Assembly: GCA_913777665.1 (NCBI GenBank)
Contig: CAJYTF010000026.1
Span: 55,226-119,225 of the forward strand
Length of the DNA: 64,000 bases
Source: an uncultured Myroides sp.
Lineage (GTDB): Bacteria; Bacteroidota; Bacteroidia; Flavobacteriales; Flavobacteriaceae
Direction of reading: 5' to 3'
The notes under the pieces were generated by a model. That model had not been told where the DNA came from and did no database searches. It saw only the letters and a list, made by a program, of their open reading frames with translations. A program made the position numbers and the translations under genes. Below are positions 1 through 64,000 of this stretch, in pieces (the first letter of the stretch is position 1; the number at the start of each line of letters is the position of its first letter).

Positions 1-339
1 AACTACCGTAATACCTTTTTCTTTTAACCACGAAGTCCATGTTTTTGGATTTCCTGCCGATGTAAAAACGATTTTAACACCCTCATCTACAATAATATTC
101 ATTATTTCTTCGACATTTGGATACAGCATCGGAACATTTACGCCAAAAGGTTTATCGGTTGCTTTTTTGCATTTCTGAATGTGTTCACGCAAAACTTCCG
201 GATACATGGATCCAGCACCAATTAAACCTAAACCACCGGCATTACTAACTGCTGCTGCTAATTTGTAACCACTATTCCAGATCATTCCGCCTTGAATAAT
301 TGGGTATTTTATATTGAATAATTTTGTTATTCTGTTCAT
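1..339 (-). CDS. Nitronate monooxygenase / NAD(P)H-dependent flavin oxidoreductase family (N-terminal part, runs off the window edge)
   Basis: Reverse-strand translation MNRITKLFNIKYPIIQGGMIWNSGYKLAAAVSNAGGLGLIGAGSMYPE..., typical NMO/FMN-binding N-terminus; CAT start complement at 337-339. Confidence 0.85.
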   Translation of the reverse strand, partial: MNRITKLFNIKYPIIQGGMIWNSGYKLAAAVSNAGGLGLIGAGSMYPEVLREHIQKCKKATDKPFGVNVPMLYPNVEEIMNIIVDEGVKIVFTSAGNPKTWTSWLKEKGITVV

Positions 340-370
340 TTAATTTATTTTTCGATTCTTACAAAAATAG

Positions 371-400
371 AAAAACCAAGCTTAATTTGCTTGGTTTTTT
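371..400 (-). terminator. Rho-independent terminator downstream of mnmA
   Basis: AAAAACCAAGCTTAATTTGCTTGGTTTTTT hairpin flanked by A/T tracts. Confidence 0.7.
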
Positions 401-414
401 CTCGATATATCTTT

Positions 415-1611
415 TTAAATCTTCGATATTACTCCGGATCCTATTAATTCTTCGTCGATATGCCATGAAACAAACTGACCTTCGGTAATTGCCGATTGCG
501 GTTCATTAAATCGTACAAATAATCCTTTTTCGGTTTGATGCAAAGTTGCTTTTTGTAAAGGTTGACGGTAACGAATACGTGCCATTACTTCCATAGATTC
601 GCCATTTTTCAAACGCATATCTTCACGTATCCAATGAATTTCGTGCGGTTGAACTAACAAAGTTTTACGAAACAAACCAGGATGTAAATGTCCTTGACCT
701 GTGTAAATAGCATTTTCGATAATGTTGGTATCAATAATAAACAACGCTTCTTGAGTTCCGCCTACATTCAACCCTTTACGCTGACCAATAGTAAAATAAT
801 GCGCACCGTTATGCTCACCTACTTTTTTAGCCATTTCGGGTGTGTATTTAACCGAAGTGGCTTCCCAAGTTAATTCATCAATCAAAGAATCAAAAGTCGG
901 TTTTTGATTGGTATATACAGCGTGATCTTTAGAAACTTCGTAAATAATTCCTTTTTTAGGTTTTAACTGCTGCTGCAAAAATTCAGGCAAACGCACTTTA
1001 CCAATAAAACACAAACCTTGCGAATCTTTCTTTTCGGCAGTTATCAAATCATTTTTTGCTGCAATTTCACGAACTTCGGGCTTTAAATATTCACCAATCG
1101 GGAACAACGCTTTCGCTAACTGTTCTTGTGATAACTGACATAAGAAGTACGATTGATCTTTGTTTGGATCTTTACCTGCCAACAATTTATAAACCTTTTT
1201 TCCGTTTACAACCGTTTCTTCTTTTCGGCAATAATGACCAGTTGCAACAAAATCTGCACCTAATTCAAGGGCAATTTTCATGAAAACGTCGAACTTAATT
1301 TCACGGTTGCATAAAACATCCGGATTTGGTGTGCGTCCGTTTTCGTATTCATTGAACATATAATCTACAATACGTTCTTTATATTGTTCGCTTAAATCGA
1401 CCGTTTGAAAAGGAATTCCTAATTTATCGGCAACCAACAAAGCGTCATTACTATCTTCTAACCAAGGACATTCGTCGGAAATAGTTACGGTGTCATCGTG
1501 CCAGTTTTTCATGAACAAGCCAATAACCTCATAACCCTGATCCAAAAGCAATTGCGCTGCAACGCTTGAATCTACTCCGCCTGAAAGACCTACTACTACT
1601 CTTTTTTTCAT
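415..1611 (-). CDS. mnmA: tRNA 2-thiouridine(34) synthase MnmA
   Basis: [17 protein letters not shown]-loop motif, [25 protein letters not shown] and FTIGQRKGL motifs. Confidence 0.96.
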
Positions 1612-1659
1612 TTTTTAATTATCGGAAAGCAAAGTTACGACAATTGGTTGATTTGTATT

Positions 1660-2292
1660 TTATTTGGAATCTTTTTTAGGTACAATTAGCTTTCCGTTAA
1701 CATATTTTGCTTCATCGGTAATTTTTCCGGTTTCATCACGAATAATAATTTTTCCGTCTAAATTACCATTTACGTACTGTGTTTCTTTAATTTTCACACC
1801 ATTTTCAGCATATTGATTAGAAATTCCGTCTTCTACTCCATTCTTATATTCCAATTCTTCTGACAATTTTCCCGATATGTAATATCCTTTTTTTACACCG
1901 TGAATTTTATCGTTTTTATAAGGCTCTTCAGACATTACATGTTGCCCATCAATATGATACACTTTCCAAAGTCCTTCGCGTAATTTATTTACATACAAAC
2001 CTTCGTACATTTTCTTTTTTCCGTTGTAAAAAATAGCATAAACTGATCCGTCTGCTTTAAATTCTTTGGTTGCAATTAGTTTTTTTTCGGGTTCATCGGC
2101 ATAAAACTTAAAGGTTCCGGTTTCTTTGCCATCTTTAAAAGTTCCTTCATATTTCACATAATTGGTTTTTGGGTAATAACCAACCCAAACACCTTCACGT
2201 TTGCCTTGTGCGTTGGTTTTGTTGACATTTTGCGCATAAACAGCGGTTGTTGCTGCTAAAACTGCGAATGATGTTATAATATATTGTTTCAT
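1660..2292 (-). CDS. Secreted MORN-repeat-like (toxin-antitoxin YwqK-type) protein
   Basis: Signal peptide MKQYIITSFAVLAATTAVYAQ; repeated Y.GxxxxGxW / YxNGxxxG motifs. Confidence 0.75.
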   Translation of the reverse strand: MKQYIITSFAVLAATTAVYAQNVNKTNAQGKREGVWVGYYPKTNYVKYEGTFKDGKETGTFKFYADEPEKKLIATKEFKADGSVYAIFYNGKKKMYEGLYVNKLREGLWKVYHIDGQHVMSEEPYKNDKIHGVKKGYYISGKLSEELEYKNGVEDGISNQYAENGVKIKETQYVNGNLDGKIIIRDETGKITDEAKYVNGKLIVPKKDSK

Positions 2293-2448
2293 TTTTGCTT
2301 AATTAATTTGTTTCAAAAATACGTTTTATGACTTATGTATTTGCAATTATTTTGCCAGAAATTATAGTTTCATTTTTACAAATTTAAATTGGTCTTCATT
2401 TATAAACTAAAAATTATAATATGAAGTTGAAAATTATTCAAAACAGCT

Positions 2449-2456
2449 TATTTTTG
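2449..2456 (+). promoter_or_regulatory. Candidate Bacteroidota -7 box (TATTTTTG)
   Basis: Match to TAnnTTTG upstream of the FAD oxidoreductase start. Confidence 0.35.
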
Positions 2457-2473
2457 AGGTAAATAATTTGAAC

Positions 2474-3589
2474 ATGAATTTAAGTTTTTGGGAATTAGAA
2501 ACGTACTTCCGAAATGTGGATTTTACTATTATTGGTAGTGGAATTGTGGGTTTAAGCACAGCTTATCATTTACGATTGAAACATCCAAATGCCAAAATCA
2601 TTATCATTGAAAAAGGAATGCTACCCGAAGGCGCAAGCACCAAAAATGCCGGATTTGCTTGTTTTGGAACTTTGTCGGAAGTGCTTTGGTATTTAGAATC
2701 GAATTCTGAAGAGGAAGTTTATAAATTAGTGGAAAGAAGATTTAAAGGTTTGCAAAAACTTCGTTCATTAATTCCTGATGATAAAATGGATTATCATCAA
2801 TTCGGCGGTTATGAAATTTTCCGTAAATCTGATAAAGAATTGATGGAGATGAGTTTGTCTAACTTGAATAAAATTAATTCTTGGTTGAAACCGATTTTTA
2901 ATGAAAATGTTTACCGAAAATCTGATAGAAACTTTGGGTTTCAAAATACAATCGGAATGATTGAAACCGATTTTGAAGGTCATATCCATACCGGAAAAAT
3001 GATGAAATCCTTTGTGGAATTAGTCGTTTCTAATCAAATATCCATTTTAAATAATGTAGAAGTAAAATCAATAAACGATTTGAATTCTGAAGTAGAAATT
3101 GAATTGAAAAATGGATTTCATTTTAATTCGAAAAAAGTGTTTTTGTGTACCAACGCATTTACTAAAAAGTTATACGATTTAGACGTAGTTCCCGCTCGGG
3201 CACAAGTTTTAGTCACAAAACCAATTGAAAATTTTCCGTTCAAAGGTTGTTTTCACATGGATGAAGGATTTTATTATTTTAGAAATATTGGAAACCGCGT
3301 TTTGTTTGGCGGTGGAAGAAATCTGGATTTAGAAGGCGAAACCACAACAGAATTTGGTACAACAGATTTAATCCAAAATCAATTGGAAACTTATTTGAGA
3401 GAAGTAATTCTGCCGAATCATCCTTTTGAAATCGAACATCGCTGGAGCGGAATTATGGGCATGGGTGCGCAACGAAATCCGATTGTGAAACAACTTTCTG
3501 AAAATGTTTTTTGTGGCGTTCGTTTAACAGGAACGGGTATTGCGATTGGTTCGATTGTAGGCGAAGAGTTGGCGAATTTGTTGGATTAA
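2474..3589 (+). CDS. NAD(P)/FAD-dependent oxidoreductase (DadA-like)
   Basis: FTIIGSGIVGLSTAYHLRLKHPNAKIIIIEKG dinucleotide fold; C-terminal GVRLTGTGIAIGSIVGEELA. ORF track starts at TTG 2468; ATG at 2474 preferred. Confidence 0.88.
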   Translation: MNLSFWELETYFRNVDFTIIGSGIVGLSTAYHLRLKHPNAKIIIIEKGMLPEGASTKNAGFACFGTLSEVLWYLESNSEEEVYKLVERRFKGLQKLRSLIPDDKMDYHQFGGYEIFRKSDKELMEMSLSNLNKINSWLKPIFNENVYRKSDRNFGFQNTIGMIETDFEGHIHTGKMMKSFVELVVSNQISILNNVEVKSINDLNSEVEIELKNGFHFNSKKVFLCTNAFTKKLYDLDVVPARAQVLVTKPIENFPFKGCFHMDEGFYYFRNIGNRVLFGGGRNLDLEGETTTEFGTTDLIQNQLETYLREVILPNHPFEIEHRWSGIMGMGAQRNPIVKQLSENVFCGVRLTGTGIAIGSIVGEELANLLD

Positions 3590-3627
3590 ATTTAAAAATA
3601 AAATTACAGTCAATATTCTTACAATAA

Positions 3628-3655
3628 AAAAGCACCCTTTTTCAAGGATGCTTTA
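3628..3655. terminator. Hairpin/terminator-like element
   Basis: AAAGCACCCTT TTTC AAGGATGCTTT (one G:U pair). Confidence 0.5.
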
Positions 3656-3668
3656 AATGTAATTTATT

Positions 3669-4020
3669 TTATTGAATTACTTTTTTATTTTGATTCGCTT
3701 TTTGTTGCTGTTGAGCCTGTTCCATCAACTCATCCATTTTGCGTTGGAACTTTGATTTAGGCCTTTCTTTAGATTTGTTGTTTTCAATAATCACTTTTAC
3801 TTTATCTTCGGTAACAATTTTGTTTTTAATTACATACATAATACCAATGGTAATTAAATTCGAAATAAATTAGTACAACGATAGTCCAGATGCGTAATTG
3901 TTAAAGAAGAACAACATCATGATTGGCGAAATGTAAATCATTACTTTCATGATTTTGCTCATATCCGGCATACCTTCTTGTTGCGGAGTCATTGCAGCTT
4001 GATCGCCGGTTGTCATTTCA
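3669..4020 (-). pseudogene. yidC: yidC 3' fragment (membrane insertase C-terminus) with in-frame TAA
   Basis: Reverse-strand translation [66 protein letters not shown]...KSKFQRKMDELMEQAQQQQ; nonsense codon at 3870-3872; no upstream remainder. Confidence 0.85.
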
Positions 4021-4107
4021 CAGAAAATTCAAACCGAAATGACGTATCCAGGTCAAGTTAAAATTACCGTTATCAGAGAAACAAGAGCAGTAAATATTGC
4101 TAAGTAA
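4021..4107 (+). pseudogene. rny: rny (ribonuclease Y) 3' fragment
   Basis: Translation [28 protein letters not shown], matching the conserved RNase Y C-terminus; abuts the yidC fragment directly. Confidence 0.85.
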
Positions 4108-4127
4108 TATATTCTCAAAGTTATTAC

Positions 4128-4158
4128 AAAAAAACAGAGCTTAGTGCTCTGTTTTTTT
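4128..4158. terminator. Bidirectional-type terminator
   Basis: AAAAACAGAGC TTAGT GCTCTGTTTTTTTT. Confidence 0.7.
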
Positions 4159-4790
4159 TATTCTTCTTCGTCTAAATATTCCTCGTCTGAAAACCAATAA
4201 CTGTCTAACATGGTTTTATCTACAAATATTTCCAAACGTTCAGTTTCTTGTTCGGATACATATAACCGTTGTGTTTTACCAATACTTTCAGACAAACGGT
4301 GTAAACGTGTATCGTGACGTAAACGTAACAACTCGTCGGTATTATTTATTACTAACATTTTTAACTGATTTACATCAAAACCGGCATTACCAAACATAAA
4401 GCTTAAACGTTCGGGTGTTCCAATTAACACATCAATTCCGACAGAAATCTGGTTTTTATCTATATCTAAATCAGTTTTATCATGCGTCATAAAAATACGT
4501 AAATCGGTATATTTTGCCAATTCCTTAAACACAGTTTCCATTAATAAGGCTTCCGGTTTATCTTCAACAATTACCAACGCACGCGGAGATAACATAAAGG
4601 CTTTTTCCAATCGCTGAATTACCGATATTGCAATAGCTTCTTTCTCTTCTTTTTTATTTTCAATAATCAACACCACATCGTTACCCGATTTAATAGTTCC
4701 AAAAGCTTCTTCAATAACATTTGGTGCTTTGGTTAAACCATTTTCGATTAACGCTTGTTGTAATTTTGGATTTATCTTTTTTAAATTCAT
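4158..4790 (-). CDS. DEAD/DEAH-box helicase-like protein, N-terminal RecA-like domain only, degenerate motifs
   Basis: Overall DEAD-box N-domain order (L..AL...G...P..I...., TPERLSFMF), but no AxTGxGKT and no DEAD. Confidence 0.6.
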   Translation of the reverse strand: MNLKKINPKLQQALIENGLTKAPNVIEEAFGTIKSGNDVVLIIENKKEEKEAIAISVIQRLEKAFMLSPRALVIVEDKPEALLMETVFKELAKYTDLRIFMTHDKTDLDIDKNQISVGIDVLIGTPERLSFMFGNAGFDVNQLKMLVINNTDELLRLRHDTRLHRLSESIGKTQRLYVSEQETERLEIFVDKTMLDSYWFSDEEYLDEEE

Positions 4791-4795
4791 TTTGT

Positions 4796-5959
4796 TTATT
4801 TTGATGCAAATAATTCTACGTCGGATTTTGAAATTTCTTTTCCACCTAAAATTATCAGGCGTTCTACCACATTTCGCAATTCACGAATATTCCCTGTCCA
4901 ATCATATGCTTTTAAAAGATTCATGGCATCGGCAGAAAATGATTTTTGTGCACTTCCATTCTCTTCTCCAATTTTCTTGGTAAAATGTTCAATTAATAAT
5001 GGAATATCATCTCTACGATCATTCAATGCCGGAACTTTTATCAAAATTACAGCCAAACGATGGTACAAATCTTCACGGAATCGGCCTTCTTCAATTTCTT
5101 TACGTAAATCTTTATTGGTAGCCGCAATCACACGGACATCAACTTTAATATCTTTATCGGCTCCTACCCTTGTAATCATACTCTCTTGCAACGCACGAAG
5201 GACTTTTGCCTGTGCAGCCAGACTCATATCACCGATTTCATCTAAAAAAATTGTTCCCTTATCGGCAGCTTCAAACTTTCCAGCACGATCTTTAACCGCT
5301 GATGTAAACGCTCCTTTTACGTGACCGAACAATTCGCTTTCGATTAATTCTGACGGAATTGCAGCACAGTTTACTTCGATCAACGGAAATTGCGCTCGAT
5401 TACTTTTCTCGTGCAGATTATGCGCAACCAATTCTTTACCAGTTCCATTTGGTCCGGTAATCAATACGCGGGCATCGGTTTCGGCAACCTTATCAACCAT
5501 ATCTTTGATTTGCTGAATAGGTTCGCTTTCGCCAATCATTTGGTAGTTTTTACTTACCTTTTTCTTTAAACGCTTATTTTCAACAACAAGTAATTTATTG
5601 TCTAGCGCATTACGAACAGTTGTTAACAATCGGTTTAAATCAGGTGGTTTCGATATATAATCAAAAGCGCCTAAACGCATGGTATTCACTGCAGTTTCTA
5701 AATCGCCATGACCAGATATCATGATAAAAGGCGTTTCTGGTTTGATTTTTTTAGCTTCTTGCAATACTTCTTCGCCATCTTTTTTAGGCATTTTTATATC
5801 ACAAATAACTAAATCGAAATCATCGTTTTTTATTTTTTCTAAACCTTCTTCTCCGTCAACTGCTTCAGAAACAACATATTGATCGTTTTCCTCTGCCAAT
5901 ATTTTTGATAATACTCTGCGGATTGAAGCTTCGTCTTCTATAATTAAAATTTTAGCCAT
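4796..5959 (-). CDS. Sigma-54-type response regulator (REC + AAA+), no C-terminal HTH apparent
   Basis: REC domain (IIEDEASIRRVL...VICDIKMPKKDGEE), AAA+ (GPNGTGKELVA, ESELFGHVKGAFTSA, GTIFLDEIGDMS, RFREDLYHRLAV); ends soon after the AAA+ lid. Confidence 0.9.
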   Translation of the reverse strand: MAKILIIEDEASIRRVLSKILAEENDQYVVSEAVDGEEGLEKIKNDDFDLVICDIKMPKKDGEEVLQEAKKIKPETPFIMISGHGDLETAVNTMRLGAFDYISKPPDLNRLLTTVRNALDNKLLVVENKRLKKKVSKNYQMIGESEPIQQIKDMVDKVAETDARVLITGPNGTGKELVAHNLHEKSNRAQFPLIEVNCAAIPSELIESELFGHVKGAFTSAVKDRAGKFEAADKGTIFLDEIGDMSLAAQAKVLRALQESMITRVGADKDIKVDVRVIAATNKDLRKEIEEGRFREDLYHRLAVILIKVPALNDRRDDIPLLIEHFTKKIGEENGSAQKSFSADAMNLLKAYDWTGNIRELRNVVERLIILGGKEISKSDVELFASK

Positions 5960-5961
5960 AC

Positions 5962-7251
5962 TTAATATTTAAGCCATTTTACAAGTTCTTTCCAAGTTGG
6001 TTTTTTGCCGTACATTAAAATACCTACGCGGTAAATTTTTGACGCTACCCAAACAATAGCTATAAAGGTAGCAAATAAAAGTGCAATTGAAAGTGCAATT
6101 TCGTAAAACGGTACACCAAACGGAATGCGCATTAACATTACAATGGGCGATGTAAACGGAATTATGGAAAAAATTGTTGCTACGGTTCCGTGTGGCTCGT
6201 TCATTACTGTAAAAAAACCAATGTAAACGCCCAACATTAAAGGCATAATTACAGGAAACATAAACTGTTGTGTATCGGTTTCGTTATCAACCGCTGCACC
6301 AATTGCCGCGTATAATGAGCTGTATAAAAAGTATCCGCCAATGAAATAAATCAGGAAATAAACTGCCATACTTAAAAGCGGAAGTTTTAAAAATTCGGCA
6401 AAATATATTTGGATATCAGCTAATTTTGAAGCTTCCATAGCCAAATCTGTTGTTGGTGTTGATGTGTTTAAACCGAAAACCAAATTGGCAATTACCAATA
6501 AAATCATTCCTACAATTGCCCAAATTACAAACTGTAATATTCCGGCTAAAGTGGTTCCGATGATTTTACCCATCATTAATTGAATTGGCTTTATTGAAGA
6601 AATGATGATTTCTATGATTCTACTTGTTTTTTCTTCGATCACACTGCGCATCACCATGTTTCCGTAAATAATAATGAACATCATGATTAAATATCCAAAA
6701 ACAGATCCAACGCCAACTTTCATTTCATTTAGACCTTTAACTGTTTCTTCGCCCGATGCTTTTGTTAAGTGCATGGTAACATCGATTTTAGACTTATCTA
6801 ACAAAACGGTATCAACCCCCTGATTGGTTAAATTTTTACGCAGTAATTTTTCTGATAATTTAGATTCTGTATTCGCGATAAATCCTAAACTTGGACTATC
6901 TTCTGATACATATTCAATCGATTTTTCGTAATCTCTTAAATTATCTTTCTTTGGAATAAACAACACGCCCTCGTAATTTGCTTGCGAAACGCTGTCTTTC
7001 AATATTTTTGGATCGATTTTAGAAACATCATGGTATTTATAACTTTCGGAATTTTTAAATTCATTGACAAACATTCCGCTTTCGTCGTGAATACCTATAT
7101 GTTTTACTTCGGTTTTCATGGAACTTAAATAGCCGATCAACGCTGCCACCGCCACAAAAATAATCGGACTAACAAAGGTCATTACGATAAATGATTTATT
7201 TCGAACTTTAGAAATAAATTCTCTTTTTATAATTAAAGATAAAACGCCCAT
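5962..7251 (-). CDS. ABC-2 type transporter permease (NatB-like)
   Basis: Multi-TM protein with large extracytoplasmic loop, MRSVIEEKTSRIIEIIISSIKP motif; overlaps the upstream ATPase gene. Confidence 0.88.
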   Translation of the reverse strand: MGVLSLIIKREFISKVRNKSFIVMTFVSPIIFVAVAALIGYLSSMKTEVKHIGIHDESGMFVNEFKNSESYKYHDVSKIDPKILKDSVSQANYEGVLFIPKKDNLRDYEKSIEYVSEDSPSLGFIANTESKLSEKLLRKNLTNQGVDTVLLDKSKIDVTMHLTKASGEETVKGLNEMKVGVGSVFGYLIMMFIIIYGNMVMRSVIEEKTSRIIEIIISSIKPIQLMMGKIIGTTLAGILQFVIWAIVGMILLVIANLVFGLNTSTPTTDLAMEASKLADIQIYFAEFLKLPLLSMAVYFLIYFIGGYFLYSSLYAAIGAAVDNETDTQQFMFPVIMPLMLGVYIGFFTVMNEPHGTVATIFSIIPFTSPIVMLMRIPFGVPFYEIALSIALLFATFIAIVWVASKIYRVGILMYGKKPTWKELVKWLKY

Positions 7252-8174
7252 TAGTTATTGGTTACAGTTTGAATAAAAATGTCGTTGATGCTCGGGATTT
7301 TTTCAGAAAAGTGCGTTATTTGTCCAAACGGAAGCACATCGTTCAGTAATTCGTTGGCTGATCTATCGTTTAGTTTTACAGATAATTTCAACTCATTATC
7401 TAACGATTTAAAAAAGGTTTCTTCAGTTTGATATTTTGCATTTAAGAAATCTTTTAATTGATTTGGATTCATGGCATTTATGCCTAAATCGAAGGTATTT
7501 GAACGATACTCTTTTTTGATATCGACCAAAGATCCATCTAACAATTTATTAGATTTATGTATTAAAGCAATTTCATCACACATTTCTTCAACACTTTCCA
7601 TACGGTGTGTAGAAAAAATAATGGTGCTGCCTTTTTGCTTTAATTCTAAAATTTCGTCTTTAATGATGTTTGCATTCACAGGATCGAAACCTGAAAAAGG
7701 CTCATCGAAAATCAATAATTTAGGTTGATGCAGAACGGTTACCACAAACTGAATTTTTTGCGCCATTCCTTTTGATAATTCCTGAATTTTTTTGTTCCAC
7801 CAATCACCAATTTCCAATTTATCAAACCAATATTTCAATTGTTTTTTGGCTTCGTCTTTAGAAATCCCTTTCAGTTGAGCAAGATACAATGCCTGCTCGC
7901 CCACTTTCATACTTTTGTACAAACCGCGTTCTTCGGGCATGTAACCGATATGCTTTACATGATGAGGACTCAATTTTTCGCCATCTAACAAAATTTCGCC
8001 ACTATCGGGAAATGTAATCTGATTGATAATACGAATTAAGGAAGTTTTGCCCGCACCGTTTGGTCCCAACAGACCAAAAACGCCGCCTTGCGGAATGGCT
8101 AAAGATATGTTGTTTAAAGCGGTTTTGTCGCCATACTTTTTTACAACATTATTTACCTGTAATATTGGTTTCAT
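7251..8174 (-). CDS. ABC transporter ATP-binding protein (NatA-like)
   Basis: Walker A GPNGAGKTS, signature LSKGMAQK, Walker B LLIFDEPFSGFDP. Confidence 0.92.
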   Translation of the reverse strand: MKPILQVNNVVKKYGDKTALNNISLAIPQGGVFGLLGPNGAGKTSLIRIINQITFPDSGEILLDGEKLSPHHVKHIGYMPEERGLYKSMKVGEQALYLAQLKGISKDEAKKQLKYWFDKLEIGDWWNKKIQELSKGMAQKIQFVVTVLHQPKLLIFDEPFSGFDPVNANIIKDEILELKQKGSTIIFSTHRMESVEEMCDEIALIHKSNKLLDGSLVDIKKEYRSNTFDLGINAMNPNQLKDFLNAKYQTEETFFKSLDNELKLSVKLNDRSANELLNDVLPFGQITHFSEKIPSINDIFIQTVTNN

Positions 8175-8218
8175 AGTTTTAAACTAAATAAAATAGTTAC
8201 AAAGATACAAAGTAGTTA

Positions 8219-8256
8219 AAAAAAACCCATCCTTGTTTGTAAAAACAAGGATGGGA
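8219..8256 (-). terminator. Rho-independent terminator after dnaJ
   Basis: On the minus strand CCCATCCTTGTTT TTAC AAACAAGGATGGG followed by a T run. Confidence 0.8.
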
Positions 8257-8324
8257 AAAATTGCTATGAAAAAGAAAATCCACCGTTTTATAAGTGTAAT
8301 ACAAACTTACAAAGTTTTTTTGTA

Positions 8325-9443
8325 TTACGAAAACATTTCTTTTACTTTTTCAAAAAAACTTTTATCTCCTTTTTGAGGATGTGGTATAAAATTGTCGTCT
8401 TCCTTCATTTTTTCGAAGAAATCTTTCTGTTCTTTTGTTAATTTTTTAGGTGTCCAAACGTTGATGTGGATTAGGAAATCGCCGTTTCCGTAGCCATTTA
8501 AACTTGGTAAACCTTTACCTTTTAATCTTAAAATCTTTCCGGATTGAATTCCTTCTTCAATTTTAATTCGAACTTTACCATTAACGGTATCAACTTCTTT
8601 AGATCCGCCCAAAGCAGCATCCGCAATATTCAAATATAAATCATAATGAATATTTTCGCCTTCGCGTTTTAAAAATTCGTGCTCAATTTCTTCGATCACC
8701 ACAATTAAATCACCAGGAATACTGTTTGCACCAGGTGCATCGTTTCCTTTACCTGAAACTTTCAACTGAATACCGTCTGAAACTCCTGCCGGAATTTTGA
8801 TTGAAACAGTTTCTTCTGAAGTTATCATTCCATCAGCATCAGCTCCTTGTGGTTTATGATCTAAAATTTGCCCTGAACCCTGACAGGTTGGACAAGGTGA
8901 AGAGGTTTGCATACGACCCAAAATGGTATTTTGCACGCGCATAACCTGTCCCGAACCGTTACAAGTATTACAGGTTTTGTAGGTTACGCCACTCGCCTGC
9001 ATTTTACGCTTAACTTTTACCTTTTTTTCAACGCCGTTAGCTATATCTTCTAAAGTAAATTTTACTTTAATACGCAGGTTAGAACCTTTTACGCGACGTG
9101 GACCGCCACCGCCGCCAAATCCGCCAAATCCGCCAAAACCACCACCGAAGATATCTCCAAACTGACTAAAAATATCTTCCATGTTGTTAAAACCGCCGTG
9201 ACCACCAAAACCACCACCGCCTTCAAATGCTGCGTGACCGTACTGATCGTAACGTGCTTTTTTATCTGCATCGCTTAAAACTTCGTAAGCTTCTGCAGCC
9301 AATTTAAAGTTTTCTTCGGCTTCTTTATCGCCCGGATTTTTATCAGGGTGAAATTCAATAGCTTTTTTGCGATACGCTTTTTTTATCGCACCGGCATCGG
9401 CACTTTTATCTATACCTAATATTTCGTAATAATCTTTCTTCAT
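8325..9443 (-). CDS. dnaJ: Molecular chaperone DnaJ (two CxxCxGxG repeats only)
   Basis: J-domain [46 protein letters not shown]-rich region; CNTCNGSG and CPTCQGSG. Confidence 0.96.
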
Positions 9444-9452
9444 TTTGGTTTC

Positions 9453-9989
9453 TTATTGACCGATAACAACTTTTGGGAAACGAATAATTTTATCGCCTAA
9501 CTTATATCCTTTTTCTATAACATCAAAAACTTTTCCTTTAAACTCGTCGCCTGCAGGAATTTGCGTTATAGCTTCGGCAATATCTGCATCAAAAGTATCA
9601 CCTTTATTAATTTCTACCAAACTTAAACCTTTTGCCGACAAATTGTCACGCAATTTGGTTGATATTAAATTAAAACCTGTCAGATGCTCACTTTCACCCA
9701 ATGTTTCCATTTGAGCAATGGCTCTGTCAAAATCATCTAAAACCGGCAAAACGCTTTTCATAACATCTTCATTCGCAGTAGCAAACAATTCAATACGCTC
9801 GCGTGCGGTTCTCTTTCTAAAATTCTCAAACTCGGCAAACAATCTTAAGAACTTGTCTTTTTCATTCGCCAATTGCTCTTCTAACTGTTCTTGTTCAGAC
9901 AATTGACTTGCCGATTCTACATTTTGTGTATCTATTTCTTGTTCAGCATTTTGCTGTATATCTTTATCTTTTAATTCTTCATTTTCCAT
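9453..9989 (-). CDS. grpE: Nucleotide exchange factor GrpE
   Basis: EFENFRKRTARERIELFATANEDVMKSVLPVLDDFDRAI; adjacent to dnaJ. Confidence 0.95.
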   Translation of the reverse strand: MENEELKDKDIQQNAEQEIDTQNVESASQLSEQEQLEEQLANEKDKFLRLFAEFENFRKRTARERIELFATANEDVMKSVLPVLDDFDRAIAQMETLGESEHLTGFNLISTKLRDNLSAKGLSLVEINKGDTFDADIAEAITQIPAGDEFKGKVFDVIEKGYKLGDKIIRFPKVVIGQ

Positions 9990-10134
9990 TTTTATCGATG
10001 TTTAACTTAATCACTAATTAACAAAAGTAAAGCCATTCTTGTATTTTAGACAAATTGGCAGTAAAGTTAGAATTAATCTATATTAAGAAATTTCGCTGTT
10101 GCCCATTTTTCGTTTTTTGATATTAGATTTTAAA

Positions 10135-10142
10135 TATATTTG
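10135..10142 (+). promoter_or_regulatory. Candidate -7 box TATATTTG upstream of the yceI-family gene
   Basis: Exact TAnnTTTG match 22 nt before the ATG. Confidence 0.5.
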
Positions 10143-10164
10143 CATAAATAAATTATTTTTAATT

Positions 10165-10830
10165 ATGAAAAAAAATGTATTTGCATTAGTTGCTTTAGCA
10201 GCTTTATCATTAACTGCATGTAAAAAAGAAAACACAACTGCCGAAACTGATACAGTTGGAACAACTACAGAAACAGCAAACGCTGTAACATATAACGCAA
10301 ACGTTGCGGAATCTAAAATTGACTGGATTGGTGGAAAAGTTTCTGGTGACCAACACACTGGAACAATCGCTTTAAAAGACGGTCAGGTTTTTGTAACTAA
10401 CAACGCGGTAATTGGTGGTAAATTTACAATTGATATGAATTCTATTGTTGTTACCGATATTACTGATGCTGAAATGAAAGCTGGTTTAGAAGGTCACTTA
10501 AAAGGTGCTACTGCTGAAAATGCAGACCATTTCTTTAATGTATCTAAATTCCCAACAGCTTCTTTTGAAATTACAAAAGTTACTGAAGAAAACGGAAAAC
10601 AAATGGTTGAAGGTAACTTAACTATTAAAGAAGCAACTCACGGAATTAAATTCCCAGCAACAATTACTGTTACTGATGCTGATGTTACTGTAGCTTCTGA
10701 CGAGTTTGAAATTGACAGAACTAAATTTGCTGTTAACTACAACTCTGGATCTGTTGTTAAAGATTTAGCTGGTGATAAAGTTATTAACGATAACATTAAA
10801 TTGAAAATTGCTGTTAAAGCAACAAAATAA
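10165..10830 (+). CDS. YceI family lipoprotein
   Basis: Lipobox LAALSLTACKK; YceI fold motifs SKIDWIGGKVSGDQHTGTIALKDG, HFFNVSKFPTASFEITKV, GNLTIKEATHGIKFPA; start revised from the track (10099) to ATG 10165. Confidence 0.92.
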   Translation: MKKNVFALVALAALSLTACKKENTTAETDTVGTTTETANAVTYNANVAESKIDWIGGKVSGDQHTGTIALKDGQVFVTNNAVIGGKFTIDMNSIVVTDITDAEMKAGLEGHLKGATAENADHFFNVSKFPTASFEITKVTEENGKQMVEGNLTIKEATHGIKFPATITVTDADVTVASDEFEIDRTKFAVNYNSGSVVKDLAGDKVINDNIKLKIAVKATK

Positions 10831-10850
10831 TCAATTTAGCTATAAATGAA

Positions 10851-10879
10851 AATCCCGAAAGTTACTTTCGGGATTTTTT
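10851..10879 (+). terminator. Rho-independent terminator after the YceI gene
   Basis: AATCCCGAAA GTTAC TTTCGGGATTTTTTT. Confidence 0.85.
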
Positions 10880-10945
10880 TGTGATATATTGATAAGAATT
10901 ATTGATTCTTCTTAATCTTAAAAAAACAAAATTTTCAATATTTTT

Positions 10946-11017
10946 TGTCATTCCGACGGAAGGAGGAATCTTTTAAAATGAGATTCTTCACTACACGCTG
11001 TTTCGTTCAGAATGACA
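10946..11017. repeat. Intergenic REP-like element bounded by TGTCATTCCGA / TTCAGAATGACA
   Basis: Inverted terminal motifs; same terminal motifs recur at 26113-26216. Confidence 0.6.
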
Positions 11018-11026
11018 AAGAAATTA

Positions 11027-12223
11027 TTATTGTTCTTTCAACGCTTCTTTAATTCGTTTGAATGCTTCAATTAAAATAGTTTCGCTGGTTGCGTAAGACA
11101 AACGAATACAGTTAGGGTTACCAAAAGCATCGCCTGTTACGGTTGCAACGTTAGCGTATTCTAACAAATACATGGCTAAATCATCGGCGTTATTGATTAA
11201 AACTCCGTTTAACGTTTTACCGAAATAGTACGAAACATCTGGGAAAACATAGAAAGCGCCTTCCGGCACGTTTACTTCCAAACCTTTAATATCATTCACT
11301 AAATGCAAAACCAAATCTCTGCGTTTGTGGAAAGCTTCAACCATATAACCGATTTCTGAAGGAGCTGCCTCTAAAGCTGCAATTGTTGCACGTTGCGCGA
11401 TAGAATTTGCGCCACTTGTAACCTGACCTTGTAATTTGGTACATGCTTTTGCAATAAATTCCGGAGCACCAATGTATCCAATTCTCCAACCTGTCATAGC
11501 AAAAGCTTTCGCAACGCCGTTTACAGTAATGGTTCTTTCAAACATTCCCGGAATAGATCCGATACTGCAAAAACTTCCTGAAAAATTAATGTGCTCGTAG
11601 ATTTCATCTGAAACTACAAAAATATCTTCACGATTTTTTAAAACATCAGCCAAAGCTGTTAGTTCTTCTCTGTTATAAACCGATCCCGAAGGATTACAAG
11701 GCGAACTAAACCACATCATTTTTGTTTTTGGTGTGATTGCTTGCTGAAGTTGATAAGGCGTAATTTTAAAATCAGACGCTACCGAAGTTGGCACAACAAC
11801 CGGAATACCGCCTGCCATTTTAATTATTTCTGAATAACTAACCCAATAAGGTGCTGGAAGAATAACCTCGTCACCTTCGTTAATCATTGCTTGTGCGATA
11901 TTGTATAAAGATTGCTTTGCACCTGTAGAAACCACAATATTTGCAGGTTGATAATTTAAACCGTTATCGCGTTGAAATTTTGTTACAATTGCCTGTTTCA
12001 GTTCTAAATAACCATCAACCGGCGGATAATTGCTCCAATTTTCATCGATTGCTTTTTTAGCAGCCTCCTTAATAAAATCGGGCGTGTTAAAATCGGGTTC
12101 ACCTAAACTTAAACTGATAATATCTTTACCTAAAGCAGTTAATTCGCGTGCTTTTGCAGCCATTGCCAAGGTTTGCGAAACAGATAAATTATTAATTCTA
12201 TCTGACAAATGTTGTGCGCTCAT
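11027..12223 (-). CDS. Pyridoxal phosphate-dependent aminotransferase (aspartate aminotransferase class I)
   Basis: SLGEPDFNTPDFIKEAAKKAI, VSTGAKQSLYNIAQA, SPCNPSGSVY, NGVAKAFAMTGWRIGYIG. Confidence 0.95.
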   Translation of the reverse strand: MSAQHLSDRINNLSVSQTLAMAAKARELTALGKDIISLSLGEPDFNTPDFIKEAAKKAIDENWSNYPPVDGYLELKQAIVTKFQRDNGLNYQPANIVVSTGAKQSLYNIAQAMINEGDEVILPAPYWVSYSEIIKMAGGIPVVVPTSVASDFKITPYQLQQAITPKTKMMWFSSPCNPSGSVYNREELTALADVLKNREDIFVVSDEIYEHINFSGSFCSIGSIPGMFERTITVNGVAKAFAMTGWRIGYIGAPEFIAKACTKLQGQVTSGANSIAQRATIAALEAAPSEIGYMVEAFHKRRDLVLHLVNDIKGLEVNVPEGAFYVFPDVSYYFGKTLNGVLINNADDLAMYLLEYANVATVTGDAFGNPNCIRLSYATSETILIEAFKRIKEALKEQ

Positions 12224-12361
12224 TTATTTGTAATTTATGCAACCAAAGGTAACGATATTGAAACATATTATAAAACAACCTTTGGGCTTTTTTAACATTG
12301 AAAATGTATAATTTTAATTTTATGATTATGAATATTTACACCACATAGAAATTATCAGATT

Positions 12362-12446
12362 TCGTCAGTTCGAGCTTGTCGAGAACTTCTCTTTATAGTA
12401 AACTTCTCGATACGCTTCACTCCGTTACGCTACTCGAAGCGACGAC
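12362..12446. repeat. Intergenic palindromic repeat (TCGAGCTTGTCGAGAACTTCT ... AGTAAACTTCTCGATACGCTTC...CTCGAAGCGACGA)
   Basis: Nested inverted segments, noncoding, GC-richer than its surroundings. Confidence 0.5.
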
Positions 12447-12483
12447 TTTCTTAGACATAAATATCATTCTTTTAGTTGAGCTT

Positions 12484-13740
12484 TTATTTTTTGATGAATT
12501 TCAACACCGTAGAACTTCCATTTGATTTTACAAAATACATTCCGCCTGAAAGATTTTCGGTTGAAACAGTAATACTTGATTGATTATTTACAGAAACCGT
12601 TTTTACCAATTGCCCCAAAGTATTGTAAATGTAAAGTTTGTTGTTTTGTGCATTAAATCGAGATGTATCAACACCTATCATAACTTCGGCATCAGTTACA
12701 TTCGATGATTCAAACCATATTAAAGCTTTTTCTTTTTCAAACGATGTTGTTGCTAATGGCTCATTAATTTGAAACTGCATTACAACAGGCAAATGATCGC
12801 TCATATTATACAAATTATTGCGCAATGTTAAAGAATAAGTTCCTGTACAAGTGGAATCGTTCACACTTTTGTTCAAACAGTTTCCGTTGTTTCCATAAGC
12901 ACTGTAAGTTCCGTTTACGTAGGAAAAACGAGAACTTGTATTAAAATTTTCGCTCATCATTATAAAATCAAAACGATCGTCTAATCCGCCTCCAGCTCCT
13001 GCATTTGCACCACCACCAAAGCCAGAACTAGACAAACGGGTACTTTGCGTGTGCAAATAACTAAACGATGCATTGTCTTGCCAGCTTCCCGGCGCATTTA
13101 TAGGATCAATGAGTTTAATGGCATTTGTAGGATCTAATATTTTCTGATAACCATCTTCATTTGAATTATAAAAATTAAAATCGCCCGCAAAAAGCACATA
13201 CGTATTAGGCTGCGTTAAGTTTTGTAATTCTTGAGTAACAACTTCAACCATATCATAACGCATTTGTCGGTTTGCAGGACCAGTACTCGATTTTAAATGC
13301 GCTACAAAAACTTCTAAATAGATAGGATTTTGCGGATCCACATTCAACTGAAAAGAATATTGATTGATATCGCGATACACCGTTGGTAAAGTCTGCTGAC
13401 TGACCAAAGTAAGTTTGCGTTGGTTGTAATACACCATTGTTTGTAATGGATCTGCCGTGTCTGTAAGATCGGGCACGAAAAGAGCTCTCGCATAAGGATC
13501 AACCTGATTTTGTAATGATGTATTCAGAATTAAATTGGCTGCGTTTTCATTTGCCAACTCACAAATCATAAACAAATCGGGTTTATAATCGTCTAAAATA
13601 TCGCGTAAAATAAGCTGCCGATTTTGAGGAAGCGAATTAGGAAATTTAAACACATTGTAAAACATGGCATTCAAAGTTTCTTGCGAATACGCACAAACCG
13701 AAAGCCATAAAAAAAGCCCAGTAATTATTTTTTTCATATC
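12484..13740 (-). CDS. Secreted endonuclease/exonuclease/phosphatase family protein with T9SS type A C-terminal sorting domain
   Basis: Signal peptide MKKIITGLFLWLSVCAYSQ; FAGDFNFY and SDHLPVVMQF EEP motifs; C-terminal IYNTLGQLVKTVSV...LSGGMYFVKSNGSSTVLKFIKK. Confidence 0.87.
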   Translation of the reverse strand, partial: DMKKIITGLFLWLSVCAYSQETLNAMFYNVFKFPNSLPQNRQLILRDILDDYKPDLFMICELANENAANLILNTSLQNQVDPYARALFVPDLTDTADPLQTMVYYNQRKLTLVSQQTLPTVYRDINQYSFQLNVDPQNPIYLEVFVAHLKSSTGPANRQMRYDMVEVVTQELQNLTQPNTYVLFAGDFNFYNSNEDGYQKILDPTNAIKLIDPINAPGSWQDNASFSYLHTQSTRLSSSGFGGGANAGAGGGLDDRFDFIMMSENFNTSSRFSYVNGTYSAYGNNGNCLNKSVNDSTCTGTYSLTLRNNLYNMSDHLPVVMQFQINEPLATTSFEKEKALIWFESSNVTDAEVMIGVDTSRFNAQNNKLYIYNTLGQLVKTVSVNNQSSITVSTENLSGGMYFVKSNGSSTVLKFIKK

Positions 13741-13866
13741 GACATATTTTTGAAACAAAGAAATAAATTTAATGTAACCTAAATGTTATTTCGAAAATAA
13801 GTTCTTTAAAACTAAATATACTTCTTTTTATGCTGATAAAGATGTATTTTTGGCAAAAATTAAGCC

Positions 13867-14496
13867 ATGGAAGAAATTTTAGTACAGTTCCCGAATTTAA
13901 CCGAGTTACAGATCAATCAGTTTACGCAGTTGTATGATTCATACCAAGATTGGAATGCTAAAATTAACGTGATTTCGCGAAAAGATATCGACGAATTATA
14001 CACCAAGCACATTTTACATTCGTTAGGAATTGCAAAAATCATGGAATTTAAACCCAATGCCGATGTTATGGATGTTGGTACAGGTGGCGGTTTTCCGGCA
14101 ATTCCGTTGGCTATTTTATTTCCCGAAACTAATTTTTATGCGATTGATGTGATTGCTAAAAAAATAAAAGTGGTAAACGAAATTGCAACTGCTTTAAAAC
14201 TGCAAAATTTAAAAGCTGAACAAAAAAGAGCCGAACTTGTTAACGATAAATTCGATTTTATTGTGAGCCGTGCCGTTACCAATATGCCCGATTTTGTTAC
14301 GTGGGTTAAAGGAAAAACAAAAAAACAATCGGTTCACGATTTAGAAAACGGAATTCTGTACTTAAAAGGTGGTGATTTATCTGAAGAATTAAAAGATTTC
14401 CCTAAAGCTACCTTATATAATTTAAGCGACTTTTTTACCAATGAATTTTTCGAAACCAAAAAAGTGGTGCATTTACCTTTGAAGTTTAAGGGTTAA
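13867..14496 (+). CDS. rsmG: 16S rRNA (guanine(527)-N(7))-methyltransferase RsmG
   Basis: YDSYQDWNAKINVISRKDIDELYTKHILHSLGI; DVGTGGGFPAIPLAILFP; FIVSRAV. Confidence 0.95.
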   Translation: MEEILVQFPNLTELQINQFTQLYDSYQDWNAKINVISRKDIDELYTKHILHSLGIAKIMEFKPNADVMDVGTGGGFPAIPLAILFPETNFYAIDVIAKKIKVVNEIATALKLQNLKAEQKRAELVNDKFDFIVSRAVTNMPDFVTWVKGKTKKQSVHDLENGILYLKGGDLSEELKDFPKATLYNLSDFFTNEFFETKKVVHLPLKFKG

Positions 14497-14506
14497 GTTA
14501 TCATAC

Positions 14507-14938
14507 TTAATACCTCATTCTCCAAGCAATTATCAATCCGTTTTCCACATTGAATAAAAAATCTGCTTTGTTAGTGTAGCCCTGACTTGAATACTGCCCT
14601 TTTACAACAACCTGATTTTCGTTAATTACAGTGTAGTTAGGATTTGCAACCTTACCTTGACGACTAATTATATCGCTTTCTATCCATTTTCTGGTTTCGT
14701 AAGCTGTTTTCATTGTTCCTTCGGCTCCATAAGCTTGAGTTGCATTTTTTGAAAATTGCGCTCTTATAATTTCGGCATTTTCGGCTTGCATTGCTTCGAT
14801 CAATGTCTTTACAGGTTTTAATACGGTTTCGTTTTGCATTTTTTTTAAATTTTGAGTTTTTGTCTGATCGCTTTTCTGTGATTGTTCACAAGCTGTAAGT
14901 GCGAGTGAAGTAAATAAAATGATGATGACTTTTTTCAT
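14507..14938 (-). CDS. Nuclear transport factor 2 / SnoaL-like lipoprotein
   Basis: Lipobox FTSLALTACEQ; small alpha+beta cone-type sequence. Confidence 0.55.
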   Translation of the reverse strand: MKKVIIILFTSLALTACEQSQKSDQTKTQNLKKMQNETVLKPVKTLIEAMQAENAEIIRAQFSKNATQAYGAEGTMKTAYETRKWIESDIISRQGKVANPNYTVINENQVVVKGQYSSQGYTNKADFLFNVENGLIIAWRMRY

Positions 14939-14939
14939 T

Positions 14940-15290
14940 TTAATTCGTTTTTAATGGATGCCCTAAATAAATGATAACCAAATTAAGCAATAAAAACGGA
15001 ATTTCTATTGCAACTCCTTTTAAGTCTTTATTCAATAATTGCAAACATATAATAAGCAATATTCCTGCTGCCATTAAAAAATTTCCCCATACAAAAGTTT
15101 TAGGAAACAAGATTAAAATCGATGCTACTAATGTTATTGCTCCATTAATTATAACTGCCTTTTTACTAAAATTCCATTTGCCGAACATTTCCAACATTTC
15201 GGGTTTTGCAGTAAGCATATTCCAACCGTGTTTTGTTCCCATAAACACAGCAAAAATTATTAGTATTGAATTTAGAATTTTTAAAAACAT
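14940..15290 (-). CDS. Small integral membrane protein (about four TM), unknown function
   Basis: Hydrophobic segments; tandem with the lipoprotein gene. Confidence 0.55.
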   Translation of the reverse strand: MFLKILNSILIIFAVFMGTKHGWNMLTAKPEMLEMFGKWNFSKKAVIINGAITLVASILILFPKTFVWGNFLMAAGILLIICLQLLNKDLKGVAIEIPFLLLNLVIIYLGHPLKTN

Positions 15291-15361
15291 AGTCTGTAAT
15301 TTAAAAGTGAAAGGTAAATAACAAAGTTATCTACCCTTCAAAAACATAAAAAAATCTTTTA

Positions 15362-16117
15362 TTATCTTGTCGTGTAACCGCCGTTTGCGAAAATAGTTTG
15401 TCCGGTAATCCACCATCCATCGCTCACTAAAAATTCAACAAGCGGTGCAATATCTTTAATATCGGTTAAACCACCCAAAGCCGATGCCGATTTATGATAG
15501 GCAACTGCAGCTTCTTCTTCTTGACCGTAGAAAAACGGCGTATCCATTGGTCCTGGTGCAACAGCCGAAACAGAAATTCCACGATTACCAAATTCTTTTG
15601 CTGCAGCTCTTGTAAAATGTTCAACAGGTGCCTTCATACCTTCGTAAGTTGAATAATATCCTGTAAAAGCAGCCAAAAGAGATGTTACAATTGTACAAAT
15701 TTTTCCGTTATCATTCAGTTTTTTGCCAGCTTCTTGAATAAAGAAATATGCCACTTTAGAATTTACATCTGCCATAACATCGTATTCATTTTCGGTAGTA
15801 TCAACAAAAGGCTTTTTTAGCACCATTCCTACTGTGTTAATAGCAATATCAATTCCGCCGAATTTAGAAACCGTTTCATCGAAAAATTTTGTGATATTTT
15901 CTATTTTAGTTAAATCGCCTTGAAACAAAAATGCTTCGGCACCTAAATTTTGTACATCACTTAATGTTTTTTCAGCATCGGCTTTTGTACTGTCACTGTT
16001 ATAATGAATAGCTAATTTAGCTCCTTTTTCGGCAAAATCACGACTTAAAAGTCCGCCTAAATTTTTTGCTCCACCTGCAATTAAAACTACTTTTCCGTTT
16101 AAATCATTTCTTAACAT
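15362..16117 (-). CDS. SDR family oxidoreductase
   Basis: VVLIAGGAKNLGGLL Rossmann motif, INTVGM, YSTYEGMKAPVEHF active-site Y..xK. Confidence 0.9.
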   Translation of the reverse strand: MLRNDLNGKVVLIAGGAKNLGGLLSRDFAEKGAKLAIHYNSDSTKADAEKTLSDVQNLGAEAFLFQGDLTKIENITKFFDETVSKFGGIDIAINTVGMVLKKPFVDTTENEYDVMADVNSKVAYFFIQEAGKKLNDNGKICTIVTSLLAAFTGYYSTYEGMKAPVEHFTRAAAKEFGNRGISVSAVAPGPMDTPFFYGQEEEAAVAYHKSASALGGLTDIKDIAPLVEFLVSDGWWITGQTIFANGGYTTR

Positions 16118-16189
16118 AATTTGTATAATTTTATTTTCTACAAATTTGTGCCTGAAAAATTTAAAAAACGTGGTGAACTTTTCGGAAGT

Positions 16190-16567
16190 TTACCTTTTGT
16201 TTAATTTTCTGTAATTTCCCGGAGTTTCACCTGACCAACTCTTGAAAAATTTTGAAAAGTTAGACGGATCATAAGTGAGCTTTTTAGCTACGTTAGCTAT
16301 TGACAAATCTGTTTCTAATAAAAGTTGCTTTGCCTTTTCTACAATTTTTGAATCATAAAAATGACACGGATGATGCCCTGTAGTCTGCTGAATTGTATCA
16401 GACAAATGCGTGTGCGAAACATGTAAAAGCTGTGCAATTTGGTTAAGCTCTAAAAAATCGGTAACTTTTCCGTTAGCAACCTCTTCTATATGGATATCTA
16501 AAAAAGCAAAATATTCGCTGGTGATTTCCTCACAGCGTTTTGTTTTACTTTGTTTTACATCCTTCAT
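16190..16567 (-). CDS. AraC family transcriptional regulator (DNA-binding domain only)
   Basis: Two HTH motifs, IANVAKKLTYDPSNFSKFFKSWSGETPGNYR. Confidence 0.88.
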   Translation of the reverse strand: MKDVKQSKTKRCEEITSEYFAFLDIHIEEVANGKVTDFLELNQIAQLLHVSHTHLSDTIQQTTGHHPCHFYDSKIVEKAKQLLLETDLSIANVAKKLTYDPSNFSKFFKSWSGETPGNYRKLNKR

Positions 16568-16670
16568 ATTTTAAACTCAACTAAATTTTATAAAGCCTAT
16601 ATTTTCTAAACAAGATAGATACTATTCAAATTTACATAACGATTGATCTGTAAACAATAGCAAAAAAATG

Positions 16671-17018
16671 CTATTTTAATGCTTTTTGCAACGATTCGTT
16701 AAAATTCACCTGACTTCCTTTGTTGCTTTCGTAAATAAAATCGTGTAGACTTTTACTCTTAAGGTTTGAAAAATTGCCAATTATTGTGAGTTTCATTCGG
16801 TAATTGGATACTTTTTGTAGTATTTCTCCTGCCAGTTTATTTTTCAAGTCGAAAAAATCCGGAGTAAGATTTTTCTCATAAATAATGATTTTATCGAAAC
16901 CCTGATAATACAGATTTCCTATTAAATCTAAAGCATCATCGGGATTTTGAATAAGAATTTTATCTGAAATTACTTCGGCAATTTCTATGTTGTTTATTTT
17001 ATGAGATTGAATAATCAT
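16671..17018 (-). CDS. DUF4180 domain protein
   Basis: Pattern NNIEIAEVISDKILIQNPDDALDLIGNLYYQGFDKIIIYEKN...FNESLQKAL. Confidence 0.7.
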   Translation of the reverse strand: MIIQSHKINNIEIAEVISDKILIQNPDDALDLIGNLYYQGFDKIIIYEKNLTPDFFDLKNKLAGEILQKVSNYRMKLTIIGNFSNLKSKSLHDFIYESNKGSQVNFNESLQKALK

Positions 17019-17027
17019 ATTTCGATA

Positions 17028-17933
17028 TTACTTATACAAATCTTTCAACGTGCTTGATAAATCTGTAAACTTAAATTTGTACCCTATTTTTGGTAATTGA
17101 ATTGATTGTACATGCTGACTTGACAATACCAACGCTGAACGTTCGCCCAAGCCAATTTTTATAAAAACCGACGGTATATTTGGCAACCACAAAAGTTTGT
17201 TTAATTGTGCTGCCAATAACTTTAAAAATTCATTCTGTTTTACCGCATTTGGTGCAACTACATTAAAAATTCCGCTTTGTTGCTCTTTTAATAATTGGTA
17301 AATAGTTTCAATTACATCGTTAAAATGTATCCAGCTCATCCATTGTTTGCCGTTACCCAAATTAGCACCCAATCCTTTGCTAACTACTTTTGCCAATTCA
17401 TGCAAAACGCCGTTGTCTTTAGATAATATCAAACCAAAACGCGTAATAGCAGTTTTAATTCCTAAACTTTCAAAACGTAAATTGGCAGTTTCCCAATCTT
17501 TACAAACTTCGGCTAAAAAATCGTTTCCAAAATCAGAAGAATTTTCAGTATAAACCTCATGTTCACTCGATTGATAAATTCCAATTGCCGATGCATTTAC
17601 GATAGATTTTACCTGATGCTCATTATCTTTTAGTGCATTAAAAAGTGTGTTAGAACAATTTATCCTGCTGTCGTGTATTGCCTTTTTATTTTCATCCGTC
17701 CATTTACAATTTATCGTATGCCCCGCCAGATTTACAATTGCATCAACTTGATTCAATGAATTTAAATCGATCTCGTTTTTTTCGGGATTCCATAAAAATC
17801 CTTGGTAATTATCTTTGTCTTTTATATCAGCGGCATCGGTAACCAAATAATGTACCGAATGATTGTTCTTTAAAAGATGCGAACACAACGCAGTTCCGAT
17901 AAATCCTGTGGCACCTGTAACTAAAACTTTCAT
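17028..17933 (-). CDS. TIGR01777 family NAD-dependent epimerase-like protein
   Basis: VLVTGATGFIGTALCSHL; NLAGHTINCKWT; MSWIHFNDVIETI. Confidence 0.92.
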   Translation of the reverse strand: MKVLVTGATGFIGTALCSHLLKNNHSVHYLVTDAADIKDKDNYQGFLWNPEKNEIDLNSLNQVDAIVNLAGHTINCKWTDENKKAIHDSRINCSNTLFNALKDNEHQVKSIVNASAIGIYQSSEHEVYTENSSDFGNDFLAEVCKDWETANLRFESLGIKTAITRFGLILSKDNGVLHELAKVVSKGLGANLGNGKQWMSWIHFNDVIETIYQLLKEQQSGIFNVVAPNAVKQNEFLKLLAAQLNKLLWLPNIPSVFIKIGLGERSALVLSSQHVQSIQLPKIGYKFKFTDLSSTLKDLYK

Positions 17934-17934
17934 A

Positions 17935-18396
17935 CTATTTTGCTTTTAATGTCCATTCAAAATCATAAGTTCCAACCTTATCCCCTTGCTCATCGTATCC
18001 TTCAGATCGAACCCAAAACGAAATTCCTCCTTTTGTAAGCAATGCTTCATTCACTTTTTCACGAATCATCAATCCTTCTTCAGATTTAAATGTAATAACT
18101 CCGGTTGCTTTTTTAGTGAAGTTCGATTTTTGATTTAAAACCAACATCGAAACTTTTTTGTTTGATTCTTTTATGGCTTTCATAACCAAAACGCCTGTGG
18201 TAAGTTCGGCTCCCATGTTCTGAACCGCGAAATACATAGATTTAAACGGATTTTGATTAAACCATCTGTGTTTTGCACGAACAATACAATGCGCATCACT
18301 AATTGAATAAACACGAACACCGCACAAATATGCCGATGGTAAATTTTTAAGAAGATATAAGTTCAGGTTTTTTACGTTAAAATCCATAATATTCAA
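17935..18396 (-). CDS. DUF4442 (thioesterase-like hotdog) domain protein
   Basis: KHRWFNQNPFKSMYFAVQNMGAELTTGVLVM. Confidence 0.8.
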   Translation of the reverse strand: MNIMDFNVKNLNLYLLKNLPSAYLCGVRVYSISDAHCIVRAKHRWFNQNPFKSMYFAVQNMGAELTTGVLVMKAIKESNKKVSMLVLNQKSNFTKKATGVITFKSEEGLMIREKVNEALLTKGGISFWVRSEGYDEQGDKVGTYDFEWTLKAK

Positions 18397-18470
18397 GGTT
18401 TACAGCTAATTTACAACTTTTTTTAATGGCAATTGAAATTAATTCAATTGTTAAAAAAAAGTTAATTATT

Positions 18471-18493
18471 AGTACTGTGCAATACAAAGTACA
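18471..18493. promoter_or_regulatory. Operator-like imperfect palindrome upstream of padR
   Basis: AGTACTGTGCAATACAAAGTACA; arms GTACTgTGcA / GTACTtTGtA, just upstream of the -7 box at 18506. Confidence 0.5.
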
Positions 18494-18505
18494 TGCTTTT
18501 ATATA

Positions 18506-18513
18506 TATCTTTG
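18506..18513 (+). promoter_or_regulatory. Candidate -7 box TATCTTTG for the padR-pspC operon
   Basis: Exact TAnnTTTG match. Confidence 0.5.
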
Positions 18514-18544
18514 CTATATCAAAATAAAACAATAAGGTAAAAAT

Positions 18545-18645
18545 GCAGGTGACTGTAAGCCGAAAAATTAAAACAACACATTTCTCATACTGTTATTAAT
18601 TTGAATAGTTTACTCAATCACAAAAAAAAGGTTTACGTTACCTGC
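18545..18645 (+). other. Long-range inverted repeat in the padR leader (possible structured 5' UTR)
   Basis: GCAGGTGACTGTAAGCC (18545-18561) versus GGTTTACGTTACCTGC (18630-18645), near complementary. Confidence 0.45.
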
Positions 18646-18675
18646 CTTTACTTTTAACCTAAAATATTAAGTTCT

Positions 18676-19014
18676 ATGAATATTGAAAACACAAAAGCGC
18701 AAATGCGTAAAGGGATTCTGGAATTTTGTATTCTATCGGTTCTAAAAGATAAAGACTGTTACACATCTGAAATTTTAGACACACTAAAAGATGCAAAATT
18801 GTTGGTAGTAGAAGGCACTGTTTATCCGCTGCTAACCCGCCTAAAAAACGATGAATTATTAAGCTATCGTTGGGAAGAATCAACATCGGGACCACCGCGA
18901 AAGTACTACCGATTAACCGAATTAGGCAACGAATTTTTAAAAGAATTAACCGTTACCTGGAAAGAATTAAGTGAAGCCGTTAACATTATAACTAATAAGA
19001 ATAGCCATGAATAA
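18676..19014 (+). CDS. PadR family transcriptional regulator
   Basis: MRKGILEFCILSVLKDKDCYTSEILDTLKDAKLLVVEGTVYPLLTRLKNDELLSYRWEES...PPRKYYRLTELG. Confidence 0.93.
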   Translation: MNIENTKAQMRKGILEFCILSVLKDKDCYTSEILDTLKDAKLLVVEGTVYPLLTRLKNDELLSYRWEESTSGPPRKYYRLTELGNEFLKELTVTWKELSEAVNIITNKNSHE

Positions 19015-20515
19015 AACTGTAACCATTAATATAGCCGGACTTGTTTTTCATATCGATGAAGATGCATACAACAAGTTAGATTCATACCTACAGGCAGTTA
19101 GAAATTCTATACAGCAAGAAAGCGAAGATGAAATTATTGCCGATATAGAATCGCGCATTGCCGAATTATTTTCAGAAAGAATTGATCCGCAAACTGGTGT
19201 TATTCGTATGAATAATGTAGACGAAATAATTAATATTATGGGTAAACCAGAAGATTATATTATTGAAGACGACGAACCTGTTAAACCAAATAATTTCACC
19301 ACAACAAATAAAAGCTATAAGAAAATTTACCGCGATGGTGAAAAAAGAATTTTGGGTGGTGTATGTTCAGGTTTAGGGCACTATTTTAATATAGATCCGG
19401 TTTGGGTGCGCATACTTTTCATTTTACTGTTCTTTGCTTACGGTTTAAGTTTTGTAATTTACCTAATTTTGTGGGTAATTATTCCAAAAGCGGTTACAGT
19501 TGCCGATGTTTTAGAAATGAAAGGCGAACCTGTTAATATTTCAAACATAGAAAAACAATTTCGTGAAGGCGTAGCAACATCATACCAGCAAATCCGCACA
19601 TCAGGAAGTTCAGTTGCCAAGGTAATTCGCAGAATAATAGGAATAATATTGATTGTTTTTGGTGTAATGGGAATTTTTGGAAGTTTCTTTGCGCCGATAA
19701 TTATGAACACCGATAATGGTCATATTTTTAACGAATTTGTAAATTACGATGAAGCACAAACAGGCATACCCTTTTGGGGTTTAAGTTTAAGTTTGTTCGT
19801 AATGAGTGTTATTCCGTTTATCATTTTACTTTTATTAGGAATTAGACTTTTAAGTTCAAAAGTTAAACACATTGGTTGGGTTTCTGGTATTTTAGGATTT
19901 TTCTGGTTATTTTCGATCTTCATTTTCAGCTATGTAATGATCAATTTAGATATTCAAAAAGATAAAATTGAATCATTGTTCGAAGGAAATTTCGATACAA
20001 AAATTTCACAAACCGATTTAAATTTGAACGATAACGATACCTTAAATATTATTTTTCAGAAAGATGAACGTATTTTCACGATAAATGACACCCTTTCAGG
20101 TAAGCATAAATTCAGCGAAATTGATGATGTTTATATAGAAGTTCTTGAATCAAGCACAGGTAAAGCTTATATGGAAGTTGAAGAAAAAGTATTCAACAAT
20201 AAAGATTTGAACCTTAAATCATTAAGCAAATACAACATTCAAATTGAATCAACGCAATTTAGTAATACATTAAATTATAATTATTCAATAAAAAGTGATA
20301 CCTTAGTACTTTCAAATGCAATATTAACAACTTTGAATGATTTTACTGAAGATTCTAAAGTACGTGTAAAAATATACATAACTGAAAATCAACATGTTAA
20401 AATCAACGGAAATGACAGAGATCATTTTTGGAATCACAGTTTAGATAACGGTAAAAATTTCTATAAATTTAATTCCGAAGGAAGATTAGAGAACACAAAC
20501 AATACTATAAACTAA
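19007..20515 (+). CDS. PspC domain-containing membrane protein
   Basis: KKIYRDGEKRILGGVCSGLGHYFNIDPVWVRILFILLFFAYGLSFVIYLILWVIIPK; overlaps the end of padR. Confidence 0.92.
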   Translation: MNKTVTINIAGLVFHIDEDAYNKLDSYLQAVRNSIQQESEDEIIADIESRIAELFSERIDPQTGVIRMNNVDEIINIMGKPEDYIIEDDEPVKPNNFTTTNKSYKKIYRDGEKRILGGVCSGLGHYFNIDPVWVRILFILLFFAYGLSFVIYLILWVIIPKAVTVADVLEMKGEPVNISNIEKQFREGVATSYQQIRTSGSSVAKVIRRIIGIILIVFGVMGIFGSFFAPIIMNTDNGHIFNEFVNYDEAQTGIPFWGLSLSLFVMSVIPFIILLLLGIRLLSSKVKHIGWVSGILGFFWLFSIFIFSYVMINLDIQKDKIESLFEGNFDTKISQTDLNLNDNDTLNIIFQKDERIFTINDTLSGKHKFSEIDDVYIEVLESSTGKAYMEVEEKVFNNKDLNLKSLSKYNIQIESTQFSNTLNYNYSIKSDTLVLSNAILTTLNDFTEDSKVRVKIYITENQHVKINGNDRDHFWNHSLDNGKNFYKFNSEGRLENTNNTIN

Positions 20516-20597
20516 AAACTCTTAAGGCTTATGTTTTATTTATTATTATTAATCGGACAAACTTTGATTGATCTTATTACAAGTTTATTCTAAAACA

Positions 20598-20622
20598 AAA
20601 ACGCTTTCGATATGAAAGCGTT
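20598..20622. terminator. Hairpin terminator between pspC and the transketolase C-subunit gene
   Basis: AAACGCTTTCGATATGAAAGCGTTT. Confidence 0.65.
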
Positions 20623-20660
20623 TATTTTGATTTATTGTTAACTGATAATACCTATAATAA

Positions 20661-21614
20661 TTACTTTCTTGACTGTACTTTTTTAGCTTTTTCAATAATT
20701 GATTTAGCATTTAAACCGTATTTTTCCATTAAAGCTTCTGGTGTTCCCGATTCTCCAAAAACATCGTTTACTGCTACAAATTCTTGCGGTGTTGGTTTGT
20801 TTAAAGCTAAAACGCCTGAAATACTTTCGCCTAAACCTCCTAAATAATTATGTTCTTCGGCAGTTACGATACAACCCGTTTTACCAACCGATTTTAAAAT
20901 GGTTTCTTCATCTAAAGGTTTAATGGTGTGTACATTGATAACCTCAGCAGAAATTCCTTCTTTTTCTAATTCTTCGGCAGCCTGTAACGCTTCCCAAACC
21001 AAATGACCTGTTGCTACAATGGTAACATCGGTTCCTTCTGATAAAACTACTGCTTTACCAATTTCGAACGGTAGATCTTCCGGAATAAAATTAGGCACCA
21101 CAGGACGACCAAAGCGTAAATAAACAGGACCTTCGTGATCTGCAATGGCTAATGTAGCAGCTTTTGTTTGGTTGTAATCACACGTATTAATTACGGTTAC
21201 ACCTGGTAACATCTTCATTAAGCCGATGTCCTCTAAAATTTGATGTGTTGCACCGTCTTCACCTAAAGTTAATCCGGCGTGCGATGCACAAATTTTTACA
21301 TTTTTCTCTGAATAGGCAACCGACTGACGAATTTGATCGTACACACGACCTGTTGAAAAGTTGGCAAACGTTCCTGTAAACGGAATTTTACCGCCAATAG
21401 TCATTCCGGCAGCCAAACCAATCATATTAGCTTCGGCAATTCCTACCTGAAAAAAACGATCTGGATGATTCTTTTTAAAATCGTCCATTTTTAACGAGCC
21501 AATTAAATCGGCACACAACGCTACAACGTTTTCGTTCTTCTGACCTAATTCTGTTAATCCTGCTCCGAAACCAGAGCGTGTATCTTTACTACCTAAGTTT
21601 GTGTATTTTTTCAT
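20661..21614 (-). CDS. Transketolase, C-terminal subunit
   Basis: GIAEANMIGLAAGMTIGGKIPFTGTFANFSTGRVYDQIRQSVAYSEKNVKICASHAGLTLGEDGATHQ. Confidence 0.95.
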   Translation of the reverse strand: MKKYTNLGSKDTRSGFGAGLTELGQKNENVVALCADLIGSLKMDDFKKNHPDRFFQVGIAEANMIGLAAGMTIGGKIPFTGTFANFSTGRVYDQIRQSVAYSEKNVKICASHAGLTLGEDGATHQILEDIGLMKMLPGVTVINTCDYNQTKAATLAIADHEGPVYLRFGRPVVPNFIPEDLPFEIGKAVVLSEGTDVTIVATGHLVWEALQAAEELEKEGISAEVINVHTIKPLDEETILKSVGKTGCIVTAEEHNYLGGLGESISGVLALNKPTPQEFVAVNDVFGESGTPEALMEKYGLNAKSIIEKAKKVQSRK

Positions 21615-23095
21615 TAATCTAAATTCTTTATAAATTCTAAAAGTAATTTTTGATCTTTTTGTGATAAGGTATTTCTTAATTTTTCTATTTCCAAATAGCT
21701 TTTACGCATGCTGTTTATCGTTTCAAAATAACCTACGTTTCCGCCGTTATTATAAAGGTATAAATCGCAAATTTGTCCGGTTAAATTGTGAACGTGCGTG
21801 CTTAAACTTTTATTTTGGAAATTTGGAATTTTACTTTTTAAATTATCACAATAATCTGGTGCATATTGTTTAATTTGTTCGTTGTCTTTTACATCGATAT
21901 CATAAGCCAAGTCAATATCATTTACAGCTATATCTTGATAGTTTGACTGATATTTTGTGTAATAATCGTAAGTATCAATATAGTCAGCTGTATCAGGAGC
22001 TGCCCATGCTTCAACCACTTCTGTTTCTGTATAATCTATTGGTTGGTTTGGAACAAAATTCTTAATTTTTTCGTTCTGTGCTTTAAAGAATTGGTCTAAT
22101 TCTTTCTTTTGATCTGCCGTAATGATCTTAGCCGATTTTAAGTTTTTAACCAACGATTTAGTTTCTTTTTTATAAAACGATGCAATTTGATCGCGATTTA
22201 AAGCTGATTCACCACCGCCGTATTCTTTTGTGTTGTACAATGAAGTTGTAGTTATTGAATAAATTGGCGAAATGTATGTGTATAAACTATAATCTTTCAA
22301 TTCGTTACCATCATAATTATACGAATACAACGGATCGCTGTAAATATTGCTGTAATCTCCATACGCTGTATCAGGTTCGACTGCGGCTTCGGCTACATCA
22401 ACTGGGTAATCTGTGTAAGCTTCTAATTTTAAACTTTCTTGGTATTCTTTAATATCTGCCGATATTTTATCACTCTCGATATCTAACTTTACATTTACAT
22501 CTTGGCTTGATTTATAAACCAATTTGTAAGAAGTTTCTGTGTTATATTCTACCGATAAAATCAATCCTTTTAATTTAGAATCCGGAAAAACAGATTCTAC
22601 ATTGTTGATTTTATTGCTTTCATCGATACAAAAACAATAATCGTAACTTTCTTTATTATCGATATCTCTTAAAATAGCGTAATACTGACAATTTTTTCCA
22701 CCAATAGTTCCCTTACGATCTAATTTTGTAACGGACTGACCATCGTTCAAAACTTTAAAAGCGCTGTACGGAGTATAATTTACAGATTTAGAAATTCCGC
22801 TAACCGATAAAGGAATCATCCAATTTTTACTAACAAAAAAATTAGATTCGCTACCACCGTAACTTGCAGCAGAGGCATCGTTATAATAGAAAGACAACAA
22901 ACTTTCTTTATTGTTTTTATCTAAATAATGATCGTAATTGATATTTGAATAGTCGCTTTCAGAAAATCCTTTGTAAGAATCTTCAGCCATTTCAATTTTA
23001 TAACTCAACTTTTTGGTAAACTCAACCGATTTATTGTTTTGTGCAAAACCTGCAAATGCGGTTAAACTTACTGCTAAACAAACAATTTTTTTCAT
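21614..23095 (-). CDS. Secreted/periplasmic protein of unknown function, Asp/Tyr-rich
   Basis: Signal peptide MKKIVCLAVSLTAFAGFAQ; start/stop overlap with the transketolase C-subunit gene. Confidence 0.75.
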   Translation of the reverse strand: MKKIVCLAVSLTAFAGFAQNNKSVEFTKKLSYKIEMAEDSYKGFSESDYSNINYDHYLDKNNKESLLSFYYNDASAASYGGSESNFFVSKNWMIPLSVSGISKSVNYTPYSAFKVLNDGQSVTKLDRKGTIGGKNCQYYAILRDIDNKESYDYCFCIDESNKINNVESVFPDSKLKGLILSVEYNTETSYKLVYKSSQDVNVKLDIESDKISADIKEYQESLKLEAYTDYPVDVAEAAVEPDTAYGDYSNIYSDPLYSYNYDGNELKDYSLYTYISPIYSITTTSLYNTKEYGGGESALNRDQIASFYKKETKSLVKNLKSAKIITADQKKELDQFFKAQNEKIKNFVPNQPIDYTETEVVEAWAAPDTADYIDTYDYYTKYQSNYQDIAVNDIDLAYDIDVKDNEQIKQYAPDYCDNLKSKIPNFQNKSLSTHVHNLTGQICDLYLYNNGGNVGYFETINSMRKSYLEIEKLRNTLSQKDQKLLLEFIKNLD

Positions 23096-23112
23096 AACTG
23101 TATTTCTTTCTA

Positions 23113-23961
23113 TTAATAGTCGCCTAAAGTCATTAAATTTTGGTATAAAGCATTTTCTAATTGTTCATTATTTGGTGCTTTACCATGCCAAGCGTGTGTA
23201 TTCATCATAAAATCTACCCCGTTGCCCATTTCGGTGTGTAGTAATATCATGACAGGTTTTTGGTTGCCGGTTTTTTGTTTTGCTTCTTGCAAACCGTTAA
23301 TTACCGCTTCTAAATCGTTACCTTTTTCAATGCTCAAAACATCCCATCCAAAAGCTTCAAATTTAGCCTGTAAACTTCCCATGTTTAAAACTTCATCGGT
23401 AGTTCCATCGATCTGTTTTCCGTTTAAATCAACCGTTGCAATAACGTTATCAACTTTATTAGCAGCAGCATACATTAATGCTTCCCAGTTCTGTCCTTCC
23501 TGCAATTCGCCATCGCCCATAAGCACATAAACCAAGTTATCATCGTTATTTAACTTTTTAGCTTGTGCAGCACCCAAAGCAACCGATAAACCTTGTCCTA
23601 ATGAGCCAGACGCCATGCGGATTCCCGGTAAATGACTGTGAGTTGTTGGGTGACCTTGTAAACGAGAATCTATTTTTCTAAAAGTAGCTAATTCGCTTAC
23701 AGGAAAGTATCCGCTGCGAGCCAAAACGCTGTAGAAAACCGGAGAAATGTGTCCGTTTGATAAAAAGAAGATATCCTCGTTTTTTCCATCCATATCAAAG
23801 CCTTCTTTTCTGTTCATAATAACTTGATACAATGCAACGAAATATTCTGCGCAGCCTAAAGATCCGCCCGGATGACCAGAATTTACGGCGTGCACCATAC
23901 GTAAAACATCTCTTCTAACTTGTGTTACCAAGTCTTGTAATTGTTGTGTGTTAGGTTTCAT
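23113..23961 (-). CDS. Transketolase, N-terminal subunit (TPP-binding)
   Basis: MVHAVNSGHPGGSLGCAEYFVALY; MASGSLGQGLSVALGAA; GDGELQEGQNWEA. Confidence 0.95.
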   Translation of the reverse strand: MKPNTQQLQDLVTQVRRDVLRMVHAVNSGHPGGSLGCAEYFVALYQVIMNRKEGFDMDGKNEDIFFLSNGHISPVFYSVLARSGYFPVSELATFRKIDSRLQGHPTTHSHLPGIRMASGSLGQGLSVALGAAQAKKLNNDDNLVYVLMGDGELQEGQNWEALMYAAANKVDNVIATVDLNGKQIDGTTDEVLNMGSLQAKFEAFGWDVLSIEKGNDLEAVINGLQEAKQKTGNQKPVMILLHTEMGNGVDFMMNTHAWHGKAPNNEQLENALYQNLMTLGDY

Positions 23962-24063
23962 TTATAAATACATAAAATTTACAGTACACAAAGATAAGTT
24001 TTTTAAAAGATTGCACACAAAAACTTAATGTTTTTGTTTATTAACAAATTACGTTGATATTAC

Positions 24064-24071
24064 TACCTTTG
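24064..24071 (+). promoter_or_regulatory. Candidate -7 box TACCTTTG immediately before the MFS start codon
   Basis: TAnnTTTG match ending 4 nt before ATG 24076. Confidence 0.35.
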
Positions 24072-24075
24072 CAAA

Positions 24076-25288
24076 ATGGAAACTTTAAAATTATATTGGA
24101 AAAACTACATTAGTGCTTACAAAGGTTTATCGCAGGCGACATGGCTGTTGGCATTGGTAATGTTTATAAACCAAAGTGGTTCAATGGTATTGCCGTTTTT
24201 AGGTGTTTATATGACCACGGTTTTAGAGTTTTCTTTAAAAAATGCCGGTATTGTTTTAAGTACTTTTGGCGTTGGTTCTATTTTAGGATCGTTTATTGGT
24301 GGTTGGTTGACGGATAAATTTGGATCGTTTAAAATACAAGTTAGCAGTTTGTTTTTAAGTATTCCTTTTTATTTGATACTGCCTTTTTTTGATACTTTTG
24401 AAACACTTTGTATTTCCATCTTTTTTTTAAGTTTAATTAAAGAATTGTTTCGCCCGGCAAATAGTGCATCGGTTTCATATTACGCCAAACCCGAAAATAT
24501 TACCCGAGCTTTCTCACTAAACCGTATGGCATTGAATCTGGGTTATTCTATTGGTCCTGCTATTGGTGGATTCTTGGCTGCGGTTTCGTACAACTTTTTA
24601 TTTTACACCAATGCTTGCATGTCTTTTATTGCCGGTATTTTGTTTATTTTCTATTTTAAAAACCGAAAAGGCAATACGCCCGAAAAAGTAGTATCTAAAA
24701 AAGCCGAAGATATTGTAAAGGTAAAATCTGCTTATACCGATGTTAAGTTTTTACTTTTTAGCAGTTTTATTGCCATTTACGCCTATTGTTTCTTTCAGAT
24801 ATTAAACACCTTGCCCCTATTCTATAAAAACGTAGCTTTAATGAACGAAAAAGAAGTCGGCTTGTTAATGGCATTTAACGGAATTGTGGTTTTTGTGTTA
24901 GAAATGGCTTTGGTACATTTTGCCGAAAAAAAATTCACACTTTCTGCAAATATGATCATTGGTAGTTTGTTTTGTGGTGCAGCTTTTTTGGTATTGCTTC
25001 CATCGCACATACAAATTGTTTTATACCTGTCGATTTTTTTTAATATCCATATCCGAAATTCTAATAATGCCCTTTGCATCAACCGTAGCAGTAAATAGAT
25101 CTGTTTCGGCAAATCGTGGATCGTACATGGGTTTAAACGGTATTTCGTTTTCAATGGCATTTGTAACATCGCCTTTAATTGGTACATTTATCGCTCAAAA
25201 TTATGGATTTAACAACTTGTGGATTTTTAACTGTATTATGATAGCCATTGCAAGTATTGGTTTTTATTTTGTTATGAAAAAAATGTAG
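24076..25288 (+). pseudogene. MFS transporter interrupted by a frameshift at an 8-T run (25034-25041)
   Basis: Frame 1 (24076-25098) ends in a non-MFS tail NIHIRNSNNALCINRSSK*; frame 2 gives LISISEILIMPFASTVAVNRSVSANRGSYMGLNGISFSMAFVTSPLIGTFIAQNYG, a normal MFS C-terminus. Confidence 0.8.
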
Positions 25289-25291
25289 TTT

Positions 25292-26053
25292 ATGACTGTT
25301 TTTAAAGTAGAAGATTTAAGTATTGGTTATAAAGACAAAACGTTGTTTAGTAATTTGAATTTCGAGATTAAAACTGGAATTCTTACATCGTTATTGGGAA
25401 GCAACGGAATAGGAAAATCGACACTTTTAAAGACTATTTCGGGTTTATTGGATAAAAAATCAGGAAGTATTTCTATTGATAATAATAACATCGATACTTT
25501 TTCTATAGCCGAATTTGCTAAAATGGTTAGCGTGGTGCTTACACATGAAAATGTGAATAAGGATCTTACGGTTTATGAACTGGTAAAATTGGGCAGACAG
25601 CCTTACACCAATTGGTTAGATAAATTAACCGAAGCCGATGAAAATTTGATTAATGCTACGCTACAAGATTGTGAAATTAATAATTTAAAAAATCGAAAAT
25701 TATCGCAGTTAAGTGATGGACAATTACAGCGAACTTTTATTGCAAGAGCTGTCGTTCAAGATACTCCGTTTATATTTTTAGACGAACCTTCTACCCATTT
25801 AGATTTGTATCATAAGGTAAAACTTTTTAAACTGCTTAAAAAATTGTGTGTGGTTAACCAGAAATGTATTTTATTTTCTACCCACGATTTAGATTTGGCA
25901 TTGCAGTTAAGTGATGATATTATGTTGTTGAAAGACAATCAGTTTTATCACAACACTACAAACAACTTAATTAACCAAGGTGTTTTTGACCGATTTTTTG
26001 ATACCGATGATATAGTATTTGATAAAGAACGAAAACAGTTTTTGATACTTTAG
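25292..26053 (+). CDS. ABC transporter ATP-binding protein (FecE/BtuD siderophore/cobalamin type)
   Basis: LLGSNGIGKSTLLKTISGL; LSQLSDGQLQRTFIARAVVQDTPFIFLDEPSTHLD. Confidence 0.9.
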   Translation: MTVFKVEDLSIGYKDKTLFSNLNFEIKTGILTSLLGSNGIGKSTLLKTISGLLDKKSGSISIDNNNIDTFSIAEFAKMVSVVLTHENVNKDLTVYELVKLGRQPYTNWLDKLTEADENLINATLQDCEINNLKNRKLSQLSDGQLQRTFIARAVVQDTPFIFLDEPSTHLDLYHKVKLFKLLKKLCVVNQKCILFSTHDLDLALQLSDDIMLLKDNQFYHNTTNNLINQGVFDRFFDTDDIVFDKERKQFLIL

Positions 26054-26112
26054 TTTTTACCACGGATGCATAGATATTTAAGTGATATAAGTTTTAATAA
26101 CGTTCATTTGTC

Positions 26113-26216
26113 TTGTCATTCTGAAAGAAACGAAGTTGATTGAAGAATCTTTACGGTAAAAAAAGAGATTCGTCCTTTAGCCTATGCAGAGCTTGTCGAA
26201 GTATCGGAATGACAAA
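26113..26216. repeat. Intergenic REP-like element bounded by TTGTCATTCTGA / CGGAATGACAA
   Basis: Inverted terminal motifs, internal GAAGAATCT / AGATTCGTC; same terminal motifs as 10946-11017. Confidence 0.6.
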
Positions 26217-26227
26217 ATGCAATAAAA

Positions 26228-27220
26228 TTACAAATTACTATTATGCTTTTCATTTAAAGAAACATTCTGCTTTGTCCATTTAATTTTTTCTTGAAAAGGA
26301 TGTTTTCTCACAGGGCAATCGGTTTTACTGCAAATGTTACACGAGTATTCTTTACAGGCATCAAGGTGCACGAAAAGTTCAATTCGGTCGCCAAAATGAT
26401 TTTTTACGGCATCTTCCAACGCATCAACTTCTTTATGACCTTCTTCGATATTAAAATACCAAGGCACTGTCATGTGACAATCGAAATGCAGGGTACTTCC
26501 GTATTTAATGATTCTTAAATTATGTAGATCAATCCAATTTTCGCGTCGTTCTTCACTCAAAAAATCAACCACTTCTTTAAGCAGCAATTCATCGGTTTCA
26601 TCCATAATGCCCGAAATTGACTCGCGCACAATTTTGTATCCTGTATAAATAATAAATCCTGCAAAAATTAAAGCGGTAACACTATCAATCCAAGAAATTT
26701 TGGTAAAGTATAAAATCACCAATCCAATAATGATTCCAATGGTAGAATACGTGTCGGTTTGTAAATGTTTGCCACTTGCAATTAATGCCAACGAATTATT
26801 TTTTTTACCTTTTTGAATAGCGAAATACCCTAACACATAATTAATTACGGCGGTTAACGATACCAAGATCAATCCTAAATCGAGTTTTTCAATTGTTTTT
26901 GGATTTTGAAGTTCGCTAATAGCTTCATAAACAATTACAACACCAGCAATGGTTATCAATGCTCCTTCAATAGAAGCTGAAATAAATTCAACCTTTCCAT
27001 GACCGTACGGATGGTTATGATCTTTTGGCAACGACGATAAATACAAGCTGTACAAACCAATCAAACCGGCAATTACGTTAATGGTACTCTCTAAAGCATC
27101 AGTTAAAATGGCTACCGAATTGGTTAGATACCACGCATACAACTTCACTAAAAACAGTATAACACCGACTATTGCAATAATCCGTTGAAATTTAAAGTTT
27201 TCGTTTGCTTGTGTGGTCAT
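26228..27220 (-). CDS. Cation diffusion facilitator family transporter
   Basis: ILTDALESTINVIAGLIGLYSLYLSSLPKDHNHPYGHGKVEFISASIEG. Confidence 0.93.
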   Translation of the reverse strand: MTTQANENFKFQRIIAIVGVILFLVKLYAWYLTNSVAILTDALESTINVIAGLIGLYSLYLSSLPKDHNHPYGHGKVEFISASIEGALITIAGVVIVYEAISELQNPKTIEKLDLGLILVSLTAVINYVLGYFAIQKGKKNNSLALIASGKHLQTDTYSTIGIIIGLVILYFTKISWIDSVTALIFAGFIIYTGYKIVRESISGIMDETDELLLKEVVDFLSEERRENWIDLHNLRIIKYGSTLHFDCHMTVPWYFNIEEGHKEVDALEDAVKNHFGDRIELFVHLDACKEYSCNICSKTDCPVRKHPFQEKIKWTKQNVSLNEKHNSNL

Positions 27221-27277
27221 TATTCTATTTTTAGTCTATATCAAATTTAATAAATTAAAGCTGATAATATTAATGTG

Positions 27278-27850
27278 TTACAACTCAATTTTCAACACTT
27301 CGCCAACACTCATTCCTTCTAATTTCCAATCGCCAATACGAATGCGGATTAATCGTAACGTTGGGAAACCAACAGCAGCTGTCATTTTACGAACTTGCCT
27401 AAATTTCCCTTGTGTTAATGTGATCGTCAGCCAGCTTGTTGGTCCGTGTCTGTCGCTGCGAATGCGGTACCCTTCGCCCACATAATCGGGTTTATCAATA
27501 ATTGCTGCAAAACATTCTTTGGTGGTTAACCGTTCGCCTTTTACTCCTATTTCAACTCCGTTTTTAAGTTTTTCAATTGCTTCTTCGGTAATAATTCCAT
27601 CAACTTGAACAACGTATTGTTTTTCATAATGCATACTGCGAATTTTTTCGCTGATTTTTCCATCAGTTGTCAGCATTAGTAAACCCTCGGAATTTTCATC
27701 TAATCTGCCAATAGCCATTGTTCCTTCGGGAAAATCATACAATTCTCCGAGTTTTTTCTTGTTTCGCTTTTTTTCATAAACAAATTGTGAAATGTATCCG
27801 GCTGGTTTATACAACAGAAAATGCCGGTGTGTTATTACTATTGAATTCAT
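27278..27850 (-). CDS. Pseudouridine synthase (RluE/RsuA family)
   Basis: LLYKPAGYISQF; AIGRLDENSEGLLMLTTDG; LTQGKFRQVRKMTAAVGFPTLRLIRIRIG. Confidence 0.92.
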   Translation of the reverse strand: MNSIVITHRHFLLYKPAGYISQFVYEKKRNKKKLGELYDFPEGTMAIGRLDENSEGLLMLTTDGKISEKIRSMHYEKQYVVQVDGIITEEAIEKLKNGVEIGVKGERLTTKECFAAIIDKPDYVGEGYRIRSDRHGPTSWLTITLTQGKFRQVRKMTAAVGFPTLRLIRIRIGDWKLEGMSVGEVLKIEL

Positions 27851-27994
27851 TTTAAAACTTTTATAAAATAATTATCAAACCACATAGATACATAGTCTTT
27901 GTAATTTAATTTGATTAGAGATAATCTATGAAACACATTTTTAAGCGATGCTTAAAAACTATATTCCCTATAATAGCTATGTTGTAAAAGTAAT

Positions 27995-29398
27995 TTATTG
28001 ATATGTTGAAGGAAATATTTTTCCGGGATTCATAATGTTTTTAGGATCGAATATTTGTTTAATTTGATACATTAAATTCAGTTCGATTTCGCTAAACATA
28101 ATTGGCATAAATTCTTTTTGAACCAAACCAATACCGTGTTCGCCCGAAATAGTTCCGTTTAACGATTTTGTCAACTGAAAAATTTCGTTCACTCCTTTAG
28201 GAACTTCGGTTCGCCACAATTCGTCTGTCATATCCAACTTTACAATGTTTACGTGTAAATTGCCATCGCCTGCATGCCCGTAACAAATACTTTTAAAACC
28301 GTATTTGTCGCCAATTGCTTTAATTCCAATTAATAACTTTGGCAGTTCAAAACGAGGTACAACTGTGTCTTCTTCTTTGTAAACAGTGTTTTGTTTTACA
28401 GCTTCGGCAATATTTCGGCGGAGTTTCCACAAAGTATTTTTTTGATCGGTGGTATCGGCAAAAAGCACCTCATCAATTTCATAAGCTTCAACAACCGATA
28501 AAATTTTCTCTGCTTCGTTCATTAAAACATCGGGGTAATTTCCATCGACTTCAATCAGCAAATGTGCTTCGTTTTCGTGTTTTAAATAAACATCTGGAAC
28601 TTCAACAAATTTACTTGTCCACAAAATAGCATCACGCTCCATAAATTCTAAGGCACTTGGTACAATTCCTGCTCTAAAAATTGCCGAGACGGCTGCTGCT
28701 GCTTGTTCCATTTTAAAAAACGGAACCCATAGTAATACGTTGTGCTGAACAGCCGGTATTAATTTTAAAACAATTTTTGTAACAATACCCAAAGTACCCT
28801 CGCTACCAACCATTAATTGCGTTAAATTGTAACCAGTAGAATTTTTAAGCGTGTTGGCACCTGTCCAAATAATTTCTCCGTTGGGTAAAACCACTTCTAA
28901 ATTCAAGACATAATCTTTGGTAACACCATATTTTACTGCACGCGCGCCACCTGCATTTTCAGCAATATTTCCGCCAATAAAACAACTGCCTTTGCTGCTT
29001 GGATCAACCGGATACATCAACCCTTTTTCGGCAACGGCATTTTGTAAAATCTCGGTAATTACCCCAGGTTGAGTTATTACTTGCAGGTTTTCTTCGTCTA
29101 TTTTTATTATTTGATTCAATCGTTCTAATGAAAGTCCGATACCTTTATGAATCGCTAAAATTCCACCACTTAAACCAGTGCGTGCGCCAATAGGAACAAC
29201 CGGAATAGCATATTCAAAAGCAACTTTCATTATATCGCTCACTTCCTGTGTTGATGTCGGTTTTACAACAATTGAAGGTGGAAAAACCAAATCTTCGGTA
29301 TGATCTCTTCCGTATTCGTTCAAGGTTTCATCATCGGTAAAAACGTATGATGCGCCAACAATTTCTATTAATTTATTTTTGATTTCAGTAGTAATCAT
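27995..29398 (-). CDS. FAD-binding oxidase (GlcD / D-lactate dehydrogenase type)
   Basis: PVVPIGARTGLSGG; VDPSSKGSCFIGGNIAENAGGARAVKYGVTKDYVL; CYGHAGDGNLHVNI; GEHGIG. Confidence 0.94.
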   Translation of the reverse strand: MITTEIKNKLIEIVGASYVFTDDETLNEYGRDHTEDLVFPPSIVVKPTSTQEVSDIMKVAFEYAIPVVPIGARTGLSGGILAIHKGIGLSLERLNQIIKIDEENLQVITQPGVITEILQNAVAEKGLMYPVDPSSKGSCFIGGNIAENAGGARAVKYGVTKDYVLNLEVVLPNGEIIWTGANTLKNSTGYNLTQLMVGSEGTLGIVTKIVLKLIPAVQHNVLLWVPFFKMEQAAAAVSAIFRAGIVPSALEFMERDAILWTSKFVEVPDVYLKHENEAHLLIEVDGNYPDVLMNEAEKILSVVEAYEIDEVLFADTTDQKNTLWKLRRNIAEAVKQNTVYKEEDTVVPRFELPKLLIGIKAIGDKYGFKSICYGHAGDGNLHVNIVKLDMTDELWRTEVPKGVNEIFQLTKSLNGTISGEHGIGLVQKEFMPIMFSEIELNLMYQIKQIFDPKNIMNPGKIFPSTYQ

Positions 29399-30606
29399 TA
29401 CTCAGCATCTTTATATTTTACTTTTTTCATATTTGGAAGGAAATAAGCAATAACACCTATTAACGGAAGATACGAACAAATATTATAAATGTGTTCAATA
29501 GAAGTAGCATCTGCCCAAATACCTAAAACTGCCGAACCAACACCACCCATTCCAAAGGCAAAACCGTAGAACAAACCCGAAACCATTCCTAATTTTTTAG
29601 GAAGCAGTTCTTGTGCGTAAACTAAAATTGATGGAAATGCCGATGAAATAATCAACCCGATAATTACAATTAAAATTCCGGTTAAATGCAAATCTACATA
29701 AGGCAATGCCAGCGTAAACGGAGCTGCACCTAATACAGAAAACCAAATAACGTATTTACGACCGAATCGATCGCCAAAAATCCCGCCTAACAAAGTTCCC
29801 ACAGCAACCGAAATCAAGAAATAAAACAAATAAACCTGCGCCTGAACTTCGTTCAAACCAAATTTATCCATCGTATAAAACTGAAAATAACTGGTAATAC
29901 TTGCTACGTAAAAATATTTAGAAAAGATTAAAACCAATAAAATGGTAATTGCCGAATTTATTTTAAAGGCAGATAAATCGGGAACTTGAATTATTTTTTT
30001 GGTTGATCTTGAAGCAACTTTTAATTTATCTTTGTACCATTTTGCAATGTATCCCAAAACAATCTGAGCCAAAATTGCAAAACCTAGAAACCATAAAATG
30101 TACAATTGTCTGTTTGGCAAAACAATCCACGCAATTAGTAACGGAGCCAGAGCTGTTCCGGTGTTTCCTCCGATTTGAAAGACAGATTGTGCAAAACTCC
30201 GTCTTCCGTTTGATGCCATAAAAGCTACGCGTGATGATTCCGGATGAAAGATCGATGAGCCAATTCCCACCAAAATAACTGCTACCAAGATCAATTCGTA
30301 ATTTGGAGCATAAGCAAGTAAAGCAATTCCCGCCATGGTAAACAACATACCAAAAATCTGCGAATACGGCTTTGGGTTTTTATCGGTATATGCCCCTACA
30401 ACCGGCTGAAAAATCGATGCTGCCAACTGATAACAAAGCGTAATCATACCAACCTGTGCAAAAGTTAAATGGTACTTGGCTTCTAATTTCGGGTAAATTG
30501 CAGGAATAACCGCCTGTAGTAAATCGTTTAATAAATGGGCAACGCTTATGGCAATTAGTATTGCGTAAACAGGTTTTTGCGCGCCCGTATTTTTTATTGT
30601 AGACAT
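29398..30606 (-). CDS. MFS transporter (fosmidomycin resistance Fsr-like)
   Basis: SVAHLLNDLLQAVIPAIYPKLEAKYHLTFAQVGMITLCYQLAASIFQPVVGAYTDK. Confidence 0.88.
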   Translation of the reverse strand: MSTIKNTGAQKPVYAILIAISVAHLLNDLLQAVIPAIYPKLEAKYHLTFAQVGMITLCYQLAASIFQPVVGAYTDKNPKPYSQIFGMLFTMAGIALLAYAPNYELILVAVILVGIGSSIFHPESSRVAFMASNGRRSFAQSVFQIGGNTGTALAPLLIAWIVLPNRQLYILWFLGFAILAQIVLGYIAKWYKDKLKVASRSTKKIIQVPDLSAFKINSAITILLVLIFSKYFYVASITSYFQFYTMDKFGLNEVQAQVYLFYFLISVAVGTLLGGIFGDRFGRKYVIWFSVLGAAPFTLALPYVDLHLTGILIVIIGLIISSAFPSILVYAQELLPKKLGMVSGLFYGFAFGMGGVGSAVLGIWADATSIEHIYNICSYLPLIGVIAYFLPNMKKVKYKDAE

Positions 30607-30710
30607 TTTTTATAAATTGAAACAACAAATTTACTTAATCACTGCCAATACAACTTAAATTTTAAAACGATTTTTAGAACTATTTTGTAAGTTTGTTGAA
30701 ACGATTCATT

Positions 30711-31814
30711 ATGCCGAACGAAAAGCTTCCGAATAAAAAATCTTTACATGAAATTGATGGAATTTCGCAACCCGATCATGTTAATCAGGATTCCATTCGA
30801 ACCATTCAGAATTTCAGAAGAAAGTCGTTAAATATTGATTTGATTATTGAAAAATTGCTGCAAGGTGATATTCCGTCGTTAAGTAAAGCTATTACGATTA
30901 TAGAAAGCACCAATCCCACGCACAAAGAGCAAGCCCAGAAAATTATACAAACCTGTTTACCGCATGCAAATAAATCGGTACGTATTGGAATAACCGGAGT
31001 TCCAGGTGTTGGGAAAAGTACCTTTATTGAAGCTTTTGGAATGTATCTTACATCCATCGGAAAAAAAGTTGCGGTTTTAGCAGTCGATCCCAGCAGCAGT
31101 ATTAGCAAAGGAAGTATTTTGGGCGATAAAACCCGAATGGAAGATTTGGTTAAAAATACGAATGCGTTTATACGTCCGTCGGCATCGGGCGAAAGTTTGG
31201 GCGGAGTTTCCCGAAAAACCCGTGAAAGTATTATTTTGTGTGAAGCTTGTGGATTTGATACTATTTTGATTGAAACCGTTGGAGTTGGGCAAAGTGAAAC
31301 AGCAGTTCACAGCATGACTGATTTCTTTTTACTATTGAATTTAGCCGGTGCTGGTGACGAATTACAGGGAATTAAGCGTGGAATTATGGAAATGGCAGAT
31401 TCAGTCATCATCAATAAAGCAGATGGCGATAATTTAAAACACGCCAACAATGCCAAATTAGATATTAACCGTGCCTTGCATTTATTCCCTTTGAAAGATT
31501 CTAAATGGCAGCCGAAAGTTTTATTGGCAAGTGCTTTTTACAACCAAGGAATTGAAGATGTTTGGCAGCTTTTAGAAAAGTATTTTTCGTTAACCAAAGA
31601 TAATGGTTATTTTGAAACCAATCGAAAAAACCAGAACGCCTATTGGTTAAAAGAAACAATTAATGAACAATTGCTTTCGAATTTTTATCAAAACCAAACA
31701 ATATACGAACAATTACAAAATGCTGAAAAAACAGTTCAGAATAATGAAAAATCTCCATTTACAGCCGCAAATGAGTTGTTAGAATTGTATAATAAAATAA
31801 ACAAAAGCACTTAA
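30711..31814 (+). CDS. meaB: Methylmalonyl-CoA mutase-associated GTPase MeaB (ArgK family)
   Basis: IGITGVPGVGKSTFIEAFG; VLAVDPSSSISKGSILGDKTRMEDL; ILIETVGVGQSE. ORF track starts at TTG 30693; ATG 30711 preferred. Confidence 0.93.
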   Translation: MPNEKLPNKKSLHEIDGISQPDHVNQDSIRTIQNFRRKSLNIDLIIEKLLQGDIPSLSKAITIIESTNPTHKEQAQKIIQTCLPHANKSVRIGITGVPGVGKSTFIEAFGMYLTSIGKKVAVLAVDPSSSISKGSILGDKTRMEDLVKNTNAFIRPSASGESLGGVSRKTRESIILCEACGFDTILIETVGVGQSETAVHSMTDFFLLLNLAGAGDELQGIKRGIMEMADSVIINKADGDNLKHANNAKLDINRALHLFPLKDSKWQPKVLLASAFYNQGIEDVWQLLEKYFSLTKDNGYFETNRKNQNAYWLKETINEQLLSNFYQNQTIYEQLQNAEKTVQNNEKSPFTAANELLELYNKINKST

Positions 31815-31828
31815 TTTCAAGTGCTTTT
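31803..31828. terminator. Bidirectional terminator between meaB and the aldolase gene
   Basis: AAAAGCACTT AATTTC AAGTGCTTTT. Confidence 0.75.
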
Positions 31829-31835
31829 ATGTTTC

Positions 31836-32492
31836 TTATTTATTCCCTTTAGCGTAATCTGCTAAAAACTGTTCTAAACCTGAATCGGTTAACGGATGTT
31901 TCAGTAAGCCTAAAATAGAACTTAATGGACCTGTCATAACATCGGCACCAATTTTAGCACAATTAACAATATGCATGGTATGGCGGACAGATGCTGCTAA
32001 AATCTGCGTTTCGAAAGCGTAGTTGTCATAAATCATTCTAATTTCATCGATCAAATTCAATCCATCGGTAGAAATATCATCTAAACGACCAATAAAAGGT
32101 GATACATAAGTTGCACCTGCTTTTGCAGCCAATAATGCCTGACCTGCCGAAAACACTAATGTTACATTGGTTTTAATGCCTTTGTCTGAAAAATATTTGC
32201 AGGCTTTAATTCCGTTTTGTGTCATTGGAATTTTCACTACAATCTGTTCGTGTAATTCCGCCAATTCTTCACCTTCCTTAATCATTCCTTCGTAATCGGT
32301 CGCAATAACTTCGGCACTTACATCGCCATCAACAATAGTGCATATATCAACATAATGCTTTAAAATATTGTTTTTTCCGGTGATGCCTTCTTTCGCCATT
32401 AACGACGGATTTGTTGTAACGCCGTCTAAAACTCCTAAAGCCTGTGCTTCTTTAATTTGCTCAAGGTTTGCTGTATCTATAAAAAATTTCAT
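31836..32492 (-). CDS. Fructose-6-phosphate aldolase / transaldolase-like
   Basis: [65 protein letters not shown]. Confidence 0.94.
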
Positions 32493-32571
32493 TGTGTTGT
32501 TGTTTTAATTATTTGTAAAGATTTTAAACAATTAAAAGTTACTAAAAAACTGTGAAACTGTGGCAAATAAA

Positions 32572-33378
32572 TTACTTAATTTTATAATGATTCATCAGCA
32601 TTTTTTCGTAAACGGTATCTGGTAAAATCTTTTTTAGAAAGATAGAAAATTTTTGCATAAAAGCACCTACTTTGTAATGAACTTTTGGCTTTTTGGTTTG
32701 AATTATTTTATCAATTGCTTTTGCCATTTCTATCGGATCTCCCCCATCATTTACATGTTCGTTAATTGTAGCAAGCTGCTGACTGTAAATTTCTTTATAA
32801 GGCGATTGATCTAAAACCGGAGCATGAAAACGTCGTGCTGCAATATCTGTTGCAAAATCGCCCGGAGCTACGTTTGTAACTTGTATATTAAATGGTTTTA
32901 CTTCCATTCGTATTGATTCGGTAATCAGTTCCAAAGCTCCTTTCGATGCCGAATAAATTCCACGGTAAGGCAAGCCCATATAACCAGCAATCGATGTTAC
33001 ATTAATGATTAAACCCGATTTTTGTTGACGCATTTGTGGTAAAACCGCTTTCATAACTTCAATTGGTCCAAAAACATTGGTGTGAAAATTATTCTGAATT
33101 TCATCTAACGGAATTTCCTCAATGGGCCCGGTAATTCCTACTCCGGCGTTATTAACCAACACATCAATTCTGCCTTCTTTCGCAATAATTTCGGCAACCG
33201 CACTTTGTATCGATTCATTGTTTCGAACATCAATTGCAACCAACGGAAATTTACTATCTGCAACATTTTCAGGGTTTCTACTACTGCCGTAAACGGTATA
33301 ACCTTTGTTTAGTAAAAAATTTCCGACCGTTTTGCCAATGCCCGATGATCCGCCGGTTATCAATACAACTTTGTTCAT
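32572..33378 (-). CDS. SDR family oxidoreductase
   Basis: VVLITGGSSGIGKTVGNFLL; VNNAGVGITGP; YSASKGALEL; start revised to ATG at 33378. Confidence 0.92.
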   Translation of the reverse strand: MNKVVLITGGSSGIGKTVGNFLLNKGYTVYGSSRNPENVADSKFPLVAIDVRNNESIQSAVAEIIAKEGRIDVLVNNAGVGITGPIEEIPLDEIQNNFHTNVFGPIEVMKAVLPQMRQQKSGLIINVTSIAGYMGLPYRGIYSASKGALELITESIRMEVKPFNIQVTNVAPGDFATDIAARRFHAPVLDQSPYKEIYSQQLATINEHVNDGGDPIEMAKAIDKIIQTKKPKVHYKVGAFMQKFSIFLKKILPDTVYEKMLMNHYKIK

Positions 33379-33457
33379 TTTTATTATTTTCAACAAATAT
33401 ACAATAGCAATCGTAAAAATTAGTATTTTTAGTACTTGGAAAACTAAAATGATACGA

Positions 33458-34474
33458 ATGAAGTTTAAAAATAAAATTTTTCTGTTTGTTGCCTTTGCAT
33501 CAATAAATTCAGGATTTATCCATGCTCAAAAACAAAAAGACCGAGTAAAGGAAATGATGGAAAATCTATCGAAAGAAGAGCTGATAAAACATCTTTCTAT
33601 AATTGCCGGCGATGAAATGCAAGGCAGAAAAACGGGTGAAGCCGGACAAAAAATGGCGGCGAATTACCTACGTAATATCTATAAAAATTTAGGAATTGAT
33701 GCCTTGCCGGGAACAGATGATTATTTTCAGTTTGTTCCAAGCGAAGCTATGAAAAGAATGTTCAGTCCAAAGTTAAACGACAGTGAAAATGTTGTTGCAT
33801 ATATAAAAGGAAGCGAAAAACCCGACGAATATTTGGTAATTTCTGCGCATTATGACCATGTGGGTATCACGAACGACGAAATTTATAATGGTGCCGATGA
33901 TAACGGAACGGGAACTACGGCTTTGTTAGAGATGGCACGTATGTTTAAAATTGCCGAGAAAAATGGTAACGGTCCAAAACGATCGATTGTATTTTTACAT
34001 TGTACGGGTGAAGAATATGGGTTGCACGGATCTCGTTTTTTTGTAAATTCTAAAATTATTCCTTTAGAAAATATTGTTGCCGATTTAAATGTAGATATGA
34101 TTGGTAGAAGAGATTTCAACTACGATAAAAATAAAAAAGATTATATTTATTTGGTGGGAAGCGATAAGTTAAGTACCGAATTGCACAATGTGTCTGAAGC
34201 CATGAATAAAAAATACACCAATTTGGTTTTAGATTATACGTATAATGATGACAAACACCCGGAGATGATTTATTACCGATCAGATCATTACAACTTTGCA
34301 AAGTATAACATCCCCGTAATTTTTTATTACAGCGGCGAACATGCAGATTATCATAAACCAACAGACACGGTTGATAAAATCAATTTCGATGATATGTTGA
34401 AACGTACCCAATTAATTTTTGTAACTGCTTGGGAAATAGCAAACAGATCAGATCGAATTAAACTAAAACAATAA
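33458..34474 (+). CDS. Secreted M28 family zinc peptidase
   Basis: Signal peptide MKFKNKIFLFVAFASINSGFIHAQ; SAHYDHVG, GADDNGTGTTALLEMAR, HCTGEEYGLHGS, YRSDHYNFAK; start revised from 33305. Confidence 0.9.
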   Translation: MKFKNKIFLFVAFASINSGFIHAQKQKDRVKEMMENLSKEELIKHLSIIAGDEMQGRKTGEAGQKMAANYLRNIYKNLGIDALPGTDDYFQFVPSEAMKRMFSPKLNDSENVVAYIKGSEKPDEYLVISAHYDHVGITNDEIYNGADDNGTGTTALLEMARMFKIAEKNGNGPKRSIVFLHCTGEEYGLHGSRFFVNSKIIPLENIVADLNVDMIGRRDFNYDKNKKDYIYLVGSDKLSTELHNVSEAMNKKYTNLVLDYTYNDDKHPEMIYYRSDHYNFAKYNIPVIFYYSGEHADYHKPTDTVDKINFDDMLKRTQLIFVTAWEIANRSDRIKLKQ

Positions 34475-34935
34475 TGAAAAAAATTTTTCTAACAATAGTA
34501 TGTATGTTTTTGGTAACATCGGTATTTGCACAAAATAACGATGCCGAAATTAAATCGATTCAAAACTACATACAGTCAACATCGCAAAACGAATGGTTCG
34601 ATCCTATCAATAAACCTGGCACAACACCCACAGGTTCAACGTATGATCTTTCGTATTATGTGTTATCAGACAATAATCTTTTTTCAATAATTTATACCAT
34701 TTTCGATAAATACACACTGCAAAAAGTTTTTTACTACAAGAATAATGAACTGATTGCCTGCATTATTGAAGAAACCGATGCCAACAACGCCAACAAATTA
34801 TTGCGTTACGCCGATTACTTTTTCAAAGACGGACAATTAATCAATACTGCAGACGAAAATAAAGAAATATCGTCGGCAACAATATATCAAGAAGGTATTC
34901 AAAAGCTTAAAGAAGCACCTGTAAATCAAAAATAA
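34474..34935 (+). CDS. Secreted hypothetical protein
   Basis: Signal peptide MKKIFLTIVCMFLVTSVFAQ; overlaps the end of the peptidase gene. Confidence 0.65.
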   Translation: MKKIFLTIVCMFLVTSVFAQNNDAEIKSIQNYIQSTSQNEWFDPINKPGTTPTGSTYDLSYYVLSDNNLFSIIYTIFDKYTLQKVFYYKNNELIACIIEETDANNANKLLRYADYFFKDGQLINTADENKEISSATIYQEGIQKLKEAPVNQK

Positions 34936-35009
34936 ACAATAATATAACTTGCATTTTTCACAAAAAAACAATATTTTGCAAATGCAGTAATTAAAAATCT
35001 GAAAAAAAT

Positions 35010-36782
35010 ATGTCTCAAATAGGTAGATTATTCGATATTCCTTATTACCAGTTGCAAAATTATCCGTTGCAAAAAGCATTTACAACAAAATACAACGGCG
35101 TTTGGAAATCAACAAGTATTCAGGAATATATTGAACAAGCAAATTATGTTTCAAAAGCATTACTTGCCATGGGTGTTAAAAAAGGCGATAAAATTGCCTT
35201 GATAACCTCTACAAACAGAACCGAATGGAATATTATGGACATTGGTATTTTACAGACCGGAGCGGTTACTGTACCTATTTATCCTACCATTTCAGAACAC
35301 GATTACGAATACATTATAAAGCATTCAGAAAGTGTGTATGTTTTTGTTTCCGATAAAGTTATTTTAGATAAGTTAGATAAAGTAAAGTTCAATATTCCAA
35401 AGCTTCGAGGCATTTATTCGTTCGATGAAATTCCGGGATGCGCCAATTGGAAAGATATTATTACTGCCGGTAAAGATGCTTTGAACGATGCCGATGTGGA
35501 AGCTGCGAAAGCCAGTGTAACTCCAGACGATTTAGCGTCGATCATTTATACATCGGGAACCACAGGTACACCAAAAGGTGTTTTACTAACGCATAATAAC
35601 ATCATCAGCAATGTTTTAGGATCCGAAGAGCGTGTCCCTTTTGATAGAGGAAGTTACACTGCATTGAGTTTTTTGCCATGCTGTCATATTTTTGAGCGAA
35701 TGATTCTGTATCTGTTCCAATATATGGGTGTATCGATTTATTTTGCGGAATCTATCGAGAAAATTTCCGATAACCTGCAAGAAGTTAAACCACAGGTTAT
35801 GACGGTTGTTCCAAGGGTTTTAGAGAAAGTGTTTGATAAAATTTATGCCAAAGGATCTGAACTTTCGGGCATTAAAAAAGCATTGTTCTTTTGGGCATTG
35901 CGTTTGGCAGAAGATTTTAAACCATACGGAGCAAACGGCGGTTTTTATGAATTTAAACTGAAAATTGCCCGCAAACTGATTTTCTCTAAATGGCATGCTG
36001 CTTTGGGTGGAAATTTAGAATTGCTGGTATCGGGTTCTGCCCCATTATCGCCTCGTTTGGCTCGAATTTTTGGTGGAGCAGATATTCCGGTGATGGAAGG
36101 ATACGGTTTAACCGAAACTTCTCCGGTAATTTCTGTAAACGACCAGCGAAACAATGGTTGGAAAATTGGATCGGTAGGTAGAGTTTTAAGTAATGTTACG
36201 GTTAAAATTGGCGAAGACGGCGAAATACTTTGCCAAGGACCATCGATTGCTGAAGGATATTATAAAGACGAAGAAAAAACCAAAGAAGCTTTTGCAGATG
36301 GCTGGTTCCACACGGGAGATATCGGTGTAGTTGATGCCGACGGATTTTTATTTATTACCGACCGTAAAAAAGAAATGTTTAAAACAAGTGGCGGGAAATA
36401 CGTTGCGCCGCAAATGATTGAAAATGCCATGAAACAATCTCGTTTTATAGAGCAGATTATGGTGGTGGGAGAAGGACAAAAAATGCCAGCAGCGTTGATT
36501 CAGCCAAATTTCGATTTTATTAAAGAATGGGCAAACCGCAACAAAGTAAATGTTGGTTTTTCGTTAGACGAAGTGGTAAATAACGAATTGGTTATAGAAC
36601 GCCTGCAAAAAGAAATAGATTTAATTAATCCGCAGTTTGGTAAATGGGAACAAATTAAAAAGTTTGCACTAACACCAAATATCTGGGCAATTGATACAGG
36701 CGAACTAACCCCAACTTTAAAACTAAAACGTAAAGTTATTTTAGAAAAGTATAAAGATTTGTATGATAAAATGTATTCTTAA
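35010..36782 (+). CDS. Long-chain fatty acid-CoA ligase (AMP-binding)
   Basis: SIIYTSGTTGTPKGVLLTHNNI; MEGYGLTETSPVI; DGWFHTGDIG; ITDRKKEMFKTSGGKYVAPQ. Confidence 0.95.
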   Translation: MSQIGRLFDIPYYQLQNYPLQKAFTTKYNGVWKSTSIQEYIEQANYVSKALLAMGVKKGDKIALITSTNRTEWNIMDIGILQTGAVTVPIYPTISEHDYEYIIKHSESVYVFVSDKVILDKLDKVKFNIPKLRGIYSFDEIPGCANWKDIITAGKDALNDADVEAAKASVTPDDLASIIYTSGTTGTPKGVLLTHNNIISNVLGSEERVPFDRGSYTALSFLPCCHIFERMILYLFQYMGVSIYFAESIEKISDNLQEVKPQVMTVVPRVLEKVFDKIYAKGSELSGIKKALFFWALRLAEDFKPYGANGGFYEFKLKIARKLIFSKWHAALGGNLELLVSGSAPLSPRLARIFGGADIPVMEGYGLTETSPVISVNDQRNNGWKIGSVGRVLSNVTVKIGEDGEILCQGPSIAEGYYKDEEKTKEAFADGWFHTGDIGVVDADGFLFITDRKKEMFKTSGGKYVAPQMIENAMKQSRFIEQIMVVGEGQKMPAALIQPNFDFIKEWANRNKVNVGFSLDEVVNNELVIERLQKEIDLINPQFGKWEQIKKFALTPNIWAIDTGELTPTLKLKRKVILEKYKDLYDKMYS

Positions 36783-36792
36783 TTGATTTGAA

Positions 36793-37502
36793 ATGTCAAA
36801 CAATGCAATCATAGTAAATATTCAAAATCCATGTGACGAAAAATGGAATAAGATGCAACCTCATCATAGAGGAAGACTTTGTATGCAATGTTCAAAAGAA
36901 GTTATAAATTTTACAAAATTTGATGATTCGGAAATCATTAAAATTATTGAACAATCAAAAGGTAGAATTTGCGGTAGAATGTCTGTATCGCAATTAGATC
37001 GACCAATTGAAATTCAATCAAAAAAAACAGATCAAAATTATACAAAGCTTTAACGGCTATCTTTTTAATAGGATCAACAGGAAGTGTTCTTGCAACACCT
37101 CTACCCTCGACAACTAACGATTTAAATGTTTCTAAAAACGAATCTAATTACAAAAGAATCAATTTAAAGCAAACAAAAACAGATAGTTTAAAAGATATAA
37201 TAAAAGGACAAGTTTTAACTGAATTAGGGGAACCTTTAGAAGCATCTATATATGTGAAGGAATTAGATTTAATACTTGAAAGTGACTTGGAAGGTAATTT
37301 TCAGATTCTAATCCCTAAAAACTTCTCATTAGATTATTTATCATTAATGATTGAGGGATCGTATCATGAGCCTATTGAAACACATATTTATAAAAATGAT
37401 TTTCATTCTGTATCTAAATTCTATTTAAAAGAGACAGAAGCTTTAACAGGTATTGTAGTTACTAAATATGTAAAAAAAAGATGGTGGCAATTTTGGAAAT
37501 GA
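36793..37502 (+). pseudogene. Membrane protein with N-terminal Cys-containing domain, TM segment and periplasmic tail, split by a frameshift at an 8-A run (37020-37027)
   Basis: ORF 36793-37053 plus the -1 frame SKLYKALTAIFLIGSTGSVLATPLPSTTNDLN...DIIKGQVLTELGEPLEASIYVKELDLILESDLEGNFQILIPKNF, which continues to 37502. Confidence 0.7.
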
Positions 37503-37570
37503 TTTGAATCTTTGCATTAATAATTCTTACAAATAAGAATAAAATATTGTTTTAACGAAAATTTAAATTT

Positions 37571-37596
37571 AAAATAGTATGCGTGCATACTATTTT
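37571..37596. promoter_or_regulatory. Perfect 12-bp-arm palindrome, putative MarR operator
   Basis: AAAATAGTATGC GT GCATACTATTTT directly upstream of the -7 box TATATTTG (37602-37609). Confidence 0.65.
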
Positions 37597-37601
37597 TTTA
37601 T

Positions 37602-37609
37602 TATATTTG
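37602..37609 (+). promoter_or_regulatory. Candidate -7 box TATATTTG
   Basis: Exact TAnnTTTG match between the palindrome and the marR start. Confidence 0.5.
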
Positions 37610-37627
37610 GTATAACTAAATAAATTC

Positions 37628-38056
37628 ATGAAAAATAAAACGCTCGATTCAGTAATAAAAAATACTTGGCAAGCCATTGCCCGCATGTATAACGAAGAAG
37701 CTTCGCAATACGGTGCAAGTATGGCACTTGGGTATGCTTTATTAAACATAGATAAAGAAGGAACGCCTTCTACCGCTTTGGCGCCACGTTTGGGTATGGA
37801 ACCAACAAGTTTAACGCGTACCTTAAAAACAATGGAAGAAAAAGGGTTGATTACTAAAAAGAAAAATCCAAAAGATGGTCGTGGCGTAAATATTTATTTA
37901 ACTCCGTTGGGTGTCGAAAAACGCGGACTATCAAAACAGACGGTAATCAATTTTAATAATAAACTTTTAGAAACCTTTTCGCAACAAGAGATTGATAACT
38001 TTATAGAGATGTCAGAGAAAATTCAGAACATCATCGTAACAAAAAAGAAATTTTAA
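37628..38056 (+). CDS. MarR family transcriptional regulator
   Basis: TPSTALAPRLGMEPTSLTRTLKTMEEKGLITKKKNPKDGRGVNIYLTPLG winged helix. Confidence 0.93.
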   Translation: MKNKTLDSVIKNTWQAIARMYNEEASQYGASMALGYALLNIDKEGTPSTALAPRLGMEPTSLTRTLKTMEEKGLITKKKNPKDGRGVNIYLTPLGVEKRGLSKQTVINFNNKLLETFSQQEIDNFIEMSEKIQNIIVTKKKF

Positions 38057-38077
38057 GAAACCAAACTTCATATAATT

Positions 38078-40468
38078 ATGAATAGATTAATAAAAAAAGT
38101 GGCTGTTATTGGTTCCGGAATCATGGGTTCGGGCATCGCCTGTCACTTTGCAAACATTGGCGTTCAGGTATTGCTTTTGGATATTATTCCAAACCAATTG
38201 ACCGAAGCCGAAGAAAAAAAAGGACTTACGCTTAACGATAAAGTGGTAAGAAACCGTATGGTGAACGATAATTTGGCAACTGCCTTAAAATCGAACCCCT
38301 CGCCTATTTATGATAAAAAATTTGCCGACAGAATTTCGACAGGAAACACAACGGATGATCTTCCGAAAATTAAAGATGTTGATTGGATTATTGAAGTTGT
38401 TGTTGAACGTTTGGATATTAAAAAGGCAGTTTACGAGCAAATCGAAAAATATCGTAAACCGGGAACTTTGATTACATCTAACACTTCAGGGATTCCGATT
38501 CATTTTATGAGCGAAGGACGAAGCGAAGATTTTCAGGAACATTTCTGCGGAACACACTTTTTTAATCCGGTTAGATACTTAAAATTATTCGAAATTATTC
38601 CAGGACCAAAAACCAAACCTGAAGTCTTATCGTTCTTAAACAATTACGGCGAAAAATTCTTGGGAAAAACATCGGTTGTAGCTAAAGATACTCCGGCATT
38701 TATTGGAAACCGCATTGGTATTTACGGCATCATGAGTCTGTTTCATTTGGTAAAAGAAATGGGTATGACTATTGAAGAAGTCGATAAATTGACCGGTCCG
38801 GTGATTGGCAGACCAAAATCGGCAACTTTCCGTACGGTAGATGTGGTTGGTTTGGATACTTTGGTGCATGTTGCAAATGGTTTGTACGAAAATGTTCCGA
38901 ACGATGAAGCGCACGAATTGTTCAAACTTCCCGATTTTATCAACCACATGATGGAAAATAAATGGTTGGGTAGCAAAACAAAACAAGGTTTCTATAAAAA
39001 AGTTGATAAAGATATTCTTTCACTTGATTTGAATTCATTAGAATATCGCCCGAACAAAAAAGCATCTTTCCAAACATTAGAACTAACCAAAACCATTGAT
39101 AATGTAATTGATCGTTTCAAGGTTTTAGTGAACGGAAAAGACAAAGCTGGCGAATTTTACCGTAAATCTTTTGCGGGTATGTTTGTGTATGTTTCTAACC
39201 GCGTACCCGAAATTACCGATGATTTATATAAGATAGACGATGCCATGAAAGCGGGTTTTGGCTGGGAACACGGACCTTTCCAAATTTGGGATGCCATTGG
39301 TGTTGAAAAAGGTATCGAATTGATAAAAGAAAACGGCGAAAATGTTGCTGAATGGGTTAATGAAATGTTGACATCTGGCAACAAATCTTTCTACACTGTA
39401 AAAGAAGGGGCTACCTATTATTATGATATCGAATCAAAATTGCAAAAGAAAATTCCGGGACAAGATGCGTTCATCATTTTAAACAACATTCGCGATACCA
39501 AAAAAGTTTGGAGCAATGCCGATTCTACTTTGTTTGATTTAGGTGATGGAATTTTAAATCTGGAATTTCATTCAAAAATGAACTCGATTGGTGGTGGTGT
39601 CATTAGTGGAATTAATAAAGCAATCGATCTTGCCGAAAAAGAATACAGCGGTTTGGTTATTGGAAATCAGGCAGCAAATTTCTCTGTCGGTGCCAATTTA
39701 GGAATGATATTTATGATGGCAGTTGAGCAAGAATACGATGAATTGAATTTTGCCATAAAATCGTTCCAAGATACCATGATGCGTATTCGTTATTCAGGTA
39801 TTCCGGTAATTGCAGCTCCACATGGAATGACGCTTGGTGGCGGTTGTGAATTGGTGATGCATTCAGACAAAGCCGTTGCAGCAGCAGAAACTTATATTGG
39901 TTTGGTTGAATTTGGTGTAGGTGTAATTCCTGGCGGTGGCGGATCTAAAGAAATGACGTTACGCGCTTCGGATCAATTCAAAAAGAACGATGTTAAACTG
40001 AATATTCTTCAAGAATATTTCTTAACTGTGGGAACTGCAAAAGTAGCAACATCGGCTTACGAAGGATTTGATAACGGCGTGCTTTTACCAACCAAAGATA
40101 TTGTAGTGGTAAATAAAGACCGACAAATTGCCGAAGCTAAAAAACACGCGTTGTTAATGGCAGAAGCCGGTTACACGCAACCTGTCCAACGAAAAGATAT
40201 TTTGGTTTTGGGTAAACAGGCATTGGGTGCTTTCTTGGTTGGAACAGACGGAATGACTGCTGGAAATTACATTTCTGATCACGATAAAAAAATTGCCAAT
40301 AAACTGGCTTACGTAATGGCAGGTGGTGATTTGTCTGAACCTACATTGGTATCCGAACAATATTTATTAGATCTGGAACGCGAAGCTTTTTTAAGTTTAT
40401 GTACCGAACGTAAAACATTAGAACGTATTCAGTTTATGTTAACTAAAGGGAAACCGTTGCGTAATTAA
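38078..40468 (+). CDS. 3-hydroxyacyl-CoA dehydrogenase / enoyl-CoA hydratase (FadN/FadJ-like)
   Basis: VAVIGSGIMGSGIACHFANIGVQVLLLD; HFFNPVRYLKLFEIIPG; GMTLGGGCELVMHSD. Confidence 0.94.
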   Translation: MNRLIKKVAVIGSGIMGSGIACHFANIGVQVLLLDIIPNQLTEAEEKKGLTLNDKVVRNRMVNDNLATALKSNPSPIYDKKFADRISTGNTTDDLPKIKDVDWIIEVVVERLDIKKAVYEQIEKYRKPGTLITSNTSGIPIHFMSEGRSEDFQEHFCGTHFFNPVRYLKLFEIIPGPKTKPEVLSFLNNYGEKFLGKTSVVAKDTPAFIGNRIGIYGIMSLFHLVKEMGMTIEEVDKLTGPVIGRPKSATFRTVDVVGLDTLVHVANGLYENVPNDEAHELFKLPDFINHMMENKWLGSKTKQGFYKKVDKDILSLDLNSLEYRPNKKASFQTLELTKTIDNVIDRFKVLVNGKDKAGEFYRKSFAGMFVYVSNRVPEITDDLYKIDDAMKAGFGWEHGPFQIWDAIGVEKGIELIKENGENVAEWVNEMLTSGNKSFYTVKEGATYYYDIESKLQKKIPGQDAFIILNNIRDTKKVWSNADSTLFDLGDGILNLEFHSKMNSIGGGVISGINKAIDLAEKEYSGLVIGNQAANFSVGANLGMIFMMAVEQEYDELNFAIKSFQDTMMRIRYSGIPVIAAPHGMTLGGGCELVMHSDKAVAAAETYIGLVEFGVGVIPGGGGSKEMTLRASDQFKKNDVKLNILQEYFLTVGTAKVATSAYEGFDNGVLLPTKDIVVVNKDRQIAEAKKHALLMAEAGYTQPVQRKDILVLGKQALGAFLVGTDGMTAGNYISDHDKKIANKLAYVMAGGDLSEPTLVSEQYLLDLEREAFLSLCTERKTLERIQFMLTKGKPLRN

Positions 40469-40475
40469 TTAAGAA

Positions 40476-40893
40476 TTGAGTAGTGAGATTTTAGAATTTA
40501 GATTTCTATCGTATGCATAAAATTGAAGATTTAATAGTTTGGAAGAAAGCAATTCAGCTAACAAAAGAAGTTTATTTGCTTTCAGCGAAAATTCCTAATG
40601 ACGAAAAATTTGGAATTATTTCTCAAATTAAAAGATGCTCTGTTTCAATCCCTTCGAATATAGCTGAAGGAGCTGGTAGAAATTCAAATAACGAGTTTAA
40701 ACATTTTTTAGGAATTGCAAATGGATCGTGTTATGAGTTATAAACTCAGTTAATATTAATAAAAGAATTAAATCTAACAAATGAAATAATTGAAATTGAT
40801 TCTTTAATTGAAAAATGTATCGAAATTCAAAAAATGATTTATTCTTTCAAAACAAAAATTGTACAGTCTAATATCTAACATCTCAATACTAAA
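40476..40893. mobile_element. IVS-like element: four-helix-bundle ORF bracketed by imperfect inverted repeats
   Basis: Left arm 40476-40505 TTGAGTAGTGAGATTTTAGAATTTAGATTT; reverse complement of right arm 40864-40893 TTTAGTATTGAGATGTTAGATATTAGACTG. Confidence 0.5.
40513..40878 (+). pseudogene. Four helix bundle protein (S23/23S rRNA IVP family, TIGR02436-like) with in-frame TAA at 40741-40743
   Basis: LIVWKKAIQLTKEVYLLSAKIPNDEKFGIISQIKRCSVSIPSNIAEGAGRNSNNEFKHFLGIANGSCYEL*TQLILIKELNLTNE...; the family continues past the stop in the same frame. Confidence 0.85.
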
Positions 40894-40911
40894 ATCTAAA
40901 AACAAGAAAAT

Positions 40912-42093
40912 ATGAAAACAGCATATATAGTAAAAGCTTATAGAACAGCCGTTGGTAAAGCACCAAAAGGATTGTTCCGTTTTAAAAGACCCGATGAATT
41001 GGCGGCAGAAACCATTGAGTTTATGATGAATAAAGTGCCGCAATTAGACAAAAAGCTTATCGATGACGTAATGGTTGGCAACGCCATGCCTGAAGCCGAA
41101 CAAGGTTTAAACATGGCTCGATTAATCTCATTAATGGGATTAAAAATTACCGATGTTCCTGGGGTTACCGTTAACCGTTATTGCGCATCGGGAATTGAAA
41201 CTATTGGTATGGCAACAGCAAAAATTCAGTCTGGAATGGCAGATTGTATCATTGCAGGTGGCGCAGAATCTATGAGTTTTATTCCAATGGGTGGTTACCG
41301 TGCAACGCCTGATTATAAAGTTACAGCTGCCGGTCACGAAGATTATTATTGGGGAATGGGCTTAACTGCCGAAGCTGTTGCAAAGCAGTTTAATGTTTCG
41401 CGTGAAGATCAGGATCAGTTTTCGTTTGAATCGCACATGAAAGCTTTAAAAGCACAGGCAGATGGTAAATTTGATAGCCAAATTGTGCCAATTACCGTTG
41501 AAGATACTTTTATTAATGATAAAGGTAAAAAAGAAACAAAATCGTACGTTGTAACTAAAGACGAAGGTCCACGTGCAGGAACAAGTGTAGAAGCATTAGC
41601 AAAATTAAAACCTGTTTTTGCTGCCGATGGATCTGTTACTGCAGGAAATTCCTCTCAAATGTCCGATGGCGCTGCGTTTGTTTTAGTAATGTCCGAAGAA
41701 ATGGTGAAAGAATTAAACCTAGAACCAATTGCTCGATTGGTAACTTTTGCATCTGCTGGAGTCGAACCACGCATTATGGGAATTGGTCCTGTAAAAGCCA
41801 TTCCAAAAGCATTAAAACAAGCAGGATTACAACAAAACGATATCGAACTGATCGAACTAAACGAAGCCTTTGCAGCGCAATCGTTAGCTGTAATTCGCGA
41901 GTTAGATCTAAATCCTGAAATCATCAACGTAAATGGTGGAGCCATCGCATTAGGTCACCCATTAGGATGTACTGGAGCAAAACTGTCTGTTCAATTATTC
42001 GATGAAATGAAGCGTCGCGGTAATAAATATGGAATGGTAACCATGTGTGTTGGAACTGGACAAGGAACAGCAGGGATCTATGAGTTGCTTTAA
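40912..42093 (+). CDS. Acetyl-CoA acyltransferase (thiolase)
   Basis: VNRYCASGIETIGMA; NVNGGAIALGHPLGCTGAK; GMVTMCVGTGQGTA. Confidence 0.95.
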   Translation: MKTAYIVKAYRTAVGKAPKGLFRFKRPDELAAETIEFMMNKVPQLDKKLIDDVMVGNAMPEAEQGLNMARLISLMGLKITDVPGVTVNRYCASGIETIGMATAKIQSGMADCIIAGGAESMSFIPMGGYRATPDYKVTAAGHEDYYWGMGLTAEAVAKQFNVSREDQDQFSFESHMKALKAQADGKFDSQIVPITVEDTFINDKGKKETKSYVVTKDEGPRAGTSVEALAKLKPVFAADGSVTAGNSSQMSDGAAFVLVMSEEMVKELNLEPIARLVTFASAGVEPRIMGIGPVKAIPKALKQAGLQQNDIELIELNEAFAAQSLAVIRELDLNPEIINVNGGAIALGHPLGCTGAKLSVQLFDEMKRRGNKYGMVTMCVGTGQGTAGIYELL

Positions 42094-42111
42094 TTTAAGA
42101 AGATAGAACAT

Positions 42112-42527
42112 AGAGAAAAGAGAATAGATTGTTATGAATGTAGGAAAGAGACATAATTATAAGAATTTAAAGATTTGGCAATTAGCATTGGAGATAGCTA
42201 ATAACATTTCTGATATTCTATTAAATTTCCCTATTCATGAAAAATACAGCCTTAATTCGCAAATTAGTCGTTGTTCTATTTCAATCCCATCGAATATTGC
42301 AGAAGGTTCTGCGAGAACAGATAAATCTTTTAGTCATTTTCTAGATGTTTCTTTAGGATCATCTTTTGAATTACTCACACAATTACATATTGCACAACAT
42401 AGAAATTATATCAATCAAGAGCTTTTTAATCAACTCGAAAATAAAATAGAAGAATTTCAACGCATGACAATGGCTTTTCAAAACAATTTGAAATAGTCTA
42501 TCATCTATATTCTATTTTCTTTTCTCT
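42112..42527. mobile_element. Second IVS-like element: four-helix-bundle ORF bracketed by imperfect inverted repeats
   Basis: Left arm 42112-42128 AGAGAAAAGAGAATAGA; reverse complement of right arm 42511-42527 AGAGAAAAGAAAATAGA (1 mismatch in 17). Confidence 0.5.
42134..42496 (+). CDS. Four helix bundle protein (S23/23S rRNA IVP family)
   Basis: LKIWQLALEIANNISDILLNFPIHEKYSLNSQISRCSISIPSNIAEGSARTDKSFSHFLDVSLGSSFELLTQLHIA. Confidence 0.92.
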   Translation: MNVGKRHNYKNLKIWQLALEIANNISDILLNFPIHEKYSLNSQISRCSISIPSNIAEGSARTDKSFSHFLDVSLGSSFELLTQLHIAQHRNYINQELFNQLENKIEEFQRMTMAFQNNLK

Positions 42528-42543
42528 CAAAAAAACGTAAACA

Positions 42544-44340
42544 ATGGAAAACATCACAAGAGGCGGTCAATTCTTGGTAAAAGAGACCTTGGCAGAAAAT
42601 ATATTTACACCGGAAGATTTTTCGGAAGAACAAAAAATGATGCGCGATTCGGTAAAGGAATTTGTCGATCGTAAAATTTGGGCAAACAAAGATCGATTCG
42701 AGAAAAAAGATTACAAGTTTACAGAAGAATGCATGCGCGAAGCCGGCGAATTAGGCTTTTTAGGTGTTGCTGTTCCTGAAGAATACGGCGGTTTAGGAAT
42801 GGGCTTTGTATCAACCATGCTTACCTGCGACTATATTTCGGGAGCAACCGGTTCTTTTTCAACTGCTTTTGGTGCACATACAGGTATCGGAACCATGCCT
42901 ATTACTTTGTATGGAACCGAAGAACAAAAGCAAAAATATGTACCTAAATTGGCTTCGGGCGAATGGTTTGGATCATACTGTTTAACCGAACCGGGTGCGG
43001 GATCTGACGCAAATTCAGGAAAAACAAAAGCAGAATTAAGTGCCGACGGAAAATCGTACAAAATAAATGGACAAAAAATGTGGATTTCAAACGCAGGTTT
43101 CTGTCATTTAATGATTGTTTTTGCTCGAATCGAAGACGATAAAAACATTACCGGTTTTATTGTGGAATATGATGCCGCAAATGCAAACGGAATTACTTTG
43201 GGCGAAGAAGAACATAAATTGGGAATCCGTGCAAGTTCGACTCGTCAGGTGTTTTTTACCGATACCGTTGTTCCTATTGAAAATATGTTGGGGGGTCGTG
43301 GCGAAGGTTTTAAAATTGCAATGAACGCATTAAACGTGGGTAGAATTAAGTTGGCAGCTGCCTGTTTAGATTCGCAACGCCGATTAATTACACAATCGGT
43401 AAACTATGCCAACGAGCGTGTGCAGTTTAAAACACCTATTGCAAATTTTGGTGCAATTCGATCTAAAATTGCCGAAATCGCTACAAATGCTTATATAGGT
43501 GAATCGGCGGCTTATCGTGCGGCAGGTGATATCGAAAACAGAATCAATGCACGTTTGGCTGAAGGAAATTCGCATCAAGAAGCTGAATTAAAAGGTGTAG
43601 AAGAATTTGCTATTGAATGTTCTATTTTAAAAGTTGCTGTTTCTGAAGATGTTCAGCATTGTGCCGATGAAGGAATTCAGATTTTTGGCGGAATGGGCTT
43701 TTCTGAAGATACACCAATGGAAAGCGCTTGGAGAGATGCCCGTATTTCAAGAATTTATGAAGGAACCAACGAAATAAACCGAATGCTTACTGTTGGTATG
43801 TTAATAAAAAAAGCAATGAAAGGTCATGTTGATTTATTGGGTCCGGCAATGAAAGTTGGCGAAGAATTAATGGGAATACCCGATTTTGAAACTCCAGATT
43901 ATTCTGAATTATTTGCTGAAGAAAAAGAATTGATCGCTAAACTGAAAAAAGCCTTTTTAATGGTTGCAGGATCAGCAGTACAAAAATACGGAACTGATTT
44001 AGACCAGCATCAACAATTATTAATGGCAGCATCAGACATGCTTATTGAAATTTATATGGCAGAATCTGGTATTTTACGTACCGAAAAATTAGTTAAAAAT
44101 ATTGGTGAACTAAACGCTAAAGAACAAATTGCAATGGCAAAGCTGTACTTATACCAAGCGGTAGATATTATTTACACCAAAGGTAAAGAAGGTATTGTTT
44201 CTTTTGCACAAGAAGACGAGCAACGTATGATGTTGATGGGCTTACGTCGTTTTACAAAATACAACAACCAACCGAATGTGATTGAACTAAAAGAAATTAT
44301 TGCAACTAAAGTAATTGCTGATAATAAATATAGTTTTTAA
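42544..44340 (+). CDS. Acyl-CoA dehydrogenase
   Basis: YCLTEPGAGSDANSGKTKAELSADGKSYKINGQKMWISNAGF; QIFGGMGFSEDTPMESAWRDARISRIYEGTNEINRM. Confidence 0.96.
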   Translation: MENITRGGQFLVKETLAENIFTPEDFSEEQKMMRDSVKEFVDRKIWANKDRFEKKDYKFTEECMREAGELGFLGVAVPEEYGGLGMGFVSTMLTCDYISGATGSFSTAFGAHTGIGTMPITLYGTEEQKQKYVPKLASGEWFGSYCLTEPGAGSDANSGKTKAELSADGKSYKINGQKMWISNAGFCHLMIVFARIEDDKNITGFIVEYDAANANGITLGEEEHKLGIRASSTRQVFFTDTVVPIENMLGGRGEGFKIAMNALNVGRIKLAAACLDSQRRLITQSVNYANERVQFKTPIANFGAIRSKIAEIATNAYIGESAAYRAAGDIENRINARLAEGNSHQEAELKGVEEFAIECSILKVAVSEDVQHCADEGIQIFGGMGFSEDTPMESAWRDARISRIYEGTNEINRMLTVGMLIKKAMKGHVDLLGPAMKVGEELMGIPDFETPDYSELFAEEKELIAKLKKAFLMVAGSAVQKYGTDLDQHQQLLMAASDMLIEIYMAESGILRTEKLVKNIGELNAKEQIAMAKLYLYQAVDIIYTKGKEGIVSFAQEDEQRMMLMGLRRFTKYNNQPNVIELKEIIATKVIADNKYSF

Positions 44341-44356
44341 GGTTATTAAAGATTAC

Positions 44357-44388
44357 AAAAAAAGCTGTTCAAATGAACAGCTTTTTTA
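44357..44388. terminator. Bidirectional terminator at the end of the beta-oxidation operon
   Basis: AAAAAAAGCTGTTC AAAT GAACAGCTTTTTT. Confidence 0.85.
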
Positions 44389-44395
44389 TTCTAAA

Positions 44396-46084
44396 TTAGC
44401 GAACTAATTTTTTGTACTTGATACGTGTTGGTGCAACATCACCTAAACGTTTTTTACGGTTTTCTTCGTATTCAGAAAAAGATCCTTCAAAGAAATAAAC
44501 TTCAGAGTCTCCTTCAAAAGCTAAGATATGCGTGCAAACACGGTCTAAAAACCAACGGTCGTGCGAAATAATTACGGCGCAACCTGCAAAATTTTCCAAA
44601 CCTTCTTCTAAAGCTCGTAATGTATTAATATCCAAATCATTGGTAGGCTCATCTAACAACAAAACGTTCCCTTCTTCTTTCAAAGTCATTGCCAAGTGCA
44701 AACGGTTTCGCTCACCACCCGATAATGCAGAAACTTTTTTGTTTTGATCTGATCCTGCAAAGTTAAAACGCGATAAATAAGCACGCGCATTTACTTGGCG
44801 ACCACCCATCATGATTAATTCCTGACCTTCGGCAAAATTATCATAGATCGATTTTTCTGTATCAATATTTTTGTGCGATTGATCTACATAAGCAATTTTC
44901 ACGGTATCACCTACTACGAATTCTCCAGAATCGGCTTTTTGCTCGTCCATAATCATACGGAAAATAGTAGATTTACCTGCACCATTTGGTCCGATAATTC
45001 CAACAATACCTGCTTGCGGCAATGTGAAGTTTAAATTATCGTACAAAATTTTATCTCCGAATGCTTTCGCAACACCTTTGGCTTCAATAACATTTGTACC
45101 TAAACGTGGTCCGTTTGGAATATATATTTCCAGTTTTTCTTCTAATTGTTTTTGATCTTCGTTCAGCAAGCGGTCGTAATTCTGTAAACGCGCCTTTTGC
45201 TTTGTTTGACGACCTTTTGCTCCCTGACGAACCCAATCTAACTCACGTTCTAAGGTTTTTCTACGTTTCGATGCCGTTTTTTCTTCCTGCTCTAAACGTT
45301 TTGCTTTTTGATCTAACCAAGAAGAGTAGTTTCCTTTCCACGGAATACCTTCTCCCCTGTCTAATTCTAAAATCCATCCAGCAACATTATCCAAGAAATA
45401 ACGGTCGTGCGTTACGGCGATAATTGTTCCTTTATATTGTTGCAAATGTTGTTCTAACCAATGAACCGACTCGGCATCTAAGTGGTTGGTTGGCTCATCT
45501 AACAATAAAACATCTGGTTCTTGCAACAACAAACGACACAAAGCTACACGGCGACGTTCACCACCAGAAAGTACCGAAATTGGCGTATCTGGTTCCGGAC
45601 AACGAAGTGCATCCATAGCAACTTCTAACTTATTATCTAATTCCCAACCGCCTACTGCATCAATTTTATCCTGTAAATCTGCCTGGCGATCCATTAATTT
45701 CTGCATTTTGTCTGCATCTTCATAAACCTCTGGCAAACCAAACATATCGTTAATTTTGTTGAACTCGTCTAAAATAGCCACAACTTCTGCCATTCCTTCA
45801 CGAACGACTTCAATCACGGTTTTAGTTTCATCTAACTGCGGTTCCTGTTCTAAATAACCAACGGTATAACCTGGTGCAAAAACCACATCTCCTTGGTAAT
45901 TTTTATCGGCACCTGCAATAATTTTAAGTAAAGATGATTTTCCTGAACCATTTAAACCTAAAATTCCAATTTTAGCTCCGTAAAAAAAGCTTAAATAAAT
46001 ATCTTTAAGCACTGTTTTGTTTGTCGATGAGTAAGTTTTACTCACTTTCGACATTGAAAAGATTACTTTTTTATCGTCTGACAT
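44396..46084 (-). CDS. ettA: Energy-dependent translational throttle protein EttA-like (ABC-F)
   Basis: Two ABC domains (GLNGSGKSSLLKII, GPNGAGKSTIFRMI), LSGGERRRVALCRLLLQEPDVLLLDEPTNHLDAESV, linker WVRQGAKGRQTKQKARL. Confidence 0.93.
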   Translation of the reverse strand: MSDDKKVIFSMSKVSKTYSSTNKTVLKDIYLSFFYGAKIGILGLNGSGKSSLLKIIAGADKNYQGDVVFAPGYTVGYLEQEPQLDETKTVIEVVREGMAEVVAILDEFNKINDMFGLPEVYEDADKMQKLMDRQADLQDKIDAVGGWELDNKLEVAMDALRCPEPDTPISVLSGGERRRVALCRLLLQEPDVLLLDEPTNHLDAESVHWLEQHLQQYKGTIIAVTHDRYFLDNVAGWILELDRGEGIPWKGNYSSWLDQKAKRLEQEEKTASKRRKTLERELDWVRQGAKGRQTKQKARLQNYDRLLNEDQKQLEEKLEIYIPNGPRLGTNVIEAKGVAKAFGDKILYDNLNFTLPQAGIVGIIGPNGAGKSTIFRMIMDEQKADSGEFVVGDTVKIAYVDQSHKNIDTEKSIYDNFAEGQELIMMGGRQVNARAYLSRFNFAGSDQNKKVSALSGGERNRLHLAMTLKEEGNVLLLDEPTNDLDINTLRALEEGLENFAGCAVIISHDRWFLDRVCTHILAFEGDSEVYFFEGSFSEYEENRKKRLGDVAPTRIKYKKLVR

Positions 46085-46202
46085 AATATTTTTTAGTATA
46101 TTTTTAGATACACATCAAAAATACCACTTAAAATTGTATTAATAAAAATTTATTTGATTGCAGATAAAAATCTGTTTTGTATTTTTGAATAAAAATAGAA
46201 AT

Positions 46203-46415
46203 ATGGAATTTACAGAGAACTTTAGAAAATCGAATAATTTTAGAATTAACGGTCAAATGCTTTATATAACAGATGCAAATGGTCATGAATTAGAACTTTT
46301 TGTTGGCGAAGAAATTGAAGCTGCAAGATGGAGCGACGAAGGCAGATTGCTTGTTGTTTTAAAAAGCGGAGCAGTTAGATCGTACGAAAACGAGATTAAT
46401 TATATTAAAATCTAA
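46203..46415 (+). CDS. Small conserved-looking hypothetical protein (70 aa)
   Basis: MEFTENFRKSNNFRINGQMLYITDANGHELELFVGEEIEAARWSDEGRLLVVLKSGAVRSYENEINYIKI; own terminator downstream. Confidence 0.65.
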   Translation: MEFTENFRKSNNFRINGQMLYITDANGHELELFVGEEIEAARWSDEGRLLVVLKSGAVRSYENEINYIKI

Positions 46416-46448
46416 TAAAAAAGGAACTTTTAAGAAGTTCCTTTTTTT
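46416..46448. terminator. Bidirectional terminator
   Basis: AAAAAAGGAACTT TTAAG AAGTTCCTTTTTTT. Confidence 0.8.
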
Positions 46449-47254
46449 ATGCCGAATTCTGTCCAAGCACATTTATTTCTTTTAGTTTTTTCGCGAATTT
46501 GCTTATTAACAGCCAATGCCTTTTCGTTTACATAACCACGGGCATGATCTAAATGCACACAAGTTGTACTATAACGTATTTGTTTACCTTTTATGCCTTT
46601 GTTTATCAAGCGTTCGCCCAATTCACGGTCTTCACCGCCATATTCCATTCGTTCATCAAAGCCGTTAACCGCTAAAATATCTTTTTTCCAAGCTGAAGAA
46701 TTATGTCCGTTCCATGAGGGTGTTGTTGGAGTAATAAAGTTTAAAAAATCACTTTTAAATCCGAAAGAATTCAATTTATTGTTTTTAAAAGATTTCTTCA
46801 TTCCGTGAGCAATTAACCAATCAACATTAAAGCAATTGCCCGAAAGTATATCTTCTTTCGATATCAATTTTGATAAATCCATTGACAATTTATGATATCC
46901 GCCAGAAAGAAAAACGTTAGGTTTACGTAATTTCTCATGTACTTCAACAAAATCTTTTCGCGGAATACAGTCGCCATCGGTCATAATTATATAATCGGTC
47001 GATGTTTCTGTAACAGCTTTGTTTAGAATAATTGTTTTCTGAAAACCGTTGTTTTCATGCCAAACATGTTTAATAGGAAACGCCACCTGTGATTGAAGCT
47101 TCACTATTAAATTAGCGGTTTCTTCAGTTGATCCATCATCGGCAATAACAACTTCAAACTGTTTGTAAGTCTGTGCCGAAAATCCCCAAATAACCTTTTC
47201 TAACCATTCGGGCGAATTATATGTACTAACAATTATGGAAATATTTGGTTTCAT
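46430..47254 (-). CDS. Glycosyltransferase family 2
   Basis: ISIIVSTYNSPEWLEKVI, ADDGSTEET, MTDGDCIPRKDF, GGEDRELGERL. Confidence 0.92.
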   Translation of the reverse strand: MKPNISIIVSTYNSPEWLEKVIWGFSAQTYKQFEVVIADDGSTEETANLIVKLQSQVAFPIKHVWHENNGFQKTIILNKAVTETSTDYIIMTDGDCIPRKDFVEVHEKLRKPNVFLSGGYHKLSMDLSKLISKEDILSGNCFNVDWLIAHGMKKSFKNNKLNSFGFKSDFLNFITPTTPSWNGHNSSAWKKDILAVNGFDERMEYGGEDRELGERLINKGIKGKQIRYSTTCVHLDHARGYVNEKALAVNKQIREKTKRNKCAWTEFGIKKGTS

Positions 47255-47310
47255 GCAAGCAAATATAGAGTATTTTAATATTTTTGTAGAAATAACTTTT
47301 TATAAAAAGT

Positions 47311-48387
47311 ATGAAAAAAATATTGGTAATTCAACAAAAAATGATTGGCGACGTTTTAGTGAGCACTATTTTGTGCGAAACACTCTGCAAAGCCTATCCT
47401 GACGCACAAGTTGATTACCTTATTTATGAAAATACATACCCCGTAATTGCCGAAAACGATAAAAATTACAATGTTATCTTTTTTAAAAATGAATACCGAG
47501 ATAACAAAAAAGCACTGATTAGTTTTGCATTATCGTTAAAAGATCAAAATTACGATGTTGTAATTGATGCTTACAGCAAATTAGAAAGCTGGCTGATTGT
47601 GGGGCTATCAAACGCAAAAACAAAAATTTCGTTTAAAAAGAAAATTTCTAATTTACTGTTTACTCACTTAATTGAAAGACACCAAGTTCCAACAACAAAT
47701 TTGGGACTGGTAATAGAGCATCGCTTAAAGTTATTGGATCCATTGAATATTCCAAAAGATTTATACGTAACACATCCAACAATAAAAATAACCGATGTTG
47801 AAAATGAAAACGCAATAAATCTTTTAAAAGAAAACAACGTTGATTTGCAAAAACCAATTGTAATGATTAATATTATTGGTAGTAGCGAAACAAAAACTTA
47901 TCCGCTAAACTATATGGCAAAAGTGGTAGATATAGTTGCAGAAAATGACGTACAAATTCTTTTTAACTACATTCCTAACCAAATAGAAACTGCTAAAACG
48001 GTTTTAGATTTATGTTCTGTAGAAACAAAGAAAAAAATATTTTTTAACGTTTTAGGTACTAATTTACGCGGATTACTTGCCTTGTTAAATCAATGCAGTT
48101 TTGTAATTGGTAATGACGGCGGTACAATGAATATGGCAAAAGCGTTAAACAAGCCAACGTTTATCATTTTTTCACCTTGGATTGAAAAGAAGGCTTGGAA
48201 TACTTACGAAGATGGTAAAAAACATATTTCGGTTCATTTGAACGATTACAAACCCGAGCTTTTCGAAAATAAAAGACTAAAGAAAATAAAAAAAGAAAAC
48301 AATAACCTTTACAATTTATTTTTACCCGATTTTTTCGGAAATTTGCTAACCCATTTTATCAAAAGTAATTTGATTAATGAACAATAA
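47311..48387 (+). CDS. Glycosyltransferase family 9 (heptosyltransferase-like)
   Basis: KKILVIQQKMIGDVLVSTILCETLCKAYPDAQVDYLIY; VIGNDGGTMNMAKALNKPTFIIFSPW. Confidence 0.88.
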   Translation: MKKILVIQQKMIGDVLVSTILCETLCKAYPDAQVDYLIYENTYPVIAENDKNYNVIFFKNEYRDNKKALISFALSLKDQNYDVVIDAYSKLESWLIVGLSNAKTKISFKKKISNLLFTHLIERHQVPTTNLGLVIEHRLKLLDPLNIPKDLYVTHPTIKITDVENENAINLLKENNVDLQKPIVMINIIGSSETKTYPLNYMAKVVDIVAENDVQILFNYIPNQIETAKTVLDLCSVETKKKIFFNVLGTNLRGLLALLNQCSFVIGNDGGTMNMAKALNKPTFIIFSPWIEKKAWNTYEDGKKHISVHLNDYKPELFENKRLKKIKKENNNLYNLFLPDFFGNLLTHFIKSNLINEQ

Positions 48388-49147
48388 TAAACTCACTGCC
48401 TTAGTAATTACCCTTAATGAAGAAAAAAACATTAGGGATCTTATGCATAATTTAGATTTTGCAGATGAGATTATTGTAGTTGATTCATTCAGCACCGATA
48501 AAACGTTAGAAATTTTAAAAGAATTTTCTAACGTTAAAGTATATCAGCACGTTTTTAATAATTTTTCGGAACAACGCAATATTGCAATTGATTACGCAAC
48601 TAATGACTGGATTTTATTTATTGATGCCGATGAACGAATTTCAAATGATTTAAAACAAGAAATTCAAGATGTTTTAAAGTTAAACAATACTAAAAGAGGA
48701 TATTACTTAAAACGAAAGTTTTACTTTTTTAATGAACCCGTTCATTTTTCAGGATTGCAATCTGATAAAAACCTTCGATTATTTAAAAAGAAAAATGCTA
48801 AATATCATGGCATTGTACATGAAAAATTAAATTTTAATGACAATGTGGGTATTTTAAACAATTACTTAATTCATTATTCATACGCGCACCACCAGCATTT
48901 TAAAGATAAAGTATTCTATTACAATAGATTAAAAGCAGTTGAAAAATTAAATATCGGCTATAAACCCAATTCTGTTTTAGCTGTTATGCATCCTATCTAT
49001 ACTTTTTTAAACAGGTATTTTTTCAGATTAGGATTTCTTGACGGGAAAAAGGGTTTTGTTATTTGTAAAGTATATGCCCAAGGCATTAAAGAACGTTATA
49101 ACGAAATGCTTAAAGTTTACGAAAACACTATTTCTTCCAAAATTTAA
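48377..49147 (+). CDS. Glycosyltransferase family 2 (LPS core WaaE/KdtX-like)
   Basis: LTALVITLNEEKNIRDLMHNLDFADEIIVVDSFSTDKTLEI; FIDADERIS. Confidence 0.92.
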   Translation: MNNNKLTALVITLNEEKNIRDLMHNLDFADEIIVVDSFSTDKTLEILKEFSNVKVYQHVFNNFSEQRNIAIDYATNDWILFIDADERISNDLKQEIQDVLKLNNTKRGYYLKRKFYFFNEPVHFSGLQSDKNLRLFKKKNAKYHGIVHEKLNFNDNVGILNNYLIHYSYAHHQHFKDKVFYYNRLKAVEKLNIGYKPNSVLAVMHPIYTFLNRYFFRLGFLDGKKGFVICKVYAQGIKERYNEMLKVYENTISSKI

Positions 49148-49895
49148 TACTTTTTTTAAGCTTTTGCTTTCGGTGGAATTTCATTTGAAATTCGCTGGTT
49201 AAGTTCCATAATAAATCAAAAATTTCTTGTTCGTTTTTTTGTGAATACAATTTCGCATATTCATTTGCCATAACAGCAATCATTTCTTTTTTAGGTGTTA
49301 ATCGGCGTAAATTATACATGCGTTGTTCAAACGACATTTGCGCGTGAAACTGCATTCTGTTTAGATCAACCAAATAAAAAGAATGCGAACTATCTGCATT
49401 AATTTTTATTAGCGTATTTCCTGGTGAATGATCTTTAAACTCCACTCCTGCTTCGTGCAATTTGTAGCAAAAAACAGTAAATGCACGTAAAATAGCCTCG
49501 TGATTTTCCAAATCAGGATTTTGAACTAAATCTCTGTAGGTGTATTCTGTAACAATATGTTCGCAAACGTAAAAGCTTTTCCCTAAACCAATTCCGTTAT
49601 TAAATTCAGCAAATGCAATGGGTTGCGGAGTTCCAATATTACTTTTCAATAATCGTAAAGCATAATTATATGAACGTTTGGCTTTAGAATCGCGAATAAA
49701 TCTATATACAAACGAATTTAATAAATTAGGTTTTTTAAAAGCTTTAATATTCAGCAATTGATCGTTTAAACGAAAAATTTTAATGGTATTTCGGCTTCCT
49801 TTGACTAAAAGCGTTCCTTGTTCATTAAAATGCGTAAGTAAAGTTTCTATATCTTTTTTTTGATCAATAAACTGCGGCTGTACAACTAACTTCAT
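49128..49895 (-). CDS. Lipopolysaccharide kinase (Kdo/WaaP family)-like protein
   Basis: Kinase-like LLHEAGVEFKDHSPGNTLIKI...FYLVDLNRMQF (HxD..N / D catalytic pattern). Confidence 0.8.
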   Translation of the reverse strand: MKLVVQPQFIDQKKDIETLLTHFNEQGTLLVKGSRNTIKIFRLNDQLLNIKAFKKPNLLNSFVYRFIRDSKAKRSYNYALRLLKSNIGTPQPIAFAEFNNGIGLGKSFYVCEHIVTEYTYRDLVQNPDLENHEAILRAFTVFCYKLHEAGVEFKDHSPGNTLIKINADSSHSFYLVDLNRMQFHAQMSFEQRMYNLRRLTPKKEMIAVMANEYAKLYSQKNEQEIFDLLWNLTSEFQMKFHRKQKLKKSIKFWKK

Positions 49896-49896
49896 T

Positions 49897-50682
49897 TTAC
49901 AAATATTGCGAAATTCCTTTTTCTGTTCGAATAATTTTTTCTTGAATTGATTTATGCTGAATTAAATCGTTGTCTTTTAACTGATCGCGCGGATTTTCAT
50001 TATGATAAATATGATACACGATGCCCACATAGCGTAATCTTTTGCCTAAAACACCTTTATTTCCTAAACGAATTACCAAATCACTATCTTCTCTGCCCCA
50101 ACCTTCAAAATCCTCATTGTATCCGTTAATTGCAATAAAATCTTCTCTCCAAAAAGATACGTTGCATCCACGAAAATTCGACGAAAAACCTTCGTGCGGT
50201 TTATACATTTTAGACAATAATTTGTTGTGAATGGTTCTTGATTTCTTCTTTAAATTTTTAGAAAAGAAGTTGAATTTCGTTTTCTTATCAATAAAAATTC
50301 CTGGTAGTGCATCTTTTGTAATCGTAGCTCTGGTTCCGTATAAATATACATTTCGCTGAGCATTTTCTTTATGATCTGCAATAAATTTTGGATGCATGAT
50401 ACAATCTCCATCGATCTGAATAATATAATCGCATGAACTTTTTGCAACGGCTTTATTCAAAATTATGGCTTTACGAAAACCTTTATCTTCCTGCCAAACA
50501 TGAATTACTTTAAATGTACTTTTACGTGTAAACTCATCAATAAGTTTTTTGGTTTCTTCATTAGAACCGTCATCGGCAATCAGCACTTCATCGGGCATTT
50601 CGGTTTGTTCAAAAATACTTTTAAAGATAAGTTCTAACGCTTGCGGCCAGTTGTAAGTTGATATTAGTAAAGCTGTTTTCAT
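49897..50682 (-). CDS. Glycosyltransferase family 2
   Basis: ALLISTYNWPQALELIFKSI, ADDGSNEET, IDGDCIMHPKF, GWGREDSDLVIRLGNKG. Confidence 0.92.
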   Translation of the reverse strand: MKTALLISTYNWPQALELIFKSIFEQTEMPDEVLIADDGSNEETKKLIDEFTRKSTFKVIHVWQEDKGFRKAIILNKAVAKSSCDYIIQIDGDCIMHPKFIADHKENAQRNVYLYGTRATITKDALPGIFIDKKTKFNFFSKNLKKKSRTIHNKLLSKMYKPHEGFSSNFRGCNVSFWREDFIAINGYNEDFEGWGREDSDLVIRLGNKGVLGKRLRYVGIVYHIYHNENPRDQLKDNDLIQHKSIQEKIIRTEKGISQYL

Positions 50683-50776
50683 TAATTACAAATAATGGTA
50701 CAAATATATATTATAAGATATTTAAAGTAGGTATAACTTACTTTTTTCTTTATTTTTACTTCGAAATTAAAGATAG

Positions 50777-51703
50777 ATGTTAAAAATAGCCGTTATAATT
50801 ATTAATTACAACTCTAGCGAATACACTATTAATTGTATTAAAAGCATTTTACAAAAAACAGATGATAGCTTTAACTATAAGGTTTATATTGTAGATAATA
50901 ATTCAGAAAAGGAAGATTATTACCAATTACAAAAGTATTTAAACCAGAATGTTAACAGTAAAATTTCGTTACACAGAAGCAACATTAATAAGGGTTTTGG
51001 TGGCGGGAATATGTTTGGATTACAGTTTGCAGAACCATCAGAATTTGTTGCATTTGTAAATAATGACACCTTGTTTTTAAACGACTGTTTAAAAATTTTG
51101 TACGATTTTATAAAAAACAAAACTAGTGTAGCTATTGTTGGCGGGCAAAGTTTTGATGAAAAGAATAATGAAATTATATCTTTTGATCATTATGCAAGTA
51201 CAACCAGACAAATTTTTGGAAGAAGGTTTTTAGAAAGATTGAACTCTGATAAATATCCTATTAGGAAAAAAAACTATCAAACACCAATGAAAGTTAACAC
51301 CGTATCGGGAAGTTTTATGCTTATTGACAGAAAAAGTTTTAACGAAATAGGTGGCTTTGATGAAAATTTATTTCTTTATTATGAAGAAACAGATGTTTGC
51401 CTACGTTTAAAAAAACTAAATAAAGATTGTTACATAGTACCACAAGCAAAATATTTACACTATCATGGTGCAAGTACCGAACGCAGCATTAATATAAAAA
51501 AAGAACTTAAAATTTCGTTGGTTTACTTAGTTCATAAACATTACGGATTAATAAGTAAAAAAACACTGTTACTATATTTATTAACATCTAGTTTTTTTGC
51601 AAGTATAATAAAACCTAAAAAGTGGACGTTTTTTAATTTGTATCTTCAAGGTGCACCGCTTACCAAATCATTAAAAACACAACAAAAAATAAACGAATTA
51701 TAA
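50777..51703 (+). CDS. Glycosyltransferase family 2 (rhamnosyltransferase-like)
   Basis: AVIIINYNSSEYTINCIKSIL; INKGFGGGNMFGLQ; GGFDENLFLYYEETDVCLRLKKL. Confidence 0.92.
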   Translation: MLKIAVIIINYNSSEYTINCIKSILQKTDDSFNYKVYIVDNNSEKEDYYQLQKYLNQNVNSKISLHRSNINKGFGGGNMFGLQFAEPSEFVAFVNNDTLFLNDCLKILYDFIKNKTSVAIVGGQSFDEKNNEIISFDHYASTTRQIFGRRFLERLNSDKYPIRKKNYQTPMKVNTVSGSFMLIDRKSFNEIGGFDENLFLYYEETDVCLRLKKLNKDCYIVPQAKYLHYHGASTERSINIKKELKISLVYLVHKHYGLISKKTLLLYLLTSSFFASIIKPKKWTFFNLYLQGAPLTKSLKTQQKINEL

Positions 51704-51706
51704 TTT

Positions 51707-52660
51707 ATGAAGATAACAATTGTAGCATTTGATCTTTGGGGGTTTAATAAAAAAATCGCAGAAAAATTATCAGAACAAAACCACACTGTTACTTTTTTAG
51801 ATATAAATTCAGAAGCATTTAAGTATTATTACAAAAGCAAATGGCATCGTGTAGGTAATTTTCTGAATAAAGTTTTTTTTAGTAAAAACGTTAAAAAAGA
51901 TTACCGCAACAGAACCTTAATTAAAATGATAAATGAATTGCCTAATCAAGATTATACTTTAATTGTAAACGCAATTTTATTTAGAAAAGATATTTTAGCT
52001 TTATTACGATCTAAAACAAATAAATTTATTGCATATAATTACGATTCATTGGCAAGAATGCCGTTGCCTGAAAATCATGATACGCTGTTTGACAATATTT
52101 TTTCATTCGATGTTAACGATGTTGCTGATAATAACAATTTATCTTTGCTTACAAACTATATTTATTTAGATAAGCATATAAATCCTAAACCCAAAAACAA
52201 GGCTTTTATGATCTTATCTAAATCACACGAGCGTGAAGTGGTGTTAAGTAAAATAGCAGATATTTTTGATAGCAAAAATTTAAACTACGAATTTATTGTT
52301 GCAAATCCTGCAACTAAAAAAGTGAATAAAAAAATTCATTTAATAGAGCACCATATAAAATTAGATATTGTTGAAGGAAAAATGAAAGATGCCGAAATAT
52401 TAATTGATTTGGTTAGACAAAATCAAACGGGGTTAAGTTTCAGATTTTTTGAAGCAATGGCTTTACACAAGAAAGTTATAACTAATAACCAAACAATAAA
52501 ACAATACGATTTTTACAACGAAAATAATATTTTAGTCATTGATAATGAAAACATTATAATTCCTGATACTTTTTTAAATTCTAAATATCAACCATTACCC
52601 GAAGAGCTTTACAAAAAATATACTGTAGAAAATTGGATATCTACCGCTTTTAATTTTTAA
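51707..52660 (+). CDS. Predicted glycan biosynthesis / glycosyltransferase-like protein (paralog A)
   Basis: QTGLSFRFFEAMALHKKVITNNQTIKQYDFYNENNILVID; within a GT cluster. Confidence 0.65.
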   Translation: MKITIVAFDLWGFNKKIAEKLSEQNHTVTFLDINSEAFKYYYKSKWHRVGNFLNKVFFSKNVKKDYRNRTLIKMINELPNQDYTLIVNAILFRKDILALLRSKTNKFIAYNYDSLARMPLPENHDTLFDNIFSFDVNDVADNNNLSLLTNYIYLDKHINPKPKNKAFMILSKSHEREVVLSKIADIFDSKNLNYEFIVANPATKKVNKKIHLIEHHIKLDIVEGKMKDAEILIDLVRQNQTGLSFRFFEAMALHKKVITNNQTIKQYDFYNENNILVIDNENIIIPDTFLNSKYQPLPEELYKKYTVENWISTAFNF

Positions 52661-52670
52661 ATATTTACCC

Positions 52671-53627
52671 ATGAAGCAAAACTTATTGTTTTTTGCACCC
52701 AACCATTTTGATATAGATATAGCCATTTTAAATCAGTTAGAAAAAATGGATCAATATAATGTGATTAAAATTGATCCTAAAAGTTATCAATACAAAAACA
52801 CGTTTGAGCAAATTTTTAATTTTTTTGGAAAAATATTCGTAAATAAAACATTAAAAAAAGATTGGAAAGCAAAACAACAATTACAACATATTAACCAACA
52901 AAAAAATTATGACGTTTGTTTAATTTTCAGACCTGATTTACTGCATCCTAAAGTTTTAAAGTTTATTCAAGAAAACATTAAATCGCGTAAAGTAGTATAT
53001 TGGGATAGCTTTGATAAAATTCCGAAATTAAAAGAAACAGTGTCCTATTTTAATGAATATTACAGTTTTGAAGAAGAAGATTGCATTAAATATAATTTTA
53101 CAAAAATTTCTAACTTTTACATACACAAAAGTTCTAATACAACACCAACTTACGATGCTTTCTTTTTTGCATCAAAAGATGCACGTTTAAATAATGTAAT
53201 AAAATTGATTACCTATTTAAGACAGAAAAATTGGAATGCCAAAGCTTTAATTGTTGCAAAAAAAACTAAATCGAAATCTAAACCAATAAATGTTGAAGGA
53301 GTTACAATAACGGAAAACAGTACACCTTTTTCTCAGATTTACCAATATGCCGATAATACTAAAGTGGTTATAGATATTTCACACCCAAACCAAAAAGGTT
53401 TATCAATGCGGCCGTATGAATGTTTAGGTTTAGAACGAAAACTGATAACCAATAATTCTGAAATCATGAAATATGATTTCTATAATCCAGACAACATATT
53501 TATTATAAATGATTTTGATAATTTAAACATTCCGGACTCTTTTTTAAACACTCCTTACCAAAAGTTACCTAAAGCCGTTGCCAAGAAATATCACATTAGT
53601 AATTGGTTAAACTTTATTTTAAAATAA
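52671..53627 (+). CDS. Predicted glycan biosynthesis / glycosyltransferase-like protein (paralog B)
   Basis: QKGLSMRPYECLGLERKLITNNSEIMKYDFYNPDNIFIIN, aligns with paralog A. Confidence 0.65.
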   Translation: MKQNLLFFAPNHFDIDIAILNQLEKMDQYNVIKIDPKSYQYKNTFEQIFNFFGKIFVNKTLKKDWKAKQQLQHINQQKNYDVCLIFRPDLLHPKVLKFIQENIKSRKVVYWDSFDKIPKLKETVSYFNEYYSFEEEDCIKYNFTKISNFYIHKSSNTTPTYDAFFFASKDARLNNVIKLITYLRQKNWNAKALIVAKKTKSKSKPINVEGVTITENSTPFSQIYQYADNTKVVIDISHPNQKGLSMRPYECLGLERKLITNNSEIMKYDFYNPDNIFIINDFDNLNIPDSFLNTPYQKLPKAVAKKYHISNWLNFILK

Positions 53628-53636
53628 TTTTTAAAA

Positions 53637-54770
53637 ATGCCAAAAAAAATATTATTTCTTCTACACGAAGATTCACAAACCGGAGCTCCAAATGCTTTAT
53701 TAGCGTTTTTAAAATATTTGCATACGCATTACAAAAATGAATTTGTAATAGATATTTATGTATTAAGTTATTTTGGCGGAATTGAAAAAGAGTTAAAAGA
53801 AATTAGCCGCAATTTTTATATTAACAAGAAAAAAAAGACTTTTTTTGGCAAAATAGCTAAACTGTTAAGCACTAATATTCACAGTATTTTAAAAAAAAAC
53901 AAGTACGATTTAGTTTACGGAAACACTATTGTTACTTTAAATTTATTAAGCAGTTTAAAACAACATAATAACAAAATTAAAACGTTATTATATGTACATG
54001 AAAGTAAGTTTTTAACCAATATTTATTTAGATAAACAAAAAGCAGCCAATCAATTTAAAAATATAAACCATATTTTTGCAGTATCGCAGGCTGCTGTTAC
54101 TAATTTGGTTGAAAATTATAAGGTTCTGCCAGAAATATGCTCAATTATTTATCCTACAATTCCAGAAGAATCGTTCATTAAAGATTTAAATTTTGAAAAA
54201 AAGTTTAATTCTACTGAATTAACTCTTGTAACAATTGGTCATCCAAATCTTACAAAGGGAACCGATTTAATTCCGCAAATTGCACACCGTTTAAAAGAAA
54301 AAAATCAAACTCTGCAGTTTAAAATTTATATTGTGGGCATTCTTAATAATAATGAATATTTAAAAGCAATTCAGTTAGATATTGATAAACTTCATCTAAC
54401 AAATTTTATCGAATTAATTCCTCATACGCCAACACCTTTAAATTATTTAGATGTTGCCCATATTTATTTAATACCTTCAAGAGAAGATGCTTTTTCTTTA
54501 ATGGCAATGCACGCTGTAAAATTTAAGAAACCGACAATAATGTTTAGAAATGCTGTTGGTGCATCAGAAGTTCTAAATGATGACTGTATTTTTTATGCCA
54601 ATTATTTAGATATTCATGATTTTGTTAACCAAATAGAAACAATAATTAATAACCCAACCTTAGCTAAACAAAAAACAAGTAACGCTTTTGAAGCTTACAA
54701 TGAGAATTTACAAGCTGCAAAAAGTAATCAATTGCATTACCAAAAACTAAAGAGTATAATAAATAATTAA
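53637..54770 (+). CDS. Glycosyltransferase family 4
   Basis: TLVTIGHPNLTKGTDLIPQIAHRL; IYLIPSREDAFSLMAMHAVKFKKPTIMFRNAVGASEVL. Confidence 0.9.
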   Translation: MPKKILFLLHEDSQTGAPNALLAFLKYLHTHYKNEFVIDIYVLSYFGGIEKELKEISRNFYINKKKKTFFGKIAKLLSTNIHSILKKNKYDLVYGNTIVTLNLLSSLKQHNNKIKTLLYVHESKFLTNIYLDKQKAANQFKNINHIFAVSQAAVTNLVENYKVLPEICSIIYPTIPEESFIKDLNFEKKFNSTELTLVTIGHPNLTKGTDLIPQIAHRLKEKNQTLQFKIYIVGILNNNEYLKAIQLDIDKLHLTNFIELIPHTPTPLNYLDVAHIYLIPSREDAFSLMAMHAVKFKKPTIMFRNAVGASEVLNDDCIFYANYLDIHDFVNQIETIINNPTLAKQKTSNAFEAYNENLQAAKSNQLHYQKLKSIINN

Positions 54771-54826
54771 CTCCCAACACATTATATTTTTACAATTATC
54801 GTTATATTTATTAAAATTAATCAAAA

Positions 54827-56344
54827 ATGAAATTTCTATATAACATCATCCTTATTGTTTGTCTGGTAAGCCTTGCTTCATGTCGTGACGATTTTAATTT
54901 TGAACCTGCAACAGGTTCCGAACTAACTTTTTCTAAAGACACCGTTTATTTGGATACTATTTTTTCGAATATAGGATCAAGCACTTACAACTTAAAAGTT
55001 TACAACAATAGTAATAAAGATATTAAAATACCTTCGATTAGATTGGGTAAGGGCGATAATTCAAATTTTCGATTAATGGTTGACGGAATGTCAGGAAAAA
55101 ATTTCGAAAACATTGAACTTCTGGCTAAAGACAGTATATTTATTTTTGTTGAAACTACAGTTGATATTAAACAACAAACCAACGGAAAAGAGTTTTTATA
55201 TACTGATGAAATTTTGTTTCAGGCAGGAAATAATCAGCAAAAAGTAGATTTGGTAACTTTAGTAAAAGATGCTGTTTTTCTCTATCCACAGAAATTTCAA
55301 GACGGTTCTTACGAAAGTATCACAATAAACGACGAGAAAATTTACGGTTTCTTTTTAGATGAAAACGATGCTACAAATGGCAATGAATTATCATGGAATA
55401 ACGATAAACCTTACGTTATTTATGGATATGCAGCTGTTCCGCCTAATAAAACTTTGAATATTTCCACTGGAACCGAAATTCATTTTCACAGAAATTCAGC
55501 TTTGGTTTCGTTTCCAACATCAACAATAAATGCACAAGGATCAATCGAAAACCCAATTTTATTTCAAGGCGATCGTTTAGAACCAAATTTTGAAGATACT
55601 CCGGGGCAATGGTCTGGAATTTTAATTGGTCAAAACAGTAATCTGAACATTAAAAATGTAATCATTAAAAATGCTGTTAACGGTTTATTGATCAATGCAA
55701 ATAATGGAACGGCTTCGTTAGAAAACCTTCAAATATACAATTGTGAAGAAGCCGCACTTTTATTAGCTACAGCAAATGTTACGGGCAGTAATATTGTAAC
55801 AAATAATTGCGGTGTGGCAGGCTTGGTTATTGCAAATGGCGGAACGTATGATTTTACGCATTGTACGTTTGCAAATTATTGGAGTCGACAAAATCAAACG
55901 GCTGTTATAACGAATAATGGCGACGGAACGAATGCTTTTGCGTTAAATGCGCACTTTAAAAATAGCATTATTTATGGCAATGCAAGCGAATCGTTATTGA
56001 TGGTTCCGGCAAATAAAGAAAGTAATTTTACCTTTAAATTTGAATATTCGTTAGTGAAATTTCAAAACTCGGCAAATAGATTTGACACTACCAGTTTCCC
56101 GTATAATTTTAGCAATACAGCCAATTTCAATAATTGTTTAATTGCAAAAAATTTCAATGAACATCAACCTTATTTTCTAAATACTTCTAAAAACGAACTG
56201 ATGATTACCGATAAAGCTACATCGTTGATCAATTACGGAAATCCGTTTTTTGCACAACAAGCAGCTCAAGATTTATTAGGAAAAAGCAGGTTAACATCGG
56301 CAGATTTAGGAGCTTACCAACACGTAAGTTCTTCGGTAGATTAA
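54827..56344 (+). CDS. Lipoprotein with right-handed beta-helix-like repeats
   Basis: Lipobox LVSLASCRDD; repeated short beta segments (NLNIKNVIIKNAVNGLLINANNGTASLENLQIYNCEEAALLLATANVTGSNIVTNNCGVAGLVI). Confidence 0.75.
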   Translation: MKFLYNIILIVCLVSLASCRDDFNFEPATGSELTFSKDTVYLDTIFSNIGSSTYNLKVYNNSNKDIKIPSIRLGKGDNSNFRLMVDGMSGKNFENIELLAKDSIFIFVETTVDIKQQTNGKEFLYTDEILFQAGNNQQKVDLVTLVKDAVFLYPQKFQDGSYESITINDEKIYGFFLDENDATNGNELSWNNDKPYVIYGYAAVPPNKTLNISTGTEIHFHRNSALVSFPTSTINAQGSIENPILFQGDRLEPNFEDTPGQWSGILIGQNSNLNIKNVIIKNAVNGLLINANNGTASLENLQIYNCEEAALLLATANVTGSNIVTNNCGVAGLVIANGGTYDFTHCTFANYWSRQNQTAVITNNGDGTNAFALNAHFKNSIIYGNASESLLMVPANKESNFTFKFEYSLVKFQNSANRFDTTSFPYNFSNTANFNNCLIAKNFNEHQPYFLNTSKNELMITDKATSLINYGNPFFAQQAAQDLLGKSRLTSADLGAYQHVSSSVD

Positions 56345-56416
56345 ATTGCTAATCTAAATTTTTAGTAGTAATTTTGTTCTTTATTTTCAAATAACACAAC
56401 AACAAACTTTTTAACG

Positions 56417-59400
56417 ATGATTCAATTTTTTGAAAATGCGTCTGGTACGGTTTACGCTGTACAAACTTCCATTCCGTTAAACACAGAAGATGTAGCTAAA
56501 CTAAATTGGCTGTTTGGCAATGCTACACAAATAGAAACACCTTCAATAACTCAAAATTTCGTTGGTCCGCGCGCCGCAATGATTACTCCTTGGAGTACCA
56601 ATGCAGTAGAAATTACGCAGAATATGGGCATTAATGGAATTATTCGTATTGAAGAATTCCAGAAAGCACAAGAAGATTTCAGCGATTTCGATCCGATGAT
56701 TTCTCAAAAATACGATTCTTTAACGCAAGACATGTTTACGGTAAATATTGATCCGCAACCTGTTTTAGAAATTGAAGATATTGCTGCTTACAACCAACAA
56801 GAAGGTTTGGCTTTAAGCAATGAAGAAGTTGATTATTTAAACAATGTTTCGGTTAAAATCAGAAGAAAATTAACCGATTCTGAAGTTTTTGGATTTTCTC
56901 AGGTAAATTCAGAACACTGTCGTCATAAAATTTTCAATGGAACGTTTGTGATCGATGGTGTTGAACAACCAACTTCATTATTCAAATTAATTAAAAGTAC
57001 ATCTGAAACCAATCCAAACGGAATTGTTTCGGCATATAAAGATAATGTGGCTTTTGTGAAAGGTCCACGCGTAACTCAATTTGCTCCGAATTCTGCCGAT
57101 AAGCCTGATTTCTACACAGAAAAAGACTTTGATTCGGTAATTTCATTAAAAGCAGAAACGCACAACTTCCCTACTACAGTTGAACCATTTAACGGTGCAG
57201 CAACAGGTTCGGGTGGCGAAATTCGCGACCGTTTAGCAGGTGGGCAAGGTTCGTTGCCATTGGCAGGAACTGCAATTTACATGACGTCTTATTCACGTTT
57301 GGTTGACGATCGTGAGTGGGAAAACGGTATGAAAGAACGCAATTGGTTGTACCAAACTCCGATGGATATTTTAATTAAAGCATCTAACGGAGCTTCAGAT
57401 TTTGGAAACAAATTCGGACAACCTTTAATTACCGGTTCTGTTTTAACGTTTGAACACGAAGAAAATACTTCGACAGGCTCAGCACAAGCTAGAAAATTAG
57501 GTTACGATAAAGTAATCATGCAAGCGGGTGGTATTGGTTACGGAAAAGAAAGTCAGGCTAAAAAACACGAACCTAAAGAAGGTGATCAAATTGTAATTTT
57601 AGGTGGTGAAAACTACCGTATTGGTATGGGTGGTGCAGCTGTTTCTTCTGCAGATACAGGTGCTTTTGGATCAGGTATCGAATTAAACGCCATTCAACGT
57701 TCAAACCCAGAAATGCAAAAACGTGCTGCGAATGCGGTTCGTGGTATGGTTGAAGCCGATATTAATCCAATCGTATCTATTCACGATCACGGTGCAGGCG
57801 GACACTTAAACTGTTTGTCTGAATTGGTTGAAAACACCGGTGGATTAATCGATTTAGATAAATTACCTGTTGGTGATCCTACTCTATCGGCAAAAGAAAT
57901 TATTGGTAATGAATCTCAAGAACGTATGGGATTGGTTATTGGTAAAAATGATATTGATACCTTAAAACGTGTTGCAGACCGCGAGCGTTCGCCAATGTAC
58001 AATGTAGGTGAAGTTACTAACAACCACCGTTTTACTTTTCAATCGGCTACAAACGGAGCAAAACCAATGGATTTTGCTTTAGAAGATATGTTTGGTTCAT
58101 CGCCAAAAACAATTATGAACGATGAAACCGTTGTTTATAATTATGCAGATTTAGAATACGAAAAAGAAGAAGTTTACAACTACTTAAACCAAGTTTTACA
58201 GTTAGAATCTGTTGCTTGTAAAGATTGGTTAACCAATAAAGTTGACCGTTGTGTTGGTGGTAAAGTTGCTAAACAGCAATGTGTTGGTACGTTGCAGTTG
58301 CCTTTGAACAATGTTGGTGTTATGGCACTTGATTTTAAAGGAAAAGAAGGTATTGCAACTACCGTTGGGCACTCACCTATCACTGCTTTAGTTGATCCGG
58401 TTGCGGGAAGTAGAAATGCCATTGGTGAAGCTTTATCGAACATTATTTTTGCACCTATAAAAGACGGTTTAAGCGGAATTTCGTTATCTGCAAACTGGAT
58501 GTGGGCTTGTAACAATAAAGGCGAAGATGCACGTTTGTATCAAGCTGTTAAAGGTTGTGCTGATTTCGCTATTGAATTAGGAATTAATATCCCAACAGGA
58601 AAAGATTCTCTTTCAATGAAACAGAAATATCCTGAAGGCGATGTTATTGCTCCGGGAACCGTAATTATTTCGGCAGCAGGAAACTGTTCAGATATTAAAA
58701 AAGTGGTTGAACCGGTTTTGTCAAAAGGCGCAGGATCAATTTATTACATCAACTTATCTAAAGATAAACTTAAATTGGGCGGATCAGCGTTTGCACAGAT
58801 TTTAAACAAAATCGGTAACGATGTTCCAACCATAACAGATGCTGCTTATTTCAAAAAAGCATTCAATAATATTCAAGATTTAATCAACGATAATCAAATT
58901 GCTGCTGGTCACGATGTTGGTTCGGGCGGATTAATCACTACGTTGTTAGAAATGTGTTTTGCAGGCTACAATTTAGATGCCGACATCGATCTAACAGGTT
59001 TGAACGAACCAGATATGATTAAAGCCTTGTTTAACGAGAACATTGCGGTTGTTTTACAGGCACAGAACGATGTAGCTTTTGAAAACAAAATGTCATTAAA
59101 CGGTATCGAGTTTGTAAAAATCGGCGTTCCGTCTGAAGGGCACGATTTAAAAGTATTCTTCGATAAAGAATTGTACGTATTCAACATCAACGAATTACGC
59201 GATACTTGGTTTATCACTTCATATTATTTAGATAAAAAACAATCTAAAAACGGAATGGCGCGCGAGCGTTTAATGAACTACAAAAATCAACCTTTACGTT
59301 TTAATTTCCCTTTCCATTTTAATGGTGCAAAACCTGTAATTGATTCGACACTTGCAAAACCAAAAGCGGCAATTATTCGTGAAAAAGGATCAAATTCTGA

Positions 59401-60109
59401 AAGAGAAATGGCTAACGCGATGTTTTTAGCCGGTTTTGATGTAAAAGATGTTCACATGACCGATTTAATTTCGGGTCGTGAAACCTTAGAAGACATTCAG
59501 TTTATTGGTGCTGTTGGTGGATTCTCGAATTCAGACGTTTTAGGTTCGGCAAAAGGTTGGGCTGGTGCATTTATGTACAACGAAAAGGCAAATACGGCAT
59601 TAAAGAATTTCTTTGCACGTCCTGATACCATGTCGGTTGGTATTTGTAACGGTTGCCAGTTGTTTATGGAGTTGGAATTGATTAATCCTGATCATGAAGT
59701 GCATGGAAAAATGCATCATAATACTTCACAAAAACACGAATCTAACTTCGTTTCGGTAAAAGTTCAAGACAATAATTCCATTATGTTGTCAACTTTGGCA
59801 GGAACAACTTTAGGAGTTTGGATATCGCATGGTGAAGGTAAATTTAACTTGCCAAACAGTGAAGATCAATACAATATTGTTGCGAAATATGCGTATGATG
59901 CGTATCCGGCGAATCCAAACGGATCTGATTATAACACGGCAATGATGTGCGATAAAACAGGAAGACACTTAGTTACAATGCCGCATATAGAACGTTCTGT
60001 TTTCCCTTGGAACTGGGCAAATTACCCGGCAGGAAGAAAAGACGAAGTTTCTCCGTGGGTTGAAGCTTTTGTGAATGCACGCAAATGGTGCGAAACAAAC
60101 AAAAAATAG
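56417..60109 (+). CDS. purL: Phosphoribosylformylglycinamidine synthase (large, with C-terminal GATase)
   Basis: SQVNSEHCRHKIFNGTF; KAETHNFPTTVEPFNGAATGSGGEIRDRLAGGQGS; SVGICNGCQLFMEL. Confidence 0.97.
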   Translation: MIQFFENASGTVYAVQTSIPLNTEDVAKLNWLFGNATQIETPSITQNFVGPRAAMITPWSTNAVEITQNMGINGIIRIEEFQKAQEDFSDFDPMISQKYDSLTQDMFTVNIDPQPVLEIEDIAAYNQQEGLALSNEEVDYLNNVSVKIRRKLTDSEVFGFSQVNSEHCRHKIFNGTFVIDGVEQPTSLFKLIKSTSETNPNGIVSAYKDNVAFVKGPRVTQFAPNSADKPDFYTEKDFDSVISLKAETHNFPTTVEPFNGAATGSGGEIRDRLAGGQGSLPLAGTAIYMTSYSRLVDDREWENGMKERNWLYQTPMDILIKASNGASDFGNKFGQPLITGSVLTFEHEENTSTGSAQARKLGYDKVIMQAGGIGYGKESQAKKHEPKEGDQIVILGGENYRIGMGGAAVSSADTGAFGSGIELNAIQRSNPEMQKRAANAVRGMVEADINPIVSIHDHGAGGHLNCLSELVENTGGLIDLDKLPVGDPTLSAKEIIGNESQERMGLVIGKNDIDTLKRVADRERSPMYNVGEVTNNHRFTFQSATNGAKPMDFALEDMFGSSPKTIMNDETVVYNYADLEYEKEEVYNYLNQVLQLESVACKDWLTNKVDRCVGGKVAKQQCVGTLQLPLNNVGVMALDFKGKEGIATTVGHSPITALVDPVAGSRNAIGEALSNIIFAPIKDGLSGISLSANWMWACNNKGEDARLYQAVKGCADFAIELGINIPTGKDSLSMKQKYPEGDVIAPGTVIISAAGNCSDIKKVVEPVLSKGAGSIYYINLSKDKLKLGGSAFAQILNKIGNDVPTITDAAYFKKAFNNIQDLINDNQIAAGHDVGSGGLITTLLEMCFAGYNLDADIDLTGLNEPDMIKALFNENIAVVLQAQNDVAFENKMSLNGIEFVKIGVPSEGHDLKVFFDKELYVFNINELRDTWFITSYYLDKKQSKNGMARERLMNYKNQPLRFNFPFHFNGAKPVIDSTLAKPKAAIIREKGSNSEREMANAMFLAGFDVKDVHMTDLISGRETLEDIQFIGAVGGFSNSDVLGSAKGWAGAFMYNEKANTALKNFFARPDTMSVGICNGCQLFMELELINPDHEVHGKMHHNTSQKHESNFVSVKVQDNNSIMLSTLAGTTLGVWISHGEGKFNLPNSEDQYNIVAKYAYDAYPANPNGSDYNTAMMCDKTGRHLVTMPHIERSVFPWNWANYPAGRKDEVSPWVEAFVNARKWCETNKK

Positions 60110-60112
60110 TAT

Positions 60113-60138
60113 AAAAGCACCTAATTTTAGGTGCTTTT
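60113..60138. terminator. Hairpin terminator after purL
   Basis: AAAAGCACCTAATTTTAGGTGCTTTT. Confidence 0.75.
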
Positions 60139-60158
60139 GTTCATTTAAATGATAATTT

Positions 60159-61193
60159 ATGAAAAATATACTTGTAAAATCTCTTTTTATTGTCGGATTG
60201 ATTTCGCTAATTTCTTGTAAAAAGGAAGCGAATCAAACGGATACATCTACAAATGATACCATTATCCAATTTAAAGAAATTCCTTTTGATATTGATGGTC
60301 AGCAAAACGAATTGTATTTTGTAAACAATAAGCAGGTTACCTTATTTGCTTCAACAGATACCATAAAAAGTCAGATTAAAACGATTGAAAATTCGCCCTC
60401 TCAACGAATTTTCCTAGTAAATGAATCAGATGAGTTTTACGAAGTAAATTATTTTTCGTACGGAAACAATCCGTTAAGTTACAATGGTTTTGTAAAGAAA
60501 AAGCACTTTAAAATGAAAGATGAATTTTCACTACAATCTGTAGATTTAAACGAAATTCGATACAGTAATTTAAACGGTGTTTACGATGATAAATCAAAGT
60601 CTTTTGAAAAATACGGCACTGTAAAATTGATTAATAAGCAGAGTTATCTGCAAAACAGACGAAAAGGAAATGCTACTTTTATTTTTTCGACACAAAACAT
60701 CGAAACTAATAGTCAAAAAGGTGTTTATTCTTTTAGAACAAATTCCGGAGAACAGGTTGAAATTCCGATTAAAAACATAGACGAAGAAACCGGACAGGAA
60801 AGTATTGCAACATCTTTAGGTTTCTCTCCTATTCTACAATCGTATGTTTTCAGAGTTAATGAAGATAATGAAACTTTATATTCTTTCTACAGCAAACGAA
60901 ATGCACAAGAAGAAGTTCAATATAAAAGCACATTGCCGGCTTACCATAAAGAATCACAACAATTTGCAGAATTAATAAATGAAAATGATGCGGGCTGTTT
61001 GCTTGTAATTTCAGGTTTAGATAATGATTTCCGCTTTAAAGAGAAATTGCTGGTAAATTTTACAAATTTTAAAATAGTACCAAATACTTTATATTGGATT
61101 AATGAAAAAAGTGTGATTGTTGAAGCTGTTCATACAAACCAAACAGATAATCCATCAAAATCTGAATATTTGCTTATAGAATTTAGTTTGTGA
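60159..61193 (+). CDS. Lipoprotein of unknown function
   Basis: Lipobox VGLISLISCKKEAN. Confidence 0.75.
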   Translation: MKNILVKSLFIVGLISLISCKKEANQTDTSTNDTIIQFKEIPFDIDGQQNELYFVNNKQVTLFASTDTIKSQIKTIENSPSQRIFLVNESDEFYEVNYFSYGNNPLSYNGFVKKKHFKMKDEFSLQSVDLNEIRYSNLNGVYDDKSKSFEKYGTVKLINKQSYLQNRRKGNATFIFSTQNIETNSQKGVYSFRTNSGEQVEIPIKNIDEETGQESIATSLGFSPILQSYVFRVNEDNETLYSFYSKRNAQEEVQYKSTLPAYHKESQQFAELINENDAGCLLVISGLDNDFRFKEKLLVNFTNFKIVPNTLYWINEKSVIVEAVHTNQTDNPSKSEYLLIEFSL

Positions 61194-61466
61194 AAACTTG
61201 AAACTACAAATGGAATTATAATATAATGTTTTACCTAAATTCTTTACAATTATAACCTTTAATTATTTTAATTTTTTGTAATATTTTAATACTAAGTGTA
61301 TTTAGAAAACCTTAACCAAAGTTATTATAATTACCTTTTATTTACAATGAATATATTAGCTATATCGTTTAAAATTTCACTTATTGTTATTTCCTTTTGA
61401 GAATAACTTACCATACAACTAAATATCCAAAATTAAAGTAAATGACTATCGGTTACTTTATACCAA

Positions 61467-61500
61467 ACAAAAATGCGAAGAAATAATCTTCGCATTTTTG
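61467..61500. terminator. Strong bidirectional terminator
   Basis: CAAAAATGCGAAGA AATAA TCTTCGCATTTTTG. Confidence 0.85.
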
Positions 61501-61506
61501 TTATTC

Positions 61507-61860
61507 TTAAGCCTTTTTACAACAGCCATCTAATTTAGTATAAGCGGTTGGGTCTGCTTTTACATCATCAGCATCAAAACCTAATTTTGATATTGCTGTT
61601 TTGATTGTAGCTAAATCCGTTTTCTTTGTGTTGTAATAAACTGTCAATGTTTTCTTTTCTTCATTTAGTTCATACATTTTAACACCTTTTACTTTCAACA
61701 TATTATCTCTAAAGTTTAAACCACATGTTTCACATACTTTACAATGGTCACATTCAATAGAAACTTTTATTTCTGCTTTTCCCGATTCTTTTGTTTGTGC
61801 ATTAATGGTAAATGACATAAAGAAAATACCTAAAAATGCTAATAAACCTTTAATATTCAT
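61507..61860 (-). CDS. Secreted heavy-metal-associated (HMA) domain protein
   Basis: Signal peptide ending NAQ; AEIKVSIECDHCKVCETCGLNFRDNMLKVKGVKMYELNEEKKTLTVYYNTKKTDLATIKTAISKLGFDADDV; terminal CCKKA. Confidence 0.85.
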   Translation of the reverse strand: MNIKGLLAFLGIFFMSFTINAQTKESGKAEIKVSIECDHCKVCETCGLNFRDNMLKVKGVKMYELNEEKKTLTVYYNTKKTDLATIKTAISKLGFDADDVKADPTAYTKLDGCCKKA

Positions 61861-61964
61861 AATTCTACTATTTAGTTAATTCAGTAAATATATACAAAAT
61901 ATCAAATCCTAAAAATATTTTTTCAGTTAGATTAGATAAAGGATAAAAAATCATTTTTGTTTTC

Positions 61965-61990
61965 ACGATAAAGTATCGTATCTTTATCGT
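61965..61990. promoter_or_regulatory. Palindrome/operator-like site upstream of the RHH-like gene
   Basis: ACGATAAAG TATCGTAT CTTTATCGT; also tandem ATCGTAT at 61975 and 61986. Confidence 0.6.
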
Positions 61991-62015
61991 ATAAGTTAAA
62001 ATAAAGAACAAAATT

Positions 62016-62186
62016 ATGGGAATAGCAAAAGACAAAAAAAGACATGAAGTGCATTTAAAAACTGATGTTATTGATGTATTATCAAAAATTGCTGATAAAG
62101 AAAACAGAAGCCTTAAGAATCTTATGGAAAGTATTCTTATTGCTTATGCAAATAATAACAAACTCAAACAAGAAGAAGACTTATGA
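62016..62186 (+). CDS. Small ribbon-helix-helix-like protein (56 aa), coupled to the transposase gene
   Basis: MGIAKDKKRHEVHLKTDVIDVLSKIADKENRSLKNLMESILIAYANNNKLKQEEDL; ATGA overlap with the transposase ATG at 62183; absent from the ORF track. Confidence 0.75.
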   Translation: MGIAKDKKRHEVHLKTDVIDVLSKIADKENRSLKNLMESILIAYANNNKLKQEEDL

Positions 62187-63118
62187 ATATAATGCAGTTT
62201 TTCAAACAGTTTCCCGATGAAGATACTTGTCGGGAACACTTCAAGAAATATCGTGATAGAGTTGGTGTGACTTGTAAGAAATGTGATTGTAAGGAACACT
62301 ACTACTTATCTACCATCAATTACTATAAATGCAAGGAATGTGGTTTCAGAACTTCTCTTAAGAGTGGTACAATTATGGAAAATAGCAAACTACCATATAC
62401 GTATTGGTATATGGCTTTTATGTTTGCTACAAGTACCAAAAAATCCTTCTCAGCACTCGAAATACAAAGACAACTTAACCATGCCTATTATGAACCAATA
62501 TGGGCAATGATGCACAAAATACGCAGAATTATGTCTAAAGCTGATGAAGAATTTCAATTGACTGATTCTGTTGAATTAGATGAGGGATTTTTTGTTACTA
62601 ATCCACCAAAAGATGAAGATGGAAATGTAGTTAAGGGAAAAATGAAACGTGGAAAAGGTAGTCCAAAACAAGCTACTGTTCTTGTAATGGCTGAATCAAA
62701 ACTTAATCCCGACCAAACTAATGTCCACAAATCAAATAGAGCCGTAAAACGCATTAAAATGGTTCATATCGAAGACCATAAGGCTCATACCATTGAAGCA
62801 GAATTAAGAAAAGGTATTGATGTAGAAAATACCTTTGCTCTTACTGATGATGCTCGTCAATACAGTAAACTCAAAGGTATTTTTAAAAAGGGTCATAAGG
62901 CAGTAAATACTACTCATATTAAATCTGACAAAGTACTTCCATGGGTTCATAAGACCATATCAAATGCAAAACGATTATTCCTTGGTGTACATCATTCATT
63001 TGATCGTGAATATTTTCAAAACTACTTAAGTGAATTCTCCTTTAAATTCAACCGTAGAGATTATGATAATATGTTTGAAAGTGTTGCTACTTCTTCTGTG
63101 AAATATGCTTGGTATTAG
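62183..63118 (+). mobile_element. IS1595 family (ISXO2-like) transposase
   Basis: N-terminal zinc ribbon CKKCDCKEHYYLSTINYYKCKECGFRTSLKSGTIMENSKLPYTYWY; ISXO2 domain VELDEGFF, TDDARQY, HHSFDREYFQNYLSEFSFKFNRR. Confidence 0.92.
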
Positions 63119-63169
63119 TATTTTTAAGGTTTGTACATACTATATATAACAATTAAAAATCCTAATATT

Positions 63170-63529
63170 ATGTTAGATAATCACGAAAAAATTGAATTGA
63201 AACAATTGGATAATATTGAATACTTTGTTAGTAGTAATAGACAATTATTCTTCAATATGAACAAAATAGAAAAAAGTTTAAAACATCATATTTCTTTTTC
63301 AGAATTCTTAAAGTTAGAAGATAACAAATATTTAGAATACTCACGTTCTATAATGCATCATAATAAATTTGGCTTTGAAGCATCAGAAGAATACGCTGAC
63401 AGTTTCTACATAGTAATGAAAGATCAACTGTTCGTAGATTATTTTATTGCTTGTGTTTATATTTATCAAAGTAATGACAAAATACTAATTTCAAAACAGA
63501 ACGATTTATTTGTAAAATATATTCTTTAA
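63170..63529 (+). CDS. Hypothetical protein
   Basis: MLDNHEKIELKQLDNIEYFVSSNRQLFFNMNKIEKSLKHH...; start revised from 63131 to ATG 63170. Confidence 0.5.
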   Translation: MLDNHEKIELKQLDNIEYFVSSNRQLFFNMNKIEKSLKHHISFSEFLKLEDNKYLEYSRSIMHHNKFGFEASEEYADSFYIVMKDQLFVDYFIACVYIYQSNDKILISKQNDLFVKYIL

Positions 63530-63530
63530 G

Positions 63531-63740
63531 CTATACAAAACTAATGTAATGACCAAAAGTTTCATCATCTACGAATTCTGTATTTTTATCTTCATATATT
63601 ACTAAAATATCAAAATTATTTACGTGATTAGGTACTATCTTCCGTTGCACATCTGTTTTTTCTTCAATAATTTGGACAATATTATAATCACTAATTTTTA
63701 TATCTTTTTTCCATAATACTACCGCTATTGCATTATTCCT
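63531..63740 (-). pseudogene. Open frame without in-frame ATG, possible gene remnant
   Basis: Minus-strand translation AIAVVLWKKDIKISDYNIVQIIEEKTDVQRKIVPNHVNNFDILVIYEDKNTEFVDDETFGHYISFV*; upstream in-frame stop at 63741-63743. Confidence 0.35.
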
Positions 63741-63805
63741 TTAAGGTCAGAGATATAATTAATGTTAGCTCTCAACTTTTTGTAAAGGTCTATTTTATCA
63801 CTTAT

Positions 63806-63847
63806 ATTATTCATTATTCATTATTCATTATTCATTATTCATTATTA
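63806..63847. repeat. Heptanucleotide tandem repeat (ATTATTC)5 plus a near-complete sixth copy
   Basis: Direct reading of the sequence. Confidence 0.95.
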
Positions 63848-64000
63848 TTTATAATATTTATTTCACTAAAGATAATATTTATTCATTACATCCATATATT
63901 TTATTTACTTTTGTTCTCGTTATTTAAGAAAATATTCGTGCTTAATTTATATTATTGCTGAACCGAAATACCACATCGAAAATAAAAGAGCAAATAATGT

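What the first reader, a model, noticed from the sequence alone, without database searches (positions are those of the whole stretch)
42112..42527. IVS-like insertion #2 in the same operon, with different terminal arms
Seen: a second, diverged four-helix-bundle ORF (42134-42496) sits between thiolase and acyl-CoA dehydrogenase. It is bracketed by AGAGAAAAGAGAATAGA (42112-42128) and the complement of AGAGAAAAGAAAATAGA (42511-42527), 16 of 17 matching. The arms differ in sequence from element #1 but have the same layout. Inference: two independent acquisitions rather than a local tandem duplication. This suggests a stem-bracketed mobile-element class defined by architecture rather than a fixed terminal sequence.
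Basis: partly seen in the sequence, partly recalled or inferred. Interest (0 to 1): 0.75.

Follow-up and report, generated by a model that had tools for sequence, protein, structure and literature searches.

The report
Ring-protein gene between five-heptad arrays
A small gene for a ring-shaped five-subunit protein sits between two mirror-image arrays of five 7-letter repeats, is swapped repeatedly between species at the same spot, and the same layout recurs around its relatives in several bacterial phyla, suggesting that the ring reads the repeats and that puzzling bacterial 7-letter repeats belong to such elements.

Summary
They are two inverted arrays of exactly five heptads, AGA-N4 (42098-42128) and TCT-N4 (42497-42527), the only such arrays in 64 kb (0 expected). 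Between them is an intact PF05635/TIGR02436 gene (IVP, the protein of 23S rRNA intervening sequences; a solved relative is a homopentamer). Element #1 has the same layout: five NAG heptads on each side. Flanking inverted arrays are found at 88% of 134 Flavobacterium IVP loci, 86% of 78 wider (mostly Bacteroidota) loci and 34 of 37 gammaproteobacterial-class loci, and around cyanobacterial plasmid IVPs. The period is almost always 7 or 8, and the modal unit number is five. Unit sequence ('dialect') follows the IVP family, across sites and genera. At this thiolase/acyl-CoA-dehydrogenase gap, families with different dialects replace each other against the species tree, empty sites exist, and ORF-less hairpins of matching dialect lie elsewhere. 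IVP is under purifying selection. Best explanation: a horizontally moving cassette whose pentameric IVP reads five repeats, one per subunit. Arrays, coupling and horizontal replacement are shown; binding, one-unit-per-subunit reading and the chemistry of movement are inferred.

The parts
42098..42128 (+). 5' array of element #2: five AGA heptads (AGA at 42098, 42105, 42112, 42119, 42126)
   Evidence: one of only two matches in 64 kb, 0 expected
42134..42496 (+). IVP2 gene, 120 aa, PF05635 23S_rRNA_IVP / TIGR02436 four helix bundle protein; intact
   Evidence: 2.1e-32; 5.4e-29; PDB 2gsc 6.5e-15
42497..42527 (-). 3' array of element #2: five TCT heptads (TCT at 42497, 42504, 42511, 42518, 42525), directly after the IVP2 stop codon
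42528..42543 (+). A-rich leader left between the element and the ATG of acyl-CoA dehydrogenase
40471..40501 (+). 5' array of element #1: five NAG at exact 7-nt spacing (AAG, GAG, GAG, TAG, TAG)
   Evidence: sequence printed (chain of 5, period 7)
40513..40878 (+). IVP1 reading frame of element #1, interrupted by one in-frame TAA at codon 77 (degraded copy)
40868..40897 (-). 3' array of element #1: five CT at exact 7-nt spacing (40868, 40875, 40882, 40889, 40896)
   Evidence: sequence printed

Best explanation
This is a horizontally moving cassette made of a gene for the homopentameric four-helix-bundle protein IVP and two inverted arrays of five degenerate heptads. Shown by sequence: the arrays, their period of 7 or 8, their preferred number of five, their coupling to the IVP family, the repeated replacement at the same operon gap in different species, the empty sites, the ORF-less hairpins of the same dialect, and purifying selection on IVP. 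Inferred: the IVP ring binds one array as a single strand, one NAG-containing unit per subunit, much as the TRAP ring binds its NAG triplets. In the operon mRNA the two arrays fold into a long imperfect stem between the cistrons; it begins at the upstream stop codon and leaves the A-rich leader of the next gene free, which makes the insertion tolerable. IVP, expressed from the host operon, acts on its own arrays and in trans on ORF-less hairpins of the same dialect. How the DNA is moved (ssDNA at forks, a host recombinase, or an RNA/reverse-transcriptase route with IVP acting like Avd) is not determined.
For: Arrays. Five units: 5'-arm counts for 4/5/6 units are 31/47/12 in Flavobacterium, 17/24/10 in wider Bacteroidota, 8/14/2 in the gammaproteobacterial class (3' arms 35/46/5, 11/28/2, 5/17/3), null mode 3; five is modal in both period-7 and period-8 families, so the count and not the length is held. 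Coupling: IVP identity vs arm 4-mer similarity for pairs at different sites and genomes r=0.275 (permutation sd 0.023, max 0.062); cosine 0.664 above 70% IVP identity vs about 0.13. Replacement: dialect needs 3 changes on the IVP tree but 17 on the species tree (shuffled 19.9); third-position divergence G105-G030 is 0.073 for IVP vs 0.344 for thiolase, whereas close species with different dialects have 0.60 vs 0.14. S1 hairpin and S2 IVP share dialect in 27 of 29 genomes, 20 of 21 in one clade (p 4e-5). Purifying selection: dN/dS 0.056 and 0.080. Dispersed copies: 204 vs 0-1, 36 vs 0, about 31 vs 12. Pentamer: PDB 2gsc relative, described as a homopentamer in PMC4990558.
Against: No binding or movement was tested. 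The element carries no recombinase, nuclease or reverse transcriptase. Many cyanobacterial and some proteobacterial arrays are longer than five, and 8-14% of loci do not exceed the shuffle level. Some families lack the AG core (TGTATAATG, AATTACGAA). Third-position divergence can differ between genes without transfer, and exchange by ordinary homologous recombination between species is not excluded as the carrier. One IVP gene in the window (element #1) is broken.
Confidence: 0.55

Rival explanations
1. The arrays are DNA ends: IVP binds the inverted arrays as double- or single-stranded DNA and brings the ends together for a host or borrowed recombinase; the RNA hairpin is a by-product.
For: Arrays stand inverted at both ends like terminal repeats; ORF-less hairpins look like non-autonomous copies. 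Occupied first sites end TAGA...TCT(T)AAAA and the stop codon changes from TAA (13/14 empty) to TAG (49/52 occupied), as if insertion used a TA. Antisense insertions exist in cyanobacterial plasmids (L330-L332) and a few in Proteobacteria.
Against: In Bacteroidota the IVP is sense to both neighbours in 147/153 loci; no recombinase is carried; a 7-bp step does not keep one helical face; single non-inverted arrays are common.
Confidence: 0.25
2. IVP is mainly a TRAP-like RNA regulator: ring binding to the 5' array opens the hairpin and changes expression of the operon and of genes carrying ORF-less arrays; horizontal exchange is ordinary recombination.
For: Strong purifying selection; the legible strand of most dispersed arrays examined lies in the 3' part of the upstream gene's mRNA, right after the stop codon; arrays in trans match the resident IVP.
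Against: Presence is patchy and dialects switch between sister species, odd for a host regulator; the same IVP family sits in unrelated operons of other genera (dapB/lepB, proB/argF).
Confidence: 0.15
3. Neutral account: heptads arise by polymerase slippage, arms are kept complementary by hairpin-templated repair, and IVP is a passenger.
For: Slippage has been proposed for bacterial heptanucleotide repeats (reported in PMC4679880 and PMC4692102); long pure (AATATAG)n arrays exist.
Against: In Flavobacterium the core is kept while the spacers differ from unit to unit; the number of five is held for two different periods; coupling to IVP family holds across sites and genera; dN/dS is low.
Confidence: 0.05

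Closest known systems
23S rRNA intervening sequences (IVS) of Coxiella, Leptospira and others
   Same: Homologous IVP/S23p gene inside a stem of inverted arms; horizontally acquired; about 430 nt (PMC4990558)
   Different: Here between protein-coding genes of operons, not in an rRNA helix; arms are five-heptad arrays; IVP is under purifying selection, whereas the Coxiella ORF is described as undergoing reductive evolution
Avd, the accessory protein of diversity-generating retroelements
   Same: Weak similarity of the protein (NF033474 E 3.2e-5; PF22296 bAvd 3e-6); homology of PF05635 and Avd is proposed in PMC10053308
   Different: Scores are below both families' cut-offs; no reverse transcriptase, template or variable repeat in the element
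Heptanucleotide tandem repeats of cyanobacteria, Xanthomonas (GGGAATC) and Beggiatoaceae (TAACTGA)
   Same: Period-7 intergenic arrays, often near gene ends, sometimes inverted pairs, number varying between strains (PMC4692102, PMC4679880)
   Different: Found in those papers without a protein partner and without an agreed role; here the arrays bracket IVP genes and match the resident IVP's dialect. GGGAATC and TAACTGA themselves were not tested
TRAP ring (from general knowledge)
   Same: A ring oligomer reading tandem NAG repeats separated by short spacers is the proposed mode
   Different: TRAP has 11 subunits and 2-3-nt spacers; IVP is an unrelated fold, a pentamer with 4-5-nt spacers; binding not shown
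REP/RAYT elements and MITEs
   Same: Short intergenic hairpins dispersed in the genome; RAYT-like genes occupy the same operon gap in some species (S1 of L060 and L064)
   Different: REPs are fixed palindromes served by a Y1 transposase; here arms are IVP-specific arrays and no transposase was found

Membership tests
PF05635 / TIGR02436 protein family | Protein scores above the curated cut-off | tested here: met
   111.9 vs 33.8 bits; 100.6 vs 24 bits
23S rRNA IVS | Encodes IVP inside complementary arms | tested here: met
23S rRNA IVS | Lies within an rRNA gene helix | tested here: not met
   Lies between thiolase and acyl-CoA dehydrogenase genes; no Rfam match at gathering threshold in the window
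23S rRNA IVS | Excised from the precursor RNA by RNase III without ligation | not testable with these tools
   needs RNA work
DGR Avd | Scores above the Avd cut-off | tested here: not met
   24.2 vs 80 bits; bAvd 28.1 vs 40
DGR Avd | Adjacent reverse transcriptase and TR/VR | tested here: not met
   Only IVP lies between the arms; neighbours are beta-oxidation genes by their translated ORFs
DNA transposon / insertion sequence | Encodes a transposase | tested here: not met
   The only ORF of at least 80 aa in the element is IVP
DNA transposon / insertion sequence | Fixed terminal repeats and target-site duplication | tested here: inconclusive
   Arms vary by family; ORF-less copies end TAGA...TCT(T)AAAA at TA, compatible with but not proving a TA duplication
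Heptanucleotide tandem repeat (STRR/SSR) class | Intergenic tandem repeat of period 7 | tested here: met
TRAP-like ring reader | Ring oligomer whose subunit number equals the number of NAG repeats | tested here: inconclusive
   Modal unit number five; a relative is a solved homopentamer; binding not tested

The most novel reading that the evidence does not exclude
IVP proteins are pentameric rings that read five tandem heptads (or octads), one unit per subunit, with a dialect specific to each IVP family. IVP plus arrays is a general mobile or regulatory system across Bacteroidota, Proteobacteria and Cyanobacteria, and it accounts for many of the unexplained heptanucleotide repeats of bacterial genomes. 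The rRNA IVSs would be one special landing place of it.
Probability: 0.45. Interest if true: 0.93.

Novelty: new variant of a known kind. Interest (0 to 1): 0.86.

Why it matters
IVP genes are common and annotated only as 'four helix bundle protein' or 'S23 ribosomal protein' with no known function. Heptanucleotide repeats of bacterial genomes are described in the papers read here without an agreed role or mechanism of spread. The sequence evidence ties the two together, gives a concrete code (five units, NAG core, family-specific spacers) and a ring-reader model. This makes both the function of IVP and the origin of these repeats directly testable with one purified protein and a set of short RNAs or DNAs.

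Tried and rejected
Recent tandem duplication of element #1 into #2: rejected (36-38% identity, different arms, orthologues at each site in other species). Block transfer of S1-thiolase-S2 together: not favoured, since the tree dominated by thiolase carries little dialect signal (35 changes vs 38 shuffled). Purine-first orientation as proof of transcript orientation: dropped, because an inverted repeat reads the same on both strands. One genome-wide dialect per genome: rejected for distant sites (within-genome cosine 0.148), though neighbouring sites share it. The very high null scores came from loci not turned to the IVP strand; redone correctly. Avd/DGR membership: scores below cut-offs. Anti-phage defence library (PADLOC): no match. 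Rfam: no match in the window. Paper searches found no description of IVP genes with heptad arrays; the library holds only open-licence papers, so subscription literature may contain one.

Full report
What is there. The ORF 42134-42496 and the 17-nt inverted arms are exactly as described. The protein is a clear PF05635/TIGR02436 member related by sequence to PDB 2gsc (6.5e-15) and 2rld; the 2gsc protein, XCC0516, is described as a homopentamer in PMC4990558. The pattern AGA-N4 repeated five times occurs twice in the 64 kb, at 42098-42128 on the plus strand and 42497-42527 on the minus strand, with none in 100 shuffles. The second array starts on the base after the IVP stop codon. Element #1 shows the same design: five NAG at exact 7-nt spacing from 40471, and five CT at exact 7-nt spacing from 40868 (sequence). 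Its IVP frame has an in-frame TAA.

Is it chance? For 134 distinct Flavobacterium IVP loci the flanking inverted-repeat score has median 33 against 17 for dinucleotide shuffles; 88% exceed the shuffle 95% level and 76% the 99% level, against 6.6% and 3.4% when flanks are swapped between loci. Of 58 genes of the window only 8.6% exceed the 95% level, and this locus scores highest. Among other ORFs beside the wider IVP loci 13.7% do. In 78 loci from a genome scan, mostly Bacteroidota, 86% exceed it. In 37 loci from genomes of the class of a betaproteobacterial MAG (G198), not chosen for arms, 34 exceed the 99% level and 30 of 31 periodic arms (a count that includes four cyanobacterial plasmid loci) have period 7. 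IVP genes on cyanobacterial plasmids are bracketed by arrays such as (TAGGGAG)n in Nostoc edaphicum, (TTTTAGC)n in Pseudanabaena and (AGGTGAC)n in Anabaena.

The array code. Arms are periodic with 7 (75 loci) or 8 (36 loci) and almost nothing else. In the two dialects at this operon AGA-to-AGA spacing is 7 in 622 cases against 19 at 6 and 45 at 8; the AGA core is kept while the four spacer bases vary between units. Counting consecutive units, five is the modal number in both arms in Flavobacterium, in wider Bacteroidota and in the gammaproteobacterial class, with a sharp drop after five, while shuffles peak at three. Five is modal for both period-7 and period-8 families, so the number rather than the length appears to be held. 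Cyanobacterial and some proteobacterial arrays are longer. Since the solved relative is a pentamer, one unit per subunit is the natural reading; this is inference.

Coupling of protein and arrays. IVP identity predicts arm similarity for pairs at different genomic sites in different genomes (r 0.275, permutation maximum 0.062; cosine 0.664 above 70% identity against about 0.13 baseline). Within one genome, arms at different sites are no more alike than background (0.148). The ATAGA-dialect family of this locus is found in other genera with the same arms between dapB and a signal-peptidase (lepB-like) gene (L249, L250) and between proB and an argF-like gene (L251) (gene names read from the translations).

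Movement. At the thiolase/acyl-CoA-dehydrogenase gap, 89 species show 49 IVP elements, ORF-less hairpins, unrelated palindromes, and short empty gaps such as 32 nt in close relative G022 and 35-38 nt in G188 and G038. Among IVP elements the dialect changes 3 times on the IVP tree but 17 times on the tree of the neighbouring genes (shuffled 19.9). Same-dialect IVPs are less diverged at third positions than thiolase in about 86% of pairs in the closest well-populated bin (0.193 vs 0.254), with extremes such as 0.073 vs 0.344; close species with different dialects have 0.60 vs 0.14. This is repeated horizontal replacement at one site. By the Nei-Gojobori dS the excess is weaker (IVP below thiolase in 64-70% of pairs), so the size of the effect is uncertain, but the tree conflict does not depend on it.

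Action in trans. At the neighbouring gap (HCDH/thiolase) many species have an ORF-less hairpin of about 90-110 nt. It is absent in others, where the gap is 6-7 nt. Occupied gaps begin TAGA and end TCT(T)AAAA, and the stop codon is TAG in 49/52 occupied and TAA in 13/14 empty gaps. Its dialect agrees with that of the IVP at the second gap in 27 of 29 genomes, and in 20 of 21 within one clade of close species (p 4e-5), although dialects switch against the species tree. The hairpins fold well (z -2.4 to -7.2). Genomes with a GCAAG-dialect IVP have more GCAAG words genome-wide than ATAGA genomes of the same clade (p 4e-4); the two sites themselves contribute a few of these. In Proteobacteria, exact dimers of the heptad of a genome's own IVP are dispersed in that genome and nearly absent from eleven others: AGGGCCA 204 vs 0-1, AGAATTC 36 vs 0. 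TTCTGAG dimers occur 75 times in G323 and, in G335, only four times, all at its IVP locus. Many dispersed arrays begin right after a stop codon on the sense strand.

Function of the protein. IVP2 orthologues evolve with dN/dS 0.056 (ATAGA) and 0.080 (GCAAG), near thiolase's 0.04, so the protein is used. In Bacteroidota the ORF is sense to both neighbours in 147/153 loci and the arm starts a median 6 nt after the upstream frame ends, which fits expression from the host operon. Antisense copies exist in cyanobacteria and a few in Proteobacteria.

Mechanism and what remains. I favour a cassette whose ring protein reads its arrays as a single strand (0.55). The carrier of movement is unknown. DNA-end binding (0.25), a TRAP-like regulator (0.15) and neutral slippage (0.05) are the rivals. 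The element is not a member of the 23S rRNA IVS class in the strict sense because it is not in an rRNA gene, and not an Avd by score; it shares IVP and layout with the former. Known heptanucleotide repeats in Xanthomonas, Nostoc and Beggiatoaceae were described without an agreed role; linking them to IVP is the wider claim. The specific GGGAATC and TAACTGA families were not tested here.

Limits. Loci were taken by profile rank, so the strongest IVP members are over-represented, and related loci are not independent. The 79-locus scan used a query close to IVP2, which favours this operon. Identification of the genus as Flavobacterium rests on named relatives of the scan, not on a direct label.

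Noticed in passing
window 63806-63852: A third heptad array, (ATTATTC)n, about 6 perfect units, at the window end, which is also the contig end; no IVP was seen next to it.
   Followed up: partly
window 40513-40878: IVP1 of element #1 is broken by an in-frame TAA at codon 77, while its arrays are intact.
   Followed up: partly
L060 and L064, S1 gap: RAYT-like Y1 transposase genes with REP palindromes occupy the same HCDH/thiolase gap in other species (family judged from the sequence by eye).
   Followed up: no
L053, L063, L067, L157, S2 gap: A different palindromic repeat (GTCATTTCGACGAAGGAGAAATC...) fills the thiolase/ACAD gap in several species; this slot attracts several kinds of hairpin elements.
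   Followed up: no
G321:C1: The strand of dispersed AGAATTC arrays is uniform over long stretches (+ at 0.08-1.46 Mb, - at 2.29-2.85 Mb apart from the IVP locus itself), as if tied to replication or to leading-strand genes.
   Followed up: partly
L329 and L333: In Pseudanabaena and Anabaena plasmids the IVP with its heptad arrays sits between cas6 and cas4 of a CRISPR locus (type I-D by the cas1d annotation in L333).
   Followed up: no
G052, G077, G114, G075: Long pure (AATATAG)n arrays of up to about ten units in ATAGA-dialect relatives.
   Followed up: no
L303 (Limnohabitans sp. MAG20): This record carries Flavobacterium-like thiolase (89%) and IVP, probably a binning contamination.
   Followed up: no
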